NCBI RefSeq assembly: GCF_030815585.1
Contig: NZ_JAUSWY010000001.1
Span: 2,542,001 to 2,606,000 of the forward strand
Source of the DNA: Arthrobacter pascens
Lineage (GTDB): Bacteria > Actinomycetota > Actinomycetes > Actinomycetales > Micrococcaceae
DNA length: 64,000 bases
Direction: 5' to 3'
Made by a program: the position numbers and the translations under genes. Every line of letters begins with the position of its first letter. Position 1 is the first letter of the stretch. This document shows, one piece after another, positions 1 to 64,000 of the stretch. The notes under the pieces were generated by a model. It did no database searches, was not told where the DNA came from, and saw nothing but the letters and a program-made list of their open reading frames with translations.

Positions 1-2
1 CC

Positions 3-1796
3 AGTTTCGCCTTCATCAACGGCGTGGCCCTGGGCGGCGGCCTCGAGATCGCCCTGCAGTCCACTTACCGCACGGTGTCCACCGGCGCTGGCGCGCTGGC
101 ACTACCTGAGGCATTCATCGGCCTGGTTCCCGGCTGGGGCGGGGTCTACATCCTGCCGCGCCTGATCGGCCCCGAGAACGCCGTCCAGGTCATGATTGAG
201 AACCCGCTCAGCAACAACAGGACGATTACCGGTCCGCAGGCGTTCAAGCTGGGCATCGCCGACGCCATGTTCGAGCCTGCAGACTTCGTGGAGCAGTCCC
301 TTCTCTGGGCTGCGAACGTCATCTCCGGTGAGGCCGTCCCGGAGCGGGCCAGCGCCGTCGATCCTTCCCTCCCCGACACGGCTAAGCGCTGGACGGCCGC
401 CGTGGCAGCCGGCCGCGCCTTTGTGGAAGCCAAGACGTCCAACGCGTCGCCGGCACCTGCCAAGGTCCTGGACATCCTCGAAGCGAACCGCACCATGACG
501 CAGGCGGAATCCGCCGAACTCGAATGCGAGACCCTCGCCGGACTGATGCAAACGGATGAATTCCGCGCCACCGTCTATGCCTTCCTGGACCTCGTGCAGA
601 AGCGGTCCAAGCGACCCGCCGGCGCTCCGGACCGGAAACTGGCCCGTCCGGTCACCAAAGTGGGTGTGGTGGGCGCGGGGCTCATGGCAAGCCAGCTGGC
701 CCTCCTGTTTGCCCGCCAGCTCAAGGTGCCGGTGGTCATGACGGACATCGACCAGGCGCGGGTTGATAAGGGAGTTGCCTACGTCCATTCGGAAGTAGAC
801 AAGCTGCTCGGCAAGAAACGGATCAGCCAGGACGCCGCCAACCGCACGAAGGCACTGGTGACAGGTTCGGTGTCGAAGGCGCCCTTCGCGGACGCCGACT
901 TTGTGATCGAGGCAGTGTTTGAGGAGCTGAACGTCAAGAAACAGGTGTTCGCAGAGGTTGAGGCCATCGTGTCGCCCGAGTGCATCCTGGCCACCAATAC
1001 GTCATCGCTTTCCGTCACGGCCATGGCCGAGGACCTCGAGCACCCGGAACGCCTCGTGGGCTTCCACTTCTTCAACCCGGTGGCAGTCATGCCGCTGCTG
1101 GAGATCGTCCGCGCCCCCAAGACCGACGACGCCGTGCTGGCCACGGCCTTTGAGCTCGCCAAGGGCCTGAAGAAGACCGGTGTGCTGGTCAAGGACGCCG
1201 CCGCCTTTGTAGTCAACCGGATCCTCCTGCGGCTCATGGGTGAAGTCACGGCAGCCTTCGATGAGGGCACGCCCGCCGAGGTGGCAGACAATGCGCTGCG
1301 GCCCATGGGCCTGCCCATGACGCCCTTCACGCTCGGCGCCATGGTGGGTCTTCCCGTGGCGCAGCACGTCCACGAATCCTTGCACGCCGCCTTCGGCGAC
1401 CGCTTCAGCGTCTCCGCCAACCTGCAGAAACTGATCGATAACGGCGTGAAGTCACTGTGGGTCCCGTCCGCCGACGGTTCCCAGGAGATCCCGGAATCCA
1501 CGTTGTCGCTGATGTCCTTCGGCACGTCACCGTCCACGGCCGAGGAGGTGCTGCGCCGCACACAGGATGCCCTGGCCCAGGAAATCGGGCTGATGCTGGA
1601 CGAAGGCGTGGTTGCCGGGCCCGAGGACATCGACCTGTGCATGATCCTCGGTGCGGGCTGGCCGATGTTCCTGGGCGGCATCACACCCTACCTTGACCGG
1701 GTAGGGGCGTCCGAGCGTGTCAACGGCAAGCGGTTCCTGCCGGCTGGGGTCGCATCGGGCGTGTCCCGGCACAGCGTCGGAAACGCCGCTTCGTAG
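3..1796 (+). CDS. Fused enoyl-CoA hydratase / 3-hydroxyacyl-CoA dehydrogenase, 5' end missing
   Basis: Fatty-acid beta-oxidation enzyme joining the hydratase and NAD-dependent dehydrogenase steps. The reading frame is open through the left edge, so the start and the first part of the crotonase domain lie outside; 597 residues remain. Counted from the first complete codon, the crotonase glycine-rich oxyanion loop (GVALGGGLEIAL) is at about 7-18 and PEAFIGLVPGWGG follows at about 35. The dehydrogenase NAD-binding motif VGAGLMA starts near 222, and the catalytic His lies in HFFNP near 355. A C-terminal helical 3HCDH domain completes the chain. The order matches FadB/FadJ-type alpha subunits. The partner thiolase would be expected upstream but cannot be seen. 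A large inverted repeat follows the stop. The family is clear; chain-length preference is not. Confidence 0.9.
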   Translation, partial: SFAFINGVALGGGLEIALQSTYRTVSTGAGALALPEAFIGLVPGWGGVYILPRLIGPENAVQVMIENPLSNNRTITGPQAFKLGIADAMFEPADFVEQSLLWAANVISGEAVPERASAVDPSLPDTAKRWTAAVAAGRAFVEAKTSNASPAPAKVLDILEANRTMTQAESAELECETLAGLMQTDEFRATVYAFLDLVQKRSKRPAGAPDRKLARPVTKVGVVGAGLMASQLALLFARQLKVPVVMTDIDQARVDKGVAYVHSEVDKLLGKKRISQDAANRTKALVTGSVSKAPFADADFVIEAVFEELNVKKQVFAEVEAIVSPECILATNTSSLSVTAMAEDLEHPERLVGFHFFNPVAVMPLLEIVRAPKTDDAVLATAFELAKGLKKTGVLVKDAAAFVVNRILLRLMGEVTAAFDEGTPAEVADNALRPMGLPMTPFTLGAMVGLPVAQHVHESLHAAFGDRFSVSANLQKLIDNGVKSLWVPSADGSQEIPESTLSLMSFGTSPSTAEEVLRRTQDALAQEIGLMLDEGVVAGPEDIDLCMILGAGWPMFLGGITPYLDRVGASERVNGKRFLPAGVASGVSRHSVGNAAS

Positions 1797-1811
1797 GGGC
1801 CCAGCTGAAGT

Positions 1812-1862
1812 ACGACGTCGAGAGGTCACCTGACTAATCGGAACGTGACCTTTCGCCGTCGT
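1812..1862. terminator. Inverted repeat between convergent genes, possible bidirectional terminator
   Basis: Nested arms ACGACG and AGGTCAC (1812-1817, 1823-1829) pair with GTGACCT and CGTCGT (1845-1851, 1857-1862) around a 15-nt loop. The repeat lies between the end of the beta-oxidation gene and the convergent ECF ATPase gene. There is no T-run on either side, so termination is an inference from position and pairing. Confidence 0.45.
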
Positions 1863-1894
1863 CCGTTAACTCAAGTAGGTAGCGGAGCTGGGGG

Positions 1895-3517
1895 TCAGGC
1901 GCGCCACGTCACGGGTGCCGCAACGCCGTAGGCTTCTCCCCTGCTGAAGTGCGACTCCAGTACGTCGCTGAACGGCCCGTCTGCCACCAGCCTCCCTTCG
2001 GAAAGCACCAGCAACCTGCTGCATGTGCGGTACGCGAAGTCGAGGTCGTGGGTGACCATCACCACTGCCGCACCCCGCTCCGCTTCCGCCCCGACAGCAG
2101 CCGCCAGCAGCTCCAGGCCGGTGCGGTCCAGGGAGACCGTCGGTTCGTCGAGGGCAACGAGCCGCGGCGCCTGGACCAGCAGGGCGGCCAAAGCTGTCAG
2201 CCGCTGTCCCGCAGCGGAAAGCTCGTACGGATGGAGCTCGCCGGCGTCGGAAAGGCCGCAACGGCCCAATGCCGTGTCCACCAGCACCTCCCGCTCATCC
2301 TGGCCACGGGAGCCGGATAGTCCGGCCGCTGCCTCCCTGCGCACGGTGCGCTCGAAAAGCTGCTCCCGTGGGTGCTGGAGCAAGGCACCAACAACGTCGG
2401 CCCGGCGGCCCGGTCCCCGGGAACCGGCTGGAGCGCCGTCGATTGCCACGTTCCCGGACTGCGGCCAGGACAGCCCGGTCAGCAGCCTCAGCAAAGTGGA
2501 TTTGCCGGACCCGTTGGCTCCGGTCACCGCCACGGTTTCCCCGGGGGCCACGGCGAGGCTGACGGCGTCAATCGTGGGCGCAGCCGGAGCGGTTGGCCGC
2601 CACGGCCGCGGCCTCCTCCACCCGTAGCTGAAGCGCAGCCCCGAGGCCTCCAGGATCGGTGTCCCGGCGGACTGTGTCGCCGGCAGTGGCGTCGCGGGCA
2701 CTGGCATTGCCGGCAATGGTGGCACCGGCAATGCGCCCAAGGACACCGGCGCCGGTTTTACGCCGCGCGCGCCAAAGACCGGCAAGGCAAGGTCGGACGC
2801 GGCCCTCATCGCCTGATCCAGCGTTCCGTCGAAGACCGCCCTCCCGTCATCAAGCAGTACTACGTGCCCAGGCTCCACTCCACCGGCACCAAGGTCCTGC
2901 GTTAACACGAGGATCCCCATTCCCCCAGCCCTCAGTGCCGCGATGGCAGCTGCCACGGCAGTACGGGCTGCCAGGTCCAGGCCGGCGGACGGCTCGTCGA
3001 GGACCAGGAACCGGGGCCGCGCCGCGATGGCAGCCGCCATGACCAGCAGCTTCTGCTGGCCGCCGGACAACAGGGCCGGGTCCTCCTCCAGCAGCGGCGT
3101 CATGCCCAAGGCAGCAGCCGTCTCCCGGACGCGGACCTGCATCTGTTCCCGCGGCATGCCAGCATTTTCCAACGGGAACGCAATTTCTTCAGCCACTGTG
3201 GGTGCGACGGTGGACAACTGCGTGGTCGCATCCTGGCCGGCGTAGCCCAGCAGGCTGCTCCAGGACTGATGGTTGATCCGCGCAGCCTGGGCGGCGGGGT
3301 ACGAAACCGACATGCCGTCCAGCGCGATGGCGCCGGACATGGCGCCACGGTGCTGGCCGGGGAGCACGCCGGCCAGGATCAGCCCCAAAGTTGTCTTGCC
3401 GCTGCCCGAGCCGCCGGCCACAACTACGGACGCGCCCGGACGGACCGTCAACTCGATACCGGCAAGGACAGGCCGGACGCTGTCCGGGTAGCTAAAGAAT
3501 TCAAGGTTAAGGCGCAC
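1895..3517 (-). CDS. ECF/cobalt-type ABC importer ATPase, two ATP-binding domains fused
   Basis: Energising subunit of an energy-coupling-factor importer, equivalent to EcfA1 and EcfA2 in one 540-residue chain. Domain 1 has Walker A GGSGSGKTT (about 35-43), a good signature LLSGGQQ (about 150) and Walker B FLVLDEPSAGLD. Domain 2 has Walker A GANGSGKST, but its signature reads LSAAGQ instead of LSGGQ, followed by VALDEPTVSLD; one composite ATP site may therefore be weakened. The GTG at 3517 is chosen because homology begins immediately after it and it overlaps the end of the T-component gene by 11 nt. The open frame continues upstream to 3691 without recognisable homology. A Pro/Ala-rich linker separates the two domains. 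This is the last gene of a minus-strand cluster with T and S components. Substrate is unknown. Confidence 0.88.
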   Translation of the reverse strand: MRLNLEFFSYPDSVRPVLAGIELTVRPGASVVVAGGSGSGKTTLGLILAGVLPGQHRGAMSGAIALDGMSVSYPAAQAARINHQSWSSLLGYAGQDATTQLSTVAPTVAEEIAFPLENAGMPREQMQVRVRETAAALGMTPLLEEDPALLSGGQQKLLVMAAAIAARPRFLVLDEPSAGLDLAARTAVAAAIAALRAGGMGILVLTQDLGAGGVEPGHVVLLDDGRAVFDGTLDQAMRAASDLALPVFGARGVKPAPVSLGALPVPPLPAMPVPATPLPATQSAGTPILEASGLRFSYGWRRPRPWRPTAPAAPTIDAVSLAVAPGETVAVTGANGSGKSTLLRLLTGLSWPQSGNVAIDGAPAGSRGPGRRADVVGALLQHPREQLFERTVRREAAAGLSGSRGQDEREVLVDTALGRCGLSDAGELHPYELSAAGQRLTALAALLVQAPRLVALDEPTVSLDRTGLELLAAAVGAEAERGAAVVMVTHDLDFAYRTCSRLLVLSEGRLVADGPFSDVLESHFSRGEAYGVAAPVTWRA

Positions 3518-4304
3518 TGCCGCCCCATCCTGGGCCGAACCACAGGACCAGGAAGACCGGCAGCCCGGCTGCAACGGTCCACCGGAAAACTGCCTGGAGC
3601 CGGGAATCCGGAACCTCGCGCAGGCTGGTGCGGGCTGCGGGGCCGCCAAAACCACGCACTTCCAGTGCGGCGGCCCGTTGGCCGGCATCATTCATGACTG
3701 AGAGCAGCAGGGGCACTGCCAGCGCCCGGAAGGAAGCCGCCCGGGCGGGAAGAGAGGTTCCGGTATGAAGGCCCCGCAGCTGCTGTGCCTCCCGGATCCG
3801 CTGGGCCCGCCTGCTGATGTCCGGCGCAATGGTGAGTGTGGAGCAGAGGACAAAGGCCAGCTGGGCCGGGACCTCGTATTTGGCGGACAGCGCCATCACG
3901 TCGGCCGGACGGATGCTGAAGGAAAGGGCCAGAAGGAGGACCACCAGGACGGCGCCCCTGAGTAGCATGGCACCGGCGAAGCCCAGGCCTTCGACGGTCA
4001 GCCTCGCAGGTCCCCACGCCCACAGGACGGTGTGCCCTTCCGGGAAGAACAGGCCGTGGGTCAGCAGCAGGGAAGCGGCAAACGGCAGGAGTATCAGGGC
4101 TGCTGCGGACCAGACGCGGCGGGCCGTCCTGGCGGCGGCCGTGGCCACGGCCGCCGCCAGCAGGACCGCCAGCGAAAGCGACCAGTGGCCCACCGCCGTC
4201 GTCACCACAATGGCCGCGACGACCGCGGTGAGCCCGGTCAGCGGGCTGATCCGGCCCGGTCTAGGAATCCCGGCTTCCGGCCAGGACCCGGAAGCGCCGC
4301 ACAA
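3507..4304 (-). CDS. ECF transporter transmembrane (T) component, CbiQ/EcfT family
   Basis: Membrane scaffold that couples the ATPase to the S component. The protein has hydrophobic blocks near the N-terminus, around residue 75, around 110-130 and at the C-terminus. Its soluble middle region contains the helical segment with SRRAQRIREAQQLRG, which resembles the coupling helices and Ala-Arg-Gly-type motifs of EcfT/CbiQ. The only upstream start in frame is a TTG at 4304, which overlaps the S-component gene by 44 nt and has no clear Shine-Dalgarno sequence. The true N-terminus is therefore uncertain and could be some 15-20 residues further in. The gene sits between the S and A components with overlaps on both sides, so co-translation is likely. 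Confidence 0.82.
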   Translation of the reverse strand: MCGASGSWPEAGIPRPGRISPLTGLTAVVAAIVVTTAVGHWSLSLAVLLAAAVATAAARTARRVWSAAALILLPFAASLLLTHGLFFPEGHTVLWAWGPARLTVEGLGFAGAMLLRGAVLVVLLLALSFSIRPADVMALSAKYEVPAQLAFVLCSTLTIAPDISRRAQRIREAQQLRGLHTGTSLPARAASFRALAVPLLLSVMNDAGQRAAALEVRGFGGPAARTSLREVPDSRLQAVFRWTVAAGLPVFLVLWFGPGWGGSAP

Positions 4305-5070
4305 AGGGGAACTGGAGGGTGAGCCTGCGGGGCAGCGCGTACACCAGCAGTGCCACCAGGGTGAAGACGATTGCTTTGTCCATGGGATCCGAAATCAGTG
4401 CCTGCTTGGTGATGGCGGCCAGGAGCGAATCGCCCATGGCGCGGAATGCGCTGACAATCGCACCCGTTGCCAGGCCTGACGTGCCGCCGAACACAAAGGC
4501 AGCCACCGGTGCTGAGACCACGCCCGCCAGCACGCCGGTAATGAAGCCGGCAACCGGAGCAAGGTAGAACCTGCGGAAGAACCCGTGGCGTGCGGCGAGG
4601 CCCGCCAGGAATCCGATCAGCGCAGCACCGGCGGCAAAAGGCAGGACGGTGGGGTTGAAGAAGGACCAGACGATGCTGCTCAGGGCACCGGTGGCTGCAC
4701 CCGCGGCAGGGCCCGCCAGGACGGCGATGAGCACGGTACCGATCGCATCAAGGTAGAACGGCACCAGGGTGCTTCCCACAAACTGGCCCATCACGATGTT
4801 CAGGACCAAAGCCACGGGGATCAGGACCACAGTGGTGGTGGGGAGGGTGGGCAGGACGGCAACTACCAGGAGGATGGCGCCGGCAAGGAAGCCGGACAGG
4901 GCGATGAGGGCCGATGCACTGCCGGGTCCCGAGGCGATGTCTGCTGGCTGGTTCAGGACCAGGTAGATGTAGGTTCCTGCAATGGCGGCGGCGCCCAAGA
5001 TCTCCAGGATGCGGCGATTTCGAGTGGCGGCCTGACCGGCTTCGGGCAGCGTCAGGGACGAGGATGACAT
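4261..5070 (-). CDS. ECF transporter substrate-binding (S) component, substrate unknown
   Basis: Integral membrane protein of 269 residues with about six hydrophobic segments and long Gly/Ala-rich helices. It begins with a short polar N-terminus (MSSSSLTLPEAGQ). The ATG at 5070 is chosen over an upstream in-frame start at 5118 because it has AAAGGA seven bases before it. S components define the substrate of ECF importers, and no vitamin-specific motif is visible here. The gene just upstream on the same strand encodes a nucleoside hydrolase, so a nucleoside, nucleobase or nucleoside-like vitamin precursor is a reasonable guess from context only. The 124-nt leader before this gene is GC-rich and shows no riboswitch I can recognise. 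Confidence 0.8.
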   Translation of the reverse strand: MSSSSLTLPEAGQAATRNRRILEILGAAAIAGTYIYLVLNQPADIASGPGSASALIALSGFLAGAILLVVAVLPTLPTTTVVLIPVALVLNIVMGQFVGSTLVPFYLDAIGTVLIAVLAGPAAGAATGALSSIVWSFFNPTVLPFAAGAALIGFLAGLAARHGFFRRFYLAPVAGFITGVLAGVVSAPVAAFVFGGTSGLATGAIVSAFRAMGDSLLAAITKQALISDPMDKAIVFTLVALLVYALPRRLTLQFPFVRRFRVLAGSRDS

Positions 5071-5194
5071 GGTGTTTCCTTTGACGGGTTCAGGCTCTGC
5101 AGCCCGGACGGTCTCCAAGGCTGTGTATTCAGCTGCCTATGTCACCTCGGCAGCGGACCGGCCAGCGTTGCCGCTCCCCGGACCGCACACCAGT

Positions 5195-6250
5195 TTAGCG
5201 GCTGCCGGACTTCCGGACATCCCCGGCGGCCAGCCGGCGGGCCAGTCCTCCGAGGGAATTCACCAGTTCATCGAACGCTGCCGCGGGGTTGTTGTCCGAG
5301 ACGATCCGGGCGTTGGGCGGCTGGCCCCACAGGTTGCGGTAGTCGGCCACCGTGGTTCCCATCAGCAGCGGCGATGCGGTCTCCACATCGACGGTGGCCA
5401 GCCGGGTGGAGTATTCGAGGGTGCCGGCCGCAACGCCTGCGGCGAAGAAGTCGTGGACGTGGGCCGCATAGCCCTGGTCATAGAGCCGGTGGAATTCGAA
5501 GTAGAACCGGAGGGCGTCGGACAGGTGGCGGATCAGCGGGTTGTCGGAGGTGCTTCGCAGGCCTTCAGGCTGGTCCGGCAGCACAAGCTCCTCCACGGCA
5601 CAGCCTGCCGCCTGCGCCAGCCGCTGTACGTGCTCCGGCCGGAGCTCGATCCGCTCCGTGGTGTCGAGGGAACAGACAATGGGCAGGCGCTCCACAAGCA
5701 GCCCGCGGTACGCCTCATAGACTTCCTTCGCGGCGTGCGGATCAACGTGGGTGTTCCACTCCGCCAGGGGTGTGGTGTTCCCCTGGTGGTAGAAGCTGCC
5801 ACCCATGATGACCACCTTGTCCAGGAGCTCAGGCAGCCGGGGTTCCTTCCGGATGGCGAGGGCAAAGTTCGTCAGCGGCGCCGTAATCAGGGCGGTCAGC
5901 TCCCCCGGCCGGGCGCGGGCAGCTTCCACCCAAAGGTCTGCGGCGTCCTCCCCGGAAACCGACCCGGACGGCGGGGGCAACACCGCATGCCCCAGGCCCT
6001 GCGGACCGTGGGTCTCCGGGGTGGTCACCAGCGGGATCTCCAGCGGGACCTCCGACCCGACGGCCACCTTCACATTGTGTCGCCCGCACAGCTCCAGCAT
6101 GGCCAGGGTGTTGCGCGCCACCTGATGGACGTCCGCGTTGCCGGCCGACGCCGTAACGGCCACGAACTCTATGTCCGGAAGGGACGCCAGGTAGGCCAAC
6201 GCCAGGGCATCATCGATCCCCGTATCCACGTCCAGGAGGAGACTGGTCAT
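5195..6250 (-). CDS. Nucleoside hydrolase (inosine/uridine-preferring family)
   Basis: Predicted to cleave the N-glycosidic bond of ribonucleosides to a free base and ribose. The family hallmark is at the very N-terminus: DVDTGIDDA (residues 7-15), whose Asp residues bind the catalytic Ca2+ and ribose. The later segments VIMGGSF and WNTHVDPHAA match the substrate-binding regions of the family. Length (351) is slightly above the usual 310-330. The gene starts 12 nt after the aldo/keto reductase stop and is followed 124 nt later by the ECF S component, so it is probably cotranscribed with both. Base specificity cannot be read from the sequence. Confidence 0.9.
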   Translation of the reverse strand: MTSLLLDVDTGIDDALALAYLASLPDIEFVAVTASAGNADVHQVARNTLAMLELCGRHNVKVAVGSEVPLEIPLVTTPETHGPQGLGHAVLPPPSGSVSGEDAADLWVEAARARPGELTALITAPLTNFALAIRKEPRLPELLDKVVIMGGSFYHQGNTTPLAEWNTHVDPHAAKEVYEAYRGLLVERLPIVCSLDTTERIELRPEHVQRLAQAAGCAVEELVLPDQPEGLRSTSDNPLIRHLSDALRFYFEFHRLYDQGYAAHVHDFFAAGVAAGTLEYSTRLATVDVETASPLLMGTTVADYRNLWGQPPNARIVSDNNPAAAFDELVNSLGGLARRLAAGDVRKSGSR

Positions 6251-6262
6251 CAGCGCCTCCGG

Positions 6263-7240
6263 CTAGAAGAGTGCCACTTTGGGGACAGCGGGAAAGATCT
6301 CATCCAGTTCCGCCAACTCCTCGCGCCCTGGCACCCAGGCCACCGCCCCTGCATTCTGGCGGACCTGCTCCGGCCTGGTGGCTCCGGCGATAACGCTGCC
6401 GACCGAGGGCTGGGCAGCCAGCCAGGAAAAGGCCACCTGGATCTCCGTGAGGCCACGATCGGCAGCGAAGGCACCGAAGCGCCCCAGCTGGTCCCAGTCC
6501 GCATCATGAACCAAGTGGGTCCGGGTGTGGCTGAGCCTGGATCCCCGGGGGGCGGTGTCCGCCGAGTACTTTCCGGTCAGGAGCCCGTTGGCCAGCGGGA
6601 AATAGGGCAGCACCCCCAGGCCGTAGGCTTCTGCCGCCGGGGTGACCTCCAGTTCGGCGCGCCGGTCCAGCAGGCTGTAGTGGTTCTGGGTGGAGATGAA
6701 ACGCGTCAGTCCGCTGGCCCGGGCCACAAATTCGGCCTCGGCAATCTGCCAACCGGCACGGTTCGAGTGCCCGATGTAGCGGACCTTCCCGCTGGTCACC
6801 AGATGGTCCAGTGCGGACAGCGTCTCGTCGATGGGAGTCAGCGGATCAGGCGTGTGGAACTGGTAGAGGTCGATCCAGTCCGTTCCCAGCCGGCGCAGCG
6901 ACGCCTCTGCCGCCCGGATGATATACCGGCGGGAGCCCCGGGCTCCGAAGTCCGGACCGTTGGCGCCGCGCATGTCCATCCCGAACTTGGTGGCCACCAC
7001 GGCGTCGTCACGCCGGCCGGTAAGGGCCTTGCCGAGCATGGTTTCGCTGAGGCCGGGCTCGCGCCCGTAGGTGTCGGCGACGTCGAAAAGCGTCACGCCG
7101 GCGTCAAGGGCGGCATGGACGACGGCGTCGGTCCCCTCCTGCGTCTCCGTCGCCGTATTGGCGCGGCCCAGGTTGTTGCATCCGAGCCCCACAACGGAAA
7201 CGGTCAGTCCGGAGTTGCCCAAGCGTCGGTATTCAGTCAT
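6263..7240 (-). CDS. Aldo/keto reductase
   Basis: NADPH-dependent oxidoreductase of the AKR superfamily, 325 residues in a TIM-barrel pattern. The catalytic tetrad is intact: Asp53 and Tyr58 (LFDVADTYG), Lys85 (VVATKF) and His129 (YQFHTPDPL). The NADP-binding C-terminal region contains GSVIAGATRPEQVRQN. The GxGCNNLG N-terminus resembles the YhdN/potassium-channel-beta branch of the family, so the natural substrate is uncertain. It is the first gene of the minus-strand run leading into the nucleoside hydrolase and ECF genes; a metabolic link with them is only inferred from adjacency. Confidence 0.9.
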   Translation of the reverse strand: MTEYRRLGNSGLTVSVVGLGCNNLGRANTATETQEGTDAVVHAALDAGVTLFDVADTYGREPGLSETMLGKALTGRRDDAVVATKFGMDMRGANGPDFGARGSRRYIIRAAEASLRRLGTDWIDLYQFHTPDPLTPIDETLSALDHLVTSGKVRYIGHSNRAGWQIAEAEFVARASGLTRFISTQNHYSLLDRRAELEVTPAAEAYGLGVLPYFPLANGLLTGKYSADTAPRGSRLSHTRTHLVHDADWDQLGRFGAFAADRGLTEIQVAFSWLAAQPSVGSVIAGATRPEQVRQNAGAVAWVPGREELAELDEIFPAVPKVALF

Positions 7241-7283
7241 GGAATCACCCTATAACGGCTGAAACGCCTGCTCTTCCGGCCCG

Positions 7284-7844
7284 TCAGAGGCTGAAGCTGT
7301 TGGCCGGTTTCGCGGAGTGCTTGAGCTTGAAGTCGCCTGGTTCGGCGTAGGGGGCGGCACCGATGCTGAGCTTGGTGAAATCCAGGTCCTCGCCTCGGCT
7401 GCAGACCTTGATCGCGTTCACTGCCTTGTTCACCTCAGGGCACAGGCAGAAGATGTTCAGCTTGTAGTCGCTGAACTCCGAGCGCTCCACGGTGCCAAGG
7501 CCACGCCACGCGAGATGGCTGATGAGTGCGTCCTTCGCCTTTTCCTCCAGGTAGCGGTCCCGGTCGGTGCCGTCCTTGGTCTTGAGGGCAAACTGGGCCA
7601 CAACCCAAAACTGCTCTTCGTCGGGGATCTCGGCAAAACCGTCCTCCGCGCACTGGACAGCAAAAGCGTCCATGAGGCCTTCCGCTGCCTCCGCGTCGGC
7701 GACATCTGTCTCTTCGGTCTTGCTTTGGTGGCCCACCACACCGTAGTTCATCACGAACTGGCTGTAGTCCTCGTCGAACCAACCCTCGCGGAAGTGAAGC
7801 ACTCCCTCGTCGTCACGTTTGTAGACCCTGATAATTCCGCTCAT
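7284..7844 (-). CDS. Conserved protein of unknown function, coupled to the DUF402 gene
   Basis: Soluble 186-residue protein with no signal peptide or membrane segment. It begins [14 protein letters not shown] and is acidic in its first half. Three cysteines (CLCPEV and VCSRG) could bind metal but form no classical motif. I do not recognise the family. The start at 7844 is chosen because its ATG overlaps the DUF402 stop as ATGA (7841-7844), a translational-coupling arrangement. The in-frame start at 7865 lies inside the previous gene. The wording of the C-terminus (GDLDF-like and SIGAAPYAE segments) gives no further clue. It is the last member of the dxs operon. Confidence 0.72.
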   Translation of the reverse strand: MSGIIRVYKRDDEGVLHFREGWFDEDYSQFVMNYGVVGHQSKTEETDVADAEAAEGLMDAFAVQCAEDGFAEIPDEEQFWVVAQFALKTKDGTDRDRYLEEKAKDALISHLAWRGLGTVERSEFSDYKLNIFCLCPEVNKAVNAIKVCSRGEDLDFTKLSIGAAPYAEPGDFKLKHSAKPANSFSL

Positions 7845-8458
7845 GCCCGTCCCTTCGTGAACCATTCAACGTCCGTGCCGTCGAATGGAGCCTGCTGTGC
7901 CTTGACGGCCTGATAGAGCTGGTCCGCGGCTGCCTGGATGGATTCCACCAGGCGGGCCGGGTAATTCATGGCGAGCCTGTGCTCTGCGAACTCGTCCTGG
8001 TCGTCGATGAAGACCCCACGGTCCGAGGTGCGGATGACGTCCAAATCCATGTCGATCACGTGGAACTCGGTGACCGCGGGCCGGATCTCAGTCCACTCGT
8101 GGGCAACGGCCAGGTCCACGTACACCCGGACACGGTTGGGGTTGGCGTCGTCGTAGAAAGTGGCCACCCAGTCCCCGGTGCGCGGTATCAGCAGCACGGC
8201 ATCGGACTCCGTGTAGAAGGCGGCTCCGGGCCGCGAGCAGAACTCGTTGGTGCCCTGGAAGATCCACCAGCCGTGCCGGTCTTCGCCCACGTAGCGTCCC
8301 GGTACCACCCAATGGGCTTTTCCGTTCCACTTCCTGTTCCGTGCCACCACCAGCTGGCCGGGTTCCAAGCCGGAGGGAACCCTGGTGGTGCTGATGTGCT
8401 TTACTGTGGCAGCGTCGCCCAAAGCGCCCGGATATTTGAGTGCGTCTTCTTCCCTCAC
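7841..8458 (-). CDS. DUF402 domain protein
   Basis: A 205-residue protein with the DUF402 fold (core [22 protein letters not shown], then a YVDLA and [10 protein letters not shown] acidic stretch). Members bind metal and include nucleoside-diphosphate/triphosphate phosphatases and RNase-associated proteins, so phosphatase activity is possible but unproven. The conserved acidic residues DMDLD and FIDDQDEF are present. The start is the GTG at 8458, which overlaps the dxs stop as GTGA; homology begins just after it. The long open frame upstream is antisense-type noise inside dxs. Upstream and downstream overlaps of four bases tie it tightly to dxs and the following unknown gene. Confidence 0.82.
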
Positions 8459-10428
8459 AGAATCGGCAGACTGCCGGTGGTGGGGTGTTCCTGACCCGGC
8501 AGGGGACGCGCAAAGGGGACCTTGGTTCCCAGAACCTGGGCGACGACGTCGTGTGTTACCTGCTGGGCAGTGAGCCCGACACGCTCCAGCACCTGGCTGC
8601 GGGTGCCGTGGTCGAGGAACTCCGCCGGCAGGCCAACCTCGTTCAGGGCGGTGTCCACCCCGGCCGCCCGCATTTCCTGCCTGATCCGTGAACCCACACC
8701 GCCGGCGCGGACGCCGTCCTCGATGCAGATGACCAGCCGGTGATGGGATGCCAGGGCGATGATGGAACGGCGCACAGGCAGTACCCAGCGCGGATCCACC
8801 ACCGTGCTGCTGATGCCCTGGGCACCGAGCCTGTTGGCAACATCCAGGGCGAGTTCGGACATGGCGCCCACGCTTACGATCAGGACATCGTTCTCGGTGG
8901 AACCCGAGGGCCTGCGGGCCAGCACGTCCACGCCGTCGCTCAGCCGTTCGATCGCGTCCACTTCCGTTCCCACGGTCCCTTTCGAGTACCGGACCACGCT
9001 GGGAGCATCGTTGATGGCCACTGCCTCGCGGAGTTCTTCGCGCAGGCGTGAGGCGTCCCGCGGTGCGGCGAGGTGGAGTCCCGGCACGATCTGGACCATG
9101 GACATGTCCCACATGCCGTGGTGGCTTGCGCCGTCCGGTCCCGTCACACCCGCCCGGTCCAGGACGATGGTGACACCTGCCTTGTGCAGGGCAACATCCA
9201 TCAAGAGCTGGTCGAAGGCGCGGTTGAGGAAGGTGGCGTATACAGCGACGACCGGGTGTAGCCCGCCGAATGCCATTCCGGCAGCGGAGGTCAGCGCGTG
9301 CTGCTCCGCGATGCCGACGTCGATGACGCGGTCCGGGTGTTTCGCTGCGAATTTGTGCAACCCCACAGGGATCAGCATTGCTCCGGTGATGCCAACGATG
9401 TCTTCGCGTTCGTCGGCAATCTGTGCGATTTCCTCAGCGAAGACAGAGGTCCATGACTGGGCACCGGCTGCGCCCGTTGGTTCTCCGGTCTCGGGGTCGA
9501 TGACGCCTACTGCGTGGAACTGGTCAGCTTCATGGGCACGCGCCGGTGCGTACCCGTGGCCCTTCTCCGTCATGGCATGCACAATGACCGGGCCGGCGTA
9601 GTTCCTGGCCGTGGACAGCGCGTGCTCCATGGCCTGGAGGTTGTGTCCGTCCACCGGGCCGATGTACTTCATGCCGAGGTCTTCAAACATTCCCTGCGGA
9701 GCCCACCAGTCCTTGATGCCCTTCTTCATGGCGTGCAGGCTCTTATACGTGAACTGGCCTATCGGGCCGCCGTTCTGGAGCCTCCTCTTCCACCAGTCCA
9801 GGGTGCCTTCGTAGGCGGGGGCCGCGCGGAAAGAGTCGATGGTGGGACGCAGCGAGGCCAGATAGTCCGCAAAGCCGCCGACCGTCGGCGCGTACGACCG
9901 GCCGTTGTCGTTGACCACAATCACTACGCGTCGGTGCTTGTCCGCGGCGATGTTGTTGATGGCCTCCCAGGCCATGCCTCCGGTCAGTGCGCCGTCGCCC
10001 ACCACGGCAATGACGTACCGGTCGCCCTCGCCGGTGAGCTGCCGCGCACGGGAGATGCCGTCGGCCCAGGACAGGGACGACGAGGCGTGTGAGCTTTCCA
10101 GGATGTCGTGCTCGGACTCGGAGCGGGACGGGTAACCGGACATGCCGCCCTGCTGGCGCAGCGTGCTGAAGTCCTGGCGGCCGGTGAGGAGTTTGTGCAC
10201 ATATGACTGGTGGCCGGTGTCGAAGACGATGCTGTCCCGGGGCGAGTCGAAAATGCGGTGTACGGCCATGGTGAGTTCCACGACGCCGAGGTTGGGGCCG
10301 AGGTGTCCACCCGTCTGCGAGACGTTGGTGACCAGGAAACCCCTGATCTCAGCGGCCAGTTGCTCCAGCTGCGTTTGGGACAACTCGTTCAGGTCCTGCG
10401 GATTCCGGATGGTGTCCAAGATTCCCAA
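8455..10428 (-). CDS. dxs: 1-deoxy-D-xylulose-5-phosphate synthase
   Basis: Condenses pyruvate and glyceraldehyde 3-phosphate with thiamine diphosphate, the first step of the MEP isoprenoid pathway. The 657-residue protein has the family motifs GHQSYVHK (72-79) and the ThDP-binding [13 protein letters not shown] (from 144). The middle pyrimidine-binding domain contains [11 protein letters not shown], with the catalytic Glu, and a C-terminal transketolase domain follows. The start is a TTG at 10428: it is preceded by AAGGAGG and yields the conserved MGILDTI N-terminus. An upstream ATG-like extension to 10488 lacks homology. The TTG start may hold translation below its potential. It heads a three-gene unit with overlapping stops and starts. 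A strong hairpin at 10491-10529 insulates it from acnA. Confidence 0.97.
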
Positions 10429-10490
10429 TGACCCCTCCTTCGGGTGGTAGACGTGCCTTTTAACTCTAACGCCTCGGCTGAAATGCAAAG

Positions 10491-10529
10491 CCGAAGCCCC
10501 GGCTGGTCGGGGACCGGCCGGGGCTTCGG
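10491..10529 (-). terminator. Terminator hairpin downstream of acnA
   Basis: Perfect 13-bp stem, CCGAAGCCCCGGC (10491-10503) with GCCGGGGCTTCGG (10517-10529), and a 13-nt loop. On the minus strand it is followed by CTTTGCATTT, moderately T-rich. It lies 28 nt past the acnA stop and 62 nt before the dxs start. Confidence 0.75.
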
Positions 10530-10557
10530 AGGGTGGTGCCTGGGTTCAAAAACCCCG

Positions 10558-13368
<2,811 letters not shown>

Positions 13369-13420
13369 CGCAGGACTCCTCTCGCAACAGTTTCATCTTT
13401 GTCGCGCGGTAGACCGCTTG

Positions 13421-13442
13421 CTAGTTAGGCAGGCCTAATTAG
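13421..13442. promoter_or_regulatory. 22-bp near-perfect palindrome upstream of acnA, probable operator
   Basis: Arms CTAGTTAGGC (13421-13430) and GCCTAATTAG (13433-13442) match at 9 of 10 positions around a 2-bp centre. The site ends 53 nt before the acnA start on its non-coding side. I tried to align it with the 19-bp DtxR/IdeR iron box and the fit is poor, so the binding protein is unknown. Confidence 0.6.
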
Positions 13443-13473
13443 TGCAGGCCCGGAAAAATGCAGGTTGTCAGCC

Positions 13474-13514
13474 GTGATTACGGAGCGCGACGTGTGATTA
13501 CTAGGGCCATAGTA
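13474..13514. repeat. Direct repeats and second palindrome in the acnA upstream region
   Basis: GTGATTAC occurs at 13474-13481 and again at 13494-13501, exactly 20 bp apart, that is about two helical turns on one DNA face. A palindrome TACTA-N6-TAGTA (13499-13514) overlaps the second copy. Both lie 105-146 nt upstream of the acnA start and just after the stop of the RNA methyltransferase gene. They are candidate activator or repressor sites; no protein is assigned. Confidence 0.4.
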
Positions 13515-13532
13515 GTGCAAATAGTGGTGGTA

Positions 13533-14918
13533 TCAGCGGCGGGGCGTCAGTAATGCCACAGTCTCCAGGTGATGGGTGTGCGGATACAGATCGAACGCCC
13601 GCAGACCGGTCAGGGACCAACCGCCCTGCTGGAAGTAAGCCACATCACGGGCGAATGACGCCGGGTCGCACGACACATACGCGATGGCCCGCGGTCCGGC
13701 GGCGATCAGCTGGCTGACAACCGACTTTCCCGCACCGGCACGTGGCGGATCCAGAACCAGGGCATCAAAATTCCGCGGTTTCTGGCGCAGGACACGCTCA
13801 ACCCGCCCCTGCACGATCTCCACCTGCGGTGCGCCGTGCAGGTTCTTGCGCGCATCCCGGCTGGTTCCCGGGGCCCCTTCAACGGAGAGGACGGAGCCCG
13901 TCTCCCCCACTGCGTCCGCCAGCGGCGCCGTGAAAAGCCCGGCGCCCGCGTAAAGATCGGCCACCACGGATCCCGGCTCCAGGAAGCCTCCGTCATGAAG
14001 GAATTCTGTGACCGCCCCCACAAGCGCTCCGGGCGCGTCGCGGTGGATCTGCCAGAAGCCGGCGCCTGTGATCCGGTAGTCGTGTCCCGCGGCCGACTCC
14101 TGGACCCAGGTCCGGCCCCTCAGCTGCCGGACCTCGTCCTTGAGCGGGTCGAAGGTGGCCACGGAAACGTCGTCCGGGAGCTGGGCAACGATTGCGCTGA
14201 GCCGTTTGGCCTTGGTGTCCGCGGCGGGGGCGAGCAGCACCAGGGGGCGGGAGCCGTTGGCCGGTGCCGCCACCTCCACCCGGTCGATCCCCTGCAGGTC
14301 GATGTCCCACAGGCGGAGCCGGTTGATGCCGTCCACCGCGAGCGGCATCTCCCGGACGGGAATGACGTGGTCGGAGCGGTGCGCGTGCATGCCCAGTTTT
14401 CCGCCCGTGGTGACCGAAAAACCAGCCCGGGTCCGCCACCCAAGCCCGGCGCCGGCGTCGTGGTTTAAGTCCGCATCCGCCTGGCCGTCGCCCACCGCCT
14501 CCACCGTCCCGGGGAAATGTTCGACGGCGGCGAGCCGCTTGAGCTGTTCCGCCAGCACCGCCGTTTTAAGGGCACGCTGGCGGGGCAGCGAGATGTGGCC
14601 GAATTCGGCCCCGCCCACCGGGGGATGCCCGTGGGCCCAGGCCCGCCGGGAGTCCGCAACGTGCCAGAAGTGGCCCACGCGGTCCGGCGACGCGTCAAGC
14701 ACGTCAACCACGTCGGCGCGCCAGAACTTGGCGGATTCCTCCGCGTCCGTCAACCTGACCCGGACCGTCTCGCCGGGGATGCCGTGGCGGACAAAGATCA
14801 CCCTGCCCTCGTGCCGTGCCACGCAGTGGCCGCCGTGGGCCACCGGGCCGATGTCCAGCACGAGCTCTGTTGCGGTCTCCTTGGCATGGCTGTCCGGCGT
14901 CTGGATCTTGGGACTCAT
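13533..14918 (-). CDS. Class I SAM-dependent RNA (uracil-5) methyltransferase, TrmA/RlmCD family
   Basis: Predicted to methylate C5 of a uridine in tRNA or 23S rRNA. The 461-residue chain begins with a TRAM RNA-binding domain (about 15-75). The methyltransferase half has DLYAGAGLFTAPLA for SAM, LDPPRAGAGKS, and the nucleophile Cys417 in YVSCDPASFARD. The region that carries GGCxxQH and a [4Fe-4S] ligand in RlmD-type enzymes reads GGAEFGH here, so the cluster Cys is missing. The ATG at 14918 overlaps the stop of the upstream permease gene as ATGA; sequence before it lacks homology. Target uridine is unknown. Coupling to a potassium-type permease is odd functionally but similar gene order is, as I recall it, found in mycobacteria. 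Confidence 0.88.
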   Translation of the reverse strand: MSPKIQTPDSHAKETATELVLDIGPVAHGGHCVARHEGRVIFVRHGIPGETVRVRLTDAEESAKFWRADVVDVLDASPDRVGHFWHVADSRRAWAHGHPPVGGAEFGHISLPRQRALKTAVLAEQLKRLAAVEHFPGTVEAVGDGQADADLNHDAGAGLGWRTRAGFSVTTGGKLGMHAHRSDHVIPVREMPLAVDGINRLRLWDIDLQGIDRVEVAAPANGSRPLVLLAPAADTKAKRLSAIVAQLPDDVSVATFDPLKDEVRQLRGRTWVQESAAGHDYRITGAGFWQIHRDAPGALVGAVTEFLHDGGFLEPGSVVADLYAGAGLFTAPLADAVGETGSVLSVEGAPGTSRDARKNLHGAPQVEIVQGRVERVLRQKPRNFDALVLDPPRAGAGKSVVSQLIAAGPRAIAYVSCDPASFARDVAYFQQGGWSLTGLRAFDLYPHTHHLETVALLTPRR

Positions 14919-16882
14919 TGGATATCCTGCAGGTTCTTGGCTTCTTCGGACGATTTCAGCTGCCACGGGACACTGGCCACCATCACGCCAGGTTCGAAGT
15001 GCAGCCGGGTCTTGATGCGCAGGGCTGTCTGGTTGTGGACCAGTTGCTCCCACCATTTGCCCACGACGTACTCGGGGATGTAGACCACAATAAGGTCGCG
15101 GGGTGAATCACGCCGCATGTTTTTCACGTATTCCATGATGGGCGTGACGGTCTCCCGGTACGGGCTCGCGAGCACGGTCAACGGTACGGGGATGTCGAGC
15201 TTTTCCCAGTCAGCCACCGTATGCGCGGTTTCCTCGGCGTTGATGTCCACCGTGACGGCGTCCAGCCGCGAGGGCCGCGATGCCCGAGCGTACGCCAAAG
15301 CCCGCAGAACCGGCTTGCGCACATGGGAGACCAGAAGCACCGCGTGGACCCGGGAGGGAAGTGCCCGTGGGGAGGAATCCTCGTCCACGGCGAGTTCCTT
15401 GGCCACATTGTCGTAATGCGCCCGGATGCTCCACATGATCAGGAACAGCACGAGCATGGCAAGGAGGGCAATCCAGGCCCCCTGCTCGAACTTGGTGACC
15501 AGGACAATCACCAGGACCAATGCCGTCATGCCGAAGCCGATGCTGTTGATGGTGCGGGACTTGACCATCCGCCGTCGGGCGGTTTTGTCCTTGGCGAGTT
15601 TGAGCTGCCTCCCCCAGTGCCTGATCATTCCCAACTGGCTGAGGGTGAACGAGATGAAAACACCCACAATGTAGAGCTGGATCAGTTTGGTGACATCGGC
15701 GTTGAAGGCGATGATCAGCACCAGGGCTCCGGCTGCCAGGGCCAGCACTCCGTTGCTGAACGCCAGGCGGTCTCCCCTGGTGCGCAACTGACGGGGAAGG
15801 TAGCCGTCCTGGGCCAGGATGGAGCCGAGCACAGGAAAACCGTTGAAGGCCGTGTTGGACGCGAATACGAGGATTACCCCGGTGGCCGCCACCACGATGA
15901 AGAAGGGAATGGAACCCGGCCCGAAGATGGTCTGGGCGATCTGGCTGATGGCCGGACTCTGGATGTAGCCCTCCGGCAGCGGCAGGCCGTTCAGGAGGAA
16001 TTCCGTGGCAGGGTCCAGCACAATGTGGACCTTGGTGGCGTTGGCAAGGTAGATGATTCCCGCCAGCATCGATGCCCCGATGACGCCCAGCAAAAGCAGA
16101 GTGGTGGCTGCGTTTTTGCTCTTGGGGACCTTAAAGTTGGGGACGCCGTTGCTGATGGCCTCGACGCCGGTGAGGGCCGCGGCGCCCGAGGAGAACGCCC
16201 GCAGCAGGAGGAAGGCTCCTGCAAGGCCAACCAGTCCTTCGTCGAAGCCCGGAGCCGGGACGATCGTGAACGCCGCGGACGGCGCTTCGCCCAACTGCCC
16301 CGTGGCGGCCTGGAAAACACCCACCGCTGTCATGCCCAGGATCGAGGCCATAAAGATGTAGGTGGGGACGGCGAACAGGCTGCCGGCCTCCTTGATGCCG
16401 CGGAGGTTTACTAGTGCAAGGATGACGACGCCGATCGTGGCGATGAGCGCCTGCTGCCCGTGAAGCGAGGGCACGGCGGTGGTGAGGTAGGTGGCCGCCG
16501 AGGACATCGACACTGCCACGGTCAGGACGTAGTCCACCAGCAGCGCCGACGCTACCGTGAGTCCGGCGAACTTGCCGAGGTTGTCGTTGGCGATTTCGTA
16601 GTCGCCGCCGCCGGACGGGTAGGCGTGCACGTTCTGCCGGTAGGACGCCACCACCGTCAGCAGGACCACCATCACGGCGAGGCCTACCCACGGTGAAAAC
16701 GCCACAGCGCTTACCCCCGCCAGTGCAAGGGTAAGCAGGATTTCATCCGGCGCGTACGCTACGGACGACAGGGCGTCGGACGCGAAAACCGGCAACGCAA
16801 TCCGTTTGGGAAGCAACGTATGGGAAAGCCTGTCATTCCTGAAGGGCCTGCCCACCAGCACCCGTTTCACTATTGTCAGCAC
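14915..16882 (-). CDS. APC-superfamily permease, KimA-like (probable K+ importer)
   Basis: Integral membrane protein of 655 residues with about 12 hydrophobic segments in the first 480 residues and a cytosolic C-terminal domain of about 170. The start (KRIALPVFASDALSSVAYAPDEIL, read in two parts) and the PSGGGDYEIAN segment are typical of the YdaO/KimA branch of APC permeases. That branch is a high-affinity potassium importer inhibited by c-di-AMP in Bacillus. Potassium as substrate is inferred from this and from the divergent ceoB-ceoC genes. Amino-acid transport remains an alternative. GTG at 16882 is used; a promoter-like -10 ends 6 nt before it, pointing to a leaderless message. Confidence 0.82.
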   Translation of the reverse strand: MLTIVKRVLVGRPFRNDRLSHTLLPKRIALPVFASDALSSVAYAPDEILLTLALAGVSAVAFSPWVGLAVMVVLLTVVASYRQNVHAYPSGGGDYEIANDNLGKFAGLTVASALLVDYVLTVAVSMSSAATYLTTAVPSLHGQQALIATIGVVILALVNLRGIKEAGSLFAVPTYIFMASILGMTAVGVFQAATGQLGEAPSAAFTIVPAPGFDEGLVGLAGAFLLLRAFSSGAAALTGVEAISNGVPNFKVPKSKNAATTLLLLGVIGASMLAGIIYLANATKVHIVLDPATEFLLNGLPLPEGYIQSPAISQIAQTIFGPGSIPFFIVVAATGVILVFASNTAFNGFPVLGSILAQDGYLPRQLRTRGDRLAFSNGVLALAAGALVLIIAFNADVTKLIQLYIVGVFISFTLSQLGMIRHWGRQLKLAKDKTARRRMVKSRTINSIGFGMTALVLVIVLVTKFEQGAWIALLAMLVLFLIMWSIRAHYDNVAKELAVDEDSSPRALPSRVHAVLLVSHVRKPVLRALAYARASRPSRLDAVTVDINAEETAHTVADWEKLDIPVPLTVLASPYRETVTPIMEYVKNMRRDSPRDLIVVYIPEYVVGKWWEQLVHNQTALRIKTRLHFEPGVMVASVPWQLKSSEEAKNLQDIQ

Positions 16883-16888
16883 CCCACA

Positions 16889-16917
16889 AAGCTAGTCTGA
16901 TTCGCGTTCTATGTCAT
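16889..16917 (-). promoter_or_regulatory. Candidate promoter of the KimA-like permease, leaderless
   Basis: On the minus strand ATGACA (16917-16912) is followed after 17 nt by TAGCTT (16894-16889). Transcription would begin about 6-7 nt later, at or next to the GTG start codon (16882). The -10 box is weak, three of six consensus bases, so this is tentative. Confidence 0.4.
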
Positions 16918-16939
16918 GACGGCCTCCGGGCGGCTGTCA
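16917..16939. promoter_or_regulatory. Imperfect palindrome between the permease gene and ceoB
   Basis: TGACGGCC (16917-16924) and GGCTGTCA (16932-16939) pair at 7 of 8 positions around a 7-nt centre. The element sits in the shared 120-bp divergent promoter region, touching the candidate permease -35 and upstream of a TAGAGT -10-like hexamer (16955-16960) for ceoB. It could coordinate both potassium genes. Confidence 0.35.
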
Positions 16940-17002
16940 CACGTGCCGTGCCGGTAGAGTTCTAGCAGCAGCAAACAGGCTATGGAAGTTGAGGAGATAC
17001 GG

Positions 17003-17674
17003 GTGGCGCATTTCGTGATCATGGGATGTGGCAGGGTGGGGGCGACGCTGGCACATACGCTTGAGGACGCCGGCCATTCCGTGGCCATCATCGACCAGGA
17101 CGACCGCGCTTTCCGCCGGCTGCGGCAGGGTTTTACCGGCCGCAAGGTCACCGGCGTCGGCTTTGACCGGGACACCCTCAAGCAGGCGGGCGTCGCAGAG
17201 GCCTATGCCTTCGCCGCCGTTTCCAGCGGTGACAACTCCAACATCCTGGCCACCCGGGTGGCCAGGGAAACCTTCCATGTCCCCCACGTGGTGGCCCGGA
17301 TCTACGATCCTGGCCGGGCGGAGATCTACCAGCGGCTGGGCATCCCCACCGTTGCCGCAGTGCGGTGGAGCGCGGACCAGGTCCTGCGCCGTATCCTTCC
17401 TGAGCAGCACCTCGCCGGCGATTTCCGGGAACCGTCCGGCCGCCTGGTGCTCGCCGAACTTGATCTCGACGCCGGCTGGATCGGCCACCGGGTCAGCGAG
17501 ATCGAAAAGGCCGCCGATGTCCGGGTGGCATACCTCACGCGGTTCGGCGAAGGACTGCTTCCAGAACCCGGAACCGCCTACCAGGACGGCGACACTGTGC
17601 ATGCGATGCTGCAGGTGGACCGGAGTTCCCAGATCGCCCAGATCCTGGCCAAAGCACCTGCCAAGGAGTCGTAG
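17003..17674 (+). CDS. ceoB: TrkA-family potassium uptake protein CeoB
   Basis: Cytosolic gating subunit of 223 residues. The N-terminal RCK/TrkA-N Rossmann domain starts with MGCGRVGATLAHTLEDAG and an acidic IIDQDD end of beta-2 that would bind NAD(H). The C-terminal TrkA-C region follows (LAGDFREPSGRL onward). Start is the GTG at 17003 with GAGGAG six bases upstream; an in-frame ATG at 16982 precedes that ribosome site and is disfavoured. The stop shares one base with the ceoC start, so the pair is coupled. No TrkH/TrkG channel gene is in the window; the divergent KimA-like permease is the only membrane transporter nearby. Confidence 0.92.
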   Translation: MAHFVIMGCGRVGATLAHTLEDAGHSVAIIDQDDRAFRRLRQGFTGRKVTGVGFDRDTLKQAGVAEAYAFAAVSSGDNSNILATRVARETFHVPHVVARIYDPGRAEIYQRLGIPTVAAVRWSADQVLRRILPEQHLAGDFREPSGRLVLAELDLDAGWIGHRVSEIEKAADVRVAYLTRFGEGLLPEPGTAYQDGDTVHAMLQVDRSSQIAQILAKAPAKES

Positions 17675-18456
17675 TGAAAGTCGTTATCGTGGGTGCCGGC
17701 AGCGTCGGGTCCTCCATTGCCAGGGAACTGCTGGCGCACAAACACGAAATCCTGCTGATCGACCTCAAACCCGAGGTCATCGGCCGCAGCGGACTGCGCG
17801 GAGCACACTGGCTTGTGGGCGACGCCTGCGAGCTCAGCACCCTTCAGGGGGCCAAGGTGGAAGACGCCGACGTCGTGGTCTCGGCCACCGGCGACGATAA
17901 GGTGAACCTGGTGGTCTCTCTCCTGGCCAAGACCGAATTTGGCGTGGGCCGCACCGTGGGGCGGGTCAACAATCCCAAGAACGACTGGATGTTCAACGAT
18001 TCCTGGGGTGTGGACGTTGCAGTCAACACACCGCAGCTGATGACCGCCCTGGTGGAAGAGGCTGTGGAGATCGGTGACCTGGTCCGCCTGCTCACGCTGC
18101 AGACGGGGGTGTCCTCGCTGGTGGAGTTCACCGTCCCGCACGATTCCCATTCCATCGGCCTGACCGTGGGCGAGATCCGTTGGCCCGAGGACTCCACGCT
18201 TGTGGCCATCCTGCGGGACCATGCCCCCATTACACCCAGCCGGGACGACGTGATCGACGGCGGGGACGAGCTGTTCTTCGTCACGACCATTGCGGCCGAG
18301 GACGAGCTCCGAGCCCTGCTCTCGCCGGAGTCAGCGGAATCTGTGGAGTCAGCGGAGCCGACGGACGGTGCCCGGCAGCAGGATCAAGTGACGCATCCCG
18401 GCGCCGTCCAGCCCGTCGACGCTCAGGTAGCGGAGGGCGACGGGTTCGAGGGCTGA
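17674..18456 (+). CDS. ceoC: TrkA-family potassium uptake protein CeoC
   Basis: Second TrkA-N/TrkA-C protein, 260 residues. It opens with VVIVGAGSVGSSIARELL (nucleotide-binding GxGxxG) and IDLKPE, and ends with a TrkA-C domain (SIGLTVGEIRW). The last 50 residues are low-complexity, Ser/Glu/Ala-rich and probably disordered. The GTG start overlaps the ceoB TAG by one base. With CeoB it likely forms a heteromeric regulatory ring that senses nucleotide state for K+ uptake. Its 3' end overlaps the convergent DUF3159 gene by 34 bp, so the two transcripts would be complementary there. Confidence 0.9.
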   Translation: MKVVIVGAGSVGSSIARELLAHKHEILLIDLKPEVIGRSGLRGAHWLVGDACELSTLQGAKVEDADVVVSATGDDKVNLVVSLLAKTEFGVGRTVGRVNNPKNDWMFNDSWGVDVAVNTPQLMTALVEEAVEIGDLVRLLTLQTGVSSLVEFTVPHDSHSIGLTVGEIRWPEDSTLVAILRDHAPITPSRDDVIDGGDELFFVTTIAAEDELRALLSPESAESVESAEPTDGARQQDQVTHPGAVQPVDAQVAEGDGFEG

Positions 18457-19178
18457 GTTCCGTTCGTGGCGGGAACCGGCCTGGTGACCAGCCAGGCAAT
18501 CCAGACACCCAGGATGTAGAGCGGGGCACCCATGATGAGGCGGGTGGTGGCCAGCCCTGCCAGCCCCTCTTCCCCCATCAGGTACAGCGGAACCTGGACC
18601 ACAAGCCGCAGCACCAGGACCGCAACGATGATCCACGTGCCCAGGCGGTACGCCTTCACGCGGGCGGCATCCTTGCGCCATTCGAGACCTTCATTGCGGA
18701 TGAAGCCGAACAGCAGACCGGCGATAGGCCATTTGATGAAGATCGAGATGACCATTGCAAGGATGTAGGCACCGTTGGTGATGAAGCCGGGAAGATAGAA
18801 ATCCTCGGCCTTTCCAGTGGTGTTTGCCAGCCAGGCGGAGATGCCGACGCCCACAACCCCGGCAAGGGCCTGCGTCAGCGGCCGCCGCTGCACCAGGCGC
18901 ACGACGGTGAAGACGGCAGCCGAGGCCAGGGCCGCCACCAACGACGGTGTGAGGTCCCGCGTGATCGTGAAAGCGATCAGGAAGACCAGGCCCGGGAGAA
19001 TGCTTTCGGCGATGCCCTGGATGCCGCCGGCGCTCCGGAGCACATCGATCCGGCCGTCGTGCGTGCGATGGAGTCCGGCTTTGGCTGCGTAGCCCTCCGC
19101 GAGCCCTGCCATAGCGGAAGGCTCCGGCTCGGGCCGGGGTGGCCCCGAGGACGGCTCGGGCTGCTGGGACGACGTCAT
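18423..19178 (-). CDS. DUF3159 membrane protein
   Basis: Actinobacterial membrane protein of 251 residues. After a Pro/Ser-rich N-terminus it has about six hydrophobic segments, starting with SILPGLVFLIAFTITRDL, and a conserved RNEGLEWRKD cytosolic loop. Function is unknown. ATG at 19178 overlaps the stop of the OB-fold gene as ATGA. It is the last gene of the minus-strand DUF3710/OB-fold/DUF3159 unit and collides tail-to-tail with ceoC. Confidence 0.85.
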   Translation of the reverse strand: MTSSQQPEPSSGPPRPEPEPSAMAGLAEGYAAKAGLHRTHDGRIDVLRSAGGIQGIAESILPGLVFLIAFTITRDLTPSLVAALASAAVFTVVRLVQRRPLTQALAGVVGVGISAWLANTTGKAEDFYLPGFITNGAYILAMVISIFIKWPIAGLLFGFIRNEGLEWRKDAARVKAYRLGTWIIVAVLVLRLVVQVPLYLMGEEGLAGLATTRLIMGAPLYILGVWIAWLVTRPVPATNGTQPSNPSPSAT

Positions 19179-19528
19179 TCGTTCTCCTGGCTGGACAGTA
19201 TTTCGTAGCGTGGATTGAACATGGTGGGCAAGCCCTGGCTCTGCGTGATCATGCCTTCAAGCCGGACCTCGGTCCCGGCGTCGATGCCAGGCACGCGGTG
19301 CCGGCCCAGCCAGATCACCCGCAGCCGTCTCCCGGGCGCCGGACGGGAGCCGGGCCGCGCGCCCTCGGAATCCGAAACGATTGCGGTAAAGGCGACTGTC
19401 TGGTCGGCAGGCATGTAGGTGACCGATTCAATGTGCCCGTGACACACCACCCGTCCCTTTTCCGGGATGCCGCTGACAGGCACTCCGAAACGCCCTGACG
19501 GGGCAGCGCTCTGAGGTGAATCAGCCAA
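19175..19528 (-). CDS. Small OB-fold nucleic-acid-binding protein
   Basis: A 117-residue protein with an OB-fold pattern: GRVVCHGHIESVTYMPADQ, then TAIVSDSEG, RLRVIWLGRHRVPGI and GTEVRLEGMI. This resembles RecG-type wedge domains found alone in actinobacteria. I take the TTG at 19528 as start because it overlaps the DUF3710 stop by 8 nt and removes an Arg/Pro-rich stretch (to 19651) that is out-of-frame DUF3710 sequence. The start is not backed by a strong ribosome site. Binding of DNA or RNA is inferred from the fold only. Confidence 0.75.
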   Translation of the reverse strand: MADSPQSAAPSGRFGVPVSGIPEKGRVVCHGHIESVTYMPADQTVAFTAIVSDSEGARPGSRPAPGRRLRVIWLGRHRVPGIDAGTEVRLEGMITQSQGLPTMFNPRYEILSSQENE

Positions 19529-20252
19529 TCTGTGTGATCTCCGGGCCACGTTCGGGCTCCTGGAACGCAGGCGTTCCCGGGGGTGGCGTGACGGTGGCGT
19601 CCTTGGGCAGGCGAAGCTGCAGCAGGTCGCGCGGCGGCATGGGGCTGTCACCGCGGATCACGACGATCTGGCGGAAAAGTGCCTCCAGCTGGGCAGCTGC
19701 TTCCCGGTCCATCGCGGCAGCGCCGCCCAGGACACCGCGCAGGAACCAGCGCGGGCCGTCCACGCCGATGAAGCGGGCCACCCGGTATCCCTGGCTTCCA
19801 TCCGCTGCCCCTGCAGGGAGCTTGGCGATCAGCTCGGGCCCGAAAGCGCCTTGTACCTCTTCTACCTGGCCGCCCTGGCTGCCCACTGACTGGCCGATCT
19901 GCTCCCGGATCTCGTCCCAGAGGCCCTCGGATTTAGGAGCAGCGAAAGCCTGGAGCTGCAGGCTTGAGCCGTTCAGATCCATCGTCACGGCCACCACACG
20001 CTGGGTGGCTTCCTCCACCTCAAGCCTCAGCTGGAGACCCTCGCTTGGGGTGACCAGAAGCGCGCCAAGATCCACGTAACCGTCGCGGCTGGAGATTTCT
20101 GAGACGTCGAAAGGCCCCGAGGCCCGTTGCCCCGCGCTGTGGGCCGCATCGGCGGCCTCGTCGGCGGAACCCTCCGGCTCCGTTGAGACCTGGGAATCAT
20201 CCGGTTCGGCTGCTTGGTCCTTCTTGGCTTTCCTGCCGAGCCCAAAAACCAT
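19521..20252 (-). CDS. DUF3710 family protein
   Basis: Actinobacterial protein of 243 residues, unknown function. A charged low-complexity N-terminus (KKDQAAEPDDSQ, EGSADEAADAA) is followed by the conserved domain starting PFDVSEI and including DGPRWFLRGVLGGAAA and IVVIRGDSPMPPRDLL. ATG at 20252 has AAGGAG about 8 nt upstream. It begins the DUF3710-OB fold-DUF3159 operon and lies 113 nt downstream of dut on the same strand, so dut may be part of the same transcript. Confidence 0.88.
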   Translation of the reverse strand: MVFGLGRKAKKDQAAEPDDSQVSTEPEGSADEAADAAHSAGQRASGPFDVSEISSRDGYVDLGALLVTPSEGLQLRLEVEEATQRVVAVTMDLNGSSLQLQAFAAPKSEGLWDEIREQIGQSVGSQGGQVEEVQGAFGPELIAKLPAGAADGSQGYRVARFIGVDGPRWFLRGVLGGAAAMDREAAAQLEALFRQIVVIRGDSPMPPRDLLQLRLPKDATVTPPPGTPAFQEPERGPEITQIG

Positions 20253-20365
20253 GGGGGTCGTCTCCTTAGTTGTGAATGTGCCTGGCCGGCCCGGAGGTCC
20301 CGCCGTAAGTCTTCGATACCACCCGCATTGTGTGCTGCTGCCTGCCTCCGCCCGGGGCGTGGGCG

Positions 20366-20938
20366 TCAGGAGTTCGGCGGGGCGAATCCGCCGGTGGAGC
20401 CGAATCCGCCCGCACCACGCACCGACCCGCTCAATTCGTTGACGGTGACGAACTGCGCGTACTCCACGCGCTGGATCACCATCTGTGCAATTCTATCGCC
20501 GCGTCGCAGCTCAATGGCGTGCTGTGAGTCCGTATTCAGCAAGGTCACTGAAATTTCACCGCGATATCCTGCGTCCACGGTGCCGGGTGCATTAACGATG
20601 GTCAGCCCGTGCTTGGTGGCAAGCCCTGAGCGCGGGTGGATCAGGGCAACGTAACCGTCCGGAAGGGCAATGGATACACCTGTTGGGACCAGTTTCCGCT
20701 GCCCGGGCTGCAACACAACATCTTCCCGTGCCCGCAGGTCCGCACCGGCGTCGCCCGGATGGGCATACGACGGCGCCTCCAGGCCGGCATCCAGCATTTT
20801 CAGCTGTACCTGCAGGGTGGGCGCACCATACTCCGTTTTCCTACCGGGGGCCGCGCCAGGCGCGGCGGCACCCGTGCTGCCCGGCAGCGTCTCGTCAGGA
20901 GCAGTTTCCACAGTGGCAAGTTCGTCAGTCACAGTCAC
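20366..20938 (-). CDS. dut: Deoxyuridine 5'-triphosphate nucleotidohydrolase (dUTPase)
   Basis: Hydrolyses dUTP to dUMP, keeping uracil out of DNA and feeding dTMP synthesis. All five trimeric-dUTPase motifs are present: GDAGADLRA (62-70), PRSGLA (102-107), GTVDAGYRG (119-127) with the catalytic Asp, RGDRIAQ (146-152) and the C-terminal [10 protein letters not shown] (174-183). The protein has a 35-residue non-conserved N-terminal extension. Two GTGs six bases apart (20938 and 20932) could start it. A TTAGAGT -10-like box lies just upstream (20947-20941), so the message may be leaderless and begin near the second GTG. Confidence 0.95.
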
Positions 20939-20986
20939 TCACTCTAACGCCCGCCAACAAATTCGGCCTAGATTCCCCTGCCGCCG

Positions 20987-21014
20987 GGCCCAAGATGAAC
21001 TGGCCCAAGATGAA
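20987..21014 (+). repeat. Two tandem 15-bp repeats between dut and the DUF3093 gene
   Basis: The 13-mer GGCCCAAGATGAA occurs at 20987-20999 and 21002-21014, a 15-bp period. The copies lie about 50 bp upstream of the DUF3093 start in the divergent region shared with dut. They may be a replication slippage product or a protein site. Confidence 0.5.
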
Positions 21015-21044
21015 ATAGCCACCCAAAGGTGGAAAGCTGGAGGC

Positions 21045-21533
21045 ATGCCCGAATCAAGCTCCACTGTGCCTGTTCCCAACACTCCCTCTACCGGTACGCC
21101 GGTAGTTTTCCGGGAGAGGCTGTGGCCCACGGTGTGGGTCTGGGTCATCGCAGCGGGGATCGCCGGTGCCGGCATTCTGATGTTTGCACCGATCAGCATG
21201 GCCGCTGGCTATACGGCGGCGGGAGTGATGTTCGCCATCATGGCCACGCTGCTGGTGCTCTCATCCCCCACCATCACGGTCACTGAGCATTCCCTCACCG
21301 TGGGCCGTGCCACCATCGGACGCAGGTTCATCGGCGAGGTCCAGGCGTTTCGGACCAAGGACGCAACTGCAGAACGCGGGACGCGGCTGAACGGGCTCGC
21401 CTACCTCTGCATCCGGGGATGGATCGACCCTGTGGTCAGGATCGAGATCACGGATCCGTCGGACCGGACGCCGTATTGGCTGACATCTTCCCGGCGGCCC
21501 GAGGAACTCGCAGCGGCATTGACTCCAAGCTGA
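21045..21533 (+). CDS. DUF3093 membrane protein
   Basis: A 162-residue actinobacterial protein with two adjacent transmembrane helices (VWVWVIAAGIAGAGILMF and a following Ala/Met-rich helix) and a cytosolic C-terminal half containing LTVGRATIGRRFIGEV and WLTSSRRPEELAAAL. This arrangement resembles PH-like membrane-anchored domains. Function is unknown. ATG at 21045 is chosen because homology begins there and the open frame before it is antisense to dut. The GGAGG directly preceding is too close for ideal spacing; AAAGGTGGA further up may serve. Confidence 0.82.
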   Translation: MPESSSTVPVPNTPSTGTPVVFRERLWPTVWVWVIAAGIAGAGILMFAPISMAAGYTAAGVMFAIMATLLVLSSPTITVTEHSLTVGRATIGRRFIGEVQAFRTKDATAERGTRLNGLAYLCIRGWIDPVVRIEITDPSDRTPYWLTSSRRPEELAAALTPS

Positions 21534-21581
21534 GGCCAACTGCCAGGCTGACGAGCCAGCAGCCGGTTCAACCTTTCCTGG

Positions 21582-21881
21582 TCATCCTTCGCACTCCTTG
21601 CAGTAAAGCCGGCCGTCCTTTTCCCGTGCTATCTGCGAACGGTGCCTGACCAGGAAGCATGAAGCGCAGGTGAACTCATCAGCCTGCGCCGGGACAACCT
21701 GGACGAGGAGTTCCTCGCCGGAGAGGTCCGCGCCGGGGAGTTCGTAGCCGGCGGCAAGTTCGCTCTCGTCCTCCTCCACCACCGCAGTGGGTTTTTCCGA
21801 CCTCCGGGTCTTCAACTCCTCCAGCGAATCCTCGTTGAGGTCTTCTTCGGACTTTCGCGGCGCATCGTAATCGGTGGCCAT
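21582..21881 (-). CDS. DUF4193 zinc-ribbon-like protein
   Basis: A 99-residue acidic protein, typical of actinobacteria. The N-terminal two thirds are rich in Glu/Asp (EEDLNEDSLEELKTRR). The C-terminus has two CxxC knuckles, FTCASCFL and LYCKEC, expected to bind one zinc ion. Function is unknown. It faces sepH across a 283-bp divergent region and lies 48 bp from the end of the convergent DUF3093 gene. Confidence 0.9.
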   Translation of the reverse strand: MATDYDAPRKSEEDLNEDSLEELKTRRSEKPTAVVEEDESELAAGYELPGADLSGEELLVQVVPAQADEFTCASCFLVRHRSQIAREKDGRLYCKECEG

Positions 21882-22164
21882 TTCGCCTTAACCTCGTTCC
21901 CTATCCGCTCTCAGGTTGTATCACCCTTGATAACGCCGGACACCTCGCGTTTGTGCCCCGCGTTGGGCACATCATTCCGCAAGCCACAGGCAAAATCCAG
22001 AGTTCGAAGCTGCCCATCCCCGTCACGGCTCCCGAAAGCGGCAAGCGTCCACAATGAGGCCCGAAAGTCCCGGAATATCGCGGCGCGCCCTTCCTCCTAA
22101 CCCAAAAGGGTGCCGCCGGGTGGCAGAGTTTCGATTGATAGTAATGCCAGGGTGGAGGATTTGT

Positions 22165-23541
22165 ATGCAGGATCTACGGCTTGTAGGCGTACACGACGAC
22201 GGGGAGCATCTCCTGTTGAGCGGTGCCGGCGGCGAGATGTTCCGGCTGCCGATCGATGAAGCACTGCGGGCGGCCAGCCGGTCTTCGGCAAAGGGCGCAT
22301 CCGCGGCCGCTCCCATCGCCATGTCCCCCCGGGACATCCAGGCGAGGATCCGCAGCGGTGCCACCGCGGCGGACGTGGCGGAGCTTTCCGGGCTGCCCCT
22401 TGCCAAGGTGGAGCGCTACGAAGGTCCGGTCCTCGCCGAACGCGAGTACGTGGCCCAGCAGGCGCGCAAGATCGAGGTGGCGTCGCCCTCACCTGGCCAT
22501 GACGCCTACCGTTCGGTCTTTGGCGACAACCCGGCCTCGCTGAGTGACATGGTGGCCCATCGGCTTTCGGCCCACGGCATTGAACCCTCCTCCGTGGAAT
22601 GGGATTCCTGGCGGCGCCCTGACGGCAGCTGGACAGTGGCAGCGCGTTTCGAGGCGAAGAAGGACGGCACGTCCGGCATCGGCGAGGAGCCGCCGGCCCT
22701 GTGGACGTTCAGCCCGGCACGCAAGTCGCTGCAGAACGCCAACCGCTGGGCACAGCAGCTCAGCGAGCTGGAGCCGCTGGACGGACCCGTCCCGGCGCGC
22801 CGGCTGACGGCAGTATCAGACCGGCCATTCGATTTTGAAACTGACGCAGACGCGGCAGCAGCCCGCAGTTCAGCCGGACCCCACAGTAGCCTCCAGCCCG
22901 GCAAGGAATCCGACGGTCTGCTGGACATGCTGCGGTCACGCCGCGGCCAGCGCCTGGGCGTTGACGAGGACGCGGACGACGCCCTCGCCCTGCTCCTGAC
23001 GCACGGCGTGCCGGCAGCGCATCCAAGGCCGTCAGAAGTCACGCAGGAACAGGAACATCGGGAGGCGGCACCCGCGGGATCCGAGCAGGATCCCGCTGCC
23101 GCCCAGGTTGAGCCGCTCACCCGCAAGCGCGAGGGCAGGCCTTCCATGCTGTCCCGGCTGAGCCTGATCCCGCCGCACCGGGAACCCGATGATGACGTGC
23201 TGAAACTGCACGACGGCGTCAGTACCGATACGCGGGAGGTCACCATTGTGGCGTCCCCCCTTCGCCCGTCGGGGCCTGCCGCCCCGCACAGGGACAGTTC
23301 CCCGTCAAGGGAAAGTGACCCCGCCATGGGGGCCGGGCATGATGCACCGAGCGTCGGCCTGGACGAACTTCTCGGCGGCGGAAGCCATCGGCGCACACCC
23401 CCACCTGCCGGGATTGAGGATCCTGTTTCCGGCCAGCGCCACGAACGGGACACAGATCTGCCGGAACGGCAGCCTTCCAAACCGAAGCGCTCAAGCATTC
23501 CCAGCTGGGATGAGATCGTGTTCGGAACCAGGGGCGACTGA
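22165..23541 (+). CDS. sepH: Cell-division regulator SepH (DUF3071)
   Basis: Actinobacterial cell-division protein; family work in Streptomyces and mycobacteria shows SepH stimulates FtsZ assembly through an N-terminal helix-turn-helix-containing domain. The 458-residue protein starts MQDLRLVGVHDDGEHLLL and its conserved domain spans about 1-170, including MSPRDIQARIRSGATAADVA as the helix-turn-helix. The rest is long, charged and mostly disordered with Pro/Ser-rich stretches, ending in the conserved KRSSIPSWDEIVFG, which suits a C-terminal interaction motif. ATG at 22165 follows GGTGGAGGA at good spacing; an upstream in-frame start (22054) lacks homology. The gene ends 4 bp from convergent tdk. 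Confidence 0.93.
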   Translation: MQDLRLVGVHDDGEHLLLSGAGGEMFRLPIDEALRAASRSSAKGASAAAPIAMSPRDIQARIRSGATAADVAELSGLPLAKVERYEGPVLAEREYVAQQARKIEVASPSPGHDAYRSVFGDNPASLSDMVAHRLSAHGIEPSSVEWDSWRRPDGSWTVAARFEAKKDGTSGIGEEPPALWTFSPARKSLQNANRWAQQLSELEPLDGPVPARRLTAVSDRPFDFETDADAAAARSSAGPHSSLQPGKESDGLLDMLRSRRGQRLGVDEDADDALALLLTHGVPAAHPRPSEVTQEQEHREAAPAGSEQDPAAAQVEPLTRKREGRPSMLSRLSLIPPHREPDDDVLKLHDGVSTDTREVTIVASPLRPSGPAAPHRDSSPSRESDPAMGAGHDAPSVGLDELLGGGSHRRTPPPAGIEDPVSGQRHERDTDLPERQPSKPKRSSIPSWDEIVFGTRGD

Positions 23542-23545
23542 AGGC

Positions 23546-24265
23546 TTAGCCGGGGGCCCCTCGGGAGCCCCGCCACAGGCAAGCATCCACCTCAAAAGGC
23601 AGGAGCTCATCCTGCTGGGCCATGATGTGGGCGCCGTGGGCGGTGACCCGTCGCATGTAGTGCCGTCGGCAGAGGGTTTCATAGCCCACCGCCGGCACGT
23701 GTCCTTCGCCTCCGGCGGCCGCGGGATCGCCGGCCATGTCTACGTCGCCCACCACCACCTGGGCGCCTTCCATGACCATCACCCCGTCCACGGTGCGGGC
23801 GTTCTGGGTGGCCCGGCGTCCGCACCAGCACAAGGCTTCGACCTGGAGCACCTGCACGCGGTCAGCCAGTTCAATCAGGCGCTGGGAGCCGGGAAAAAGC
23901 CGGGTGCGGAAGTCTGCGGTGATGCCGAACGCGAAAACGTCGACGTCGACCTCGTCCACCACCCTGGCCAGTTGCTCCACCTGCACGGGCGAGTAGAACT
24001 GCGCTTCATCACAGATCAAAAAGTCCACCCGCTGCCCCTTGGTCCGCCGGCTGACCACTTCGTCCCAGAAATCCGTGCTGTCCGCTACCTCCACCGCATC
24101 CGTTTCCAGGCCAAGCCGGCTGGAGATCCTGGAGCCGCCCGCGCGGTCGTTGCGGGTGAACCGCACTCCGCCCCGCCCCCGGGCGCGGTGGTTGTGGTCC
24201 ATCTGCAGGGCAAGCGTGGATTTTCCGCAGTCCATGGTTCCGGAGAAAAACACCAGCTCAGCCAC
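23546..24265 (-). CDS. tdk: Thymidine kinase
   Basis: Phosphorylates thymidine in pyrimidine salvage, type II (TK1-like) enzyme. P-loop GTMDCGKST (9-17), Walker B with catalytic Glu LICDEAQF (83-90), and zinc-binding CWCGRRA (146-) with YETLCRRHY further on. At 239 residues it is longer than the usual 190-220, through a C-terminal tail rich in Gly and Arg. GTG at 24265 overlaps the end of the phosphodiesterase gene by 8 nt, so the two are cotranscribed. It lies opposite sepH tail-to-tail. Confidence 0.95.
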   Translation of the reverse strand: MAELVFFSGTMDCGKSTLALQMDHNHRARGRGGVRFTRNDRAGGSRISSRLGLETDAVEVADSTDFWDEVVSRRTKGQRVDFLICDEAQFYSPVQVEQLARVVDEVDVDVFAFGITADFRTRLFPGSQRLIELADRVQVLQVEALCWCGRRATQNARTVDGVMVMEGAQVVVGDVDMAGDPAAAGGEGHVPAVGYETLCRRHYMRRVTAHGAHIMAQQDELLPFEVDACLWRGSRGAPG

Positions 24266-25493
24266 GGCGGGCCGTCCTGCCTTGTGCCGTGAAGCACAGC
24301 AAAGGGACCTCGCGTTCCGCCTTGGTCAGTGAGCCGTGCTGACCGACCACTTCCATGGCGGCGGGACGCACGCGGCGCGTGTCGTACAGGGCGAGTTCGT
24401 CCTTCGCGGCGATCATGACGTCGCCGATCCTGGGCCCGACGGCGGGGCGCAATGGTCCGAAGAGCCCGGCGGCGACGGCGTCGTCCCTGGTGAAGGCCCA
24501 GATCCTCTCACCGAAGCGGGCACGCCAGGCGTCCAACAGGCGTTCCCTGCCGGAAGCATCCACCCCATCCTCGAGGTAGAGGTGAACCATTCGGGGCTCC
24601 CCGGCCGTGTGCCGCACGCCCTCGATCAGCGCAGGCTCCGCGGCGTAGTCAATCCTTTGCTGCTCCGGAACGTCAAGCATGCCGTGGTCCGCCGTGAGCA
24701 GCACAGTGGTGCCAGCGGGAAGGGAGGTGTTGAGCCGCTTGACGGTGGCGTCGAGTTCCTCCAGCTGGTATTCCCAGTGCTCCGACTGGCAGCCGTAGCG
24801 GTGGCCGGCTTTGTCCAGCTCGCTGACGTAGAAATACATCAGTGAGGGCCCGGCGGCGGCCATGGCTTCGGCGGCGGCCGCGGTGCGGGCGTGCGGTGTT
24901 GTGGCGGAGATGAAGCGGCCACCGCGGAGCGCCGCCTGGGTCATGGGTGAGGTGCTGAACTGCGGAAGGCTGATGGTGGTCACGTCCACCGCTGCGGCGG
25001 CCCGTTCGAACACGGTGGGAAATGGCTGCCATGCCAGCGGATCCACGGCGGCGTCCCAGTTGCCCAGCATGTTGACCACTTTGTCCTGGTCCGGGTCCAG
25101 CACGTCGTAGCCCACCATGCCGTGCTGGCCCGGCGACAGCCCTGTGCCGAAACTGGCCAGCGCGGATGCCGTGGTGGACGGGAACGTGGAGTCCAGCCAC
25201 ACAGGGATGTCTCCCTGCCCGGCCTGCATAACGGACCTCAGGAACGGGGTGTGGGCCGTTTTCTGCTTCAGCAGGCTGCGGCCCAGGCCGTCTGCCAGGA
25301 CCACGCAGACCCGCGAAGCGGAGGGAAGACCCAGGCTGTTGCTGAAACCCTCCAGGCCGAGGCTTGCGGCGGCGCTGGTCAGCACCTCGGCGATGGACCG
25401 CTGGCCGAAGGCAGGCGCCGGCGGCATGTTCAGTGTCAGGCGGTTCCCTTCCGAAAGTGCTGTAGGGACTGGTGTTTTACCTTGGTCCGGCAT
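24258..25493 (-). CDS. Type I phosphodiesterase / nucleotide pyrophosphatase (alkaline phosphatase superfamily)
   Basis: Predicted bimetal phosphodiesterase of 411 residues. Metal and nucleophile motifs of the superfamily are present: VLADGLG (first Asp), STFPSTTAS (catalytic Thr), ELDKAGHRYG (Asp and His), TADHGM (Asp-His) and GQHGSL (His). No signal peptide or transmembrane segment is evident, so it is probably cytosolic. Similar actinobacterial genes are annotated as nucleotide pyrophosphatases, but the substrate is not known. The stop overlaps the tdk start and the gene begins one base after the DUF5998 stop, which places it in a DUF5998-phosphodiesterase-tdk operon. Confidence 0.87.
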   Translation of the reverse strand: MPDQGKTPVPTALSEGNRLTLNMPPAPAFGQRSIAEVLTSAAASLGLEGFSNSLGLPSASRVCVVLADGLGRSLLKQKTAHTPFLRSVMQAGQGDIPVWLDSTFPSTTASALASFGTGLSPGQHGMVGYDVLDPDQDKVVNMLGNWDAAVDPLAWQPFPTVFERAAAAVDVTTISLPQFSTSPMTQAALRGGRFISATTPHARTAAAAEAMAAAGPSLMYFYVSELDKAGHRYGCQSEHWEYQLEELDATVKRLNTSLPAGTTVLLTADHGMLDVPEQQRIDYAAEPALIEGVRHTAGEPRMVHLYLEDGVDASGRERLLDAWRARFGERIWAFTRDDAVAAGLFGPLRPAVGPRIGDVMIAAKDELALYDTRRVRPAAMEVVGQHGSLTKAEREVPLLCFTAQGRTARRG

Positions 25494-25494
25494 C

Positions 25495-26241
25495 TCAGCG
25501 CTGCTGGTGTCCGCGGCTCAGCCGGGTTCCGAACACGCCGGTCCGGGGGCGCGGCTGAAGCGTCTGGGCGCCGTGCGGCACAGGCGCGGTGGACCCGGTG
25601 TTCACGGCACGAAGCGCACGGGCGAAAAGTTTGGCGTCCTGTACTGCCTGGAGGCCGTCAGCTTCGGCACTGATCCGCAGGACGATGTCCTCCTGGGCGA
25701 TGGTGCCGCTGTAGCCGTGGTCCGCCTCGCACTGCGGATCGCCACAGCTGGCGGGCCCCATGTCCAGCCTTTGGCCTCCGGACCACGCAATGGCGAGCGT
25801 CAGCTCACGCGCGGGATCGGAGGGCTTGTAGTTCTGCGGCTGGGCATACATGTAGCTGAGTACTACGGAGCGGATCTGGGCCACGGGGACGGACTCGGTG
25901 GAGATCTGGGCAACGATTTGTTCGCCGGCCTCGTCCAGTTGCTGGTCGTCCACGTGGGTGATCACCAACATGTCGGCGGTGAGTACCAGCACCGTAATGT
26001 GACGGCGGACTTCGGCCCGGTCAAAGTGCGTTTCCAGGTGGACCAGGTGGGCAACGCAGTCGCGGCCGTCCAGGGCATCGTCAACAACGTCAGCCACAAG
26101 GCGGGGGTAGAAGCCTGCCTGCTGGAGCGCCCCTTCCAGGCTTTGGCCCTGGGCGCTGTGGCTGTGTGAGCTGGAGTGGTGGGCTGCCTGGTTGTCATTG
26201 CCGGGCGTTTGAGGCGTCGACGTGGGAGGCTGTGAGCTCAT
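25495..26241 (-). CDS. DUF5998 family protein
   Basis: A 248-residue actinobacterial protein of unknown function. A disordered N-terminus rich in Ser/His/Gln is followed by the domain beginning LEGALQQAGFYPRLVADVV. The region continues with HLVHLETHFDRAEVRRHITV and SVVLSYMYAQPQNY, and has a CGDPQCEADH segment that could bind a metal ion. ATG at 26241. First gene of the operon leading to the phosphodiesterase and tdk; 42 nt separate it from the end of the GNAT/acyl-CoA-synthetase gene on the same strand. Confidence 0.85.
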   Translation of the reverse strand: MSSQPPTSTPQTPGNDNQAAHHSSSHSHSAQGQSLEGALQQAGFYPRLVADVVDDALDGRDCVAHLVHLETHFDRAEVRRHITVLVLTADMLVITHVDDQQLDEAGEQIVAQISTESVPVAQIRSVVLSYMYAQPQNYKPSDPARELTLAIAWSGGQRLDMGPASCGDPQCEADHGYSGTIAQEDIVLRISAEADGLQAVQDAKLFARALRAVNTGSTAPVPHGAQTLQPRPRTGVFGTRLSRGHQQR

Positions 26242-26283
26242 CCCCCCATTTTCACAGATCGGCCGGGGACTTGCTAACTGCGG

Positions 26284-28968
26284 CTAGCCCAGCATGGCCC
26301 GACGGGCACTGTCAGTTCGTTGGGCAGGGTTCCCGATCCTGATGTCAGCGGCGAGGATGGACGCACCCCGGCTGCCGCACAGCACGGGGTTGAAGTCCAC
26401 CAGCGCTATCTCCGGGTGGTTGTCCTTCATCCACGCGAGCCTGGCGGCGAGCTCCTCCAGCGCCGCAACATCCACGGCGGGCAGGCCCTGGTAGCCAAAG
26501 AGCTTGCGGGCCGCCCGTGGACCCCGGATGAAGTCCTTCACATCTGCGGCGGACAGCGGGGGCACCCGGTGGGCCCAGTCGTCCAGGAGGTTGACGGCGT
26601 CTCCTGCCAGCCCGAAGGAGATCACCGGCCCGAGCAGCGGGTCCTCGATGGCCCGGAAGGTGCAGGCCTGGCCTACGGGTGCCATGGACTGCAACTCCAG
26701 CGATGGCGAACCGTACGGTGCCAGCGCCCGCCGCATCTGCTCGATGTTCTGGCGCAGTGATTCAGGGTCCTGGATGTCCAGGCGTACGCCTCCGAGGTCA
26801 AGGCGGTGGCGGAGTGCCGGTTCGGTGGTCTTCAGTGCCACGGGCCAGCCCAGACTGTCTGCCGCTTCAACGGCCTGTTCCGCGGATTCAAATGCGGCGG
26901 ACGGCAGGACCTCGATGCCATAGTGCCCCAGCAGCGAGGCCGTAGCCCCCGGATCCAGCTGTTTGAGCTGCTCACCGGTGACGTCGCGGAGCAGGGCCTC
27001 AAGCTGGACCCGTGCGCCTTCGGGGTCACAGCCGTCGGGCTCCACAAAATGGCCCTGGTCCCGTGCCACCCACTCGGAGTACCTCACCACGGCCGCGAGC
27101 GCGGCCACTGCGGCACCGGCATTGGAGAAACACGGGACGGCCCGGCCCGTGTCCCCCACCATCCCTTCCACATAGACGGACGGGTCCAGGATGCCGGTGA
27201 ATGCGGCGACAACCGGCTTGCCTGCGGACGCCGAGCATTCGGCAAGGACTTCCACAATGTTTTCCACGGTGAGGCCCCGGGCCGGCAGCAGCGCGGCCAC
27301 CACAGCGTGGACGGTGTCCGAGGCGAGCGTGTCCTGGAGCCTGCGGCGGAGGGCAGGCAGTGCAAGGGACAGGCCGGCGTCGAGATCCACGTCGGTGACT
27401 ATCTGCTCCACCCCCAGGCCATGCGCCGAAGCGCTGTCCGCCACCACTTTGCCCAGCGCCAGGGAATTGCTGAAAATCGCCAGCCCCGGTCCCGCTGGCA
27501 GCGGCTGGCCCGCCACGATCTGCGTCACGTCCATCAGTTGCTCGATGGTCTCCACCCGGATCACGCCGGATTGGCGCATCATGGCATCCAGTGCGCCTGC
27601 AGGCGCCTGCGTGGTGCGGACGGCGTGGCCGGGCGGCAGCCGCAGGCCCATCGTCTCGGACTTGGCCACTATCACGGGCTTGGTGCGGGCCAGCCGGCGG
27701 GCGAGGCGCGAAAACTTGCGCGGATTACCGATGGACTCGAGGTACAGTCCCACCGCGGCGGTGTCTGGGTCGTCCTCCCAGAACTGCATCATGTCGTTAC
27801 CGGAGACATCGGCCCTGTTGCCGGCGGAGAGAAACGTGGAGAGCCCCATCCTGCGCCGGCTTGATGCAGCGTAGAGGGAAACACCGATGGCCGCTGACTG
27901 GCTGAACAGGCCCAGGCTTCCGCGCCGTGCCAGCGCGGGTGCCATTGAAGCGTTCAACGACACCTCCGGATGGGTATTGACGATTCCCAGTGAGGCCGGC
28001 CCGATAACCCGCATGCCGTTCGCACGGGCCTTCCGGACGAGGTCACGCTGGCGGGCGAGGCCGCGTTCGCCGTCGTCCGCGAACCCGGCGGAGGCAACCA
28101 CCAGCCCCTTGACACCCGCCGCGGCGCAGTCGTCCACCACTTTTGAGACTTCCTCATACGGGACGGCGATGACGGCCAGCTGGACCGGGTCCGGAACATC
28201 GGAGAGCTTAGCGAAGGACAGCATTCCGGCGAGCTCCAGGGCCTCCGGGTTGATGGCGTAGACGGGGCCGGGAAAACCCCCTTCGATGATGTGCTCCAGC
28301 AGCTGGTATCCCACGGTCCCCCATTTGCGGCTGGCACCGATGACAGCCACCGACGACGGCGCCAGCAGGTCGCGCACGCTCCTCGCCTCGGCGCGGTGCT
28401 CACGCGATTCCATCACGGCCCGCGATTTCTCGGTGGGGTCGATTTTAAACTCCAGGCTGACGACGCCGTCGTCGAAATGCCGTTTGACGTCGTAGCCGGC
28501 GTCGGAGAACACCATGAGCATCTTGCGGTTTTCCGGCAGTACTTCGGCGCTGAACCGGCGGATGCCGTTTTCGTGGGCGGCTGCGGCAAGATGTTCCAGG
28601 AGGATTGATCCGATGCCCCTGCCCTGGTGTGCGTCGGCGATGTTGAAGGCGACCTCGGCCTCGGTGGGGTCATCAAGCCGGTCGTACCGGCCGATGCCCA
28701 TGATTTCGCCGCCGATGGTGATCACGAAGGCCACCCTGTCCCTGTAGTCCACTTCGGTGAAGCGCTTGAGTTCCTTGCTGGAGAGCCGTGCTTTGAACGC
28801 AAAGAACCGCATGTAGATTGAGTTCTGGGACTGTCCTGTGTGGAAGGCCTGGACGGCGTCCGCATCGGTAGGATGGATGGGTCTCAAGTGGGCGGTCCCG
28901 CCGTCCCGCAGGACGACATCGGCTTCCCAATGTTCCGGATATATGCCGTCCCCGGGCTGATCCACCAT
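26284..28968 (-). CDS. GNAT acetyltransferase fused to an ADP-forming acyl-CoA synthetase-like region (Pat-type)
   Basis: An 894-residue fusion. An N-terminal GNAT domain (about 18-170) includes the acetyl-CoA loop AHQGRGIGSILLEHL. It is joined to a CoA-binding domain (VAVIGASRKWGTVGYQLLEHI), a succinyl-CoA-synthetase-like middle and a C-terminal ATP-grasp half. GNAT-first order is that of Streptomyces PatA-type protein lysine acetyltransferases, which silence acetyl-CoA synthetase; E. coli Pat has the opposite order. In the ADP-forming synthetase region the phospho-His loop is not obvious to me, so that half may be only regulatory. ATG at 28968 has no Shine-Dalgarno site; a palindromic sequence similar to an iron box occupies that position. 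Divergent from parC by 66 bp. Confidence 0.88.
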   Translation of the reverse strand: MVDQPGDGIYPEHWEADVVLRDGGTAHLRPIHPTDADAVQAFHTGQSQNSIYMRFFAFKARLSSKELKRFTEVDYRDRVAFVITIGGEIMGIGRYDRLDDPTEAEVAFNIADAHQGRGIGSILLEHLAAAAHENGIRRFSAEVLPENRKMLMVFSDAGYDVKRHFDDGVVSLEFKIDPTEKSRAVMESREHRAEARSVRDLLAPSSVAVIGASRKWGTVGYQLLEHIIEGGFPGPVYAINPEALELAGMLSFAKLSDVPDPVQLAVIAVPYEEVSKVVDDCAAAGVKGLVVASAGFADDGERGLARQRDLVRKARANGMRVIGPASLGIVNTHPEVSLNASMAPALARRGSLGLFSQSAAIGVSLYAASSRRRMGLSTFLSAGNRADVSGNDMMQFWEDDPDTAAVGLYLESIGNPRKFSRLARRLARTKPVIVAKSETMGLRLPPGHAVRTTQAPAGALDAMMRQSGVIRVETIEQLMDVTQIVAGQPLPAGPGLAIFSNSLALGKVVADSASAHGLGVEQIVTDVDLDAGLSLALPALRRRLQDTLASDTVHAVVAALLPARGLTVENIVEVLAECSASAGKPVVAAFTGILDPSVYVEGMVGDTGRAVPCFSNAGAAVAALAAVVRYSEWVARDQGHFVEPDGCDPEGARVQLEALLRDVTGEQLKQLDPGATASLLGHYGIEVLPSAAFESAEQAVEAADSLGWPVALKTTEPALRHRLDLGGVRLDIQDPESLRQNIEQMRRALAPYGSPSLELQSMAPVGQACTFRAIEDPLLGPVISFGLAGDAVNLLDDWAHRVPPLSAADVKDFIRGPRAARKLFGYQGLPAVDVAALEELAARLAWMKDNHPEIALVDFNPVLCGSRGASILAADIRIGNPAQRTDSARRAMLG

Positions 28969-28986
28969 AGGCTTAGCCTAGCCAAA
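28968..28986. promoter_or_regulatory. Palindrome at the start of the Pat-type gene, partial match to a DtxR/IdeR box
   Basis: TAGGCT-T-AGCCTA (28968-28980) is a perfect inverted repeat. Read on the minus strand over 28986-28968, the site matches the classical 19-bp iron-box consensus at 14 positions by my count. It covers the place of the ribosome site of the Pat-type gene and lies about 50-66 bp before parC. The match could be chance. Confidence 0.3.
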
Positions 28987-29034
28987 AACTCCCGCAGCAC
29001 ACCCTGAGTACCCCCAGAAGGATTTACCAGCCCC

Positions 29035-31545
29035 ATGGCACGCCGCCAAAGTCCAGCCCCCGCAGTGGATTCCAGCCCGGATTACACCGAGAACATCGTG
29101 GATATCGACGTCACTTCCGAGATGGAAGGCTCCTTCCTGGAGTACGCGTATTCTGTGATCTACTCCAGGGCCCTGCCTGACGCCAGGGACGGGCTCAAGC
29201 CGGTCCAGCGCCGCATCCTCTACATGATGAGCGATATGGGCCTGCGCCCGGACCGTGGCCACGTCAAAAGTGCGCGCGTGGTGGGCGAGGTCATGGGAAA
29301 GCTCCACCCGCACGGAGACACGGCCATCTACGACGCCATGGTGCGCATGGCCCAGGACTTTTCGCTGCGGCTGCCGCTCATTGACGGCCACGGCAACTTC
29401 GGATCGCTCGACGACGGCCCGGCGGCTCCCCGGTATACGGAGGCCCGGCTCGCGGCGGCCGCGCTGACGCTCACGGACCACCTCGACGAAGATGTGGTGG
29501 ACTTTGTCCCCAACTATGACAACCAGCTGACCCAGCCAGAAGTCCTCCCGGCGGCCTTCCCCAACCTGCTGGTCAACGGAGCCACGGGTATCGCCGTCGG
29601 CATGGCAACCAACATGGCCCCGCACAACCTGGTGGAGGTCATCTCCGCCGCGCGCCACCTGATTGCCCATCCGGACGCAACTCTGGATGACCTCATGCGG
29701 TTTGTGCCCGGCCCGGACCTGCCCACGGGCGGACGGATCGTGGGGCTGGACGGCATCCGCGATGCCTACGCCACCGGGCGCGGCTCCTTCAAGACCCGGG
29801 CGAAGGTGGAGATCGAGCAGCTTTCGGCCCGCCGCACCGGCCTGGTGGTCACTGAACTGCCGTACATGGTGGGGCCTGAAAAGGTGATCGAGAAGATCAA
29901 GGACGCCGTCAACGGCAAGAAGCTGACGGGGATCAGCGACATCGTTGACCTGACAGACCGCAAACATGGCCTGCGGCTGGTCATTGAGCTCAAGAACGGA
30001 TTCAATCCGAACGCCGTGCTCCAGCAGCTCTACCGTTACTCGCCCATGGAAGACTCGTTCGGCATCAACAATGTGACGCTGGTGGACGGGCAGCCACAGA
30101 CTCTGGGGCTGGTGGAGCTGCTTTCCGTGTATGTGGGGCACCGCCTGGACGTGGTGCGCCGCCGCACGGCGTTCCGGCTGGGCAAGAAGAAGGACCGCCT
30201 GCACCTGGTGGAGGGCCTGCTGATCGCCATCGTGGACATCGACGAGGTCATCCAGATCATCCGCTCCTCCGACGAGGCCGCGGCGGCCCGGGTCCGGCTG
30301 ATGTCCATCTACGACCTCTCCGAGATCCAGGCCAACTACATCCTGGAACTGCGGCTCCGTCAGCTGACCAAGTACTCGCGGATCGAGCTGGAGAAGGAAC
30401 AGGATGAGCTGCGCCGCGAGATCGCCGAGCTCGAGGCCATCCTCGGGTCCGAGGAGCGCCTGCGCGGACTGGTGTCCAGTGAACTCGGCGAGATCGCCGA
30501 GAAATACGGAACACCCCGGCGGACGGTGCTGCTCGAATCGGAGGCCGTCTCCCCCACCGTGGCCGCTGACCTCTCCGCGGCCCCGGGCGGCAGGGGAAAG
30601 GCCGCTCCGCTGGCGCTGGAGATTGCTGACGACCCCTGTTGGGCCATCCTCACCGCGTCCGGCCAGATCGCGCGCACCTCCAACCAGGAGCCTCTGGCCG
30701 AGTCTGGTCCCCGTTCCAAACATGATGTGTTCCGGTCCGTGGTCAAGACCTCCGCGCGCGGCGAGATTGCCGCCGTCACGTCCCAGGGGCGCATGCTGCG
30801 CATGCAGGTGATGGACATGCCGGTACTGCCCCCGATGTCCGGGCTGCCGAACCTTGCCGGCGGTGTACAGGCCAAGGACTTCATCACGCTGCTGAAGGGC
30901 GAATCGCTGATCGCGTTCGCCCCGCTGGACGAGGTACTCGCCATCGGGACCGCCCAGGGCGTGATCAAGCGTGTGCAGCCTGACTATCCCCTGAACCGCG
31001 AGGACTGGGAAGTGATTGCGCTCAAGGACAAGGATTCCGTGGTGGGCGTGGCCCCGGCCGGTTCGGAGGACGCCGACCTGGTGTTCCTGACCCGGCAGGC
31101 CCAGCTGCTGCGGTTCGATGCGGCTGTGGTCCGCCCGCAGGGCAGGACCGCCGGGGGGATGGCGGGCATCAAGCTGTCCCCGGATGACCAGGTCCTGTTC
31201 TTCGGTGTGGTTCCCGCGCAGGACGACGCCGCCGTGGTGGTCACCATCGCCGGCACTGACGGCGCCCTTCCGGGGACTGCCCCGGGCGCGGCGAAGGTCA
31301 CCGCGTTCTCCGAGTACCCGGTCAAGGGCCGCGCCACAGCCGGTGTCCGTGCCCACAGGTTCCTCAAAGGCGAAGACACGCTGCTGCTGGCCTGGGCAGG
31401 GCATGGGCCGGCCAAGGCTTCGTCGTCCGCCGGCGTAGCCCGGTCCCTGCCGCAGGAGCACGGCAGGCGCGACGGGTCCGGAATTCCGCTGTCCCAGCCC
31501 GTAGATGTGATCGGCCCCACCATGGCCTGGCCGGATCCGGCCTAG
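29035..31545 (+). CDS. parC: DNA topoisomerase IV subunit A (GyrA/ParC family)
   Basis: Type IIA topoisomerase breakage-reunion subunit of 836 residues that decatenates daughter chromosomes. The active-site Tyr134 lies in APRYTEARL. The quinolone-determining region reads [10 protein letters not shown] (91-100): Thr96 and Asp100 occupy the GyrA 83/87 positions. A C-terminal beta-pinwheel region follows from about 500. I call it ParC rather than GyrA because its partner (39939-42047) is ParE-like and the canonical GyrA box is not evident. It is not adjacent to parE. ATG at 29035; the nearest purine-rich ribosome site (GAAGGA) is unusually far upstream. The DinB-fold gene starts 9 nt after the stop. 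Confidence 0.9.
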
Positions 31546-31548
31546 ACT
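31543..31548 (+). promoter_or_regulatory. -10-like hexamer of the DinB-fold gene, inside the parC stop
   Basis: TAGACT shares its TAG with the parC stop codon and is followed by 6 nt and the ATG at 31555. That spacing would place the transcript start on the start codon, giving a leaderless mRNA besides any read-through from parC. No clear -35 element. Confidence 0.35.
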
Positions 31549-31554
31549 TCTGGC

Positions 31555-32073
31555 ATGCCTATCATTCCTGATGAAAAGGACTGGACCTGGGTCCTGTCAC
31601 GGCCTTGCCCCGAGTGTTCCTTTGACGCCTCCACGGCCACCCCGGCCACAGTTCCGGGGAGCGTGCGGAGCATGTTGCCACGGTGGCGGGCAGTCCTCCG
31701 GCGTCCGGACGTCGCGGAGCGTCCGGACGAGGACACCTGGTCGGCGCTGGAGTACGCCTGCCACGTCCGCGACGTTTTCAGCCTTTTCGACCAGCGCCTG
31801 AACCTGATGCTCGACGGCGACAACGTCCGGTTCGAGAACTGGGACCAGGACCGGACCGCCCTCGACAAGGATTATGCCAATGCCGATCCCGCAGTGGTCA
31901 GTGCCGAACTGACCGCGGAGGGCCAGCAGATTGCGGAAACCTTTGCCGGTGTCCGCCAGGCTGAGTGGGGCAGGAAGGGCTTGCGGAGCAACGGGTCCGT
32001 GTTCACCGTCCTGACGCTCGCGCAGTACTTTCTGCACGACGTAGTCCACCACCTCCACGACGTGGACGGCTGA
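31555..32073 (+). CDS. DinB-fold protein (mycothiol-dependent enzyme superfamily)
   Basis: A 172-residue four-helix-bundle protein of the DinB/mycothiol-maleylpyruvate-isomerase superfamily. The three metal-binding His positions are visible as EYACHVRDV and the C-terminal FLHDVVHHLHDV. Members transfer small groups with mycothiol, the actinobacterial thiol, or act as detoxifying hydrolases; the specific substrate is unknown. The start at 31555 is 9 nt after parC. The gene ends 3 bp before the convergent cydDC gene. Confidence 0.85.
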   Translation: MPIIPDEKDWTWVLSRPCPECSFDASTATPATVPGSVRSMLPRWRAVLRRPDVAERPDEDTWSALEYACHVRDVFSLFDQRLNLMLDGDNVRFENWDQDRTALDKDYANADPAVVSAELTAEGQQIAETFAGVRQAEWGRKGLRSNGSVFTVLTLAQYFLHDVVHHLHDVDG

Positions 32074-32076
32074 GCC

Positions 32077-35000
32077 TCAGCGCACAGCCAGGGCAGCTTC
32101 CCCACGGAACGCTGCAGCCGACAGTTCCAGCCGTACGTCCTCAGGATGGATATCGGCCGGATTGTGGGTCACCAGAACCACCGTGCGTTCCTTCAGGCCG
32201 GCGCGGAGATCCGCCAGCATCGCCCGTCCTGCCTCGGCGTCCAGATGGGCGGTAGGCTCGTCCAGCAGGATCACCTCGGCCCCGGTCATGAGGGTCCGGG
32301 CAACAGCCAGCCGTTGGCGTTCGCCGCCGCTGAGGAACGAGCCTCCCGGTCCGATCCGTGTGTCCAGCCCGGCGGGCAGGCGCGACACGAGGCCGCTGAG
32401 TCCGACGGCGGCAAGGGCAGCATCCAACCCGGCCTCAACGGTACCCGCTGTAACGCTGCCGGGATCCGCGCGCCCGCCGGGGACAGGGCGTCCCAGGAGG
32501 AGGTTGCCCCGGAGCGTGGAATCGAACAGGTGGGCTTCCTGCGGGCACCAGGCGGCCGGGCCCGTGACCCGGACACTCCCGCCGGAGGCGGGAAGGAAGC
32601 CCAGCAGGACAGACAACAGCGTGGACTTCCCCACGCCGGACGGACCGGTGACGGCCAGCCAGCGGCCGGGGCCTGCGCTGGCCGACAGTCCTGAGAAGAC
32701 AGGGGCACCTCCGGGCCACGCGGCCTCAACATTTTCAAGCTCAACACCGGCGGCACCCCCGGCCCGCGCCAAAACCACGTCCCGGCCGTCATCCTCGAGA
32801 CCGCCCAGGACCCGGTTGCTGTCGCCCACGACTCCTGACTGCCCGATCCGCCGCATCACCATACGGAGCGCAGGAAACTGGCGTACCGCCGTCGTCATGG
32901 CTGCGTACGGCTCCACAAGCGCCAGCTGCAGCAGGACAATAACCGCGGCGGTGGCGGGAGGCAGCGTTCCGCCGAGTACCTGCGGCGCAGCCAGCACCGC
33001 GGTTGCCAGGGCCGCGGCTCCGCATGCTGCCGTGGTGATGGCCTGGCCTAGTCCTTCGGCCCACACGGAACGCTGGGATGCCCGGGTTGCGGCGTTGTCC
33101 TCCTCGCGCAGCCCCGCGAGGACTGCGTGGGCCACACCGTTCACATGCAGCTCTGCCCGGGCGTCAAGCGCCGCTGACGTGCGACGGAGAACGCCGGAAC
33201 GCAGGCTTTGCTCGGCGCTGGCCGACTTCCTGTCGCCCCACATTGCAGAGGCCGGGGCCACGAGCAGGCTCACCGCCGCCGCGGCAGCAACGGCCGGAAA
33301 GGCCGCAGGCACAAGCAGCCCGGTGGCCAGTAGGGCGGATACGGCGACGGCGACGGCAGTCAGGGGAGGCAGGACCACCCGAGGCAACAGGTCACGGACG
33401 GTATCGACGTCGTCAATCACCGTTCCCAGGACGTTGCCGCCCTGCAGGAGACGCCGGAGCGAGAGGGCCCTGCGGCTCAATGATTGCCAAAGCCGGCCGC
33501 GCAGCTTGGTGAGCGCGGCGAACACTGCATCGTGCAGCAGGAGCCGTTCCCAATAGCGGACGACGGCGCGGCCGATCCCGAAGAACCGCACACCGACGAT
33601 CGCAGTTAGGAGATAAAGGATGGGCGGCTGCTCGCTGGCCCTGATGATGAGCCAGCCGGACAGCCCGGACAGCGCGACGGCGAACATGGATGCCAGGATC
33701 CCCACCGCCGCGGCGCCGGAGAACCGACCGGCCACCGGTGCCAGCAGCCCGGCCAGGAGGCGGACGGTCAAGGCGGGCCGCCGCTCCGCCGTTGGACCTC
33801 CTGGTGGAAGCGACCGATCTTCCGGCACCGGCAGGCCGGGGCCGTCCGCTGAAGCCGGCACCGGCTCCCGGTCCGGGGTGCTGGCTTCCGCGGCAGCCGG
33901 TACGCCGTGCGACGGCGGCGATTCCGTGCGGCCCCGGGGAGAGACAGCGACGAGGTGGTGGGCCAGTTCGCGGGTCTGTCTGTCGTGGGCCACCAGGATG
34001 ACGGTGACGTGTCCACGGAGATTGCGGATTGCCTCCTGCACCAAGGCGGCGGACTCCCGGTCCAGGTGGGCCGTTGGTTCGTCAAGCAGGAGTACAGTTG
34101 CCCCGGCCCTGATGCGTGCCAGGCTCCTCGCCAGCGCGACGCGGCGCAGCTCACCGGGGCTCAATTCGGCCGGGTGTTTGCCAGCAAGATGGCCGGCAGC
34201 AGCCGCGGCCAGGCAATCCCGCGCCGCGGCGTCGTTCCCGGCTGCTGTTTCCGCGACCGTGCCGGGGGCAGCCGCCTCTGTGGCTGCCGTCCCTGCATCA
34301 GCTGTCCCAGCGGTGAGGTAAAGCAGTACTTCGTCCAGGACTGTCTGCGACACCATGACGGGGTGCTGCGGGACCCACGTGACGGTGTCCCTGTTGAGGC
34401 CGGAGATCCGCCCGGTGACGGAAGTGCCGGCACCGTCGCCGATGGTCCCGGCCAGCACACCGAGGACGGTACTTTTGCCCGCCCCGCTGGACCCGTCGAG
34501 GGCGGTGATTTCACCGTGGCGTGCAGTGAAGCTGAGGGGCCCGACGGCGGAGGCGGACCTTCCGGTGTAGGTAACGGTGAGACCGGCAACGGTGAGATCG
34601 GAACCTGTCACTGGCGGGCCAGAGTCCCCTGCGCTGGCGGGCAGCGGCCGGGGCTCAGGTGCATCGGTGACCGCCTTGGTCTCGGCGAGCGCGGCCCGGC
34701 CGTCATCACTTGCGTGGTGGGCGGTGCCCAGTTCACGGAAGGGAAGATAGCAGTCCGGTGCCAGGATCAGGGCCAGGAGGCCAGCCTCGAGGGCCATGTC
34801 GCCGTGCACCAGGCGTACGCCGATGAACACTGCCACCACCGCTACGGAGATCGTGGCGATGAGTTCAAGCGCCAGGGCGGACAGGAATGCGGTGCGCAGC
34901 GTCCCCATGGTCTTGGCGCGGTACTCGTCCGAGATCTCTTCCAGTGCCTTGCGCTGTGCCGTGGCGCGGCCGAGTCCCACCAGGACCGGCAGGCCTTTGG

Positions 35001-35586
35001 CCAGCTCCAGCATGTGGGCGGACAGCCGGGACAGGGTTGCCTGTGCCTCGCGGACGTTCTGCTCCGTGTACCGTCCGATCAGCACCATAAACAGGGGCAC
35101 CAGCGGAACCGTCAGGACGATCACGACGGCGCTGACCCAGTCCGCAAAGAGGATGCGTGCGCCAAGCAACAGCGGGATGGCGGCGCAATTCACCAGTGCG
35201 GGGATGAACTGGGTGTAGTAGCTGTCCAGAGCGTCCAACCCTCGCGTGGCCAGTACGGCGAGGCCGCCGTCCGCCGGGCCAGTGGCCCGCGCACCGTTCC
35301 GCAATGCGCGCTCAAGCAGTTCGGACCGGAGCTCCTCCTTGATCCCTAGGGCGGCGCGGCGTGCCGCGATGCCCTGTCCCCACACGGTGGCCGATCTCAG
35401 GACAACACCGGCCAGCCCCCACGGAAGCTGGTCCGGCCAGGCGGGGTCCGCTGTCGCCAGTCCGGCCAGCATGGAGGCGACGGCCTGCCCCATCAGGACA
35501 AGGGACAGTGCCTTCAGCGCTGCCAGGAAGCCAAGCCAGTAGATGGCTGAGCGGGTGGCGGGTCCGGCCGGGAACGGTGGGCGCAC
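32077..35586 (-). CDS. cydDC: CydDC thiol-reductant ABC exporter, CydD and CydC fused in one chain
   Basis: Heterodimeric exporters CydD and CydC, needed for cytochrome bd assembly and export of cysteine/glutathione in E. coli, are here one 1169-residue protein. CydD half: six-helix membrane domain (about 10-280), Walker A GSSGAGKST (365-373), signature LSPGE (475-479, degenerate for LSGGQ), DEPTAHLD (502-509). A Pro/Ala linker leads to the CydC half: membrane region (about 640-900), Walker A GPSGVGKST (near 987), intact LSGGERQ and LLDEPTAHLD. The asymmetric nucleotide sites are typical of heterodimeric exporters. It begins 6 nt after cydB, in the cydA-cydB-cydDC operon. GTG start. In this organism the exported thiol may differ from glutathione. 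Confidence 0.93.
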   Translation of the reverse strand: MRPPFPAGPATRSAIYWLGFLAALKALSLVLMGQAVASMLAGLATADPAWPDQLPWGLAGVVLRSATVWGQGIAARRAALGIKEELRSELLERALRNGARATGPADGGLAVLATRGLDALDSYYTQFIPALVNCAAIPLLLGARILFADWVSAVVIVLTVPLVPLFMVLIGRYTEQNVREAQATLSRLSAHMLELAKGLPVLVGLGRATAQRKALEEISDEYRAKTMGTLRTAFLSALALELIATISVAVVAVFIGVRLVHGDMALEAGLLALILAPDCYLPFRELGTAHHASDDGRAALAETKAVTDAPEPRPLPASAGDSGPPVTGSDLTVAGLTVTYTGRSASAVGPLSFTARHGEITALDGSSGAGKSTVLGVLAGTIGDGAGTSVTGRISGLNRDTVTWVPQHPVMVSQTVLDEVLLYLTAGTADAGTAATEAAAPGTVAETAAGNDAAARDCLAAAAAGHLAGKHPAELSPGELRRVALARSLARIRAGATVLLLDEPTAHLDRESAALVQEAIRNLRGHVTVILVAHDRQTRELAHHLVAVSPRGRTESPPSHGVPAAAEASTPDREPVPASADGPGLPVPEDRSLPPGGPTAERRPALTVRLLAGLLAPVAGRFSGAAAVGILASMFAVALSGLSGWLIIRASEQPPILYLLTAIVGVRFFGIGRAVVRYWERLLLHDAVFAALTKLRGRLWQSLSRRALSLRRLLQGGNVLGTVIDDVDTVRDLLPRVVLPPLTAVAVAVSALLATGLLVPAAFPAVAAAAAVSLLVAPASAMWGDRKSASAEQSLRSGVLRRTSAALDARAELHVNGVAHAVLAGLREEDNAATRASQRSVWAEGLGQAITTAACGAAALATAVLAAPQVLGGTLPPATAAVIVLLQLALVEPYAAMTTAVRQFPALRMVMRRIGQSGVVGDSNRVLGGLEDDGRDVVLARAGGAAGVELENVEAAWPGGAPVFSGLSASAGPGRWLAVTGPSGVGKSTLLSVLLGFLPASGGSVRVTGPAAWCPQEAHLFDSTLRGNLLLGRPVPGGRADPGSVTAGTVEAGLDAALAAVGLSGLVSRLPAGLDTRIGPGGSFLSGGERQRLAVARTLMTGAEVILLDEPTAHLDAEAGRAMLADLRAGLKERTVVLVTHNPADIHPEDVRLELSAAAFRGEAALAVR

Positions 35587-35592
35587 GGCCGG

Positions 35593-36642
35593 TCAGCCCT
35601 TCGTGGTGAAGGCCTTGGCGGCTACGGCCGGCAGGAAGCTGTGGGCCTCCGGGATGTGGGCGGCGCTGACGCGTCTCCGGAACACCCAGTACGTCCACGC
35701 CTGGTATGCGATCACCAGCGGCAGGCCAACGGCGGCCACGATGCTCATGAGTCCCAGCGTGTAGTCCGAGGAGGAAGCGTTGGAGATGGTGAGGCTAAAC
35801 TCAGGGTTGACGGTGGAGGGCAGCACTACCGGGAACACCGCCCCGAAAATGGAGGCACTGCCGAGCAGCAGGAAAACCCCCAGCGCCATGAAGGCCCTGC
35901 CTTCGGCTCCCTTATGGGCCAGGAACCAGGCTGCCGCGGCAGCCACAACAGCCACGGCGACGGCTGCCCAGGTCCAGGGTTTGCCGTCCAGGAACTGGAT
36001 GCTGACAGCCCAGCCGGCCATGGGGAGAAGGAGCCACGGAAGCAGCCGGACGAACCATCCGCGCGCGCGGTGGCGTACGTTGCCGTCGGTCTTCAGAGCC
36101 AGGAAGGCCAGGGCGTGCAGCAGCGAGAAACCTGCCACGGCCAGTCCGCCGAGCACGGCATAGCCGCTGAACCAGGCGAACGGACCACCTTCGCGGTCGC
36201 CGTTGGAGTTGAGCGGCAGCCCGGTGGTGGTGAGCGCCAGGGCAGCGCCAACGCCGAATGCCGCGAAGAAGGAGCCCAGGGCGATGGCCCAGTCCCAGCG
36301 GGCGCGCCAGCTGTCGTTGTCCACCTTCCCGCGGTATTCGAACGCCACCGCACGGAAGATGAGGGCTACGAGCACCACCAGCAGCGGGAGGTACAGGGCG
36401 GAAAACAGGGAGGCGTACCAGAGCGGGAAGGCCGCAAAGGTTGCAGCGCCGGCGGTGATGAGCCACACCTCGTTGCCGTCCCAGACCGGTCCTATGGTGT
36501 TGAGGAGAACCCTCCGCTCGGTATTGTCGCGGGCGAAGAGCTTCATCAGCATTCCGACGCCGAGGTCAAAGCCTTCCAGGAAGAGGTATCCGGTCCACAG
36601 CACCGCGATGACAATGAACCAAATGGTGGGCAGCAGTTCCAT
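35593..36642 (-). CDS. cydB: Cytochrome bd ubiquinol/menaquinol oxidase subunit II
   Basis: Membrane subunit of the bd-type quinol oxidase, 349 residues, about nine hydrophobic helices. It starts MELLPTIWFIVIAVLWTGYL and contains the family segment GPVWDGNEVWLI, plus FPVVLPSTVNP near the C-terminal third. The ATG at 36642 has AGAGGA upstream. CydA lies 21 nt upstream and cydDC 6 nt downstream, so the operon is compact. CydB holds no heme ligands itself; it packs against CydA and supports proton delivery. Confidence 0.96.
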   Translation of the reverse strand: MELLPTIWFIVIAVLWTGYLFLEGFDLGVGMLMKLFARDNTERRVLLNTIGPVWDGNEVWLITAGAATFAAFPLWYASLFSALYLPLLVVLVALIFRAVAFEYRGKVDNDSWRARWDWAIALGSFFAAFGVGAALALTTTGLPLNSNGDREGGPFAWFSGYAVLGGLAVAGFSLLHALAFLALKTDGNVRHRARGWFVRLLPWLLLPMAGWAVSIQFLDGKPWTWAAVAVAVVAAAAAWFLAHKGAEGRAFMALGVFLLLGSASIFGAVFPVVLPSTVNPEFSLTISNASSSDYTLGLMSIVAAVGLPLVIAYQAWTYWVFRRRVSAAHIPEAHSFLPAVAAKAFTTKG

Positions 36643-36663
36643 TCTGAGTATCCTCTGGTCTTC

Positions 36664-38253
36664 TTAGTAGGCGAACGCCAGGACGTCGCCGGTGCCCGGT
36701 CCGTCCGGGCCGGGGGTGGCGTCCTCGTTTTCATCGACGGGCGCGTGGGCCAGTTCCGGCATGGCGGAAACGACGCCGCCGCGGATGTACTTGACCAGGA
36801 GCTTCACCTCAACCACCAGGAGCACCGCATAGATGGAAGTCAGGACCACCAGCGACGTCAGCAGCTCTCCGGCCGAGACGCCCGGCGACACTGCGGCCGC
36901 GGTGAACATAAACACCTGGTCTATGCCGTTGAAGTCCGGGTTGGGTGCCACCACAAACGGTTGCCGACCCATTTCGGTGAAAATCCACCCTGCCGCGTTG
37001 GCACCGAAGGGCGCCAGGATGCCGAAGACGGCCAGGCGCATCAGCCAGCGGGACTCGGGAACGGTTCCGTTCCGCGTCACCCACAAGGCAATGAGAGCCG
37101 CGAGGGCCGCGAGTCCGCCGAACCCGATCATCATGCGGAATCCCCAGTACGTGACCTCCATGACGGGCACGTACTCGATCTCCTGGCCGGCACGCTCTCC
37201 ATAGACCGGGTTGTCCGGCAGGTTTGTTCCGTAGTCGGCCTTGTACTGGTCCAGGAGGCTGTTGACGCCCTTGACCTCGGTGGTGAAGTTGCCCTTTGCC
37301 AGGAAGGACAGGATCCCTGGGACCTCGATCAACGCCACGATGTCATCGCAGTTCCGCGACCCCAGGTTGCCGACGCTCAGGACCGAGAAGCCGGTGCCGT
37401 CGTGGCACGCGGCCTCAGCGGCCGCCATTTTCATGGGCTGCTGCTCAAACATCAGCTTTCCCTGCAGGTCGCCGGTGAGGGCGGTGCCGGCAAAGGAAAT
37501 CATGGCGACGACGGCGCCGATGCGCAGGGAGCGGATCCAGACTTTGTGGTCTGTCCGGTCACGGCCGGGGATGTCCGCTTCCCCGGGGACCACCTTGCCG
37601 TCGGCACCCACGGTATCGACGCCGTCGCGCCGCCTCCGCCACAGGTGGTACCAGGCGATGCCCAGCAGGAAGCCTCCGGCCACTGCCAACGCACCGAACA
37701 GCGTGTGGGGAACAGCGACCAGTGCTGTGTTGTTGGTGAAGACCGCCCACGCGTCCGTCATCACCGGCCGGCCGTTGACCAGCTCCACTCCCACGGGGTG
37801 CTGCATCCAGCTGTTGGCCACAATGATGAAGTAGGCGGAGAACACCGAGCCCACCACGGCGATCCACAGGCAGGCCAGGTGGATGCCGGGCTTCAGCTGC
37901 TTCCAGCCGAAGATCCAGAGGCCAAGGAACGTTGATTCGACGAAGAACGCCAGCAGGGCTTCGAGTGCCAGCGGTGCGCCGAATACATCCCCTACGAACC
38001 GGCTGTATTCGCTCCAGGCCATGCCGAACTGGAATTCCTGGACGAGGCCGGTGGCCACGCCCATGATGAAATTGATCAGGAAGAGCTTGCCCCAGAATTT
38101 GGTCATCCGGAGGTATTCAGGGTTGCCGGTGCGGTGCCAGGCCGTCTGGATCACAGCCACCACCAAGCCAAGACCAATGGTGAGCGGAACCATCATGAAG
38201 TGGTAGACGGTGGTGATGCCGAATTGCCAGCGTGCGATTTCCAAGGCGTCCAA
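36664..38253 (-). CDS. cydA: Cytochrome bd oxidase subunit I
   Basis: Heme-carrying subunit of the high-affinity terminal oxidase (529 residues from the chosen start). Visible family motifs: the N-terminal YHFMMVPLTIGLG with heme b595 ligand His; LEALLAFFVESTFLGLWIFGW with the conserved Glu pair; MGRQPFVV corresponding to GRQPW; and a short Q-loop, as in actinobacterial/Bacillus-type CydA. I place the start at the TTG at 38253 (MDALEIARWQFG), which is the usual N-terminus; a GTG at 38280 is possible but lacks a ribosome site. The upstream region carries two TTCTAC-N5-GTAGAA operators, one of which covers the -10 box, implying repression by the divergent BlaI-like protein. Confidence 0.95.
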   Translation of the reverse strand: MDALEIARWQFGITTVYHFMMVPLTIGLGLVVAVIQTAWHRTGNPEYLRMTKFWGKLFLINFIMGVATGLVQEFQFGMAWSEYSRFVGDVFGAPLALEALLAFFVESTFLGLWIFGWKQLKPGIHLACLWIAVVGSVFSAYFIIVANSWMQHPVGVELVNGRPVMTDAWAVFTNNTALVAVPHTLFGALAVAGGFLLGIAWYHLWRRRRDGVDTVGADGKVVPGEADIPGRDRTDHKVWIRSLRIGAVVAMISFAGTALTGDLQGKLMFEQQPMKMAAAEAACHDGTGFSVLSVGNLGSRNCDDIVALIEVPGILSFLAKGNFTTEVKGVNSLLDQYKADYGTNLPDNPVYGERAGQEIEYVPVMEVTYWGFRMMIGFGGLAALAALIALWVTRNGTVPESRWLMRLAVFGILAPFGANAAGWIFTEMGRQPFVVAPNPDFNGIDQVFMFTAAAVSPGVSAGELLTSLVVLTSIYAVLLVVEVKLLVKYIRGGVVSAMPELAHAPVDENEDATPGPDGPGTGDVLAFAY

Positions 38254-38282
38254 GGCAGTCCCTACTGTTGGCGGGTTCACTT

Positions 38283-38299
38283 TTCTACGATGCGTAGAA
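38283..38299. promoter_or_regulatory. BlaI-type operator O1 (TTCTAC-N5-GTAGAA)
   Basis: Perfect inverted repeat: TTCTAC (38283-38288), GATGC, GTAGAA (38294-38299). It lies just downstream of the candidate cydA -10 box, near the expected transcript start, and 24 bp from the neighbouring copy, so two dimers could bind on nearly the same DNA face. Confidence 0.75.
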
Positions 38300-38306
38300 C
38301 TCTGAC

Positions 38307-38323
38307 TTCTACCGAGTGTAGAA
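38307..38323. promoter_or_regulatory. BlaI-type operator O2, covering the cydA -10 box
   Basis: Perfect inverted repeat: TTCTAC (38307-38312), CGAGT, GTAGAA (38318-38323). The candidate cydA -10 hexamer (38320-38315, minus strand) lies entirely within it, so binding should block RNA polymerase. Arms are identical to those of O1 and O3 while the central five bases differ. Confidence 0.78.
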
Positions 38324-38344
38324 CAATGCTACGGGCACTGTAAA
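38315..38344 (-). promoter_or_regulatory. Candidate cydA promoter
   Basis: Minus strand: -35 TTTACA (38344-38339, five of six consensus bases), 18-nt spacer, -10 TACACT (38320-38315, four of six). Initiation about 7 nt later falls in operator O1. The same -10 hexamer appears before the gene at 53545, which also carries a related operator. Confidence 0.6.
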
Positions 38345-38395
38345 CCAACAGTTCCACTAAGAAGTGCCCTCCACAAGGCTGCGGCGCGCCCATTG

Positions 38396-38412
38396 TTCTA
38401 CCTGACGTAGAA
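38396..38412. promoter_or_regulatory. BlaI-type operator O3, nearer the repressor gene
   Basis: Perfect inverted repeat: TTCTAC (38396-38401), CTGAC, GTAGAA (38407-38412), about 89 bp from O2 and 106 bp before the BlaI-like start codon. It probably serves autoregulation of the repressor/peptidase pair. I could not place a convincing promoter for that pair, though TATAGT at 38463-38468 is a possible -10. Confidence 0.72.
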
Positions 38413-38476
38413 AGTGACGCCGAAACGGGGTAAATTGTTCCTGTAGTTGTAGCGTTCGTTTGTATAGTCATCGCGG

Positions 38477-38492
38477 CCGGCAGGCCTGCCGG
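38477..38492. repeat. 16-bp perfect palindrome in the leader of the BlaI-like gene
   Basis: CCGGCAGG followed by CCTGCCGG, with no spacer, lies 25 bp before the start codon. As RNA it could fold only poorly because it has no loop, so a protein site is more likely than a hairpin. Its sequence is unrelated to operators O1-O3. Confidence 0.45.
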
Positions 38493-38517
38493 TGCGGGGA
38501 ATCTAAGGATGTATCGA

Positions 38518-38904
38518 ATGGCTAGTCTTGGTGAACTGGAACGGGCAGTGATGGACTTGCTCTGGGCGGGCCAGGAGGCAGCCACGGCGAATACCCTGCG
38601 CGACCGGCTGGCGCAGAGCACCGAGGCCCATGGGGGCGCAGCAGGCCACGAAGGCAAGGAACTGGCCGTCACCACTGTGCTGACCGTGCTCTCGCGGCTG
38701 GAGAAGAAGGGCCTGGTGGAGCGGGAACGTGGCACCCGGCCGCACCGCTATCAGGCAGTTTCCAGCCGGGAAGACCATACGGCCGAGCTGATGCATGAAG
38801 TTCTGGGATCCGCCCCTGACCGTGAAGCCGTGCTGGCACGGTTCATCGGCTCCGTGACGGAAAGTGAAGCCGAAACGCTGCGCAAACTGCTTGGCCACTT
38901 CTAG
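38518..38904 (+). CDS. BlaI/MecI/CopY-family winged-helix repressor
   Basis: A 128-residue transcription factor. The N-terminal winged helix (MASLGELERAVMDLLW to about 80) includes LAVTTVLTVLSRLEKKGLV, the usual recognition-helix region, followed by a dimerisation helix pair. ATG at 38518 is preferred over one 9 nt earlier because AAGGA lies 8 nt before it and homologues start MASLGEL. BlaI/MecI proteins bind palindromes as dimers and are inactivated by proteolysis through an M56 partner, which is the next gene, 6 nt downstream. The classical targets are beta-lactam resistance genes. Here the divergent gene is cydA and three identical-arm palindromes lie between. An Ala/Gly/His-rich insert (EAHGGAAGHEG) sits before the recognition helix. 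Confidence 0.92.
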   Translation: MASLGELERAVMDLLWAGQEAATANTLRDRLAQSTEAHGGAAGHEGKELAVTTVLTVLSRLEKKGLVERERGTRPHRYQAVSSREDHTAELMHEVLGSAPDREAVLARFIGSVTESEAETLRKLLGHF

Positions 38905-38910
38905 CGGACC

Positions 38911-39918
38911 ATGTTCTGGACCTCATATCTGCTGGCGGTCCTTGCGATAGTCCTGGCGTGGCCGGTGCCTATCTTCCTTTCGCGTGCCCAGTGGCCGGCC
39001 CGGTCGCCGTTCACGGCGATGCTCCTGTGGCAGGCCATTGCCCTTGCCGGTGGTCTCTCCATGATCGGCGCCATGCTCGTGTACGGCCTGGAACCCATCG
39101 GAGACAATCTGATCGCCGGCCTGCGCGCGCTTGCCGGGATGGTGCTGTTCAATGCCCCCACCACCGCGCTCGGCTTCTGGCACCTCTTTGCCCTCTCCGC
39201 GGCGGCGCTGCTGACCGCCCACCTGGTGTTCACCCTGCTGCTCACCTACTACAGGATCGAGCGGCAGCGGCGGCGGCACCGTGAACTCCTGGCGCTGCTG
39301 GCTTCACCTTCCGCGGAGGGGGCGGGAACTGTGGTCATCAGCCACGACTCGCCGGTGGCCTACTGCCTTCCCGGCGGCGCGCGTTCTGTCACCGTATTGT
39401 CGGATGGCCTCATGGCTGCCCTTGAGCCCGCCGAGCTGCGGGCTGTCCTGATCCATGAGAACGCCCATCTCAGCCAGCGCCATCATCTCCTGCTCTGGGC
39501 CTTCGCCGCATGGCGCCAGGCACTGCCCTGGCTTCCGACCACCCGCCTGGCCCAGGAGTCGGTGAACTCCCTCATCGAAATGCTGGCCGATGATGTCGCC
39601 CTCAAAACCGAAAGCAAGGCCACGCTCATCAAGGCCATCGCCATAGTGGCAAGCGGCTCGCAAGGTTCCGGTCCGGCGGGATCCGGAGCTGCTGCCGACT
39701 TACTACCAGGGCAGGACAACCTTGCCCTGGCCGGGGTGGAGGCAGCGGCCGGAGTCACCGGCTCGGAATCCGCACGCACTACGGCCTCGCGTGTCAGCCG
39801 CCTGCTGTCACCCCGTCCGCAGCTGCCCGCTTCGGCACGCGGGACGGTGCTGGCCGGGTGCGTCCTGCTCCTGGCCCTGCCAACGGCCCTGCTGATCGTC
39901 CCGGGCCTGCTGGGCTGA
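38911..39918 (+). CDS. M56-family membrane metallopeptidase (BlaR1/MecR1-like, no penicillin-binding sensor)
   Basis: A 335-residue membrane protease. Three or four N-terminal helices are followed by a cytosolic domain with the zinc motif HENAH (182-186) and the downstream ligand region ESVNSLIEMLADD. A final helix (TVLAGCVLLLALPTALLIV) closes the chain. BlaR1/MecR1 have about 585-600 residues because they carry an extracellular penicillin-binding sensor; that domain is absent here, so beta-lactam sensing by the classical route is unlikely. The signal may be sensed by the membrane part itself. It is cotranscribed with the repressor (6-nt gap) and ends 20 bp from the convergent parE gene. Confidence 0.9.
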   Translation: MFWTSYLLAVLAIVLAWPVPIFLSRAQWPARSPFTAMLLWQAIALAGGLSMIGAMLVYGLEPIGDNLIAGLRALAGMVLFNAPTTALGFWHLFALSAAALLTAHLVFTLLLTYYRIERQRRRHRELLALLASPSAEGAGTVVISHDSPVAYCLPGGARSVTVLSDGLMAALEPAELRAVLIHENAHLSQRHHLLLWAFAAWRQALPWLPTTRLAQESVNSLIEMLADDVALKTESKATLIKAIAIVASGSQGSGPAGSGAAADLLPGQDNLALAGVEAAAGVTGSESARTTASRVSRLLSPRPQLPASARGTVLAGCVLLLALPTALLIVPGLLG

Positions 39919-39938
39919 ACCGGGCCGAACCTTCCCGG

Positions 39939-42047
39939 TCAGGCGTCGATCCGTTCCCTGTCCAGGCTGGACGCGCCCGCAATAATGAAGTCCTTGCGCG
40001 GCGCCACGTCCGAACCCATCAGCAGGTCAAAAGTCTCCTCGGCCTGCTTGGCGTTCTCGATGCCCACTTTGCGCAGCGTGCGATGACGGGGATCCATGGT
40101 GGTTTCTGCCAGCTGTTCCGCGTCCATCTCACCGAGGCCCTTGTAGCGCTGGATCGGTTCCTTGTAGCGCTTGCCCTCCTTGGCAAGACTGGACAGAAGC
40201 ACGTGGAGTTCCGCCTCCGAGTAGGTATAGATCATTTCGTTGGCCTTCTGCCCCGCGTTGATCACTTCCACCCGGTGGAGCGGCGGGACGGCGGCGAATA
40301 CCCGGCCTTCTTCGATCATGGGCCGCATGTACCGGAAGAACAGGGTCAGCAGCAGGGTGCGGATGTGGGCGCCGTCGACGTCGGCGTCCGTCATCAGGAT
40401 GACCTTGCCGTACCGGGCCGCGGCAAGATCGAAGCTGCGCCCCGAACCCGCCCCCACCACCTGGATCAGGGCCGCGCACTCCACGTTGGAGAGCATGTCC
40501 CCAACGGATGCCTTCTGCACGTTGAGAATCTTGCCGCGGATGGGCAGCAGGGCCTGGAAGTCCGAGGACCGCGCCAGCTTGGCAGTTCCGAGCGCGGAAT
40601 CGCCCTCCACGATGAAAAGCTCGGACCTCGCGACGTCGTCGGTGCGGCAGTCTGCCAGCTTGGTGGGCATCGATGAGGTCTCCAGGGCGTTCTTGCGGCG
40701 CTGCGTTTCCTTGTGGACACGGGCCGATATGCGGGACTTCATCTCGCTGACAATTTTTTCGAGCAGCAAAGCGGACTGTGCTTTGTCGTTACGGTTGGCG
40801 GAGTTGAGCTTCGCATTGATCTCTTGCTCCACCACCTTGGCCACAATGGCCCGGACCGCCGACGTGCCCAGGATTTCCTTCGTTTGGCCCTCAAACTGCG
40901 GCTCGGCCAGGCGTACCGTCAGGACAGCAGTCAGGCCGGCGAAGATGTCGTCCTTCTCAATTTTGTCGTTGCCGGCTTTGAGCTTGCGGGCGTTGTTCTC
41001 CACTGCCTTCCGGAACGTCTTGACCAGGGCCTGTTCGAACCCTGACTGGTGGGTTCCGCCTTTAGGCGTGGAGATGATGTTGACAAAGCTGCGCACTGTG
41101 CTGTCGTAGCCGATGCCCCAGCGGAGCGCCACGTCCACCTCGCAGTCGCGCTCAACCTCGGCCAGCTGGCTGTGGCCGCGCTCGTCCAGCACGGGCACGG
41201 TCTCCTTGAACTTGCCCGAACCGTGCAGCCGCCAGATATCCGTGACGCCGGGATCAGCGGCGAGGAAGTCGACGAACTCTGAGATGCCGCCGTCGTGGTG
41301 GAATACCTCTTCGTGCGGTCCCGCTTCCCCGGGGGTACCGGCCAGCCGGCGCTCATCCCGGACGGTGAGTTTGAGCCCCGGCACCAGGAAGGAGGTCTGC
41401 CTGGCCCGTGCAGCCAGCTCGTCGTAGGAGAATTTGGCGTCGAGTGTAAAAATCTGGCGGTCGGCCCAGTAGCGGATCCGTGTGCCGGTAACTCCCCGCT
41501 TGGCTTTGCCCACCACGTCCAGCACCGAGCCGTCCACGAACGGTGCAAACGTGGCCGAGGGGTCCAGCTTTGTCCCCGGATCCTTGAACCGGCCCGGCTC
41601 CCCGCGGCGGAATGACATTTTGTACGTTTTGCTGCCGCGGTCAACTTCCACGTCCAGGCGGGCGGACAGGGCGTTCACGACGGACGCGCCAACGCCATGG
41701 AGCCCGCCGGAGGCCGTGTACGATCCGCCGCCGAACTTGCCGCCCGCGTGGAGCTTCGTGAACACCACCTCCACGCCGGTGAGGCCCGTCTTGGGTTCCA
41801 CATCCACTGGGATGCCACGGCCGTCGTCGTGGATCTCCACCGAGTTGTCCGCGTGCAGGATGATCTTGATGTCGTGGCCGAAGCCTGCCAGGGCTTCATC
41901 AACAGAGTTGTCGATGATTTCCCACAGGCAGTGCATCAGGCCGCGGGAATCGGTGGAGCCGATGTACATGCCAGGCCGCTTGCGGACGGCCTCGAGGCCT
42001 TCCAGAACAGAGAGGTGCCGGGCGGTGTAATCAGAACTTGGTGCCAC
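39939..42047 (-). CDS. parE: DNA topoisomerase IV subunit B (GyrB/ParE family)
   Basis: ATPase subunit of the type IIA topoisomerase, 702 residues. The N-terminal GHKL ATPase has WEIIDNSVDEALAGF and DDGRGIPV with the Mg2+/ATP Asp, and SGGLHGVGASVVNALS. The TOPRIM domain holds FIVEGDSALG and the DxD metal motif MTDADVDGAHI. The C-terminal part ends RYKGLGEMDAEQL and DFI. Start GTG at 42047 follows AAGGAG at about 10 nt. Its partner parC is 8.4 kb away on the other strand, with cydABDC and the BlaI pair in between, so subunit balance cannot come from a common operon. Confidence 0.92.
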   Translation of the reverse strand: MAPSSDYTARHLSVLEGLEAVRKRPGMYIGSTDSRGLMHCLWEIIDNSVDEALAGFGHDIKIILHADNSVEIHDDGRGIPVDVEPKTGLTGVEVVFTKLHAGGKFGGGSYTASGGLHGVGASVVNALSARLDVEVDRGSKTYKMSFRRGEPGRFKDPGTKLDPSATFAPFVDGSVLDVVGKAKRGVTGTRIRYWADRQIFTLDAKFSYDELAARARQTSFLVPGLKLTVRDERRLAGTPGEAGPHEEVFHHDGGISEFVDFLAADPGVTDIWRLHGSGKFKETVPVLDERGHSQLAEVERDCEVDVALRWGIGYDSTVRSFVNIISTPKGGTHQSGFEQALVKTFRKAVENNARKLKAGNDKIEKDDIFAGLTAVLTVRLAEPQFEGQTKEILGTSAVRAIVAKVVEQEINAKLNSANRNDKAQSALLLEKIVSEMKSRISARVHKETQRRKNALETSSMPTKLADCRTDDVARSELFIVEGDSALGTAKLARSSDFQALLPIRGKILNVQKASVGDMLSNVECAALIQVVGAGSGRSFDLAAARYGKVILMTDADVDGAHIRTLLLTLFFRYMRPMIEEGRVFAAVPPLHRVEVINAGQKANEMIYTYSEAELHVLLSSLAKEGKRYKEPIQRYKGLGEMDAEQLAETTMDPRHRTLRKVGIENAKQAEETFDLLMGSDVAPRKDFIIAGASSLDRERIDA

Positions 42048-42249
42048 GGGTGGTGAACTCCTTCAGGGACGGAACGGCTGGTGCTAGAGGCGCTCTTCCT
42101 AGGGTAGTCGGCCATCCATTGGACACCCGCCTGCCACACGTCGTAACGGCTGTGGGCGAGGCCACCCGTTATATTTCTGTGATGCCGTCCGGGGGCCTTG
42201 ATCAATTCTTGTAGATACGCGGACAGCGAACTTGCGCCATCCTTGCGAT

Positions 42250-42266
42250 GTATTTGATACGAATAC
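42250..42266. promoter_or_regulatory. Small inverted repeat upstream of the DUF7455 gene
   Basis: GTATT (42250-42254) and AATAC (42262-42266) around 7 nt, in an unusually AT-rich patch that also includes a TATATAG stretch (42271-42277) 28 nt before the start. Probably the promoter core of this gene, but I could not assign -35 and -10 with confidence. Confidence 0.3.
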
Positions 42267-42304
42267 TGGTTATATAGAGGGACAGATCTACTAAGGAGGC
42301 CGAA

Positions 42305-42526
42305 ATGACAACAGCAGTTGCGGACCGCACACTCAACGCACTGGACCGGTGCGATCGTTGCGGAGCACAAGCATATGTCCGTGTTGTTCTTGAGTCCTCC
42401 GGCGGTGAGCTGCTCTTCTGCGGCCACCACGCCCGTGCAGTCGAGGCAAAGCTCAAGCCCTTGAGCTCCGACTGGCACGATGAGACGGGCCGGCTTCATG
42501 AGAAGGCGCCGGTAGCAGTCGATTAG
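42305..42526 (+). CDS. DUF7455 small zinc-ribbon protein
   Basis: A 73-residue protein with two metal-binding pairs: DRCDRCGAQ (16-19 region) and FCGHH with a Cys-His pair near residue 39. Such proteins are common and often highly expressed in actinobacteria; function is unknown. It has one of the best ribosome sites in the window, AAGGAGG (42293-42299), five nt before ATG, and a textbook terminator right after the stop. It therefore looks like a single-gene, strongly expressed unit between divergent parE and convergent rpoD. Confidence 0.9.
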   Translation: MTTAVADRTLNALDRCDRCGAQAYVRVVLESSGGELLFCGHHARAVEAKLKPLSSDWHDETGRLHEKAPVAVD

Positions 42527-42540
42527 GCCACCGGGAACGT

Positions 42541-42579
42541 ATCAGGACCCCTCCGTTGGAGGGGTCCTGATTTTTTTTT
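42541..42579 (+). terminator. Strong intrinsic terminator of the DUF7455 gene
   Basis: Perfect 14-bp stem ATCAGGACCCCTCC (42541-42554) with its complement (42558-42571), loop GTT, then a run of nine T (42571-42579). It is the clearest factor-independent terminator in the window. Confidence 0.95.
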
Positions 42580-42607
42580 GATCCGATGCGGGTTTTCCTG
42601 CCCGATA

Positions 42608-42650
42608 CAAAGCAACTGCCCGAACAAAGCAACTGCCTGAACAAAGCAAC
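42608..42650 (+). repeat. 17-bp tandem repeat downstream of rpoD
   Basis: About two and a half copies of a 17-bp unit beginning CAAAGCAACTGCC: 42608-42624, 42625-42641 (one base different) and a partial copy from 42642. The last part overlaps the left arm of an inverted repeat. The tract lies between the DUF7455 terminator and the rpoD stop. Confidence 0.75.
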
Positions 42651-42711
42651 GCGGGGCACTTGGTGCCGTTGGATCCGGGATCCTGGGCCCGAAGTGGCCA
42701 CCGCGTTGCTT
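42644..42711 (-). terminator. 11-bp inverted repeat downstream of rpoD, possible terminator
   Basis: AAGCAACGCGG (42644-42654) pairs perfectly with CCGCGTTGCTT (42701-42711) over a 46-nt loop, which itself has two GGATCC boxes. It begins 10 nt past the rpoD stop. There is no T-tract on the minus strand, so termination is tentative. Confidence 0.4.
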
Positions 42712-42721
42712 GGTGCCGTCC

Positions 42722-44044
42722 CTAGTCCAGGTAGTCCCGCAGCACCTGCGACCGCGATGGGTGGCGGAGCTTGGACATTGTCTTGGATTCGATCTGGCGG
42801 ATGCGTTCACGCGTGACGCCGTAGACCTTGCCTATTTCGTCTAAAGTCTTAGGCTGTCCGTCGGTGAGGCCGAACCGCATGGCCACCACGCCGGCTTCGC
42901 GCTCAGAGAGCGTGTCCAGCACGGAGTGCAGTTGCTCCTGGAGCAGCGTGAAGCTGACGGCGTCGGCAGGAACCACGGCCTCGGAATCCTCGATGAGGTC
43001 GCCGAACTCGGAGTCGCCGTCCTCGCCAAGAGGGGTGTGGAGTGAAATCGGTTCGCGGCCGTACTTCTGGACCTCCACCACCTTCTCCGGGGTCATGTCC
43101 AGTTCCAGCGCCAGCTCTTCGGGCGTGGGTTCGCGGCCGAGGTCCTGGAGCATCTGGCGCTGTACACGTGCCAGCTTGTTGATCACTTCAACCATGTGGA
43201 CCGGGATGCGGATGGTGCGCGCCTGGTCAGCCATGGCTCGGGTGATGGCCTGGCGGATCCACCACGTGGCGTAAGTGGAAAACTTGAAGCCCTTGGTGTA
43301 GTCAAACTTCTCCACGGCGCGGATGAGGCCCAGGTTGCCTTCCTGGATGAGGTCCAGGAACAGCATGCCGCGGCCGGTGTAGCGCTTTGCCAGGGAGACC
43401 ACCAGGCGAAGGTTCGCTTCGAGCAGGTGGTTCTTGGCGCGTTTGCCGTCGTGGATGACGAATTCAAGCTCGCGCTTGAATTTCGGATCCATGGAGCCGT
43501 CGTCCGCGTTGATCTTCTCTTCGGCGAAGAGGCCGGCTTCAATCCGGAGCGCGAGGTCCACTTCCTGCTCGGCGTTGAGCAGCGCAACCTTGCCGATCTG
43601 CTTCAGGTAGTCCTTGACGGGGTCGGCGGTGGCTCCGGCGGACATGACCTGCTGGACGGGGGCGTCGTCGTCGTCGGCGTCCGAGTAGACAAATCCCTTG
43701 CCGGTGGCTGCCGACGCGGCCTTGGCGGCGTTGATCTCGCCGTCGTCGCCGGCTTCCGCACCTTCAAGGATGATGTCGTCAAGGTCTTCTTCGACGTCAT
43801 CCTCGTCGTCGGAGTCTCCGCGTGCGGACTTTCCGGCGGCTTCGGCAGCGGCTTTGGCGCCGGGCTTGGGCCCGCGCCTCTTGGGTTCAGGCTTGCCATC
43901 GACATCGGTATCACCGGCGGCATCCTTGACAGCCTTGTTGGCTGCCCGGGTGGCTGCTCGCTTGGCGTTTGTTGCAGCCTGCTTCTCCTCAGGGGACAAG
44001 TCGTCCTGGGCGGCGGGTTCCTTCTTCGCGGAAGACGGGGTCAC
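42722..44044 (-). CDS. rpoD: Primary RNA polymerase sigma factor (HrdB/SigA type)
   Basis: Housekeeping sigma-70 factor, 440 residues. Region 1.2 starts near [11 protein letters not shown]; region 2 has [34 protein letters not shown] and the -10-binding [11 protein letters not shown]; region 3 follows; region 4 ends with [12 protein letters not shown], the helix-turn-helix for -35 recognition. The N-terminal 140 residues are Lys/Ala-rich then acidic ([12 protein letters not shown]), the actinobacterial replacement for region 1.1. GTG at 44044 with AAAGG upstream. A 345-bp region separates it from the preceding gene, consistent with its own promoters. Confidence 0.97.
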
Positions 44045-44389
44045 AGAAAACCTTTCTAGCGGCGGTCTGTGGAATCACCATACGGGCAACACCACTATGA
44101 CCCTGTCAAGTCCGTGATGAACATCAGGTGCAACCACGGCCGGCAGAGTCTACAACTAGAACTGCCGGGGCGGCTGTAATGTTCCCGTAAAGGGCGTCAA
44201 TACATGCACTTGATCCACGGACCCAACCGGGTCTCGGCATCTATTGTCTCATGGTTTTCCCAAACAGGGCCTCAAGGAAGAACCCCACTGCGGGATTGCA
44301 GCACGAGAAGCACACAGGGGACGAGGTCCGCCGCCTTCGCCGGTCCTTGACCGCCACTGTGTGGCGTCGTTGTGGCCGGTGTCCAGACC
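44045..44389. other. 345-bp gene-free region upstream of rpoD
   Basis: No supported gene. On the minus strand a perfect TTGACA (44109-44104) lies 60 nt before the rpoD start. The best -10 partner, TATGGT (44082-44077), has a 21-nt spacer, which is too long, so no complete promoter is assigned. A second TTGACG is further upstream. I see no clear terminator for the DUF4192 gene here. Confidence 0.4.
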
Positions 44390-45595
44390 CTAGGCGGCCT
44401 CCGGTCCGAACTTTTGCCAGGCGGCTTCCTTCCGCCCCGCCCATCCGCACAGCGTTCCCCGCCGCACCAGTTCGAGCATAAGTTCCGCCAGCCGGTACCC
44501 CTCTTCCTCCTCCAATGCCTGTCCGAGGTAGGCCGCAGCATACGACCCCCGCCCACGGCACCAGGCAATCCACCCCCGTCCGGTCAGGGCAGCGGCGCCG
44601 GCCTGGCCGCCGCACGCCGACAACTGCTCCAAAATCCGGTCCAGGCCGTCCAGCCTGCGCCAGTCAGGCAGGACCGGCTCCAAACCCAGGAGGACCTCGC
44701 CGTATCCGGGCACGCCCGGGGCGCCAGCGGAGGCCGCACCGGGCCCGGGCAAGGTTTCCGGTACTCCCGGGCCAACCGGCGCAAGCCGGCACCCGGCGTC
44801 GAAAATCCCGAACTGTTCGGCGCCGGACTGCGCCGTCCGCATGCCGGCTGCCGCCATCACCAGGACAGCGTCCCGCCACGCCGGGACCCGGAGCGAGGCA
44901 CGAAGGAATGCCTGCTGGTCTTCGGGCAAAGCATCACCGGTCCAGGAGCCCAGAAGCCCCTCCCAGAACCCGAGGAGCGCATCGAACTGCACCCTGCTTC
45001 CCCGCCGGATCTCCAGTTGGACGGACCAGGCAGCTTCCGCTGCCTGCATTGCGGCCCGGTCCTCGACTGAAATGGAGCCTTGAGGCTGGGTACCGCCGTC
45101 CGGCGGCGGGCCCACGCTGCTGCCGCGGAACACCATCTCAGCGTTGAGCCTGCTGTCCCGGATGTCCTCGACGGGCCGCCCCGGCAACGGGCAGCAGGAG
45201 CGGTCGCTGCAGTAGGCGTCACGCCAGTACGTATCCCCCACGTACCAGGCGTCGCGGACCGGCATCCCCGACGTGCCCAGGGCGGCCTGCAGTGCGGCCA
45301 GCAGCCCGGTATAGGTCTGGGGCAGATCCATCCAGCCGTCATTGGTGAAGAACACCAAGAGGGCAGCGTCAGCGTGCTGGTCCGCCCGGAGGTAATCGCG
45401 CACGGTGCGGGCGTAGTCCCGGGGATCCGCGAGCGTCTCAGGTCCGGGCAGGTCCAGCCGGAGGGTTGCGCCCAGCCGCCTGCCCTGCAGGGTCATGGCC
45501 ACCAGACTGTCCGCCGGCCAATACCCCAGGGAATGTGGAATGAACCCAAGGATGTCTTCAGGGCCTTGGACTGTCAGATGCTCTGGAGGTGTCAT
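44390..45595 (-). CDS. DUF4192 family protein
   Basis: A 401-residue actinobacterial protein of unknown function. It starts MTPPEHLTVQGPEDILGFIP, and this N-terminal motif with GYWPADSLVAMTLQG defines the family. Cys pairs in YCSDRSCCPLPG could bind metal. The C-terminal part is Ala/Gly-rich and helical. ATG at 45595 has TGGAG about 5 nt upstream; the open frame continues to 46108 but that extension is antisense-type sequence opposite the MFS gene's tail. It lies 83 nt downstream of the MFS gene on the same strand. Confidence 0.85.
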   Translation of the reverse strand: MTPPEHLTVQGPEDILGFIPHSLGYWPADSLVAMTLQGRRLGATLRLDLPGPETLADPRDYARTVRDYLRADQHADAALLVFFTNDGWMDLPQTYTGLLAALQAALGTSGMPVRDAWYVGDTYWRDAYCSDRSCCPLPGRPVEDIRDSRLNAEMVFRGSSVGPPPDGGTQPQGSISVEDRAAMQAAEAAWSVQLEIRRGSRVQFDALLGFWEGLLGSWTGDALPEDQQAFLRASLRVPAWRDAVLVMAAAGMRTAQSGAEQFGIFDAGCRLAPVGPGVPETLPGPGAASAGAPGVPGYGEVLLGLEPVLPDWRRLDGLDRILEQLSACGGQAGAAALTGRGWIAWCRGRGSYAAAYLGQALEEEEGYRLAELMLELVRRGTLCGWAGRKEAAWQKFGPEAA

Positions 45596-45678
45596 GACTC
45601 CAGCTTTGGCACCCCTCCGGCTCAACTGAAGGCCCCGCGTCCGCCATGTGTACAACCAGGGGCTGTGGAGGGAAGGTG

Positions 45679-47031
45679 TCAGTCGTCCGCGGGGGGCCGG
45701 GACCCCTGGCGGCGCTGCGCCAGGCTCGCCCGCCTCTGCTCGGCAAGGGTACGGAGGAGCGGCGGGACATGGATACCCTGCGCGGCCATCTGCCGCCGCA
45801 CTTTCCGCCGGCAGACGAGCATGGCGGCCACGCCGAACCCGAGCAGCAGGAAGTGGACGCTGAGAGCGATGCGGAACGGTTCCAGGCCGTACAGGGCTCC
45901 GTTGGAGAACCCGCTCGCGTGCAGGATGTCCAGGACCAGCCCGATCAGGAAAATCGCCACGAGGGCAGCGATAAATCCGCCCACGTTGACGATCCCGGTT
46001 GCCGTGCCGATCCTGTGCGCGGGATTGAACGTACGCGCGAAGTCGAAGCCGATCATTGACCCGGGCCCCCCGATGGCCAGCACCACCACCAGGCCGGCCA
46101 GGAGCCACAGCGGGGAACGGCCCGGCGTGAGCAGGACTGCGGCCCAGGCGGCGGCGGTGGCGGCGGCAATGAGCAGGACCATGGTGGACCTGCGGAGCGG
46201 GTGCCGAGACACAAACCGGCCGATGAACGGGCCTACGGCCATGGCCGCGGCCACGTACAGCGCCATCAGGCCCGCCACGGTTCCAGCGTCAAGGCCCTGG
46301 GCGGAAATCAGGAACGGGTAGCCCCAGGTCATGGCAAACACGGTGCCACTGAACTGGATGGTGAAGTGGCTCCAGAGTCCCAGCCTGGTGCCCGGCTGGC
46401 GCCAGGCCCTCGCGAGCGATGCGCCGGTGGCACGAAGACCCTGGTGTGCCTGCGGCCGGGGCGTGCCGGGCGGGACGTCCTGCAGGAGCACCAGGACCAG
46501 TACGAGGGCGAGTCCCGACATGCCGGCCAGCATCAGGAACGCCGGGGTCCAACCGGAGGAATGAAGGACAAAGGCGAAGGGAACCACGCTGAAAAGCTGC
46601 CCCAGCTGGCCGGACATGCCTGTCAGCTGGGTGACCAGCGGCACTCGGGCAGGGGCAAACCACAGCGGGATCAGGCGGATCACCGAGATGAATGTCATGG
46701 CATCTCCGGCACCCACGAGCACGCGCCCGGCAACGCCACCGGGAATGCTGTCCGCAAAGGCCAGCTGGAGCTGGCCAAGCCCCATCAGGACAGCACCGCC
46801 GGCAATCATGGCCCTTGAGCCGAAGCGGTCCACCAGGAGGCCCACCGGGATCTGCAGCCCGGCGTAAACCAGGAGCTGCAGCACCGTGAAGAAGGAGATC
46901 GCTGACGCACCGGCATGGAACCGTTCAGTGGCTTCAATCCCTACCACACCGAAGGAGGTGCGCTGCGATACGGCCACCAGATAGGCAAAAATTCCGATGG
47001 TCCAGATCAGCCAGGCTCGGGGTGCAGTCAC
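45679..47031 (-). CDS. Major facilitator superfamily transporter
   Basis: A 450-residue membrane protein with 12 predicted helices and a central cytosolic loop after helix 6 (QDVPPGTPRPQAHQG). The MFS motif A between helices 2 and 3 is LLVDRFGSRAM. Membrane segments such as FAYLVAVSQRTSFGVVG resemble nitrate/oxalate-type or multidrug MFS members; no substrate can be named. The C-terminal 45 residues are Arg/Gln-rich and cytosolic. GTG start at 47031. It sits 72 nt downstream of the PAC2 gene on the minus strand, so cotranscription is possible. Confidence 0.9.
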   Translation of the reverse strand: MTAPRAWLIWTIGIFAYLVAVSQRTSFGVVGIEATERFHAGASAISFFTVLQLLVYAGLQIPVGLLVDRFGSRAMIAGGAVLMGLGQLQLAFADSIPGGVAGRVLVGAGDAMTFISVIRLIPLWFAPARVPLVTQLTGMSGQLGQLFSVVPFAFVLHSSGWTPAFLMLAGMSGLALVLVLVLLQDVPPGTPRPQAHQGLRATGASLARAWRQPGTRLGLWSHFTIQFSGTVFAMTWGYPFLISAQGLDAGTVAGLMALYVAAAMAVGPFIGRFVSRHPLRRSTMVLLIAAATAAAWAAVLLTPGRSPLWLLAGLVVVLAIGGPGSMIGFDFARTFNPAHRIGTATGIVNVGGFIAALVAIFLIGLVLDILHASGFSNGALYGLEPFRIALSVHFLLLGFGVAAMLVCRRKVRRQMAAQGIHVPPLLRTLAEQRRASLAQRRQGSRPPADD

Positions 47032-47103
47032 TCCCTTATTATGCCCGGGCCGGGCAGCGGCACCGGAAGCCGGCCGCCACGGCGGACAGCAGACGGCGGC
47101 GGG

Positions 47104-48042
47104 CTACTGGGCAGGGTTCTCCCTGGCAAGGTAGGCCTCGACGGCTGCCCCCAGCACATCCCCGTTCGGCAGTTGGTCGTTTTCATCCGCAAGGAGGGAC
47201 CGGCGGACGGTGCCTTCAGCCTTCTCGTCATAGCGCGACTCGAGGCGGGACACCACCTGCTGCACATCTGTGGAGGCGTCAATCTGCTCGGCGATCTGGC
47301 GGCCCACTTCCCTGCCTGCTTCCCGGAGCCTGTCGGCGGGCAGCATCAGTGAGGTGGCCGCGCCCAGGTATTCGAGGCCGGCCACTGCCGCGGTGGGGTA
47401 CTCCGCTTCTGCGAGGTAGTGCGGAACGTGGATCACGTAGCCCGCGACGTTGCGCCCGGCTTCCATCAGCCGCAGCTCCAGGATGTGGCCTACTGCCGCC
47501 GGAACCTCGACGGTCGGCTTCCAGACGGAGATCCCCTCGATCAGCTCGGGCCGGTTGCCATGCACGGTAACGCCTACGGGGCGGGTGTGCGGTACAGGCA
47601 TGGGGATGGAATGGATCCAGGTCACCAGGTTTACGTCCAGCTTTTCCACGATGCCCACGACGGCCCGGGCAAACCGTTCCCACTGAAGGTCCGGTTCAAA
47701 GCCCGCCAGCAGGAGGAAGGGACTGCCCAGACCGTCTGTCAGCCGGTACAGTGCCAGCTTCGGCGCCTGGTAGTCCTGCAGATGGTCCTCGACAAAGGAG
47801 ACGTGGGGCCTCCGGGACCGGTAGTCGATCAGCTGGTCGGCGTCGAACACCGCCACCGGCTCGGCGTCGAGGGTGTCCAGCAGCTCCGTATTGATCTGTT
47901 TGACCACATGGCCGGCGTCCGCAAACCCGGTGAACCCCATCACCAGGTTCAGGCCGCGGAGCGCCGGGCTGTGGAACAGCTCGATGTTGCTCGCATAGAG
48001 CGCATCGGGATCCAGCAGCGAGCCGGAAATCCGTTCAAGCAC
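47104..48042 (-). CDS. PAC2-family protein (proteasome-assembly-chaperone-like)
   Basis: Protein of 312 residues with the PAC2 fold. Characteristic parts are GLNLVMGFTGFADAGHVVKQ near the N-terminus, FDADQLIDYRSRRP, and VPHYLAEAEYP in the C-terminal half. The mycobacterial homologue Rv2714 is structurally related to archaeal PAC2 proteins; function is unknown. The GTG at 48042 (MLERISGSLL) is chosen: AAAGGA precedes it by seven nt and homology starts there. It is divergent from pepA across 258 bp with no identifiable operator. Confidence 0.88.
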   Translation of the reverse strand: MLERISGSLLDPDALYASNIELFHSPALRGLNLVMGFTGFADAGHVVKQINTELLDTLDAEPVAVFDADQLIDYRSRRPHVSFVEDHLQDYQAPKLALYRLTDGLGSPFLLLAGFEPDLQWERFARAVVGIVEKLDVNLVTWIHSIPMPVPHTRPVGVTVHGNRPELIEGISVWKPTVEVPAAVGHILELRLMEAGRNVAGYVIHVPHYLAEAEYPTAAVAGLEYLGAATSLMLPADRLREAGREVGRQIAEQIDASTDVQQVVSRLESRYDEKAEGTVRRSLLADENDQLPNGDVLGAAVEAYLARENPAQ

Positions 48043-48300
48043 GGCACGTTCCTTTCGTGGGTTCGGGTGGTTACCTCTTACAACACCGGGGGGCACCGGG
48101 GCATTCCGCCGGATGATGTGTCGCAGGTCTCAGGAGATTCCGACGCCACGGCACATACCGGCTACGATCGGAACTGGCCTGAGACGGGCTTCGCACACAC
48201 CGGGCCGCTGTCCCATGCCGATGGCAGCCGGGTATCCATGGCAGAGCGCCAAACATGCATTCCTGCCTGAACAATCTTTCGAGAATTGAGGACTGACTCC

Positions 48301-49827
48301 GTGGTCAAGAATACTGAAATCAACCTTAGTACCCTCGCGCGGGACCTGAAGAAGGTTCCCAGTGACGCCGTGGTCATCGGCGTGGGACAGGGACCGGACG
48401 GTCCTGTCCTCCTCGACAACCCGCTGACGGCGAAGTCCGCGGAGGCCCTGGCCGATTCCCTGAAGGTTCTTGGGGTCACGGGAGCCGCGGACCAGATCGT
48501 GCGGCTCCCCGGCCTCCCGGAAACTGGGGCCGGCGTGCTGGTCCTGGTGGGCGTGGGCAAGGTGGGTGCAGGCCGTCCGCTTTCCGAAGAGGCGCTCCGC
48601 CGCGCGGCCGGTTCCGCGGTCCGCCAGCTTGCCGGCCTCTCCACCGTTGTCATTGCGCTTCCGACGGCGGGAATCGCCGACGTCGCGGCCGTCGCCGAAG
48701 GCGCGGCCCTGGGATCCTACGCCTTCACGGAGCACCGCTCTTCCAAGGACGGCCTGAAGGACCCTGTCGCCAATGCCGTCATCTATACGGATGTTGCCGG
48801 GGACAAGGAAGTCCGTTCCGTCCTGACCCGCGCGGGCCTGCTCGGCAAAGCCGTGAACGCAACGCGGTCGCTGGTCAACCAGCCGCCAAGCCACCTCTAC
48901 CCGGAAACATTCGCCGAAGCCGCCAAGGAGCTGTCCAAGGGCCTGCCTGTCAAGGTGACGGTGTGGGACGAAAAGCGCCTCGAGAAGGAAGGCTTCGGCG
49001 GCATCATGGGCGTGGGCAAGGGGTCCACCCGCCAGCCGCGCCTCGTCAAAGTGGAGTACTCCCCCGCGAAGGCGACGGCGAAGATTGCCTTGGTGGGCAA
49101 GGGCATCACCTTCGACACCGGCGGCATCTCCATCAAGCCGGCCCTCGGCATGGGTGACATGAAGAGCGACATGGCGGGGGCCGCCGTCGTACTTAACACC
49201 GTGCTGGCGCTCGCAGGCCTTGGCCTGCCGGTCAAGGCGACCGCCTGGCTCTGCATCGCTGAAAACATGCCCTCCGGTGCCGCTTCCAGGCCCGCAGATG
49301 TCCTCACGATGTTCGGCGGCAAGACCGTTGAGGTCCTGAACACCGACGCCGAAGGACGGCTGGTCATGGCCGACGGCATCGTGGCGGCGAGCCAGGAATA
49401 CCCGGACGCCATCATCGACGTCGCCACCCTCACCGGAGCGCAGCTCATTGCCCTCGGTAACCGGACCGCCGGCGTGATGGGAGCGGACAGTGTCACGGGC
49501 CCGCTCAAGGCCGCTGCGGACCGGGCCGGCGAGCTGGTCTGGCCCATGCCGCTGCCGGAGGAACTGCGGCCGAGCCTCGACTCCCAGGTGGCGGATCTGG
49601 CCAACATTGGAGAACGCCACGGCGGCATGATGACCGCCGCTGTCTTCCTGCGCGAGTTTGTGGGCAAGGGCAAGGACGGAGAACCGATTCCTTGGGCCCA
49701 CATCGACATCGCCGGCCCGTCATTCAACAACGGAAGCCCCTATGGCTATACCCACAAACAGGGCACGGGCTGCACCGTGCGCACGCTGGTTGCCTATGTG
49801 GAAGACATCCTGGCCGCTGCCGCCTGA
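48301..49827 (+). CDS. pepA: Leucyl aminopeptidase (M17 family)
   Basis: Cytosolic two-metal aminopeptidase of 508 residues that releases N-terminal residues from peptides. The catalytic core has GKGITFDTGGISIKP (active-site Lys and metal Asp), MKSDMAGAA, and the signature NTDAEGRL with metal ligands Asp and Glu and the bicarbonate-binding Arg. The N-terminal macro-like domain covers about 1-170. Start GTG at 48301 has GAGGA eight nt before; the TTG at 48286 overlaps that site. A hairpin after the stop (49847-49889) likely terminates it. It is probably involved in peptide turnover together with the tricorn-type protease encoded 5 kb downstream. Confidence 0.95.
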   Translation: MVKNTEINLSTLARDLKKVPSDAVVIGVGQGPDGPVLLDNPLTAKSAEALADSLKVLGVTGAADQIVRLPGLPETGAGVLVLVGVGKVGAGRPLSEEALRRAAGSAVRQLAGLSTVVIALPTAGIADVAAVAEGAALGSYAFTEHRSSKDGLKDPVANAVIYTDVAGDKEVRSVLTRAGLLGKAVNATRSLVNQPPSHLYPETFAEAAKELSKGLPVKVTVWDEKRLEKEGFGGIMGVGKGSTRQPRLVKVEYSPAKATAKIALVGKGITFDTGGISIKPALGMGDMKSDMAGAAVVLNTVLALAGLGLPVKATAWLCIAENMPSGAASRPADVLTMFGGKTVEVLNTDAEGRLVMADGIVAASQEYPDAIIDVATLTGAQLIALGNRTAGVMGADSVTGPLKAAADRAGELVWPMPLPEELRPSLDSQVADLANIGERHGGMMTAAVFLREFVGKGKDGEPIPWAHIDIAGPSFNNGSPYGYTHKQGTGCTVRTLVAYVEDILAAAA

Positions 49828-49846
49828 CCTGTTTGTCGAGTGGCAT

Positions 49847-49889
49847 GCGGCTTTGTGACACACCAATGATCCCTTGGACACAAAGCCGC
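49847..49889 (+). terminator. Hairpin downstream of pepA
   Basis: Perfect 11-bp stem GCGGCTTTGTG (49847-49857) with CACAAAGCCGC (49879-49889), 21-nt loop, no T-run. GGACACAA recurs at 49876-49883 and shortly after (from 49898). Position suggests termination or processing. Confidence 0.5.
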
Positions 49890-49944
49890 GTGACACTGGA
49901 CACAAGCGCTCCACAATCATGGTTGCAAGGTGGAGCATAGATAA

Positions 49945-49966
49945 GTGGTTCGCTAAGGTGAACCAC
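49945..49966. promoter_or_regulatory. Inverted repeat in the lpd leader region
   Basis: GTGGTTC (49945-49951) and GAACCAC (49960-49966) around 8 nt, 112 nt before the lpd start. May be a repressor site or a leader hairpin; no protein or ligand is recognised. Confidence 0.35.
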
Positions 49967-50077
49967 GGTAGTCACAAATGAAAGAGAACCTGCCTGCTGG
50001 CATAATCTCGGCAGTACAAGTTCCAAGACCAGATGATGCGTACGCTCGCGTCATCGTTCACGCGAGGGAGCGTTTAA

Positions 50078-51460
50078 GTGGCCGATCAGGCAACTGCGCA
50101 AGAATTCGACATCCTGGTACTCGGTGGCGGCAGCGGCGGATACGCTACCGCCCTGCGGGCCGTTCAGCTTGGCTTCACCGTGGGCCTCGTGGAGAAGGGC
50201 AAGCTCGGTGGCACCTGCCTCCACAACGGCTGTATCCCCACCAAAGCACTGCTCCACTCGGCCGAGCTGGCCGACCATGCCCGTGACTCCGCCAAGTATG
50301 GCGTGAACGTCACACTGGACGGCATCGACATCAACGCCGTCAACGCCTACAAAGACGGCATCGTCGCAGGTAAGTTCAAGGGCCTCCAGGGCCTCATCAA
50401 ATCCAAGGGCATCACCGTCATTGAAGGTGAAGGCAAGCTCCAGGGCACCGACACCGTTGTGGTAAACGGCACCGCCTACAAGGGCAAGAACATCGTCCTC
50501 GCCACCGGCTCCTACTCCCGCTCCCTTCCGGGCCTGGAAATCGGCGGACGCGTCATCACCTCCGACGAGGCCCTCACCATGGACTACATCCCCAAGAGCG
50601 CCATCGTGCTCGGCGGCGGGGTCATCGGCGTCGAATTCGCTTCGGTGTGGAAGTCCTTCGGCGTGGACGTCACCATCATCGAGGGCCTGCCGTCCCTGGT
50701 TCCCAACGAGGACACGGCAATCGTGAAGAACCTCGAGCGCGCCTTCAAGAAGCGCGGCATCAAGTTCTCCACCGGCATCTTCTTCCAGGGCGTCGAGCAG
50801 AACGACACCGGAGTCAAGGTCACCCTGGTGGACGGGCAGACGTTCGACGCCGAACTCCTCCTCGTCGCCGTGGGCCGCGGTCCCGTCACCGCCAACCTCG
50901 GCTACGAAGAGGCCGGTGTCACCATCGACCGCGGCTTCGTCATCACCAACGAGCGCCTGCACACCGGCGTGGGCAACGTCTACGCCGTGGGCGACATCGT
51001 TCCGGGCGTGCAGCTGGCGCACCGCGGCTACCAGCAGGGCATTTTTGTTGCCGAAGAGATCGCCGGCCTCAAGCCCGTCATCGTCGAGGACGTCAACATC
51101 CCCAAGGTCACGTACTGCGAGCCTGAAATCGCAACCGTGGGCTACACCGAGAAAGCCGCCAAGGAAAAGTTCGGCGACGACCAGGTCCAGATCCAGGAAT
51201 ACAACCTCGCCGGCAACGGCAAGAGCTCCATCCTGGGCACTGGCGGCTTGGTCAAGCTGGTCCGCCAGAAGGACGGCCCCGTCGTGGGCGTCCACATGAT
51301 CGGTTCCCGTATGGGCGAGCAGATCGGTGAGGCACAGCTCATTGTGAACTGGGAAGCCTACCCGGAGGACGTGGCCCAGCTGGTCCACGCGCACCCCACG
51401 CAGAACGAGGCCATGGGCGAAGCCCACCTGGCACTCGCGGGCAAGCCGCTCCACGGCTAA
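50078..51460 (+). CDS. lpd: Dihydrolipoyl dehydrogenase (E3)
   Basis: FAD enzyme that reoxidises dihydrolipoyl groups of 2-oxoacid dehydrogenase complexes with NAD+. FAD-binding GGGSGG (16-21); redox disulfide in GGTCLHNGCIP (Cys47 and Cys52); NAD-binding GGGVIGVEFASVW near 180; second FAD motif VYAVGDIV; C-terminal His-Glu dyad HAHPTQNEA. GTG at 50078, 460 residues. A 250-bp region with two hairpins precedes it and a 12-bp hairpin at 51499-51527 separates it from the E2 gene, so the pair may be partly uncoupled. Confidence 0.96.
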   Translation: MADQATAQEFDILVLGGGSGGYATALRAVQLGFTVGLVEKGKLGGTCLHNGCIPTKALLHSAELADHARDSAKYGVNVTLDGIDINAVNAYKDGIVAGKFKGLQGLIKSKGITVIEGEGKLQGTDTVVVNGTAYKGKNIVLATGSYSRSLPGLEIGGRVITSDEALTMDYIPKSAIVLGGGVIGVEFASVWKSFGVDVTIIEGLPSLVPNEDTAIVKNLERAFKKRGIKFSTGIFFQGVEQNDTGVKVTLVDGQTFDAELLLVAVGRGPVTANLGYEEAGVTIDRGFVITNERLHTGVGNVYAVGDIVPGVQLAHRGYQQGIFVAEEIAGLKPVIVEDVNIPKVTYCEPEIATVGYTEKAAKEKFGDDQVQIQEYNLAGNGKSSILGTGGLVKLVRQKDGPVVGVHMIGSRMGEQIGEAQLIVNWEAYPEDVAQLVHAHPTQNEAMGEAHLALAGKPLHG

Positions 51461-51498
51461 TTACCGCCCCCAGCAGCACCGCAAGACATCAGAGTTTG

Positions 51499-51527
51499 GT
51501 GCACCCGGCACGATCTGCCGGGTGCAC
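51499..51527 (+). terminator. Hairpin between lpd and the E2 gene
   Basis: Perfect 12-bp stem GTGCACCCGGCA (51499-51510) with TGCCGGGTGCAC (51516-51527), loop CGATC. No T-run follows, so it may attenuate or shape the lpd-E2 mRNA rather than stop it. Confidence 0.55.
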
Positions 51528-51587
51528 TAAGCTCAAACAAGGCAGCAATCATCCGCACTAAAGATCAATAAGGAGAACGGGGACGAC

Positions 51588-53360
51588 ATGTCTGAATCCG
51601 TTAACTTGCCCGCCCTCGGTGAGAGCGTCACCGAAGGAACCGTCACCCGCTGGCTCAAGCAGGTAGGTGACCGGGTAGAGGTGGACGAACCGCTGCTCGA
51701 GGTTTCCACCGACAAAGTAGACACCGAAATCCCCTCTCCGATAGCCGGCGTCATCGAGGAAATCCTCGTTGCCGAAGACGAGACCGCCGAAGTTGGCGCT
51801 CCCCTGGTCCGCATCGGCGACGGCTCCGGCGGCGGTTCAGCTCCTGAAGCAGCAGCGCCGGCCGAAGAAGCCCCCGCCGCTCCGGCAGCAGAGGCTCCTG
51901 CCGAGGAGGCCCCCGCCGCTGAAGCCCCCGCCCCGCAGGAAGAGTCCGGACCGCAGGCAGAGGCCGCACCGGCACCTGCAGCGTCCGGCGGCGAAAGCCA
52001 CGATGTCACCCTGCCGGCTCTCGGCGAAAGCGTCACCGAAGGCACTGTCACCCGCTGGCTCAAGGCCGTGGGCGACAGCGTTGAAGTGGATGAGCCGCTG
52101 CTTGAGGTATCCACCGACAAGGTAGACACCGAGATCCCCTCTCCTGTGGCCGGAACGCTCCAGGAAATCCGCGTCAACGAGGACGAAACGGCCGAGGTTG
52201 GCTCTGTTCTCGCTGTCATTGGTTCCGGTGCCGCTGCCCCTGCGGCCGAGCCCGCACCCGCCCAGCCCGCCCCCGCAGCCGAGCAGAAGACCGAAGCACC
52301 GGCAGCCGCTCCGGCCCCCGCCGAAGCTCCCAAGGCTGAGGCCCCCAAGGCAGAAGCCCCCGCGCCCGCAGCAGCACAGCCCGCTGCAGAGCCTGCAGCT
52401 GCTGCACAGCCGGCAAATGGCGGCGAATCCGGCTACGTCACCCCGCTGGTCCGCAAGCTGGCCAATCAGCAGGGTGTGGACATCTCCTCCCTGACCGGCA
52501 CCGGCGTCGGTGGCCGTATCCGCAAGCAGGACGTTCTGGCCGCAGCAGAAGCTAACGCTGCCCCGGCAGCGGCAGCTGCGGCGGCTCCTGCCGCAGCGGC
52601 AGCCCCGGCACCAGCCGCCGGTCCGGCCGCTTCCTCCCTGCGCGGCACCGTGCAGAAGGCACCGCGTATCCGCCAGGTCATCGCCCGCCGCATGCGCGAG
52701 TCGCTTGAGGTCTCCACCCAGCTGACGCAGGTGCACGAGGTCGATATGACCAAAATCGCCAAGCTGCGCCTCAAGGCCAAGAACTCGTTCCAGGCCCAGA
52801 ACGGTGTCAAGCTCACCTTCCTGCCTTTCATTGCCAAGGCCGTCGCCGAGGCACTCAAGCAGCACCCGAAGCTCAACGCCGCCTACGACGAAGACAAGCA
52901 GGAGATCACGTACCACAACGCCGAGCACCTGGCGATCGCCGTGGACACGGACAAGGGTCTCCTGGTTCCGGTCGTTTCCGATGCCGGTAACCTCAACCTG
53001 GCTGGCCTGGCCGGGAAGATCGCGGACGTTGCCGGCCGCACCCGCGACGGCAAGATCGGTCCGGATGAACTGTCCGGCGGAACGTTCAGCATCACCAACA
53101 TCGGATCCGTCGGCGCATTGTTCGACACCCCGATCATCAACCAGCCGCAGGTGGGAATTCTGGGCACCGGCTCCATCGTCAAGCGCGCAGTGGTTGTCGC
53201 CGACGAGAACGGTGATGATTCCTTGGCCATCCGCTCGATGATGTACCTGTCCCTGACGTACGACCACCGCCTGGTGGACGGCGCCGATGCAGGACGCTTC
53301 CTGCAGACGCTGAAGGCCCGCCTTGAGGAAGGCGCCTTCGAAGCTGACCTGGGGCTGTAA
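51588..53360 (+). CDS. sucB: Dihydrolipoamide acyltransferase (E2), two lipoyl domains
   Basis: Core acyltransferase of a 2-oxoacid dehydrogenase complex, 590 residues. Two lipoyl domains carry lipoate on Lys43 and Lys178 (both in STDKVDTE). Ala/Pro/Glu-rich swinging-arm linkers follow, then the E3-binding domain from about 283 ([15 protein letters not shown]) and the catalytic domain with His560 and Asp564 in YDHRLVDG. In many actinobacteria the 2-oxoglutarate E2 is built into OdhA, so this single E2 may in fact serve pyruvate dehydrogenase; the sucB name follows usual annotation. ATG at 51588 with AAGGAGAA upstream. Lipoylation enzymes LipB/LipA are encoded 8 kb downstream. Confidence 0.93.
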
Positions 53361-53373
53361 CAGTCTCCAACGA

Positions 53374-53429
53374 ACGACGGCGGTGCAGGCACCGGTGGGA
53401 AACCTCCGGAAAGCCAGCACCGCCGTCGT
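53374..53429 (+). terminator. Terminator hairpin after the E2 gene
   Basis: Perfect 13-bp stem ACGACGGCGGTGC (53374-53386) and GCACCGCCGTCGT (53417-53429), 30-nt loop, followed by ACTTTAAA. Lies 13 nt after the stop. Confidence 0.6.
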
Positions 53430-53507
53430 ACTTTAAAGGGAGCCGCACACCCAACTCTTGGACAAAAACTCGTGACACAGCGACACACGGGGAGTCGCGG
53501 CTTGCCT

Positions 53508-53524
53508 TACTACATGGCGTAGAA
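53508..53524. promoter_or_regulatory. Fourth BlaI-type operator, upstream of the small membrane protein gene
   Basis: TACTAC (53508-53513), ATGGC, GTAGAA (53519-53524): 11 of 12 arm bases match the three cyd/BlaI operators with the same 5-nt centre length. It ends 8 nt before the TACACT -10-like box and 20 nt before the start codon, so a bound repressor would cover the -35 region. Confidence 0.65.
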
Positions 53525-53532
53525 GGTCTGGC

Positions 53533-53538
53533 TACACT
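53533..53538 (+). promoter_or_regulatory. -10 box of the gene at 53545, probably leaderless
   Basis: TACACT, identical to the candidate cydA -10, ends 6 nt before the ATG. Transcription would start at the start codon. The -35 would fall inside the operator at 53508-53524. Confidence 0.45.
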
Positions 53539-53544
53539 GGTGCC

Positions 53545-53895
53545 ATGAACATCGTCTATAACGTCATGGTCTTCCTTCACATCGTCGGCGCCGCCATGAT
53601 CGTGGGCATCTGGATCGGCAACATGAAGAAGCCCACCGTCCACCCCCGGCAGTTCGACGGCGCAGCCCTCCAACTCCTCACGGGCGTTGTCATGATGGGC
53701 CTGATCCCTGCCCTGGATATGGACGCCAACTACGTCAAGCTGGGGATCAAGTTCGCCATCGCCCTGGCCGTAGGTGTGCTGGCCTTCATCGGCAGCCGCA
53801 AGTACAAGAAGGGCGAACCCATCAGCAAGGGCCTCGCACACAGCGTCGGCGGGCTCGCCCTCCTCAACGTGGCAATCGCCACGCTCTGGAACTGA
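53545..53895 (+). CDS. Small membrane protein, possible member of the BlaI regulon
   Basis: A 116-residue protein with four hydrophobic segments: FLHIVGAAMIVGIWIGN, ALQLLTGVVMMGLIPAL, a third (FAIALAVGVLAFIG) and a C-terminal helix (SVGGLALLNVAIATLW). His12 in the first helix and a few Met residues stand out, as in small heme or copper-handling membrane proteins, but there is no firm motif. I do not recognise the family beyond a general four-helix membrane-protein look. The operator just upstream, shared with cydABDC, suggests a respiratory or membrane-stress role. No Shine-Dalgarno site is present, which fits a leaderless transcript. Confidence 0.8.
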   Translation: MNIVYNVMVFLHIVGAAMIVGIWIGNMKKPTVHPRQFDGAALQLLTGVVMMGLIPALDMDANYVKLGIKFAIALAVGVLAFIGSRKYKKGEPISKGLAHSVGGLALLNVAIATLWN

Positions 53896-53916
53896 TCGCT
53901 GCAACACCGGGCAATA

Positions 53917-53952
53917 CGACGGCGCCGTTCCCCTCCCGGAGCGGCGCCGTCG
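53917..53952 (+). terminator. Hairpin after the gene at 53545
   Basis: 10-bp stem CGACGGCGCC (53917-53926) with GGCGCCGTCG (53943-53952), 16-nt loop, followed by GCGTTCCT. Separates this gene from the OsmC-family gene. Confidence 0.5.
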
Positions 53953-54095
53953 GCGTTCCTACCCGGTCACAATCCACTGAGAGCGGACATCCCGTGCATG
54001 CGTCGGGCCGACTCCCTAGGATTGGAAACGGACGGGACCAGGCAACAGTCTGCCCCGGTTTGAATCAACCTTTGAAGCAACATTGAGGAGTGGAC

Positions 54096-54524
54096 ATGGC
54101 AGCAACACGCACCGCACACACAGTATGGAACGGCGACCTCATGGAAGGTTCCGGCAAGACCACACTGGACAGCTCAGGCCTCGGCACATTCGACGTCACC
54201 TGGAAGGCACGCACCGAAGCTGCCGAGGGCAAGACCAGCCCGGAAGAGCTGATCGCCGCAGCACACGCCAGCTGCTTCTCCATGGCCTTCAGCAACATGC
54301 TCGCCCAGGCCGGGCATGCCCCCGAGGAAGTGAACACCAAGGCTGACGTTACGTTCAAGCCAGGCACCGGCATTACCGGCAGCCACCTGACCGTGAGCGC
54401 CCGCATTCCCGGCATTTCCGAAGAGGAATTCCAGAAGATTGCCGGGGAAGCCAAGGTTGGCTGCCCCGTCTCCGGAGCCCTGGCGAGCATCGACATCACA
54501 CTGGACGCCACCCTGGAGTCCTGA
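54096..54524 (+). CDS. OsmC/Ohr-family thiol peroxidase
   Basis: Cys-based hydroperoxide reductase of 142 residues. Catalytic Cys60 is in AAHASCFSM and resolving Cys123 in AKVGCPVSG; the conserved helix is EELIAAAHASC. The lack of a DNA-binding partner gene (OhrR) and the sequence SPEELIAAAHAS place it with OsmC rather than strict Ohr. ATG at 54096 is chosen because GAGGAG lies 7 nt before; a GTG six bases earlier is less well placed. Ohr/OsmC enzymes can use dihydrolipoyl groups as reductant, and genes for E2 and E3 lie 0.7 and 2.6 kb upstream. Confidence 0.92.
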   Translation: MAATRTAHTVWNGDLMEGSGKTTLDSSGLGTFDVTWKARTEAAEGKTSPEELIAAAHASCFSMAFSNMLAQAGHAPEEVNTKADVTFKPGTGITGSHLTVSARIPGISEEEFQKIAGEAKVGCPVSGALASIDITLDATLES

Positions 54525-54578
54525 CCCCGGGAAGCAACACCGCAGGCGCTGCAGCAAGTAAGAAGGCCCGCGGCACAT

Positions 54579-54629
54579 GAGAAGGCCCCGCCTGCTCCCG
54601 GATTCTCCGGGAGCAGGCGGGGCCTTCTC
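54579..54629. terminator. 23-bp perfect hairpin between convergent osmC-type and tricorn genes
   Basis: A perfect 23-bp stem (54579-54601 with 54607-54629) with loop ATTCT, rich in GC and bounded by AGAAGG/CCTTCT. It ends 9 bp before the tricorn stop codon on the other strand. Symmetry and position indicate a bidirectional terminator, although T-runs are short. Confidence 0.75.
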
Positions 54630-54638
54630 TCCTTATGG

Positions 54639-57600
54639 TCAGTCGCCGTGCCGGCGGGCCGGAAGCGGATCGGGCCGCAGACGCCGGTAGCCCTCACGGG
54701 CCGGCGGCCTGTCGGTGGGCAGCTCCTGGATCATTTCCTTGAGCGCGCCGATCCCGTATTCCAGCTGGGGATCCCTGCCTGCGGCGTAGGCGTGTGGAGG
54801 GTAAGTCACCTCGATATCCGGGTCCACACCATAGTTTTCGACGCTCCACCCCACGCCGCCGCTGAACCAGTTGGCATACCTGGGCTGGGTCACGCCCGTG
54901 CCGTCGGCGAGCGAGAACCGGTTATCGATGCCCACCACGCCGCCCCAGGTGCGGGTGCCGATCACAGGCCCGATCCCCCGCAGCTTTGACACCTGGGTGA
55001 TGATGTCGCCGTCGGATCCGGCAAACTCATCGGCGAGGATGATCACGGGACCGCGCGGGGCGTGGTGCGGGTAGGTCCGGGGGCGTTCCCCGCGCGGCAT
55101 GCTCCAGCCGGTCACCTTGCGGCCGATGAGCTCCGCCACGAGTTGGGACGTGTGTCCACCGCGGTTCCGCCGGACGTCCACAATCAGTCCGTCGAGGGCA
55201 GTCTCGGTGTCGAGGTCCCGGTGCAGCTGTGCCCAGCCGTTGGCCATCATGTCGGGGATGTGCAGGTACCCGAAGCTCCCTCCGGACGCCTCACGGACAG
55301 TCCGCCGGTTGGAGGCAACCCATTCCTGGTAACGCAGGCGCTCTTCATCCTTCACGGGAATGACGGCAATGCGCCGCTGCTCCCCTGCCGCTGTCCCGTG
55401 GCCGGGCCCGTTGCGCAGCGTGAGCTCCACGGCACAGCCCGCCGCGCCCACCAGCTGCATCGCCGGAGTCACGGTTTCGGAAAGCTGCACCCCATCGACA
55501 GCCAACAGGACGTCGCCGGCCTTCGCTCCGGCGCCGGGACGCGTCAGCGGTGATGTTGCCAGCGGATCCGAGGATTCGCCGGCGAGGATGCGGGTGATCT
55601 CCCAGCCGGCGGGGGTGTACGCCAGGTCCGCACCCAGCCGGCCCTGCCCGTTGCTGCCGTTTTCCGTGACTGCTGCCGGCTTGACGTAGGCGTGTGACGT
55701 GCCGAGCTCGCCGTGGAGCTCCCACAGCAGGTCCACCAGGTCATCATGGGAACCCAGGCGGTCCACGAGGGGCCGGTACCGCTTATGGATGGAGTCCCAG
55801 TCCTGGCCCGCCATGTCCTCTGCCCAGAAGAAGTCCCGCTGCAGGCGCCAGGCTTCGTCAAAGGCTTGGCCCCAGACACTGAGCGGGTCCATCATTACCC
55901 TGATCCGGCCCAGATCCACCTTGACCAGCTGTCCGGAGTCTTCGTCCGCCTTGGCGCCGGAAGGTACAACACTGACCTGCTTGTCGTCGATCAGCACCAC
56001 TTTCTTGCCGTCGCCCGACAGCCGGTAGCTGTCCAGTGCTTCCACCAGGGTTGATGTTTTCCGCCGCGCCAGGTCAAACCGGACCAGGCTGGGACGGGCA
56101 TCCTTGTCATCCTGGCTGGCCTTGCCGTCGCCGGTGACGCCCGAAAGTGCCCAGTCCAGCCATAGCAGCGCGCCCTCCGTGGACTTCAGCGAGGTGTAGT
56201 TGCCTTGCGGAACGGGGACGCCGATGACGCGGTGGGCAAGCCCTTCCCCGTCCACTGTTGTCGCTGCCGCCGTCCTGCCGGCCGAGCGATCTGCCGCGGA
56301 CCCGTTATCGCTTCCGCTATCGTTTTCCGCTTCGTCAAGGGCAACAGCCGGACCGAACGGCGACGGCGTGTCAGCGGCCAGTGCCACCAGATAGGGCTTG
56401 ATCGGGCTGGGAAAGGACAGATCGAACGAATGTCCGTCGTAGACCGGATCGAAGCTGCGGTTCGACAGGAAGGCCAGGAACTTCCCGTCCGGCGTGAAGC
56501 TCGGTGATTTGTCACAGAAGCGGCCGTCGGTGACCTCAACCACCCCTCCATCCCGGTTCGTGACGCTGACGAGCCGGAGCCTGGACCGTGAGCCGAAGGA
56601 AGTCACTGGTTCGGACCAGGCCAGCCACTGGGAGTCCGGGGACCAGCACAGTTCAGCGATGGTGCCTTCGCCGATGCTTGTCAGCAGTGAAAGCTCACCG
56701 GTGGTGGAGTCCGCGATGTAGACGTCGCCGAAGGATGTACCCAGGGCCAGCCACCGGCCGTTTGGGCTCGCTTCCATTGCGCTGGTACGCGACGGCCTCG
56801 GGAAGGCGATGCGGGTCGTTGCGGCGGACGCCTGCTCCTCTGAAGGGGACTCTGCGGAGTCCGGGGCAACGTCTGCCCGGGAGTCGTCAGGAACAGGAAT
56901 AACGACGTCGGCAGTGGCCAGCGCGGCGGATCCCGCCGCCGGAACCGGCCGGGGCAGCTGTACGTCCGATCCTTCCGAGGGGTCTTGGTGGGAAACTGTC
57001 ACGGAAGCCGGCACGTCAGCAGGGGCGCCGACGTGGGGAAGCTGCCCCGCGATCTCCCTGATGTAGAGGGCCTCCACGCCGTCGTGATCGGCAATGTAGG
57101 CCAGGCGCCCGCCGTCGAGCGGCCTGGGAAGCCGAGCCCGGACGCCCGGTGTGGCCTCCACGATGCGGGACGGGCCGTCCTTGTGCCTGATCCAATGGAT
57201 AGTTCCGTGGGCCTCCACGGCGCTGGCAGAGCCGCTGGCATCGGGCACCACCGCGCCGAGGTGCTTTGAGGTCTTCAGGAGGGCGGGCCGCCGGGACTGG
57301 GAGGCTGAGCCCAGCGAGATATCCAGCCGCACGGCGTCCGAGGCCAGGTCGTGGAGGAGCCAGAGCTCGCCCGCGGATTCGAAGATGACCCGTTGACCGT
57401 CTGTGGCGGCATGCCGGACGTAGAAGTCCTCGTGGTCGGTGTGCCGGCGCAGCTCGCCGCCGCCCGGCAGCACGGAATAAAGATTTCCATACCCTTCGTG
57501 GTCGGACAGGAAAGCGATCCGTCCACCCACCCACATGGGGTCGGTGAGGTTTCCGTCCAAATCCGGAGCAAGGCGCTCAAACTCACCGTTTCCGTCGGTG

Positions 57601-58130
57601 TCAATCCAGAGCTTGCCCGCAGTGCCGCCGCGGTAACGCTTCCACCAGGCAGGTTCGCGGGAAAGCACGCTGCCAAGCACCACTGGGCGCTCGTCGCCGA
57701 TTTCCGGTCCGAACGCTACAGATTCCACCGGGCCGAAGGGGAGCTCTTCAGCCCACCCGCCGTCAACCGGAACGCTGTAGGCGGACGTGTGCCGGCTTTC
57801 AGACTGGCGGAACGCGCTCGTCACCACCACATCACCACTTGCGGTGAAGCCCTTGACCCGGGTGCTGCTGTGGCCAAAGTACGTGAGCTGCCGGTACCCG
57901 CCGCCGTCGACCTCCGCCGTCACCACCTCCGGCGCCGTCCCCTGGACGACCGTCCAGACGAGGCGCTTGCCGTCGGGGGTGAAGCGCGGGTTGCGCGCGG
58001 GGAGCTGAAGCGAGGAAACACGCCACGCCCGGCCGCCGCTGAGCGGCGCGATCCAGACGTCGTCCTCGGCCACGAAAGTGACCAGATCGCCGTGTACATG
58101 CGGGAATCGGAAGTAACTCGAAGAGGTCAT
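54639..58130 (-). CDS. Tricorn-type protease (S41 family with PDZ domain)
   Basis: Large cytosolic peptidase of 1163 residues. The N-terminal region (about 30-700) is a pair of beta-propellers (WD/TolB-like blades, e.g. NPRFTPDGKRLVWT). A C1 helical domain carries the catalytic His813 (GTSHAYV), then a PDZ domain, then the S41 core with nucleophile Ser1039 (FAGSDGDIITQ). Tricorn degrades peptides produced by the proteasome and hands them to aminopeptidases; pepA is encoded 5 kb away. Disordered Ser/Glu/Ala-rich linkers interrupt the propellers near 400-450 and 620-650. ATG at 58130 has no ribosome site but a TATGAT -10 box 6 nt before it. Confidence 0.93.
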   Translation of the reverse strand: MTSSSYFRFPHVHGDLVTFVAEDDVWIAPLSGGRAWRVSSLQLPARNPRFTPDGKRLVWTVVQGTAPEVVTAEVDGGGYRQLTYFGHSSTRVKGFTASGDVVVTSAFRQSESRHTSAYSVPVDGGWAEELPFGPVESVAFGPEIGDERPVVLGSVLSREPAWWKRYRGGTAGKLWIDTDGNGEFERLAPDLDGNLTDPMWVGGRIAFLSDHEGYGNLYSVLPGGGELRRHTDHEDFYVRHAATDGQRVIFESAGELWLLHDLASDAVRLDISLGSASQSRRPALLKTSKHLGAVVPDASGSASAVEAHGTIHWIRHKDGPSRIVEATPGVRARLPRPLDGGRLAYIADHDGVEALYIREIAGQLPHVGAPADVPASVTVSHQDPSEGSDVQLPRPVPAAGSAALATADVVIPVPDDSRADVAPDSAESPSEEQASAATTRIAFPRPSRTSAMEASPNGRWLALGTSFGDVYIADSTTGELSLLTSIGEGTIAELCWSPDSQWLAWSEPVTSFGSRSRLRLVSVTNRDGGVVEVTDGRFCDKSPSFTPDGKFLAFLSNRSFDPVYDGHSFDLSFPSPIKPYLVALAADTPSPFGPAVALDEAENDSGSDNGSAADRSAGRTAAATTVDGEGLAHRVIGVPVPQGNYTSLKSTEGALLWLDWALSGVTGDGKASQDDKDARPSLVRFDLARRKTSTLVEALDSYRLSGDGKKVVLIDDKQVSVVPSGAKADEDSGQLVKVDLGRIRVMMDPLSVWGQAFDEAWRLQRDFFWAEDMAGQDWDSIHKRYRPLVDRLGSHDDLVDLLWELHGELGTSHAYVKPAAVTENGSNGQGRLGADLAYTPAGWEITRILAGESSDPLATSPLTRPGAGAKAGDVLLAVDGVQLSETVTPAMQLVGAAGCAVELTLRNGPGHGTAAGEQRRIAVIPVKDEERLRYQEWVASNRRTVREASGGSFGYLHIPDMMANGWAQLHRDLDTETALDGLIVDVRRNRGGHTSQLVAELIGRKVTGWSMPRGERPRTYPHHAPRGPVIILADEFAGSDGDIITQVSKLRGIGPVIGTRTWGGVVGIDNRFSLADGTGVTQPRYANWFSGGVGWSVENYGVDPDIEVTYPPHAYAAGRDPQLEYGIGALKEMIQELPTDRPPAREGYRRLRPDPLPARRHGD

Positions 58131-58136
58131 CGTACG

Positions 58137-58142
58137 ATCATA
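58137..58142 (-). promoter_or_regulatory. -10 box of the tricorn-type gene, probably leaderless
   Basis: Minus-strand TATGAT (58142-58137, five of six consensus bases) ends 6 nt before the ATG at 58130. This spacing makes the start codon the probable transcript start. The -35 element is not obvious. Confidence 0.5.
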
Positions 58143-58203
58143 GTCAACTCACGGGAGGCTGGCGGGAGGTGCCGCCGCCGTCCCGGGCATGGTGAGATGG
58201 ATC

Positions 58204-59097
58204 ATGCGAATCGTCATCGCCGGCGCCTCCGGGCTGATCGGGACCCACCTGTCCGCAACGCTGCGCAGCGCCGGCCACGATGTGGTTGCCCTCGTCCGCC
58301 GTGCGCCCGCCTCGGCTTCGGAAATCCGCTGGGATCCCGCAGCAGGACGGCTGGATCCACAGGCCCTCTCAGGTTCCGACGCCGTGGTCAACCTCTCCGG
58401 GGCAGGCATCGGGGACCGTTACTGGACCCGCCGCCGGATCGATGAGCTGTTCACTTCCCGAGTGGATGCTACCCGGACCCTGACCGATGCGATGAAGAAG
58501 CTCGAGAATCCGCCGCGGACATTCGTCAGCCAGTCGGCCTCCGGCTACTACGGCGACTCCGGCGCTGCCGTCCTTCCCGAAAGCGCCCCGCCCGGGACCG
58601 GCGTCCTTCCCCGGCTGTGCCTTGAGTGGGAAGCCGCAGCACACGAGGCACCCGCCGGTGTACGTGTGTTGACTCCGCGCACGGGAATTGTCCTGAGCCG
58701 GTCGGGCGGCGCGTTGGGCAGGCTGCTCCCGCTGCTGCGACTCGGGGTGGGCGGACCGCTCGGCCACGGCAGGCAGTACTGGCCGTGGATCACCCTCCCG
58801 GACGCCTCTGCTGCCTTTAGTTTCCTGATCAGCTCCCGGCTGCGGGGACCTGCTAACGTGTGTGCTCCGGAAAGCGCAGACGTTGACTCCCTGGTGGCGG
58901 CGCTTGCTTCTGCACTGCACCGTCCGGCCGTTCTCCGGGTGCCATCACCGGTGCTGCGCCTTGTGATGGGAAGGCTCGCCGACGAACTGCTGCTGCCGAG
59001 CCAGCGCATGGAACCCGCCCTGCTTTCTGACGCCGGCTTCCATTGGCAACATCCGTCACTCGCGCAGGCTGCGGCGTGGGTGGCCGCGAAGAAGTAG
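58204..59097 (+). CDS. TIGR01777-family NAD-dependent epimerase/dehydratase-like protein
   Basis: Extended short-chain dehydrogenase of 297 residues with the Rossmann start MRIVIAGASGLIGTHLS and the family segment FVSQSASGYYGDSG, whose Tyr-x-x-x-Lys is replaced by a YYG motif. The C-terminal DUF1731 ends with a helical tail (SLAQAAAWVAAKK). Members are often annotated as sugar-nucleotide epimerases or YfcH/SulA-like cell-division proteins; the actual function is unresolved. Start ATG at 58204 gives the canonical N-terminus; an in-frame ATG at 58189 is an alternative. Divergent from tricorn by 73 bp and convergent with the kinase by 26 bp. Confidence 0.88.
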   Translation: MRIVIAGASGLIGTHLSATLRSAGHDVVALVRRAPASASEIRWDPAAGRLDPQALSGSDAVVNLSGAGIGDRYWTRRRIDELFTSRVDATRTLTDAMKKLENPPRTFVSQSASGYYGDSGAAVLPESAPPGTGVLPRLCLEWEAAAHEAPAGVRVLTPRTGIVLSRSGGALGRLLPLLRLGVGGPLGHGRQYWPWITLPDASAAFSFLISSRLRGPANVCAPESADVDSLVAALASALHRPAVLRVPSPVLRLVMGRLADELLLPSQRMEPALLSDAGFHWQHPSLAQAAAWVAAKK

Positions 59098-59123
59098 CCT
59101 TGCGTTCCGGTGTTCCGGGCAGT

Positions 59124-60824
59124 TCATGGGCCCGGCAGGATGTCCATGATGCGCCACCGACCGTCCACCGGGACCAGCACCAGCCGAAGCTCCTGCCCTT
59201 CTCCGGCCGCCCCCGCAGCCACAAGTGCCCCGGAGGGGTCCTGTTCCTCGTAGGACGACGTGGCCGAGGTGACCCCTACGACCGCCCGGCCGGCGGAACT
59301 CCCCGGCTGGATCTGCACGTTGGACAGTGTGCTGGTGAAGCCGGCGAGGACGTGTCCGGATTCCTGGAGCCGCCCCCTGATTTGTTCATCCGCAGCAAAG
59401 GCTGCCGAGCCTGGGGCATTAACCTGGTCCAGGAGTTCCAGCCGCCCTGAGCTGAACGCCAGGGACCGGATCCAGGCGAGCCCCTGCACAGCTTCGACGG
59501 GGTCGGCTGAACCCAGCTGGGCGCTGACGTGGACCGGGATTCCGGTGTCAGTCGAATCCGCAGCGGCCACCTCTGAGCTGATGGATGAAGGCTCCTGCCC
59601 TGCCGCCGGGCCTGACCAGAGCCCTGCAGGACCAAACGCACCAGCGGCCCAAATGGCAGCGGCCACAACGGTAGCGGCCGCCGCAGCCAACCGGATGATC
59701 CCCAATGCACGCCCGCTACGAGGTCTTGGGCCGGGTGCCCGCGCTCCTCGCCGGGAATGCTTCCCGTGCACGGAGTCGGTATCAGGTTCGTGATTGCCTG
59801 CTCCCTTAGCGCGGGTCTCCTCTCCATCGGGAAAGGGCAGGACCTGGTGCGCGCCGAGCGCCACTGACCATCGTGACGTTGATATCCGCCGCCGCACAGC
59901 CAGGAGGCTGTTCCGGACAGCACCGCCGGAGCGCTCAGGGAGGCGGCGCCGCGTGAGCAGTTCAGGAATGACCGTGGCATGAACCGATGCTGCCAGGTCG
60001 ACCGGCAGCGGGGAGGCGCTGCGGTAAACCGCCGTCGCCAGTTCAACGGCGGTTGGCCTCAGGCGCCGGTCCTCGTTGAGGCCAGACTCCAACGCGGCGG
60101 CAAGTTCGCCTGGAACCTCGGGCAGCAGAAGGGACAGGGGCAGCCTGTCAACGGTCCGCCTGGGCGGTTCCCCGGTCAGGCAGTACCACCCGAGCGCTGC
60201 AACGGAATAGACATCGCGCTCCGGTTGGAGTCCGGCGCGCACCGCGTCCACGGGCGTCGGATCCATAAACGCGGCCGTCCCGAGATCGGGCACTGTTGAT
60301 GCATCCCCCACCATCCTTGCAATGCCGACGTCCGAGAGCATTGGCTTGCCATGGCCGGTGAAAAGCACATTCCCGGGAGAGACGTCGGAGTGGGTGAAGC
60401 CTTTGCCGTGCAGATAGCCAAGCACCTGGGCGATGGGGGTCAGCACAGTCACCGTCTCCCCGATGCTGAGCTTGCCACGGCTGGTGACCAACTGCTCCAG
60501 GGAACCCCCGGGCGCATAGTCCACCAGCAGGCCCAGCCCGCCGCCTGTGCCAGCTGAGCTGTCCTCGAAGCGAACGGCGTCGTGTGCCTTGATGAGGTGC
60601 TGGTGGTCCAGCACCGAAAGAATCCGGACTTCCCGGCGGATGGCCTCCTCGCCGGAGACATCTGTGGGCTGACCGTCCTGCGGCGGCCCAGTCAGAAGGC
60701 ATTTCAGCGCAAAGTCCCGGCCTGTCCGTTCTTCGGTGACGAGCCAGACCGTCGAACTCCCGCCGCGGCCCAGCTCGCGTCCGACGGTAAAGCCGGGCAG
60801 TTGCGGGGCAGTGAAATCGTCCAT
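59124..60824 (-). CDS. Membrane Ser/Thr protein kinase with divergent catalytic motifs
   Basis: Hanks-type kinase of 566 residues. The Gly-rich loop GRGGSSTV (19-26), Lys41 (FALKCLL) and Glu of helix C (EAIRREVRIL) are present. The catalytic loop reads HSDVSPGN (His145, Ser146, Asp147) instead of HRD...N, and the DFG motif reads DVG (Asp165). The catalytic Asp and metal Asp are therefore kept, but Arg and Phe are changed, as in some active and some pseudo-kinases. A transmembrane helix near residue 385 (IIRLAAAAATVVAAAIW) leads to an extracytoplasmic domain of about 160 residues without PASTA repeats. No phosphatase gene is adjacent. Start ATG at 60824 and the divergent lipB gene share a 132-bp upstream region. 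Confidence 0.88.
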   Translation of the reverse strand: MDDFTAPQLPGFTVGRELGRGGSSTVWLVTEERTGRDFALKCLLTGPPQDGQPTDVSGEEAIRREVRILSVLDHQHLIKAHDAVRFEDSSAGTGGGLGLLVDYAPGGSLEQLVTSRGKLSIGETVTVLTPIAQVLGYLHGKGFTHSDVSPGNVLFTGHGKPMLSDVGIARMVGDASTVPDLGTAAFMDPTPVDAVRAGLQPERDVYSVAALGWYCLTGEPPRRTVDRLPLSLLLPEVPGELAAALESGLNEDRRLRPTAVELATAVYRSASPLPVDLAASVHATVIPELLTRRRLPERSGGAVRNSLLAVRRRISTSRWSVALGAHQVLPFPDGEETRAKGAGNHEPDTDSVHGKHSRRGARAPGPRPRSGRALGIIRLAAAAATVVAAAIWAAGAFGPAGLWSGPAAGQEPSSISSEVAAADSTDTGIPVHVSAQLGSADPVEAVQGLAWIRSLAFSSGRLELLDQVNAPGSAAFAADEQIRGRLQESGHVLAGFTSTLSNVQIQPGSSAGRAVVGVTSATSSYEEQDPSGALVAAGAAGEGQELRLVLVPVDGRWRIMDILPGP

Positions 60825-60943
60825 GACTCATGTCTAGCGGAATCCGGCAGTGTCCGCAGAAGTTATCCACAGGCGACATCCGGCCAGGAATCAGGGCGGG
60901 TGAGAGGTTGGACACTTAATCAGGAGCAGCGCTGGCCGGGGTC

Positions 60944-60949
60944 TAAGCT
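60944..60949 (+). promoter_or_regulatory. -10-like hexamer of lipB
   Basis: TAAGCT lies 7 nt before the lipB ATG (60957), so a leaderless transcript is possible. No convincing -35 is visible; TTGGAC at 60908-60913 is too far upstream. Confidence 0.3.
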
Positions 60950-60956
60950 GGATGCC

Positions 60957-61625
60957 ATGACTCTTGAGTTTTCACAGCTGGGTCTTGCCCCGGATTTCGT
61001 CGAATATACGCGTGGCTGGGATATCCAGCGCGAACTCCATGACAATGTCGTCGCCGGCGAGGCTCCGAGTACGGTCCTGCTTCTGGAACACGCGCCCGTT
61101 TACACGGCCGGCAAGCTGACAGAAGAGCACGAGCGCCCGTTGGACGGGACGCCCGTGGTGGCAGTGGACCGGGGCGGCAAGCTGACCTGGCACGGCCCCG
61201 GTCAGCTGATCGCCTATCCGATCCTTAAGCTGAAGAACCGTGCGGGCATCCGCGACTACGTTGAGCGGCTTGAAGCTACCATGATCGCCGTTATTGCTGA
61301 CTATGGCATCAACGCGGAGCGCATCAAGGGACGCGCCGGAGTGTGGATCAAAGCTGACAGCAAGGGCCCGGACCGGAAGATCGCCGCAATTGGCATCCGC
61401 GTCCTGGACGGGGTCACAATGCACGGGATCGCCATCAACTGCAACAATGATCTGGCACCTTATGCCCAGATTATCGCCTGCGGCATCACCGACGCCGGCG
61501 TCACCACGATGTCCATCGAAGCCGGCAAGAACATCGCCCCGGGCGATATCGCGGACCGGCTCGTGGAAGAATTCCGCAAGCACGAAGAAGCACTCGTTTT
61601 AAGCCCCGAAGGAGCTCTACTGTGA
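60957..61625 (+). CDS. lipB: Octanoyl-[acyl-carrier-protein]:protein octanoyltransferase
   Basis: Transfers octanoate from ACP to lipoyl domains, the first step of de novo protein lipoylation. The family signature [14 protein letters not shown] is at about 71-84 and the catalytic Cys175 is in [10 protein letters not shown], with the conserved Lys in [11 protein letters not shown]. Length 222 residues. ATG at 60957 is chosen because homology starts at once; the open frame continuing upstream is antisense to the kinase gene. The stop overlaps the lipA GTG by four bases (GTGA), so the two lipoylation enzymes are made together. Targets include the E2 protein encoded at 51588. Confidence 0.95.
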
Positions 61626-62629
61626 CACTGGCACCAGAAGGCCGGAAAATGCTGCGCATCGAGCAGCGCAACGCGGCCACCCCGGTGGAGCGTAAACCGG
61701 ACTGGATCAAGGCCAAGGTCCAGATGGGTCCTGAATTTGTCCAGCTGAAGAACCTGGTCAAGAAGGAAGGCCTCCACACTGTGTGTGAGGAGGCCGGCTG
61801 CCCCAACATCTTCGAATGCTGGGAGGACAAGGAAGCCACGTTCCTGATCGGCGGCTCCGAGTGCACACGGCGCTGTGACTTCTGCCAGATCGATACCGGC
61901 AAGCCATCGCCGGTGGACATGTTCGAACCCACCAAGGTGGCCCGTTCGGTCCAGGCGATGCAGTTGCGCTACGCCACGGTGACCGGTGTAGCCCGTGACG
62001 ACCTGGCGGACGAGGGTGTCTGGCTCTACGCCGAGACGGTCCGCAAGATCCACGAGCTCAACCCGGGCACCGGCGTCGAACTCCTCATCCCCGACTTCTC
62101 CGGCAAGCCCGAGCACATCGAAGCCATCTGCGACTCCAAGCCGGAGGTCTTCGCCCACAATGTGGAGACCGTGCCGCGCATTTTCAAGCGGATCCGTCCG
62201 GCTTTCCGGTACGACCGTTCCCTGGACGTGATCACTCAGGGCCGGAAGCTGGGCATGGTCACCAAGTCCAACCTGATCCTGGGCATGGGCGAGACGCGGG
62301 AAGAAATCTCCGAGGCGCTGCGCGACCTGTATGACGCAGGCTGCGACCTGATCACCATCACGCAATACCTCCGCCCCTCCGAACGCCACCTCCCGGTTGA
62401 CCGCTGGGTGAAGCCGCAGGAATTTGTGGACCTTCAGGAGGAAGCCGCCGAGATCGGCTTCCTGGGTGTCATGAGCGGACCGCTCGTGCGTTCCTCCTAC
62501 CGTGCGGGCCGCTTGTGGGCCACTGCGATGCGGAAGAAGGGCTGGGAGATTCCTGCCCAGCTCGCCCACATCGAGAGCTCAGGCAGCACGCGCCAGGAAG
62601 CCAGCTCGCTGCTCGCAGCGCATTCCTGA
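61622..62629 (+). CDS. lipA: Lipoyl synthase
   Basis: Radical-SAM enzyme inserting two sulfur atoms into octanoyl-lysine. Auxiliary-cluster cysteines C55-C60-C66 ([12 protein letters not shown]) and radical-SAM triad C81-C85-C88 (CTRRCDFC) are intact, and the C-terminal RSSYR motif provides the Ser ligand of the auxiliary cluster. At 335 residues it has the normal size. GTG at 61622 overlaps the lipB stop. A nested hairpin 17-60 nt after the stop likely ends the lipBA transcript. Confidence 0.97.
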
Positions 62630-62649
62630 CCGACACATTTGTTGTGCCC

Positions 62650-62687
62650 GAGGGCCGGCACCGGACGATCTCCGGCGTCCGGCCCTC
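62650..62687 (+). terminator. Terminator hairpin after lipA
   Basis: Outer 9-bp stem GAGGGCCGG (62650-62658) with CCGGCCCTC (62679-62687) plus an inner CCGGA/TCCGG stem (62661-62665, 62671-62675). Followed by AGGCATAAAT; the T-run is poor. Confidence 0.55.
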
Positions 62688-62716
62688 AGGCATAAATCAC
62701 GTAGAATTAAGGAACT

Positions 62717-63469
62717 ATGGCGAATTCCCCTGATTCCAGCAACACCACTCCTGCGGCCGCTGACGCCCCGAAGCGTGGCCTTTTCTCGCGCAAGCCAAAA
62801 GAAGCAAAGGTCAAGAAGCCCAGCCGGCTAAAGCAGATCGGCGAAGTCTTCAATATGACCCGCCGCCACGATCCGATGGTCCCGTGGCTGATGCTGCTGG
62901 TGTTCCTGGGTGTTGTGGCGGTCAGCCTCCTGGTGGGTTTCCTGCTTGAGAACTGGATCACTGCTCTGCTCATCGGCATCCCGCTGGGCCTGCTCGGTGC
63001 CACGCTGATCCTTTCCCGGCGGGCAGAACGGGCGGCATTTGCCCAGATCGAGAACCAGCCGGGTGCCTCGGGCGCGGCCCTGGGCACGCTCAAACGCGGA
63101 TGGATCACCGAGGACCAGCCAGTGGCGGTGAACCCGCGCACCCAGGACGCCGTGTTCCGCGCCATCGGACGTCCCGGCGTCGTCCTCGTCAGCGAGGGCC
63201 CCACCCACCGGGTCAAGCCCTTGGTTGAGGCCGAACGCAAGCGCCTTGCCCGCATTCTCCCCAACGTCACGATCCACGTGATCGAGAGCGGCCGCGGCGA
63301 GGGCCAGGTCCCCATCAGCCAGGTCGCCAAAAAGATGGGAAAGCTGAACAAGGAGCTCACCAAGCTTGAGGTGAGCGCAGTTTCGAAACGGATCTCCTCG
63401 CTCGGCACCCGCCTCCCCATCCCCAAGGGCATCGACCCGTACAAAGCGCGTCCCAACCGCGGACGCTAA
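62717..63469 (+). CDS. DUF4191 membrane protein
   Basis: A 250-residue actinobacterial membrane protein. A Lys/Pro-rich N-terminus (PKRGLFSRKPKEAKVKKP) leads to two transmembrane helices (MVPWLMLLVFLGVVAVSLLV and a following one ending LLGATLIL). A cytosolic C-terminal region contains EDQPVAVNPRTQDAVFR and GRPGVVLVSEGP, conserved in the family. Function is unknown; in mycobacteria the homologue lies beside lipA as here, if I recall the order correctly. ATG at 62717 with a TAGAAT -10-like box (62702-62707) 9 nt upstream. Confidence 0.88.
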   Translation: MANSPDSSNTTPAAADAPKRGLFSRKPKEAKVKKPSRLKQIGEVFNMTRRHDPMVPWLMLLVFLGVVAVSLLVGFLLENWITALLIGIPLGLLGATLILSRRAERAAFAQIENQPGASGAALGTLKRGWITEDQPVAVNPRTQDAVFRAIGRPGVVLVSEGPTHRVKPLVEAERKRLARILPNVTIHVIESGRGEGQVPISQVAKKMGKLNKELTKLEVSAVSKRISSLGTRLPIPKGIDPYKARPNRGR

Positions 63470-63479
63470 GACCAGTGGG

Positions 63480-63521
63480 ACCGCCCCGGTTCCGGCTCCC
63501 GCCGGGTACCGGGGCGGTTTT
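63480..63521 (+). terminator. Intrinsic terminator after the DUF4191 gene
   Basis: Perfect 11-bp stem ACCGCCCCGGT (63480-63490) with ACCGGGGCGGT (63508-63518), 17-nt loop, followed by TTTCG so that four T are contiguous. Lies 10 nt past the stop. Confidence 0.8.
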
Positions 63522-63592
63522 CGTCTGGGCAGGACCCAGCCGTGACAAGGCCATATTTAGCCATGCAACACAGCTTAAGATCGGAGAACCAC

Positions 63593-63949
63593 GTGAAGAT
63601 GCCCCCGAAGACTGTTGTGGTCCGCGCCTTCCGCATTCTGGCCGTGGCCGAGGCATTCAGCTGGGCCTCGCTGCTTGTAGGCATGTACTTCAAGTGGATT
63701 GCCAGGACCGGCGAGCTCGGCGTGCAGATTGCCGGCCCGGTGCACGGGGCGCTGTTCGTGGGCTACGCCATCGCGGCCCTGGCCTTGTGGCGGCTCCAGC
63801 GCTGGCCCTTTGCCGTGGCGCTGTTCGCAGGGTTGTCGGCTGTGTTCCCATTCGCGACACTGGTTTTTGAACGCTGGGCCGGAAAACGCCGTTACCTGGA
63901 CGCAGGGAGCGCTCATCCGGCCAAGGACCTGGAAACGGCTGGCGTCTAG
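63593..63949 (+). CDS. DUF3817 membrane protein
   Basis: A 118-residue membrane protein with three hydrophobic helices: VRAFRILAVAEAFSWASLLVG, the GPVHGALFVGYAIAALALW segment and WPFAVALFAGLSAVFPF. The GPVHG motif between helices 1 and 2 marks the DUF3817 family, whose function is unknown. The GTG at 63593 is chosen with GGAG seven nt upstream; the open frame reaches a GTG at 63542 that lacks homology. The last complete gene in the window. Confidence 0.85.
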   Translation: MKMPPKTVVVRAFRILAVAEAFSWASLLVGMYFKWIARTGELGVQIAGPVHGALFVGYAIAALALWRLQRWPFAVALFAGLSAVFPFATLVFERWAGKRRYLDAGSAHPAKDLETAGV

Positions 63950-64000
63950 CGCGTCTCCGGAATGCCGGTTCCGCCGGCAGGCGGGCTACCTCCGGATGAG

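Follow-up and report, generated by a model that had tools for sequence, protein, structure and literature searches.

A conserved TTCTAC-N5-GTAGAA operator points to a BlaI-type regulon of cytochrome bd, haem and respiratory genes in Arthrobacter pascens

The 64,000-nucleotide stretch of DNA from the soil bacterium Arthrobacter pascens analysed here (the window) carries two divergent gene sets. On the reverse strand lie cydA, encoding cytochrome bd subunit I (36664-38253; PF01654, 501.7 bits), cydB, encoding subunit II (35593-36642; PF02322, 337.9 bits), and cydDC, in which CydD and CydC are fused in one frame of 1169 aa (32077-35586; TIGR02857 and TIGR02868, both over cut-off). On the forward strand are blaI (38518-38904), encoding a 128 aa BlaI/MecI-family repressor that has no cysteine, and a gene for an M56/M48-type membrane metalloprotease of 335 aa (38911-39918). 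The gap between cydA and blaI contains three exact copies of the palindrome TTCTAC-N5-GTAGAA, none assigned to a strand, just as the original prediction had reported: copy 1 with the centre GATGC (38283-38299), copy 2 with CGAGT (38307-38323) and copy 3, upstream of blaI, with CTGAC (38396-38412). The open frame of cydA extends to 38280; its start is probably the TTG at 38253, judging from relatives, in which this position is ATG, TTG or GTG in 66 of 80 loci, the search expression having failed to match in the remaining 14. The frame of blaI opens at 38509, and its ATG at 38518 is kept in 46 of 80 relatives, the remaining 34 not being matched by the search expression.

A chance origin of the exact sites was considered and was ruled out by counts in the window and the genome. 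Three occur in the window, against 0.00013 expected from a first-order Markov model of the window, and eight occur genome-wide, against 0.0095 expected from a first-order Markov model or 0.042 from base composition alone; a reversed control pattern gave one exact match genome-wide. Sites with up to two mismatches number five in the window against 0.37 expected, a count reached in 0 of 100 shuffles. Genome-wide, the nine one-mismatch sites represent background, since the reversed control pattern yields 10 (by subtraction). One such copy, TACTACATGGCGTAGAA, lies at 53508-53524 of the window and is probably due to chance because one-mismatch sites are at background in this genome. A scan of ten reference proteins against eight one-mismatch loci (L172-L179) found none of them there.

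The arms of the palindromes had been proposed to be under selection, and comparison with relatives agrees with this. In 75 cydA-blaI gaps, taken from 80 BlaI loci on gap length alone (L070, L072, L075, L108 and L125 were dropped), identity to the window base was 0.987 for the arms, 0.59 for the centres and 0.48 for the remaining gap. The arms of copies 1 and 2 were identical to the window's in 75/75 of these gaps, and arm identity for copy 3 was 0.96. The corresponding values for 60 gaps that include the window were 0.997, 0.75 and 0.62, the arm figure being circular because these loci were picked for three exact sites. Among the 80 named BlaI loci, which were not chosen for having sites, three exact sites were found upstream of blaI in 74, two in 3 and one in 3. 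At L070, where cydA lies 3.8 kb off, two sites stay with cydA and one with blaI; at L072, a span of 6 kb held no recognisable cydA, and one site is still beside blaI. Since both loci retain a copy at blaI, copy 3 appears to belong with that gene.

A candidate cydA promoter was read by eye on the reverse strand, with a -35 box TTTACA (38339-38344) and a -10 box TACACT (38315-38320) separated by a spacer of 18. In agreement with the prediction, copy 2 covers this -10 box, and its centre is partly conserved so as to keep the box. Copy 1 had been expected to cover the transcript start; with these boxes the start would instead lie at about 38308, on the distal margin of copy 2, which places copy 1 in the early cydA leader. 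The position of copy 2 on the candidate -10 box and of copy 1 in the early leader would be a geometry of repression, and the location of copy 3 suits autorepression of blaI.

Assignment of the repressor to the BlaI/MecI family was upheld along the whole protein, which matched PF03965 (Penicillinase_R) with 76.4 bits, over a curated cut-off of 22.6, across profile positions 1-113 of 115. No other full-length PF03965 gene was found in the genome; two partial hits span only half the profile. The nearest solved structure is 2g9w (E 4.7e-16), which we take to be Rv1846c of M. tuberculosis. A CopY-like copper repressor, or metal sensing by BlaI itself, was also considered and rejected, the equivalog score being 26 bits against 121.95 and the protein lacking the cysteines that form the C-terminal metal site of CopY.

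The adjacent protease scored 39.7 bits against PF01435 (M48; cut-off 20.3) and 23.4 bits against PF05569 (M56), below the cut-off of 31. However, a Mycobacterium-type counterpart, 36% identical, passes the M56 cut-off (39 vs 31), and precomputed annotation assigns both M56 and M48 domains to many close homologues; we therefore call the protein M56-like and not a formal member of the family. Thus, the predicted M56 protease beside blaI misses the PF05569 cut-off, but it keeps the zinc-site residues, namely HExxH at residues 182-186 and E223. H182, E183, H186 and E223 are invariant in 13/13 aligned proteins, the relatives having been picked using HExxH. Hydropathy placed membrane segments at both the N- and the C-terminus. 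A penicillin-sensor domain was not detected by Pfam or NCBIfam, and a classical beta-lactam sensor was rejected on this ground. Fold comparison of the predicted structure (pLDDT 58, from a 23-row alignment) was too weak to support or oppose a BlaR1 fold, and PDB sequence searches with the protease returned nothing or M48-type peptidases only. As a separate observation, Cys152, in the motif AYCxPG, lies just ahead of the HExxH helix and is kept in Mycobacterium-type homologues; the cysteine of this motif occurs in 13/13 aligned proteins and in 98% of 84 (L207 has Gly), and it is possible that it serves as a redox or metal switch.

Outside the cyd gap, the genome holds five exact sites, each upstream of one unit. 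One precedes a histidine phosphatase gene, followed by genes for a ResA-like thioredoxin, a DsbD_TM (CcdA-like) protein, ResB and a cytochrome c assembly protein, and another precedes hemQ, followed by the genes for ferrochelatase (hemH) and porphobilinogen deaminase (hemC). The other three stand before a PPOX-like gene (PF12900), before hmp, whose flavohaemoglobin product has globin, FAD and NAD domains and scores under NCBIfam's own cut-off, and before mem123, a gene for a 123 aa membrane protein (L008, 1603-1974) that neither Pfam nor NCBIfam assigns to a family. The eight exact sites of this genome include none at atp genes. In nine sister genomes, all 39 non-cyd sites that were listed and fetched (for G001, counted among the matches listed) lie just upstream of orthologues of those five genes, with 9 at the histidine phosphatase gene, 9 at hemQ, 8 at hmp, 8 at mem123 and 5 at the PPOX-like gene. 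Furthermore, every one of 37 same-genus genomes, our own included, has 3-9 exact sites against 0-3 for controls. These results suggest that the operator marks out at least seven transcription units of this genome as one regulon. The original prediction of control over cydA agrees with the sequence evidence, which favours action on cydABDC and blaI, and its scope was too narrow.

Seven Micrococcaceae genomes of other genera, chosen for having many sites, hold 7-15 each, with 0 in controls. From six of these we fetched 43 loci with 45 exact sites, leaving out G371 altogether and, in G351, G391 and G404, the cyd-blaI groups; at 18 of the 43 loci the site precedes core genes or blaI/cydA. Pfam searches placed sites before SURF1, sdhC and cytochrome c oxidase subunit II; before a UbiA-family gene, which we read as ctaB; before hemA in two cases, one of them divergent from hemE; before an ABC transporter followed by ctaA (L301); before CopC and CtaG/CopD; before a membrane gene followed by a PCu(A)C chaperone; and, in one genome, before an AtpI-like gene with ATP synthase A (L318). 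Loci assigned by eye only were L303 (CopC-like), L317 (subunit II) and L316, L323 and L329, which resemble L301. Three of the 43 (L319, L332 and L336) have a site with no clear respiratory gene, and the sites at L299 (isocitrate lyase), L308 and L310 do not clearly fit the respiratory picture.

Beyond the Micrococcaceae the exact motif is rare, being found in 1 of 22 genomes from other families. A broader but strict form, TWCKAC-N5-GTMGWA, was sought upstream of BlaI homologues. At the order level, where the Micrococcaceae themselves are counted, it occurs in 27 of the 30 best loci; at the class level, 7 of 23 additional loci have it, with 12 more at one mismatch; six of these 53 loci (L197, L198, L215, L223, L224 and L231) lack even a one-mismatch site. 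The cydA gene is divergent at most order-level BlaI loci and, by reading, at part of the class-level ones. Six genomes of a Mycobacterium-type genus were also searched, and chosen sites were fetched from four; we took them to be mycobacterial because their BlaI, in the one genome tested, matches 2g9w at E 3.8e-69. A TACKAC-N5-GTMGTA site lies upstream of blaI at L341 and L348, and in 4/4 fetched genomes a TACKAC-type site lies close upstream of cydA, away from blaI (L342, L346, L349 and L352). At L344, L353 and L356, such a site lies 219-251 nt ahead of an AtpI-like frame that is followed by atpB, the latter identified at L344 by Pfam as ATP synthase A. These sites were selected from a list, and counts of the degenerate motif in the six genomes (5-15 genome-wide vs 10-17 for the control) show no enrichment, so the weight of the sites rests on position.

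In M. tuberculosis, BlaI is reported to bind at the cytochrome bd and ATP synthase promoters (PMC5473688, citing Sala 2009), with which the sites at Mycobacterium-type cydA and atp genes agree; it represses Rv1303-atp transcription (PMC12565901) and also controls blaC (PMC12565901, PMC8265638). The accompanying BlaR is reported to have no beta-lactam sensor domain, what it senses being stated as an open question (PMC5473688), and it was essential by TnSeq with haem as the iron source (PMC7058343). The M. tuberculosis BlaI (Rv1846c)-BlaR (Rv1845c) system shares with the present locus a BlaI-type site before the cyd genes; here, however, blaI and the M56-like gene are divergent from cydABDC, the operators are three of TTCTAC type, hemQ-hemH-hemC, cytochrome c maturation and hmp are added, and no beta-lactamase target was noticed. 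PetR-PetP of Synechocystis likewise combines a BlaI-family factor with a BlaR1-family membrane protease in a pair that rewires electron transport, but in a cyanobacterium and through a copper-driven swap of plastocyanin and cytochrome c6 with a four-protein regulon, in which PetR represses petE and activates petJ (PMC7896320, a commentary). HrrSA of Corynebacterium glutamicum is a further comparable case, with a haem-responsive regulon that has terminal oxidase genes among its members (PMC7337898), although it is a two-component system of unrelated mechanism. Control of bd oxidase by BlaI is not new in kind because of the mycobacterial precedent. Literature searches, which covered few subscription journals, found no description of a BlaI haem/cytochrome/NO regulon or of a TTCTAC operator in Micrococcaceae, and PMC12140626 does not mention BlaI or BlaR. 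As far as these searches show, the new elements are the operator and how strictly it is conserved, its connection with haem synthesis, cytochrome c maturation and NO detoxification, and the wide association of cydA with BlaI.

To identify the protein that owns the sites, we scored one draw of 120 Micrococcaceae genomes for site and for BlaI. The site was present in 107 of 108 BlaI-bearing genomes and in 1 of 12 BlaI-less ones (Fisher p 1e-13, ignoring kinship); the exceptions were G417, with BlaI and no site, and G387, with a site and no BlaI. Four of the 108 (genus g146) had a weak, perhaps non-orthologous BlaI hit only. All 12 BlaI-less genomes have HemQ, and CydA is over cut-off in seven, with one weak partial hit in addition; 20 loci around hemQ or cydA in these genomes showed no exact or degenerate site. 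Within genus g141, two genomes have BlaI and one site each, and three have neither. Comparison of operators with recognition helices at 81 loci (18 without a strict site, 3 unscored) showed that TTC operators pair with the helix TTV[LH]TVL[STE]RLE in 45/45 loci and TAC operators with TT[VI]MTVL[DQ]RLA in 15/15. Two changes are required to place the TAC label on the BlaI tree, so that operator base 2 and the helix probably changed jointly in one or two events, and the 60 loci therefore do not amount to 60 tests. Arm conservation, co-occurrence with BlaI, the operator and helix changes, and the cydA site in four Mycobacterium-type genomes with blaI elsewhere together support the BlaI-like protein as the owner of the sites that would control cydABDC and blaI. 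The palindromes might instead be bound by another regulator, such as the Rrf2/NsrR-like protein encoded just upstream of hmp, itself a usual NsrR target, with blaI merely one among several site-bearing genes. We consider this improbable, since the sites vanish with BlaI even where the target genes stay and base 2 of the operator changes along with the BlaI recognition helix; moreover, G056, outside the family, retains a single exact site, which lies in its cydA-blaI gap, and the TAC-N5-GTA core of the palindrome resembles known BlaI-family operators.

It is likely that dimeric BlaI (38518-38904) would act as a repressor on TTCTAC-N5-GTAGAA, two sites blocking the cydABDC promoter, the third blocking blaI's own promoter and so providing autoregulation, and single sites placing histidine phosphatase-resA-ccdA-resB-ccsA, hemQ-hemH-hemC, hmp, the PPOX-like gene and mem123 under the same control. 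The possibility that BlaI is an activator, or a repressor at some targets and an activator at others, as PetR is at petE and petJ (PMC7896320), is a minor but real one, and the sites of other genera, which precede not only bd oxidase but also aa3 oxidase and ATP synthase genes that cells might shift oppositely, are in keeping with it. However, the cydA sites, on the candidate -10 box and downstream of it, occupy positions typical of repression, and M. tuberculosis BlaI lowers Rv1303-atp transcription (PMC12565901). That the pair is instead a beta-lactam sensing BlaR1-BlaI system touching respiration incidentally could be argued from the solid BlaI membership and from mycobacterial control of blaC (PMC12565901, PMC8265638), yet it seems the least probable reading of all. 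The 335 aa protease has no penicillin-sensor domain by Pfam or NCBIfam, and no beta-lactamase gene was noticed in the five non-cyd 3-kb loci (by eye) or beside the cyd sites, a reading that covered some 1.5 kb around each of the eight exact sites, which fits the earlier proposal that the system acts on respiration instead of a beta-lactamase. The staphylococcal BlaI-BlaR1 and MecI-MecR1 systems differ from the present one, which has no penicillin-sensor domain and has respiratory targets. The arms of the staphylococcal BlaI/MecI operators also differ from the TTCTAC type.

Within the favoured reading of BlaI as a repressor of respiratory genes, the protease step is less sure than repressor, operator and regulon. 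The M56 protease would probably cleave or release BlaI upon failing haem, cytochrome or terminal-oxidase capacity, a signal that we offer as a guess, with haem or copper shortage, NO, cyanide or an oxidase block as candidate triggers; release would then induce, as one set, bd oxidase, the supply of haem, the assembly of cytochromes and the removal of NO. A signal from haem, copper, NO or electron flow is conceivable, the leads being the target list, the need for M. tuberculosis BlaR on haem (PMC7058343) and the copper-driven PetR-PetP (PMC7896320). More tentatively, and with doubt outweighing confidence, the sensorless BlaI-M56 pair could be an ancient actinobacterial monitor of the haem and copper cofactor status of the respiratory chain, extending from Micrococcaceae to mycobacteria, in which control of beta-lactamase would be a side branch. 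The M56 protein would then respond to quinone/NO stress or to a failure of oxidase assembly, perhaps via the conserved Cys152 close to its zinc site, and would thereby release bd oxidase, the synthesis of haem, the assembly of cytochromes and the defence against NO.

The BlaI family is best known from penicillin resistance and here probably runs respiration. Such a role would turn the family from antibiotic-resistance repressors into one that governs aerobic energy metabolism in a large part of a bacterial class, and the 12-base operator would make its regulons readable from genomes. The locus also offers a non-pathogenic model in which to ask which signal a BlaR-type protease lacking the penicillin domain responds to, with relevance to M. 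tuberculosis, whose bd oxidase and ATP synthase count among drug-related targets.

Small membrane proteins recur beside the operator. The gene mem123 lies behind it in eight of the nine sister genomes, the ninth (G001) being judged among the sites listed for it, and the listed mem123 homologues are nearly all unnamed or hypothetical. In two other Micrococcaceae genera, a 117 aa membrane protein with no Pfam match is encoded behind an operator (L330, 2049-2402; L338, 1640-1993), and at the Mycobacterium-type loci L340 and L354 a TAC-type site lies by the gene for a conserved membrane protein of about 144-176 aa.
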